Assembly (NCBI GenBank): GCA_031259095.1
Contig: JAIRLW010000432.1
Span: 1-14,526, forward strand
Origin: Planctomycetaceae bacterium
GTDB taxonomy: Bacteria > Planctomycetota > Planctomycetia > Pirellulales > Thermoguttaceae
Direction: 5' to 3'
DNA length: 14,526 nucleotides
Part shown: piece by piece, positions 1 through 14,526 of the stretch
How the letters are laid out: the number at the start of each line of letters is the position of its first letter
Numbering within the stretch: position 1 is the stretch's first letter
Notes under the pieces: generated by a model
What the model saw: only the letters and a program-made list of their open reading frames with translations
The model's database searches: none
Told to the model about the DNA's origin: nothing
Position numbers and translations under genes: made by a program

Positions 1-130
1 AGAGTACGATTTTAGAACATAATTTTTTAGTGAATGAACTTTGGGTTAATTGATTGGTAAGAGCTGAAGTTGATTTATACTCCTTACACTTTAAAATTCG
101 GTTTTTATTACAAAATAGAAGTTCACAAAA

Positions 131-229
131 AACACCCCAACGGGGCAATCAGCATTAGTATATGGCAACGCCCTATAAAATAATGAAACAAAAAAAAAAA
201 ACAAGGACATGAAAGGGCGAAAGCCTAAT
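131..229 (-). repeat. Dispersed ~90-bp palindromic repeat, copy 1
   Basis: Read on the minus strand, this runs from an AGGCTTTCGCCCTTTC end through TAGGGCGTTGCC to GATTGCCCCGTTGGGG, the same order of blocks as the copies at 267-352 and 12291-12376. The middle is the most diverged part and includes an A-rich run on the plus strand at 190-201. The last block folds as a CCCC/GGGG hairpin with a three-base loop (135-145). It is noncoding. Confidence 0.7.
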
Positions 230-266
230 AATGTTCATTATTTTCAAAAAAATACAGATTCCATGT

Positions 267-352
267 TTGCGCCCTTTCAAGACTTTATTTTCAAGGAGAA
301 TACGATTCGTAGGGCGTTGCCCTAGGCTCATGCTTGTTGCCCCGTTGTGGCG
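267..352 (+). repeat. Dispersed ~90-bp palindromic repeat, copy 2
   Basis: This is roughly 85% identical by eye to 12291-12376. Uninterrupted shared blocks include TTGCGCCCTTTCA, CTTTATTTTCAAGG and the stretch from AATACGATTC to GCGTTGCC. One arm of the terminal GCCCC-GTT-GGGGC hairpin carries a substitution here (GTGGC at 347-351). It faces copy 1 across about 37 bp and is a direct repeat of copy 3 some 12 kb downstream. Confidence 0.8.
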
Positions 353-502
353 AAATGTTATAAAATATTGGGGCGAGAACACAAGAATAAACGGTAACGT
401 ATTTCAATGCAAAAGAACTTAAAAATTTAATTACTATTTTTTATATTAAAAAAATTACAAAAATAAAAACCGAAATTTCAAGTGTAATGAGTAAAACAAC
501 TT

Positions 503-890
503 ATTTATATTGCATAACCATTAACTCAAAATTTTAACTTTTATGATTGCAAGAGGTATAACAATATTCAGGCTTATACGAAATTTTATGTTATAAAAAC
601 AAAAACCTTATTAGGTAGGTAACTTATCAAGCAGCGACCTTTCGGCGAAAGGTCGCCTATCAACGAATGTTGTTTTTGTTAGAAAAATAATGTTGAAAAT
701 AATGTTTGTTGAAACAATTAAAAAATGTTTACTGAAAAATATTCACTGAAATATCACAAGATTTTAATGTAAACAAATTGATAGGTTACATTTTTTTCGT
801 TATCGAAAATATTGTTTCCTAACAGATTACCAATAATATTTTTCGTCTTATTTAGATTGAATAGTTCAATTTGTGGACGAAAATAGAGTT
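503..890. other. AT-rich noncoding stretch upstream of the lysine-rich secreted protein
   Basis: No credible gene is present on either strand. The recognisable items are the strong hairpin at 634-656, a short ATTGAA/TTCAAT inverted repeat at 856-870, and a string at 560-576 (ACAATATTCAGGCTT) resembling the left edge of the 12.3-kb repeat copy. Several AT-rich hexamers could be promoter elements for the gene at 917, but none gives a convincing -35/-10 pair. Confidence 0.5.
634..656. repeat. Perfect 10-bp stem hairpin with GGC loop
   Basis: GCGACCTTTC pairs perfectly with GAAAGGTCGC around a three-base GGC loop. No T-tract follows on either strand, so it does not look like a standard intrinsic terminator. 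Its inner core (TTTC, three bases, GAAA) is the same as that of the hairpin at 12174-12194, while the outer stem bases differ but still pair. Confidence 0.7.
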
Positions 891-916
891 CCCCCTTTTT
901 TCAAAGGAGAATAACG
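891..916 (+). promoter_or_regulatory. Leader with C5 tract and strong SD, shared with the gene at 8085
   Basis: CCCCC at 891-895 lies exactly 12 bases before AAAGGAG (903-909), which in turn starts exactly 14 bases before the ATG at 917. The leader at 8059-8084 has the same three elements at the same spacings. Here CCTTT (894-898) can pair with AAAGG (903-907), which would occlude the ribosome-binding site. The ribosome-binding site is clear, but the hairpin's role is inference. Confidence 0.6.
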
Positions 917-1783
917 ATGAAGAGTTTGATGTTAGTTTTCAGCAGCATTTTGTTTGTTGCTCAGTTTGTTTTTGTTCCGGCTTGGGGACAAGACGCCGTA
1001 AAAACCGAAAATACGGTCACTGTTAATCTGTCGGATGTTACAGAAGCAGCTGTTACGGAAAACGAGGATGATGCGGAGTTGCCGCCGGATATCCTGAAAG
1101 ATACGATAGCGGATTACACCAAACAAATGGAACAGAACCGTAATAAAGAGGAACTGTTACGTTTGGAAGAAAACTTAAAACCTTGGTACGAATCAACTGA
1201 AATCGCGCAGGAAACGATGACCGCCGAAGACATTGATTGGCTCATTGCCGAAGTAACAAAAAGCCGAAAAGCTGTCGAAGAAGCCGAAAAGAACAATCCC
1301 AATCCAAGCGACGAATTTGTTACACTGGGAACGTTTGACAGCATGGCAAGTAGTTTTCAAAAAAATCTTGAAAAAGCCGGCAGCAACATTAAGAAAGAAG
1401 CAAAAAAAGCCGGTACGAAAATTAGCAATGACGCCAAAAAGCAAACTGATAAAAGTATCAATAACGCCAAGAAGCAACTCAATGACAGTCGCAAGAATGT
1501 TGAGAAACAGGCAAAAAAATCCGGCGAGAAGGTTCAGAAAACTGTTACTAAAAAAGTAACAGACGGAATCAAAAAAGTTGAGAAAACCGGAACTAAAGAA
1601 ATCAAAAAAACAGAGAAAGCCGCATCTAAGAAAATTAAAGAAGGCGAAAAAGCGGTGATTGATCTGATTAACGGAAACAAAAAAACTCCGACAAAGAAAT
1701 CCGGTACGTCAACCTCCAAGTCGAATAGTAAATCTTCAAATACCTCTTCCGGTAAGAAGTCAAGCAGTTCGAAGAAAAAGTAA
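917..1783 (+). CDS. Secreted lysine-rich protein, amphipathic helical repeats
   Basis: The 288-residue product is predicted to be exported. It starts with a signal peptide (MKSLMLVF, hydrophobic to about residue 21) with a likely cleavage at AWG|QD after residue 24. Residues 25-60 are acidic, and residues 60-130 look helical and charged. From about 145 to 250 the chain becomes lysine/alanine-rich, with recurring KKAGTK, AKKQ, KKVEK and KKTEKAA segments that suggest long amphipathic helices or a coiled coil. The last 30 or so residues are almost only K, S, T, N and G. I do not recognise a family. Such composition is seen in LEA-like, histone-H1-like and polyanion-binding proteins, but none of these can be claimed. 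The start is fixed by AAAGGAG seven bases before the ATG. It is separated from the next gene by 257 bp and is probably transcribed on its own. Confidence 0.88.
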   Translation: MKSLMLVFSSILFVAQFVFVPAWGQDAVKTENTVTVNLSDVTEAAVTENEDDAELPPDILKDTIADYTKQMEQNRNKEELLRLEENLKPWYESTEIAQETMTAEDIDWLIAEVTKSRKAVEEAEKNNPNPSDEFVTLGTFDSMASSFQKNLEKAGSNIKKEAKKAGTKISNDAKKQTDKSINNAKKQLNDSRKNVEKQAKKSGEKVQKTVTKKVTDGIKKVEKTGTKEIKKTEKAASKKIKEGEKAVIDLINGNKKTPTKKSGTSTSKSNSKSSNTSSGKKSSSSKKK

Positions 1784-1867
1784 CAAATTCAAGTCCGACA
1801 CATCAGCAAAATCCAAGCCGAGTCAATAGTTTGGATTCATAATTTTGTGTTGGTAAATTTTGTTCAA

Positions 1868-1895
1868 GTAGGAACACACTTCGGTGTGTCCCTAC
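1868..1895. terminator. Stable hairpin with CUUCGG loop, possible terminator or small repeat
   Basis: GTAGGAACACAC pairs with GTGTGTCCCTAC around a TTCG loop. The stem is twelve positions with a single A/C mismatch, closed by the exceptionally stable C(UUCG)G loop. It lies 85 bp after the stop of the lysine-rich gene. A weaker stem precedes it (1810-1817 with 1830-1837, loop of 12). No T-tract follows, so intrinsic termination is uncertain; it may be another dispersed intergenic palindrome. Confidence 0.45.
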
Positions 1896-2040
1896 AAAAT
1901 ACATAACATTTTTATAATCGCTCCTATTGAAACTCATGTCAATTCATGAACAAAAAATTTTTTAGAGATTTTCCTTTTTTATAAAATGCAAAACACGGTT
2001 TCGGAATTTTCAAATTATATCTTTAATTTTTATTACGAAT

Positions 2041-4101
2041 ATGTCCGGCAAATTTGAAACATTAGAGAAAATCGGTAAAACACCGTTTGGTATCCGTTAT
2101 CGCGGTTACGATGTGGAACTGCATACCGAAGTCGCCATTCTGGAACTTGCAGATCAATATCGAAATAATAAAGACTACGCCGCCGACATTTGGAATACGG
2201 TTTCAAAAATAAGTAATCTGAAACACGATTATCTTGTTCAGGTACTCGGAGTCGATAAACCGCAAGGTTGGATTATTACGGAAATGCGCGGAATCAGTCT
2301 TGCGGATACTGTTGCAAAACAAGCATTGCCGCAAAATGTTGTCCGAACCGTCATTCGCGATGTTCTCGACGTGATAAGTTTTTTTGAAAAACGTAACATG
2401 GTTCACGGCGATATTCGTCCGGAAATGCTTCTGTTACCGTATATCTCCGAAAATAAAACTCTCGAACAACTTCGCGCGAAACTTGGTTTTTCACTTGGCG
2501 TTTTTCTTTGCGGTGAAGTTCTTCAAGCCGGCAGGGATTTTAAATATGTTGCGCCGGAAATGATTATGCCGCAACTCGGTAAAATCGGTACGCCGACTGA
2601 TTTTTACGCGTTGGCTTTTACGGCGTTGGAATTACTGGTCGGACCTAAATTTGATTCCTTCTTTTTGCAGGACACTTTAAGTTCGCAGACAACAGCGTGG
2701 TCAATGATTCATACCAGCGACGAATTTCAGTTTCCGCCGTTACGAGAAATGGTTCCCAATTTAGCGGATGATTTATTCAATGTATTGAACGCCGCTCTTA
2801 AACGTAACGTTGAAAACCGGCCGCAGACTTCCGGTGAAGTGCTTGCTATGTTGGACAACACGAAAGCCGAAGCAATTCCTGTTGCGATAATAAAAAGTAT
2901 TGCCGTCGAAACAGAATTTATACCGACGAAACATCAGGAACGGCAAACGATAAAAAGAGAATCAACAATAACGTTACAACAACAGCCGTATAAACAAACT
3001 CAAAAAACGACACAAAAATCAACATCACAACCGACAAAACAATCCGCAGGAATAAAATATTGGAACAAAGAAAAAGTTAAAAAATGGATCAAAGAAAAAG
3101 CGAATGATCCTGTCTATTATTGGACATTTATCGTTGTTGTCGTTGCAATTTTCGGAATGATTGCCTTAACACTGAAACCATTGATCAATCCTGAAAAGAA
3201 AATATCGGAAAAGAATAATCAATCTATTACGGAAAAATTAGAGAAGGAAAGATTAGAGAAAGAAAGATTAGAGAAGGAAAAATTAGAGAAGGAAAAATTA
3301 GAGAAGGAAAAATTAGAGAAGGAAAGATTAGAGAAGGAAAGATTAGAGAAAGAAAGATTAGAGAAAGAAAGATTAGAGAAGGAAAGATTAGAGAAAGAAA
3401 GATTAGAGAAAGAAAAATTAGAGAAAGAAAAATTAGAGAAGGAAAGATTAGAGATTCTTGAGAAGTTTATTTATATTCCGTACAAGAATATCGGCAAAAT
3501 CGGTGCGGAAAGTATTCCTAAAACATGGGAGGAACTCGAAAAGTCGCAGGAGGAATTTTATCTTTCCGGTAACGAAAAAATAGAAGATAACGATATAACA
3601 TCATTACAAGGATTGCAAAAACTTGTTGCGCTTAATCTTGGAGTTTCTGTAAAACTGACCGATCAAGGTTTGGAATATCTCAAAAATCAAATCCAACTTC
3701 GCGAACTGGAGTTAAATTCAGGCAATCTGACCGACGGCGGATTGACGGCGTTAAGCGGATTAACGTTGTTACAAAGACTTTCATTAAACGGATGCAAACA
3801 AATCGGAGACAATGGAATAAAACATCTTGCCGGTTTAACAAGTTTGACTTACTTTAATTTGCCCGGCAGTAAAATTACCGATCAATCGCTGGAAATACTC
3901 GGTAAGATAAATTCATTACAAGAATTATTGCTCTGGAAATCGGAAGCGTTGACCGATGACGGTTTGACGCATCTCGAATCGTTACAAAATCTTGAATTGC
4001 TTAATATCAGAGATTGTCCCAAATTGACGGAAGAATCGGTTACGAAATTAAAAGGAAAATTACCGAAATGTAAAATTATTTTCAGAAACGGAGATAATTG
4101 A
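2041..4101 (+). CDS. Membrane pseudokinase with LEKER/LEKEK repeats and leucine-rich repeats
   Basis: This 686-residue protein has four parts. Residues 1-270 have a Ser/Thr protein-kinase fold, but the catalytic signature is broken. The glycine loop is IGKTPFG, the VAIK lysine is replaced (VAIL, 31-34), HRD is HGD (122-124) followed by IRPEM, and DFG is replaced by GFSLG (149-153). APE (171-173), DFYALAF (187-193) and the late NRP arginine (R260) remain. A K/Q/T-rich linker leads to one membrane helix (about 361-380), preceded by basic residues that favour a cytoplasmic N-terminus. Residues 400-469 are 14 units of LEKE[R/K]. Residues 470-686 carry about five or six leucine-rich repeats of the L..L.L..C/N..ItD.GL.. 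kind. There is no clear Shine-Dalgarno sequence. Its stop overlaps the TadA start, implying coupled translation and a shared role. Function is inferred: a non-catalytic scaffold or sensor. Confidence 0.92.
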   Translation: MSGKFETLEKIGKTPFGIRYRGYDVELHTEVAILELADQYRNNKDYAADIWNTVSKISNLKHDYLVQVLGVDKPQGWIITEMRGISLADTVAKQALPQNVVRTVIRDVLDVISFFEKRNMVHGDIRPEMLLLPYISENKTLEQLRAKLGFSLGVFLCGEVLQAGRDFKYVAPEMIMPQLGKIGTPTDFYALAFTALELLVGPKFDSFFLQDTLSSQTTAWSMIHTSDEFQFPPLREMVPNLADDLFNVLNAALKRNVENRPQTSGEVLAMLDNTKAEAIPVAIIKSIAVETEFIPTKHQERQTIKRESTITLQQQPYKQTQKTTQKSTSQPTKQSAGIKYWNKEKVKKWIKEKANDPVYYWTFIVVVVAIFGMIALTLKPLINPEKKISEKNNQSITEKLEKERLEKERLEKEKLEKEKLEKEKLEKERLEKERLEKERLEKERLEKERLEKERLEKEKLEKEKLEKERLEILEKFIYIPYKNIGKIGAESIPKTWEELEKSQEEFYLSGNEKIEDNDITSLQGLQKLVALNLGVSVKLTDQGLEYLKNQIQLRELELNSGNLTDGGLTALSGLTLLQRLSLNGCKQIGDNGIKHLAGLTSLTYFNLPGSKITDQSLEILGKINSLQELLLWKSEALTDDGLTHLESLQNLELLNIRDCPKLTEESVTKLKGKLPKCKIIFRNGDN
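3238..3447 (+). repeat. 14 tandem 15-bp units encoding LEKE[R/K]
   Basis: Each unit reads TTA GAG AAR GAA ARA, and only the two purine positions vary. The array encodes 70 residues of alternating acidic and basic side chains, with E-K/R pairs at i,i+3 and i,i+4. This is the pattern of ER/K single alpha-helices, which stay rigid as monomers. At helix geometry it would span about 10 nm (inference). The near-identity of units suggests copy number can change by slippage while staying in frame. Confidence 0.95.
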
Positions 4102-5228
4102 GTACAAATAATATGGACATAAAAGAACTTTACACACAATCGACACGGTATTTTTTGGCGCCGGTTTTACCGCTGCTGGACGATTCCGATATTTCCGAAG
4201 TGCTGATTAACGGTACGGAAAATATTTATTACGAAAAATCGGGCAGGCTGCACCGTTCAGAACACACTTTTCCGTCGGAACATTTACTCCGTGCAGCGGC
4301 AACAAATATTGCGGAATACAGTAACCGCCGTATCGGAGGAAAGAATCATAGTGTTGATGCACGTTTGCCGGACGGTTCACGGGTTCACATTATTGTTCCG
4401 CCAAGTTCAAAAACAGGAATTTGCATTTCGATTCGTAAATTTAAGAAATCGACATTTAATCTTGAATCGTTAATTCAATGGGAAAGTCTTTCATCGGTTG
4501 CAGCGGAATTTCTTCGGATTGCAATTTTATTGCACAAAAATATTGTTATTTCAGGAGGAACCGGTACGGGAAAAACCAGTCTCCTGAACGCACTTTCCAG
4601 TACTATTCCCGAAGATGAACGTGTTATTGTGATTGAAGACAGTTCTGAATTACAGTTACATCAACCTCACACGGTTTATTTGGAAGCCCAACCACCGCAA
4701 CCGGACGGAACAGGTCAGGTAACAATCCGCGATCTCTTTGTCGATTCACTCCGTATGCGTCCGGACAGAATTGTTATCGGCGAGGTCAGACGCGGCGAAG
4801 CGTTAGATTTAATTCAGTCCATGATTTCGGGACATTCCGGTTCCATGACCACCGTTCATGCCAATACGCCGCGTGATGCTGCTGTTCGTTTGGAAACATT
4901 GTCGTTGATGAGTGATGTTTCGTTGCCGATTTATGTTGCGCGGGCGCAAGTTGCTTCCGCAATTCATCTGATCATTCAGATTGAACGTTTTGCCGATGGT
5001 TCACGAAAAACAACGCATATTACTGAAGGGCTTGGTTTGGATGAAAAAAACAATTATCAGTTTCATGATATTTTTCGTTTTGTTCATCAGGGTTGGGAAA
5101 GCGGCGGGAAAATCAAAGGAACTCTCGCTCCAACCGGTTATAAACCCTCCTTCGCGTCGGAACCGTATTTTTTCGGACTTGATGACAAAATTATTGAAAC
5201 AAAGGAGGTTTTTCAAAAAGAAATTTAA
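4098..5228 (+). CDS. tadA: Tad/type II secretion traffic ATPase TadA (CpaF family)
   Basis: This is the hexameric ATPase that powers assembly of Tad (Flp) pili or the related secretion machine at the cytoplasmic face of the inner membrane. The chain has 376 residues from the TTG at 4098. Residues 20-110 form the N-terminal domain (ISEVLINGTENIYYE). Walker A is GGTGTGKT (153-160), followed by VIEDSSELQL (acidic box), LRMRPDRIVIGEVRRGEA with the Walker B glutamate (E229), and the His-box GHSGSMTTVHANTP (245-258). All motifs are intact, and LRMRPDRIVIGEVR is typical of the CpaF branch. The TTG overlaps the upstream TGA and has GGAG four bases before it. The alternative ATG at 4113 would remove five residues but has no ribosome-binding site. 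Translational coupling to the pseudokinase is likely. TadB follows 31 bp later. Confidence 0.96.
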   Translation: MSTNNMDIKELYTQSTRYFLAPVLPLLDDSDISEVLINGTENIYYEKSGRLHRSEHTFPSEHLLRAAATNIAEYSNRRIGGKNHSVDARLPDGSRVHIIVPPSSKTGICISIRKFKKSTFNLESLIQWESLSSVAAEFLRIAILLHKNIVISGGTGTGKTSLLNALSSTIPEDERVIVIEDSSELQLHQPHTVYLEAQPPQPDGTGQVTIRDLFVDSLRMRPDRIVIGEVRRGEALDLIQSMISGHSGSMTTVHANTPRDAAVRLETLSLMSDVSLPIYVARAQVASAIHLIIQIERFADGSRKTTHITEGLGLDEKNNYQFHDIFRFVHQGWESGGKIKGTLAPTGYKPSFASEPYFFGLDDKIIETKEVFQKEI

Positions 5229-5259
5229 TAACAAAAAATATCTTTAAGGATTGATAATA

Positions 5260-6102
5260 ATGTATATTATATTAAGTACAATTATATTTGGCGTTGCCGG
5301 TTTTTGCCTTGCGCGTCCGTTGGTTGCTCTTTGGGATGCGATTGCGTCCTCTTACATTGAGGATTTGAAAGCAACCTGTTTCGGGTTACAATTAGGAACC
5401 GAAGGGCAGTTTCAATTTTGTTTACGGTGCTGGCTCGGCGCGTTGGCAACCGTTATTGTTGTTGTCGGTTTTATTTTCAAGATGTGGATATTTATGATTC
5501 CTTGCCTGTATATCATTTTTATTTCACCGCGAATAATTATCGCAATTTTAATCCGGCGAAGGAAAATTTTGTTACGTGACCAGTTGGTAACGGCGCTTTC
5601 TGTTGTTACAAATTCTGTTCGTGCCGGAGTGGCTTTGGAAGAAGCCATTCACTCTGTCGGCGAAGCGGACTTAAAACCGCTTGCTCTGGAATTTCAACGA
5701 ATTTACCGTGAATATACGGGAAATAAACCATTCGTTCAGACTCTTGAAGACGCTAAAGAACGTCTTAAATTGCCGAGTTTTGCTATTTTTGTTGCGGCTT
5801 TAGCCACCAATAAAAAACGCGGCGGGAAAATCACGGCAACCTTAGAACAATTACGTTACAGTTTATTGGAAAACCAACGCCTTGAACGAAAACTGGAAGC
5901 GGATACCGCAGGCGGTCAATCACAAATACATATATTATCGCTTGCCCCTATCGGATTTATCGGATTCTCTTATTTCGTTACACCGGAAGGAACCGCATTA
6001 TTGTTCACAACAATTCCGGGTCAGATTGTTCTGACGGTTGTTACACTTTTAGTTTATTTTGCCTACCGTTTAGGCGAAAAAATTACAACAATTGAATTTT
6101 GA
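5260..6102 (+). CDS. tadB: Tad platform protein TadB (type II secretion F family)
   Basis: One of two related inner-membrane platform proteins that work with TadA in Tad pilus assembly. The product has 280 residues. It has an N-terminal hydrophobic segment (3-24), a hydrophobic pair (about 60-98) followed by the basic stretch IRRRKILLRDQL, a cytoplasmic helical F domain (about 103-225) with RAGVALEEAI and the TNKKRGGKITATLEQL segment, then two C-terminal membrane helices (225-242 and 246-269). RGGKI/TLEQL is typical of TadB. I chose ATG 5260 because AAGGA ends nine bases before it; the in-frame TTG at 5251 abuts that site directly and would only add three residues. It is 31 bp after tadA and 37 bp before tadC, clearly one operon. 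Confidence 0.92.
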   Translation: MYIILSTIIFGVAGFCLARPLVALWDAIASSYIEDLKATCFGLQLGTEGQFQFCLRCWLGALATVIVVVGFIFKMWIFMIPCLYIIFISPRIIIAILIRRRKILLRDQLVTALSVVTNSVRAGVALEEAIHSVGEADLKPLALEFQRIYREYTGNKPFVQTLEDAKERLKLPSFAIFVAALATNKKRGGKITATLEQLRYSLLENQRLERKLEADTAGGQSQIHILSLAPIGFIGFSYFVTPEGTALLFTTIPGQIVLTVVTLLVYFAYRLGEKITTIEF

Positions 6103-6139
6103 ACTAATATTTTATATTTTATATTTTGAGGAGGTTATC

Positions 6140-7102
6140 ATGTTTTTTGCAGAAACAATATTGTCGGAACAACTTCATGAGTTTTTTAAGACCGGTCTTT
6201 TAGCGGGCGGGACGATTACGTTTTTCTTTTCTATCATTTTTGCCGGTATTGCGTTAGCCCGTATTTTTTCGCAACCCCAAAAACGGTTGAAACAATATAT
6301 TATGGAAGAAGATCGGCTCACGATTCTTCGTCGGGAAAACACGACGTTTCGTATTGCGGAACCTTTTATTCGTGATTTAATTGCCGCCGCTTGGAATAAA
6401 AATCGGATAAAACTCAATCTTATCGCCGAACAATTGACGCTGTTACATACGGCAATTCCCTGGAAACCGGAAGAATTTGTTGCGGTAAAGCAAGCCGAAT
6501 CAATTTTATCGGGTGTGATTGCGGGAATGGTCTTTTGGAATTTCGGAAATCCTGTTGCGGGAATAATTATCGGATTCATCGTCGGATTATGTTACTATTT
6601 GGTCATGATGTCGGACTTGAAAGATCGTTACAAAAAACGGTTACATGAATTACGTACAAGACTGCCGTTTGTTGTGGACTTGATGGCATTGACACGAGGA
6701 GCGGGCGCTTCCTTTACGGAAAGTCTGGAATCTGCGGCACAGGAAAATAAAGGACATCCGATCAGTGATGAACTCAATCGTGTGATTATGCAGTTGAATC
6801 ACGGAGTAACGCAACAAAAATCACTCGAAGATTTAGCGGAACGGGTACGCCTTGACGAATTTAATGAAGTTGTTTTTGCGATCAACAAGGCGGATGAATT
6901 GGGAACGCCGATTGCGTTTGCGCTTTCCGAACTGGCGGGTCAAATGCGTTTGAGACGGCAACAGTTGGGAGAAAAAGCGTCGGAAGAAGCCGAAACGAAA
7001 TTGACGGGACCGGTGATGCTTATTGTTGTTGCGTGTATGATTATTGCGGTTGCTCCTTTTTTGTTACCTGTATTTTTGGGAGGCGGTCCCGGAATTTTTT
7101 AA
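6140..7102 (+). CDS. tadC: Tad platform protein TadC (type II secretion F family)
   Basis: Second platform protein of the Tad machine, 320 residues. It has a membrane helix at 18-41, a hydrophobic pair at 122-157, then an F domain starting at LRTRLPFVVDLMALTRGAGASFTES and including FNEVVFAINKADELGTP (241-257), a TadC hallmark. A final helix at 290-311 follows the conserved run of charged residues QMRLRRQQLGEKASEEAE. The start is set by a strong GAGGAGG six bases upstream of ATG 6140. An in-frame TTG at 6092 would extend the protein by 16 residues into tadB but has no support. The hydrophobic C-terminus ends GGGPGIF. It is the last gene of the recognisable tadABC set. Confidence 0.94.
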   Translation: MFFAETILSEQLHEFFKTGLLAGGTITFFFSIIFAGIALARIFSQPQKRLKQYIMEEDRLTILRRENTTFRIAEPFIRDLIAAAWNKNRIKLNLIAEQLTLLHTAIPWKPEEFVAVKQAESILSGVIAGMVFWNFGNPVAGIIIGFIVGLCYYLVMMSDLKDRYKKRLHELRTRLPFVVDLMALTRGAGASFTESLESAAQENKGHPISDELNRVIMQLNHGVTQQKSLEDLAERVRLDEFNEVVFAINKADELGTPIAFALSELAGQMRLRRQQLGEKASEEAETKLTGPVMLIVVACMIIAVAPFLLPVFLGGGPGIF

Positions 7103-7143
7103 GCGAAGTTTTTTTTACCGATTATATTATTTATTACAAAATT

Positions 7144-8037
7144 ATGCCAGCCTGGATTCATATTACAAAAGGTACTGTACCGGAAAATCTGTTTGATATT
7201 GTTTCATCATTCAGTAAAGTCGGCGGCGATTTGGATGGAAATATTTGTATTCCGTTGGAAAATATTCCGCCGTGCGCTTTTATTCTCGAATATAATGCGA
7301 CGCAACAAATTTATTACATTATTCCGAGAAGCGATCATGTTTTACGTTACGAAGGTGCGCCGTTAAATCGCGGAGCGAAAACGGAATGGATACCGGGAAC
7401 GATTTTAGAAATTGCGGACGAATTGGAACTTGAGTTGGAGGTCGATGAAAATCCCGAACCGGTTGCCGCTTTGACTATTGTAGAACGGCGGTCACAAGAA
7501 ATAGAACAATCGGAAGCGGAAGAACAGTCCGGCGAATTAAATGATAACGCCAATATTGCGAAGGGGAAATCAGAATCCGCTGTTTCTGTTTCACCTATTT
7601 ATCTTATTATTTTCGTTGCCGTTTTATCCGCATTAATATTGCCGTTCTTTTCCAAACCATCACGAGGTACGCCGCCGTTTAATCCAACGAAAAAAGACAG
7701 CGAATCCGTAAAAAATATATTCCTGAATGAAATCAAAGAAAATCCGTTACAGGCTGAGTATGAATTATGGTTTCAATGGTTTAAAGAAGCAATTATTGAA
7801 GAAAATCACAGCAATTACAAAAATGCAAGTAAAAATTATAAGAAAATCCGCGATAATATTTATGATTACTGGAAAAGAACGGGGCAGTCCGAAAAGATTC
7901 AAAAAATCGTTCAGGCACAGGAAAAGGAGGAATCGGATGATGAAAATGAAAATAATGCGGACGATTTAGAAAGAATTTGCGATTTTACCGTTAAAAAAAT
8001 AAAATACCTTCAATGGCGTCTTGAAGCGGAAAAATAA
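7144..8037 (+). CDS. Single-pass membrane protein, possibly FHA-like N-terminus, helical C-terminus
   Basis: This 297-residue protein is not confidently assigned. Residues 1-105 look like a compact beta-rich domain (CAFILEYN, IYYIIPR, HVLRYEG, NRGAKTEW, GTILEIADELELEL). That strand order with a late G-x-I-L-x-I turn resembles a degenerate FHA domain, and FHA proteins often accompany tad genes, but the usual G-R...S..N.H residues are not evident. Residues 106-148 are an acidic linker, 151-169 a membrane helix, and 195-297 a charged helical region with TPR-like character (NYKNASKNYKKIRDNIYDYW). The start is ATG 7144. The open frame extends upstream into tadC, but that part encodes nothing plausible, and the 41-bp gap lacks both a Shine-Dalgarno sequence and a terminator. 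Its position directly after tadC suggests the same operon. A cytoplasmic adaptor for the Tad platform is a guess. Confidence 0.85.
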   Translation: MPAWIHITKGTVPENLFDIVSSFSKVGGDLDGNICIPLENIPPCAFILEYNATQQIYYIIPRSDHVLRYEGAPLNRGAKTEWIPGTILEIADELELELEVDENPEPVAALTIVERRSQEIEQSEAEEQSGELNDNANIAKGKSESAVSVSPIYLIIFVAVLSALILPFFSKPSRGTPPFNPTKKDSESVKNIFLNEIKENPLQAEYELWFQWFKEAIIEENHSNYKNASKNYKKIRDNIYDYWKRTGQSEKIQKIVQAQEKEESDDENENNADDLERICDFTVKKIKYLQWRLEAEK

Positions 8038-8058
8038 ATTTGTTACTAATTTCAGTTT

Positions 8059-8084
8059 CCCCCTATTAATAAAGGAGAAAATTT
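8059..8084 (+). promoter_or_regulatory. C5-tract leader with strong SD, twin of the one at 891
   Basis: CCCCC (8059-8063), AAAGGAG (8071-8077) and ATG (8085) have the same 12- and 14-base spacings as the leader at 891-916, and GTT-Y immediately precedes the C-tract in both. Pairing between the C-tract and the ribosome-binding site is weaker here (CCT with AGG plus flanks). Both downstream genes encode signal-peptide proteins. Confidence 0.55.
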
Positions 8085-10436
8085 ATGAGAACTTGTTTTT
8101 TGGCGATGTTGCTGTTTATTGTTGCGGGAATTTCTTCCGCAGATCAAACGGCAACAAAAAATAGTCATGAGGAAATGTTTACAGAATTTGATCTTTCGGG
8201 ATCGTTGATACCGCTCATTGCCGACAGGCAAAGCAGTATTGATATTCTTGAAACATTGCCGAAATCCGCAACACCTTGGAGCGGATATTCCTGGTCAATA
8301 AAACAAAACGGATTGCAGTTTCCGTTAAATGTTTACGACTGTTACGATAAAGGTAAAACTGCCGCCGATTGGGAAAAGAAAAACCGTCTTAGTCCGAAAT
8401 CCTATAATTCCGCATGGGCGGCGTCCGCTCTTTTGGAAAAGGAACCATCGGGAAATTCCGATGCGCTCAAATCGCTTCGCAAAGGACTTTTGGCGGGAAT
8501 TTACGATTCCGGTGAAATTAAAATCATTGCCGGAAAAACGGACGAATATTCGAAAAAATTTCAATGTACTCCGAAAGAATTATGGTCGGCGTTACAAAAT
8601 TATTTTGTCCGCTCCAAACATTCGGTTATTCTTTGTTTTGACGGCGAGGAACAAGACCAAAATATTCCTGTTTTTGCGTTTCGAATTACTTGCACGCCGG
8701 AGTCGCCGGAGTCAAAAAAACACCTTTGTTTAATGACACTTCTCGGCGTTGATGCAAATTCATCGCGTGATGACCACAAATTAAATGTACGGAAAGAAAC
8801 GATTCAATTTGTGTGCGATATCAATGACGAAGGTATGATCGACGATGACGGGCAATGGAAAAAGGTTGGAAATTCAGTGATTCCATCATACGCGTGGATT
8901 CCTCTATCTTCCGGCGATATTCCTATTCGTAACGAACAACTGGATAAAGTTAAAGTCAGAAATTTACTCAATCTGCAAGATAACGAAATTCAGGAATTTT
9001 TAGTTGCGAAATTGCCGGAGAACCCTGAACAGCCGATAATTGATACGAATATTCCCGAATTGACGGCGTCTCCGAACTCTCCAAAGCCGGAAACGCCCAA
9101 ACCGGAAATAACAAAGGAAATTCCGGTACAAAAACCGGTTTATTTGAGTATTGACGAGATGTTGTATCTCATGTCGAACAAACATTCCGATTTCTCTTTC
9201 AATGCGTCTATTAAAGGCGGTGATGGTTCTGTACGGACGACAGGCGAAAAATTCAAAGTGTTTGTTGAAAGCGCGAAGCCCGGATTTTTGTACATTGTTG
9301 CCGTTAATAACAGCAACGATATTTCGATGATTTATCCGGTTCGCGGCGAGAACAATTTTATCGCGGGAAATAAAACCGTAACAGCATTGCCGAAAGACGA
9401 CCGCTTTTTTCAGTTTTCAAAAAATTTCCCTGCCGGCGCTGTACGATTAAAAGTTTTTCTGACCGGAGTTCCAATTCACATTTCCGGTGCGGATGATATT
9501 AAAATTCTTGATCGGCGGCAATTGTCCGAGCAATCACTTCAGGAGGAAGGAATTGATACGGAAAACCTTTTTGGGGTGATGATCACGGAAGACGGTAATG
9601 AAATGCAGCCGATGTGCTGGCTAACAAGACGTCTCCGTATGGCAAGACAACAGCGAAGATCTGTAAGAAATAGTGTTAAAGAATTTCCTGAATCCGGCGA
9701 GATAACTCCGCCGGAGATTGAGGAGGATCCGTCGGATGATGAGGAAAATCCAGATGACGTAAAACTTGTTACGCCATCGGACGAACCAAAACAGGATGAC
9801 GTAAAACCTGTTACGCCGTCGGACGAACCGAAACAGGATGACGTAAAACCTGTTACGCCGTCGGACGAACCGAAACAGGATGACATAAAACCTGTTACGC
9901 CGTCGGACGAATCGAAACAGGATGACGTAAAACCTGTTACGCCATCGGACGAACCAAAACAGGATGACGTAAAACCTGTTACGCCATCAGACGAACCGAA
10001 ACAGGAACCAGCGCCGGTAAAAAAACCGGTTGGTGAAAATCCTTTCAAACCGGAACCGTCTGAAGTTACAGGAAAAGAACCGGTTACAAAACCAGGCGAA
10101 GTAAAACCAGAGATGGAACCGCTACCGGAGATTGTCAAAATTCCTGTTACACCGACAATTATTAAAAAGAAATCAATACTTGACGACAATCCTTTTATTG
10201 AAATAATCGGTAAAAAACCGGACAAAATAAAAGAGACGCCGGATATTTCCGATTCGCAATTTAATAAAGTTGCGATAAATAATTCTGCTGCGGAAACGGA
10301 ACAGACAACGCCAACCGTTCAAACCCGAAAAATACATTATTCCGATATTATCAATCGGAATGCCCGTGAGTTATTCAAGGGGTTTGCTCAGGATGAAGTG
10401 TTGATTATTTTTTCCGATAATAATTCGATTCAATAA
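8085..10436 (+). CDS. Large secreted protein with DUF4384-like domain and DDVKPVTPSDEPKQ repeats
   Basis: The 783-residue product is exported through a signal peptide with probable cleavage at SSA|DQ (after residue 19). Residues 60-275 form a folded domain. Its PWSGYSW, SAWAASALLE and CTPKELWSALQNYF order is reminiscent of papain-fold transglutaminase-elicitor proteins, but there is no Cys at the expected nucleophile site, so this is only suggestive. After a proline-rich linker (310-350), residues about 388-465 resemble DUF4384 (KVFVESAKPGFLYIVAV, then MIYPVRGENNFIAG, then FPAGAVRLKVFLTG). Residues 557-640 are six 14-residue repeats, followed by a P/E/K-rich tail rich in ENPFKPEP- and DDNPFIEI-like segments. 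The C-terminus (ARELFKGFAQDEVLIIFSDN) looks like a short closing domain. Start fixed by AAAGGAG. It lies 47 bp after the membrane protein gene and may be in the same transcript. Its function is not known. Confidence 0.9.
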   Translation: MRTCFLAMLLFIVAGISSADQTATKNSHEEMFTEFDLSGSLIPLIADRQSSIDILETLPKSATPWSGYSWSIKQNGLQFPLNVYDCYDKGKTAADWEKKNRLSPKSYNSAWAASALLEKEPSGNSDALKSLRKGLLAGIYDSGEIKIIAGKTDEYSKKFQCTPKELWSALQNYFVRSKHSVILCFDGEEQDQNIPVFAFRITCTPESPESKKHLCLMTLLGVDANSSRDDHKLNVRKETIQFVCDINDEGMIDDDGQWKKVGNSVIPSYAWIPLSSGDIPIRNEQLDKVKVRNLLNLQDNEIQEFLVAKLPENPEQPIIDTNIPELTASPNSPKPETPKPEITKEIPVQKPVYLSIDEMLYLMSNKHSDFSFNASIKGGDGSVRTTGEKFKVFVESAKPGFLYIVAVNNSNDISMIYPVRGENNFIAGNKTVTALPKDDRFFQFSKNFPAGAVRLKVFLTGVPIHISGADDIKILDRRQLSEQSLQEEGIDTENLFGVMITEDGNEMQPMCWLTRRLRMARQQRRSVRNSVKEFPESGEITPPEIEEDPSDDEENPDDVKLVTPSDEPKQDDVKPVTPSDEPKQDDVKPVTPSDEPKQDDIKPVTPSDESKQDDVKPVTPSDEPKQDDVKPVTPSDEPKQEPAPVKKPVGENPFKPEPSEVTGKEPVTKPGEVKPEMEPLPEIVKIPVTPTIIKKKSILDDNPFIEIIGKKPDKIKETPDISDSQFNKVAINNSAAETEQTTPTVQTRKIHYSDIINRNARELFKGFAQDEVLIIFSDNNSIQ
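9753..10004 (+). repeat. Six tandem 42-bp units (DDVKPVTPSDEPKQ)
   Basis: Six in-frame units of 14 residues occur back to back. Differences are few: L for P in the first unit, DDIK and ESKQ in the fourth, plus synonymous CCA/CCG and similar third-base changes. The units are acidic and proline-containing and probably extended, as in periplasmic or surface spacers. The near-identity of units indicates recent expansion by slippage or recombination. Confidence 0.97.
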
Positions 10437-10463
10437 TTTGGTTCGTAATTTGATTCAATAATT

Positions 10464-10508
10464 CGATAGCAAAACAGAGGATAACCGGTTGATCTGTTTT
10501 GTCTATCG
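10464..10508. repeat. Long hairpin between the DUF4384 gene and the caspase gene
   Basis: CGATAGCAAAACAGA (10464-10478) pairs with TCTGTTTTGTCTATCG (10493-10508) with one bulged base. The loop of 14 contains the palindrome AACCGGTT (10483-10490), which recurs at 10561-10568. It has no T-tract after it, so it may be an RNA-processing or attenuation site rather than a terminator. It lies 28 bp after the upstream stop codon and 126 bp before the next start. Confidence 0.5.
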
Positions 10509-10633
10509 GCTTTATCAAACCCGCCTTGAAATGATCGGGTGTTGAAGCAAAATGAAACTCAACCGGTTTTGTCGTAACAATAACAACCTCAGTTACTATT
10601 AACCTATTAACTAAATAATTAATTAAAAATACT

Positions 10634-12112
10634 ATGAAAACAAAAATTTCAACACAGGTTATTTCCTTTCTTTTGTACGTGATGATTACCGTATGTTTTC
10701 TGTCCGTACAAATATTAGCGCAGGAACCGGAGTTTCGTAAAAAGGGATTTATTCCCAAAGAAAACGGAACCGGTGCGTCAATAAAACCGTTACATTCCAA
10801 TTTTCAGGTTGGTTTATCGGTTGACAAATCCAATCACCTTTACTATGAAGGTGAAACAATTTCCTTCACGCTGGAATCGAGCGTTGATGGTTATTACTAT
10901 CTGATCAATTTGCAGCCGAAAATGGAAAATGGAGAACAAAATTTTATTGTTCTTTCTCCGACGAAGAATTTTCCGGTCAATGAGATCAAAGCCGGTAAAC
11001 CGATTACGGTTCCGTTACAGGATGAAGACCGTACTATTGAGGCGCAGGCTCCTTTCGGTAAAGACACGATTGTACTTATTGTTTCCAAAAAACCTCTTAA
11101 ACCGCAGGTTTTCGGTCTTGATCATTTTGAACCGAAATTATCAACGATTGAAGCATTTAATAAGGGTTTTGGGGCGTTGGAGGCGTTGGAAGGAAGCGGT
11201 TTTTGGGATTCCGACCGAGTTGAAATAACAACGTTACCGAAAAACAGTACCGATAAACCGAAACAAGGTAAATTCGGTTTGTTTATTGCCGTCGGAAAAT
11301 ATCAGATACCGGGTTTGAGTCCTTTACCGTCTTTACAAAATATTGAAATAGTTACAAAAACATTTCAACAACTAGGATATGACGGCAATAGTGTTATAAC
11401 ATTAGTTGATGAAAACGCAACGCTTGCGAATATCAAAAAGGCGTTTGCTCAATTGTATGAATCGACTGACGCCGGTGATGAAGTTGTTATTTATTGGTTT
11501 GGACACGGTGACCGAATGGCGGCAACCGAAGCAGCCGATTCGCCGGACGGTGAACGGGGTTATCTCATACCTTACGATTCTAAAGAACGGAGTCCTGATT
11601 CAGGACTTTTTGATCCGGAAACACTAATCAGCGATCTGGAATTCGGTAACATGATTAAGGAAATCAAAAACCGTAAAGTTCTGGTCATTATTGACGCTTG
11701 TTTTTCCGGTACATTTATTGATCCGGCGTCTCAGGAAAAAAAGGACACAAACAGTCAAGTTGCAACAGAAAATGCGGAAGAAAAACCGTTTTTTGATTTC
11801 AAAACGAGTCTTGACGCATTTAGAACAAAATCAATTAGTCAAAAAGATGCTGTTGCAATAACCGCCTCGGCGCGTGACGAAAAAGCGTGGGCGGTAAAGG
11901 ATAAGTTTTCCATTGCAACAATGTTGTTATGTAAACACCTTATACGGTTGGAAGATTCCGCGTCGGTTTATGATATTTTTCAGGCAATGAAAGATGATGT
12001 ACTAAAATTCATTGCAGAACAACAGGAAAAAAATCCGTCATTTACTATTCAGACTCCATTGATTCAAGGGAATGCGGAACAATTCCTGTTGAAAAAAGTT
12101 AAAAAAATGTAG
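10634..12112 (+). CDS. Secreted caspase-fold protease (peptidase C14) with N-terminal DUF4384-like domain
   Basis: This 492-residue protein is probably a cysteine peptidase acting outside the cytoplasm. The signal peptide (hydrophobic 9-27) is probably cut at ILA|QE after residue 29. Residues 58-152 resemble DUF4384 (FQVGLSVD, YEGETISFTLESSVDGYYYLIN, FIVLSPTKNFPVNEIKAGK, then FGKDTIVLIVSKKPL). The caspase p20-like part begins at GKFGLFIAVGKYQ (212). The catalytic His is in WFGHGD (H291), and the catalytic Cys is in VIIDACFSGT (C356), preceded by D354, the usual S1-pocket acidic residue. After a 40-residue linker comes a p10-like part with AITASARDEKAWA (408-420). Both catalytic residues are intact, as in bacterial orthocaspases. 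The ATG has no Shine-Dalgarno sequence. A 197-bp gap with a hairpin precedes it, so it may have its own promoter. The target is unknown. Confidence 0.93.
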   Translation: MKTKISTQVISFLLYVMITVCFLSVQILAQEPEFRKKGFIPKENGTGASIKPLHSNFQVGLSVDKSNHLYYEGETISFTLESSVDGYYYLINLQPKMENGEQNFIVLSPTKNFPVNEIKAGKPITVPLQDEDRTIEAQAPFGKDTIVLIVSKKPLKPQVFGLDHFEPKLSTIEAFNKGFGALEALEGSGFWDSDRVEITTLPKNSTDKPKQGKFGLFIAVGKYQIPGLSPLPSLQNIEIVTKTFQQLGYDGNSVITLVDENATLANIKKAFAQLYESTDAGDEVVIYWFGHGDRMAATEAADSPDGERGYLIPYDSKERSPDSGLFDPETLISDLEFGNMIKEIKNRKVLVIIDACFSGTFIDPASQEKKDTNSQVATENAEEKPFFDFKTSLDAFRTKSISQKDAVAITASARDEKAWAVKDKFSIATMLLCKHLIRLEDSASVYDIFQAMKDDVLKFIAEQQEKNPSFTIQTPLIQGNAEQFLLKKVKKM

Positions 12113-12173
12113 GAATTTTGTAATCGTACAAAATTTTTGCAATTGTTTATTATAACAATCAACACAAGATAGA

Positions 12174-12194
12174 CGGCGTTTCGCCGAAACGCCG
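12174..12194. terminator. Perfect hairpin after the caspase gene, possible terminator
   Basis: CGGCGTTTC pairs with GAAACGCCG around GCC, 61 bp after the stop codon. It is GC-rich and perfect but has no following T-tract. It shares the TTTC-GSC-GAAA core with the hairpin at 634-656. It could end the transcript or be a member of a palindrome family. Confidence 0.45.
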
Positions 12195-12290
12195 CAATGT
12201 GTAGTGTAACATTTTGGATGTTGTCATGAATCAGATTCACGGCAGAATTAGTATTACAATCGTGTTGGGTTATGATTACAATATTTAGGC

Positions 12291-12376
12291 TTGCGCCCTT
12301 TCAGGGCTTTATTTTCAAGGGAAATACGATTCGTAGGGCGTTGCCTACGCTAATGCGGATTGCCCCGTTGGGGCGG
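12291..12376 (+). repeat. Dispersed ~90-bp palindromic repeat, copy 3
   Basis: The best-preserved copy. It contains GCCCTTTCAGGGC (a perfect palindrome), CGTAGG/CCTACG around GCGTTG, and GCCCC-GTT-GGGGC (12362-12374), making three consecutive hairpins. Copies at 267-352 (same orientation) and 131-229 (opposite) share its order of blocks. The preceding TTAGGC is also shared with copy 1. Confidence 0.8.
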
Positions 12377-12422
12377 ACGATGATTTAAAATCCTAACGCC
12401 CTGAAAGGGCAACATAAGCCAG

Positions 12423-12441
12423 CCCGCCGCAACGCGGCGGG
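12423..12441. repeat. Perfect 8-bp GC hairpin with AAC loop
   Basis: CCCGCCGC pairs fully with GCGGCGGG around AAC, between the two GCCCTGAAAGGGC palindromes. Its GC content contrasts sharply with the AT-rich surroundings. No T-tract follows. It has the same three-base-loop design as the other palindromes in this island. Confidence 0.7.
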
Positions 12442-12727
12442 TTGGAATCTCCATAAAGGTCGCCCTGAAAGGGCAGTATATTTGTGAATCGAATGGTTAT
12501 ATTGTCATTTCAGGGCGTAGGAAAATATCATGAGGATAATCACAAAATAAAAAGTTACCGTGAGTTAAGGGCGTTGGCTTACCCCGCGTTCCTGCAGCAA
12601 AAAAATAGACTGTTATCCGTGTTGGTGTGATGTTTCGACAAAATGTCGCCAACTGCCTTACGTTACATTCACGTTTTTTGAAACATAAAAACATTATATT
12701 AACCTCAAACCCAATTAGGAACATTTT

Positions 12728-14526
12728 ATGAAAACCAACTTATTATTTTTTGTAAGCATTAGTTTACTTTTGCTTGTGAGTAACGCTGTCGGTGCGGAAT
12801 CACGAACTTGGACGGCAAAAAGCGGGCATGAAATTACCGGTGAATTGATAACGGTCAACGATGGCACTGTCCAGATTGCTCTTGCCGATGGTAAAACGGT
12901 TAAAGTTAAGATAGAACAACTCTCGGACAATGATCAAAACTTCATTAAATCTCAAAACAAAAAACAAAATGCAAATCCTTTTGAGGTTATAGATCATCCT
13001 GTTTCTAGTGAAAAAAATAATTCCGTTCAATTCGATTGGAAAACACCGCTTGACATTCTGAAAACCGAAGCTGAAAAAGACAATCCCGATGCTATACTGG
13101 AATTAGCTTTGAGATATATGGAAGGACGTGATGGTTGTCAAACCGACCATTCAAAAGCATCAGGATTGTTTCAAAAAGGAGCGAAACATGCCGATAAAAA
13201 TTCGCCAGCCGGTCAAACTTGTAAAGGTCTTTTTTATTGGCAAGTTTCTTGGAATGAACCTAGCGTTACAAAAAACAAAAATGAGGCGATTAGATTATTA
13301 CAAAAAGAGGCGGAACAAGGATTTGCTGTTGCACAATTCGCGCTTGGTTTATATTACCGTTACCTTGACAGTGACGAAGACACAGAAAAAGAAGAGACAA
13401 AAGAAGCATTCAAGTGGTTTCGTAAAGCGGCAGAACAGGGACATGTTGGCGCCCAATGCAATCTTGCCCGATGTTATTTGAACGGGTGGGGTGTTGACGA
13501 AGATTATGCGAAAACATTTGAGTGGTTTCGTAAGGCAGCAGAACAGGGATATGCCCAAGCACAATTTGATGTTGGTTATTGTTTTAAAGAAGGTTGGGGT
13601 GTTGCCAAGAATGATATTGAGTCAGTCAAGTGGTACCGCAAAGCGGCAGAACAAGGAAATAGTGAAGCCCAAAAATATCTTGGTAATTGTTATGCAAAAG
13701 GTATCGGTGTTGATAAAGACGATGCGGAAGCGTTTAAATGGTTTCGCAAAAATTATGAACAATCACCTTCTGATTCTGTAGCAATTACTATTGGTGATTG
13801 TTATGTAAACGGCGGTAACGGAATTAACAAAGATTATGAGGAAGCAATCAAATGGTATCGCCAAGCGGCAGACAAGGGCGATGTCGAAGCACAATACAAA
13901 ATTGGTATTTGTTATTCAACCGGAGGTTTTGGCATTCACAAGAATTATACGGAAGCAATCAAGCGGTTTCGTAACACGACAGCCAAACAAGGTCTAATGC
14001 TTACGACTACGTATCCATACCGTATTGGTTCTCTCTATGAACTGGGAATTTGTTACTCAAATGGAATAGGTGTTACTAAAGATATTACAGAAGCAGCCAA
14101 GTTGTTTCGTAAGATGATAGAGTTAGAAAAAGAAAGATCACAATTTTCCGTTAAAGAATTTGCGTACAGAAATGATAGTAATGTTCACAAAGATTATCGT
14201 AAAGTCACTCAATGGTTGCGTAAAGCAGCAGACCAGGGAAATGCTGACGCTCAATATGGTTACGGTTGGTGCCTTGCCAATGGGAACGGTACTTCCCATG
14301 ATAAACAAGCAGCAGTCGAATCGTTTCGGCAAGCGGCAAAACAAGGTGATGTTATTGCCGTCGTTGAAATTGGTGATTGTTATTCAACCGGAGGTTTCGG
14401 TATTCTCCAAAATTGCGCGGAAGCCGTCAAATGGTACCGCGAGGCTGCCAACAAGGGAAACGCTGAAGCAGAATACAAACTTGGTATTTGTTACTTAAAC
14501 GGTAACGGTGTTGATAAAGATATAAC
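12728..14526 (+). CDS. Secreted SHD1-domain protein with Sel1 repeats (3' end outside the window)
   Basis: The frame stays open from ATG 12728 to the window edge (599 codons and counting), so the gene is truncated only by the window. TAGGA lies seven bases upstream of the start. A signal peptide (MKTNLLFF..., cleavage probably VGA|ES after residue 23) is followed by an SHD1 (SLA1 homology 1) domain at 26-75: RTWTAKSGHEITGELITV, then DGKTVKVKIEQLSDNDQNFIK. This small beta-barrel is widespread in exported planctomycete proteins. From about residue 111 on there are at least eleven Sel1-like repeats (about 36-38 residues, consensus EAxKWYRKAAEQGxAxAQxx, then LGxCYxxGxGV). Sel1 repeats form helical solenoids that bind partner proteins. 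One unit (about residues 440-500) is longer and irregular. The repeat island upstream separates it from the caspase gene, so it is probably a separate transcript. Confidence 0.93.
   Translation, partial: MKTNLLFFVSISLLLLVSNAVGAESRTWTAKSGHEITGELITVNDGTVQIALADGKTVKVKIEQLSDNDQNFIKSQNKKQNANPFEVIDHPVSSEKNNSVQFDWKTPLDILKTEAEKDNPDAILELALRYMEGRDGCQTDHSKASGLFQKGAKHADKNSPAGQTCKGLFYWQVSWNEPSVTKNKNEAIRLLQKEAEQGFAVAQFALGLYYRYLDSDEDTEKEETKEAFKWFRKAAEQGHVGAQCNLARCYLNGWGVDEDYAKTFEWFRKAAEQGYAQAQFDVGYCFKEGWGVAKNDIESVKWYRKAAEQGNSEAQKYLGNCYAKGIGVDKDDAEAFKWFRKNYEQSPSDSVAITIGDCYVNGGNGINKDYEEAIKWYRQAADKGDVEAQYKIGICYSTGGFGIHKNYTEAIKRFRNTTAKQGLMLTTTYPYRIGSLYELGICYSNGIGVTKDITEAAKLFRKMIELEKERSQFSVKEFAYRNDSNVHKDYRKVTQWLRKAADQGNADAQYGYGWCLANGNGTSHDKQAAVESFRQAAKQGDVIAVVEIGDCYSTGGFGILQNCAEAVKWYREAANKGNAEAEYKLGICYLNGNGVDKDI

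Follow-up and report, generated by a model that had tools for sequence, protein, structure and literature searches.

The stretch of DNA analysed here (the window) is an entire contig of 14,526 nucleotides, C401, of a planctomycete MAG that is 78% complete and 5.1% contaminated; its features are listed in Table 1. As the original prediction held, a gene for a membrane pseudokinase lies directly upstream of genes for TadA, TadB and TadC, and the same arrangement, with the pseudokinase directly before tadA, is seen in all three sister loci. Pfam matches in the eight window proteins scanned fall to the kinase/LRR, T2SSE, T2SSF, DUF4384 and caspase families, and the T2SSE and the two T2SSF matches are above cut-off, which identifies a TadA ATPase with a TadB/TadC platform. 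The best NCBIfam match of the ATPase (TadA1) is TIGR03819, at 265 bits and under that family's own cut-off of 373.

Downstream of tadC, the FHAL gene encodes a protein modelled with an FHA-like part (residues 1-105), a single transmembrane helix (152-170) and a helical C-terminal part, and lacking the phosphate-binding Arg and Ser; the model was built from five sequences, has a mean pLDDT of 68.9 and yields only one Foldseek match better than E 0.001. A relative of FHAL in L117 was also compared with the zinc-ribbon protein of L071, and we claim no common descent from a match of 35 residues at 29 bits. The DUF4384 protein contains a 42-bp tandem repeat (window 9753-10006, six copies) coding DDVKPVTPSDEPKQ, the caspase-DUF4384 protein adjoins the Tad genes in the sister loci L113 and L126 as well, and the short ORFs listed within 12728-14526 are in frames other than that of the Sel1-repeat gene.

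Table 1. Features of the window and the evidence for them
Feature	Position	Strand	Evidence or remark
Membrane pseudokinase, 686 aa: kinase fold, TM helix, charged repeat, leucine-rich repeats	2041..4101	+	
Kinase-fold domain, residues 1-275	2041..2865	+	Pkinase PF00069
Leu34 replacing the VAIK lysine (VAIL)	2140..2142	+	
Catalytic loop HGDIRPEM versus HRDxKPxN: Asp retained, Met for Asn	2404..2427	+	
FSLG at the expected DFG position (reads LGFSLG)	2488..2499	+	
Transmembrane helix, residues 364-382	3130..3186	+	Hydropathy; single strongly hydrophobic helix
15-bp tandem repeat, ~15 copies, coding LEKER/LEKEK	3231..3454	+	
Leucine-rich repeats, predicted extracytoplasmic	3640..4080	+	LRR matches below curated cut-offs
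TadA1, short TadA/CpaF-type ATPase without FHA	4113..5228	+	T2SSE 169.6 bits
TadB-type platform protein	5251..6102	+	T2SSF 45.2 bits
TadC-type platform protein (start provisional)	6092..7102	+	T2SSF 52.8 bits
FHAL, FHA-fold membrane protein, 297 residues	7144..8037	+	Structure model
DUF4384 protein, signal-like N-terminus	8085..10436	+	Also adjoins the cluster in L113 and L126
Caspase-fold protein with DUF4384, signal-like N-terminus	10634..12112	+	His (GHG)/Cys (DAC) dyad motifs present
Sel1-repeat frame, open	12728..14526	+	Signal-like N-terminus; runs off contig end

A longer ATPase, TadA2, is absent from the window contig and is encoded near the end of another contig of the host genome, C151 (locus L072). 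There TadA2 scores 550 bits and is accompanied by TadG-like (43 bits) and TadE-like (29 bits) proteins, a weak CpaB-like match (18 bits), and pilin-like and peptidase-like genes called by eye; a secretin was not identified in the search for Tad parts, which included C151. Since C151 ends in Sel1-repeat genes, as does the window, these two separate contigs may be neighbours. In genome G111, the 826 bp of contig beyond TadA2 contain no TadB match. Contamination of the MAG was considered as a source of these genes and set aside, as the genes and their order are the same in two other genomes of this genus, G104 and G111, up to the ends of their contigs.

The pseudokinase and the start of tadA1

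The 2041-4101 frame matches the Pkinase profile at 52.7 bits (cut-off 31.7), and this, together with a bilobal fold, places its product among Hanks-type (eukaryotic-like) kinases. The residues of an active Ser/Thr kinase are largely gone: the VAIK lysine is Leu, the alpha-C Glu position is Thr, the catalytic-loop Asn is Met and the DFG Asp is absent, and these are the telling losses; the loop Asp, the APE motif and the C-lobe motifs are retained. The original prediction was thus right about the VAIK lysine, DFG and the surviving APE and C-lobe motifs, but it had also counted the missing Arg of HRD as a sign of inactivity, and this has little meaning because 38 of the 40 relatives scored as intact also read HGD (the exceptions are L181, HSD, and L211, HRD). 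With the HGD Asp in place, some activity might still be possible. The lysine-rich flank N-terminal to the transmembrane helix suggests, on a topology taken from hydropathy, that the kinase domain is cytoplasmic. In the close homologue P0003 the LEKER/LEKEK repeat gives way to other sequence, and LRR families are precomputed for P0003 and for the homologue P0004.

The TGA stop codon of the pseudokinase gene overlaps a TTG at 4098, which had been taken as the TadA1 start and as a sign that the two proteins are translationally coupled. The overlap is present in the window and is not conserved among the sisters, in which the pseudokinase and tadA frames are spaced by approximately 250, 90 and 330 bp across the three loci. 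An in-frame ATG at 4113 (MDIKELYTQS) agrees with the sister starts in L113 (MDTKELYTQS) and L126 (MDTKDIYTQS), the third sister locus, L112, reads MKTKEIYTQS, and we prefer this ATG over the TTG. Translational coupling is therefore not upheld, although it is plausible that the pseudokinase and tadA share one transcript. In L112 (2461-2789) and L113 (3664-3911), the gap between the two genes holds repeated, palindrome-like short sequences, recognised by eye, which the window does not have.

A Tad-linked kinase family

Within the window's genus, this tadA is found in 4 of 21 genomes, exactly the four that have the pseudokinase, and a fifth kinase match, in G103 (1.8e-21), scores like a general kinase. 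The window protein matches three general kinases encoded in the same genome at 19-22 bits and the product of a gene downstream of tadC in genome G024 at 119 bits. The G024 kinase (1121 aa) has intact VAIK, HGDIKPSN and DFG motifs, a transmembrane helix and a C-terminal part that looks caspase-like by eye; its gene follows those for TadA2, TadB, TadC and a zinc-ribbon protein, and the TadA2 of this cluster starts with an FHA domain (PF00498, 40.9 bits).

A scan with the pseudokinase profile A2 found members in 44 of 119 genomes of the taxonomic family at E 1e-20, and in 38 of the 119 at E 1e-34 or better. Wider scans at E 1e-30, which included the family genomes and scored at most six candidates per genome, found members in at least 66 of 396 genomes of the order and at least 17 of 392 of the phylum. 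A long TadA2 (at least 460 bits) is present in 33 family genomes, all 33 of which have a member of the kinase family, and the remaining five of the 38 are G102 and G104 (TadA1 present), G037, G065 and G098.

All catalytic motifs are kept at 40 of the 68 kinase loci read. A mechanical rule scores as 'pseudo' both L174, whose sole change is Lys to Arg, and L204, which lacks its N-terminus, and both may be live; L207, L208 and L211 have low scores (108-115 bits) and may fall outside the family, and L187 and L188 were dropped as sharing contigs with L114 and L118. TadA lies within the stretch read at 45 loci: TadA1 is nearest at 16, every one of them with a pseudokinase, and TadA2 at 29, with 25 intact kinases and four pseudokinases of one genus (L172, L184, L185 and L186). 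The presence of TadA1 is not by itself a sign of a dead kinase, because it also stands upstream of the live-kinase clusters L060 and L132 (both in G007). At 13 of the 68 loci, including those of the pseudokinases L115 and L116, there is no Tad gene within the stretch read, and some of these stretches end at contig ends.

The pseudokinase gene is directly upstream of tadA1 in the window's genus, downstream of tadC in genus g20, and on the opposite strand to tadA1 at eight loci (L048, L114, L120, L173, L190, L200, L205 and L206), with 68-214 bp between the frames at seven of these and about 1,960 bp in L048. Planctomycete Tad clusters with two TadA-type ATPases, the short TadA1 and the long TadA2, are seen in L060 and L128-L130. 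Besides its divergent pseudokinase, L048 (G015) encodes directly upstream of tadA1 a protein with two kinase domains (5657-7984), one of which looks live and the other not.

A 48-row kinase tree separates pseudokinases (23 rows, 100/95), live Tad kinases (16, 100/98) and others (9, 99/98), with its root, and hence which two of these branches are sisters, unsettled. The window's clade is a pseudokinase branch of a Tad-linked receptor-kinase family, the commoner branch of which is catalytically intact and encoded after tadC, in an operon whose TadA2 has a phosphothreonine-type FHA domain. The original prediction included neither this live-kinase system nor the state of the TadA2 FHA domain, nor the FHA-fold protein encoded at 7144-8037.

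The FHA domain of TadA2

For this count we left aside the fragmentary TadA2 of L173 and L193 and any locus whose stretch lacks TadA2, treated L048 and L073, two readings of one G015 gene, as a single case, and used the C151 protein as the window's TadA2. On this basis the Arg and Ser of the TadA2 FHA domain are both kept in 24 of 24 live-kinase loci (IGR...VSRRHA or close, with His in 22 and Gln in two) and in none of 13 dead-kinase cases. In 12 of the latter, Ala, Pro or Asp replaces the Ser, and L206 keeps the Ser and loses the Arg. In the host TadA2 on C151 the substitution is Ser to Ala, and the near-copy in G111 is identical there (VAEFAA). Pfam scores the FHA domain at 30.2 bits in the C151 protein and at 26.3 bits in that of L120, places that of G015 just under the cut-off (20.5 versus 20.7), and detects none in the TadA2 of the dead-kinase loci L128-L130. 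One MAG contains both kinds (L119 and L120). In a TadA2 tree built without the FHA part, the 24 live-kind rows form one clade (100/100) with the 13 others outside it, so the match between kinase and FHA state is consistent with one old event followed by varied substitutions. The agreement is close to a single observation, essentially one deep split.

Related machines and a proposed role

The closest parallel is in T7SSb where, as far as the available text of PMC9600267 goes, the FHA region of YukB and the pseudokinase domain of YukC purify together, this contact forms in E. coli, in which the authors know no typical kinase of this sort, the phosphate residues of the YukB FHA domains lack conservation, and YukC shows no ATP binding in vitro; EssB is recruited in S. 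aureus by the FHA2 domain of EssC (PMC9436818, available portion). The window protein resembles YukC and EssB in its cytoplasmic pseudokinase, one transmembrane helix and extracytoplasmic domain, a layout predicted here from hydropathy, and its putative partner, assigned by gene content, has degenerate FHA phosphate residues like those described for YukB and EssC in the accessible parts of these papers (PMC9600267, PMC9436818). Unlike YukC it has complete kinase lobes, matching STE20-type kinases and PknB, and unlike in T7SSb the machine consists of TadA/TadB/TadC and the outer part of the pseudokinase is an LRR domain. The YukC family gave no Pfam match to the window protein at E 0.001, Pfam found neither an FtsK-type ATPase nor a WXG100 protein among the eight window proteins scanned, and EssB/YukC are absent among the Foldseek/VIA matches listed, which is uninformative either way. 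By Pfam the protein stands outside the YukC family, and in its working it may be YukC-YukB-like.

In the T6SS, a kinase and FHA pair gates the secretion machine through a PpkA-Fha phosphorylation switch. This resembles the gating proposed for the intact Tad-kinase branch, in a different machine, and a phosphothreonine case, Fha-TssL, is cited in the portion of PMC9436818 at hand. TraF of the pIP501 Gram-positive T4SS is also a transmembrane pseudokinase subunit of a secretion machine and is likened to YukC by its authors; it differs in serving a different machine, and in the sections available the authors saw no FHA fold among plasmid Tra proteins (PMC13037476). CpaF proteins with an FHA domain form the known class III (PMC12019362, in part), and their N-terminal FHA layout is shared by planctomycete TadA2 where Pfam detects the domain (L071, L072, L119 and L120). 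The account of class III CpaF, in its available text, uses 'kinase' once, for pyruvate kinase (PMC12019362), whereas here a kinase gene accompanies the ATPase and one lineage has both dead. The Tad-like Kil system of Myxococcus xanthus has an ATPase fused to FHA along with several FHA proteins, and the main text of that paper, as available, does not contain the word kinase (PMC8460266). Among the listings of a literature search that covered few subscription journals, no paper describes a planctomycete Tad system with a kinase or pseudokinase and FHA pairing.

The layout of the pseudokinase and the states of both partners match the T7SSb plan, and by this analogy we consider it probable that the window protein is a conserved, non-catalytic membrane subunit that serves a planctomycete Tad machine as a phospho-independent docking hub, joining pseudokinase and FHA. 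The kinase of the window's branch has lost the residues for ATP and Mg, and in the FHA of TadA2 the phosphate-binding Ser or Arg is gone. Within the cytoplasm and with no phosphorylation involved, the pseudokinase domain would dock on FHAL, on the FHA-fold domain of TadA2, or on both (for the window, FHAL or the TadA2 from C151), the docking would tie the ATPases to the TadB/TadC platform, and a signal from the extracytoplasmic LRR domain could pass inward through the pseudokinase. The pairing of dead kinases with dead-looking FHA domains in the cases read suggests that a phosphorylation switch was turned into a fixed docking joint. More tentatively, planctomycete Tad machines may be of two kinds, a phospho-Tad with a live kinase and a phosphothreonine-reading FHA, and a lock-Tad in which kinase and FHA both lost their chemistry and kept the fold, leaving the contact between them to work without phosphate.

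A scaffold that holds TadA1, TadB or TadC directly would leave the FHA domains uninvolved and make the loss in the TadA2 FHA an unrelated feature of the lineage. This is rather unlikely but deserves consideration, for the pseudokinase gene adjoins tadA1 and not tadA2 in the window's genus and in the divergent pairs, the FHA match amounts to one deep split, and the FHA domains of L128-L130 are invisible to Pfam; against it, a protein modelled with an FHA fold is encoded beside the pseudokinase, and the live sister system pairs its kinase with a phosphate-type FHA domain on the ATPase. We find it improbable that the protein is an unconventional enzyme that binds ATP or carries out some other transfer reaction. 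The HGD Asp on which this idea draws is kept in the window and in eight of the nine database homologues P0004-P0012, but Lys, alpha-C Glu, Asn and DFG are gone, and L126, L129 and P0004 read HGN.

Least probable is that the protein is a decaying kinase with little or no function, for which the absent catalytic motifs and a linker and repeat free to vary could be cited; the region between the kinase and LRR parts is 22-45% identical to that of two sisters. Within the window's clade, however, the kinase domain is 91-92% identical with a dN/dS of 0.07, below that of TadA, and all nine of P0004-P0012 likewise have Leu for Lys and no DFG. These nine, of 23 listed proteins, match at E 1e-38 or better and include the kinase domain; P0003 (a fragment without the catalytic motifs), P0013-P0020 (7-13% of the query) and P0021-P0024 (weak, with P0021 retaining VAIK, HRD and DFG) were left out. 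Intact copies in sister genomes had been proposed as a sign of simple decay, and intact relatives do exist, at the 40 loci noted above, yet the 16 live Tad kinases group apart in the tree. Since members of the window's clade have their substitutions in common and evolve under strong purifying selection, that argument does not apply here.

Should the docking hub be real, lock-Tad would have reached the pseudokinase-FHA hub known from T7SSb a second time and independently, with a live-kinase relative still extant, even within one MAG (L119 and L120). T7SSb has the pseudokinase-FHA joint; among sister Tad machines, some combine a live kinase with an FHA of phosphate type and others have a kinase and an FHA that are both dead, so a comparison of the two can test the step from signalling switch to structural joint. 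FHA-bearing Tad/CpaF ATPases have no regulatory kinase named in the paper listings and passages searched, and the live Tad kinase is a candidate for this role.

In many live Tad kinases (L071, 13102-16467, and relatives) the C-terminal part is caspase-like, with dyads that are mostly broken. We considered, and dropped, a clean swap in which a live kinase goes with a dead caspase and a dead kinase with a live one, as the fused caspase parts are mixed, many keeping the His and a few the Cys. In the separate caspases of the window's kind, the His/Cys dyad motifs are present in three of three.
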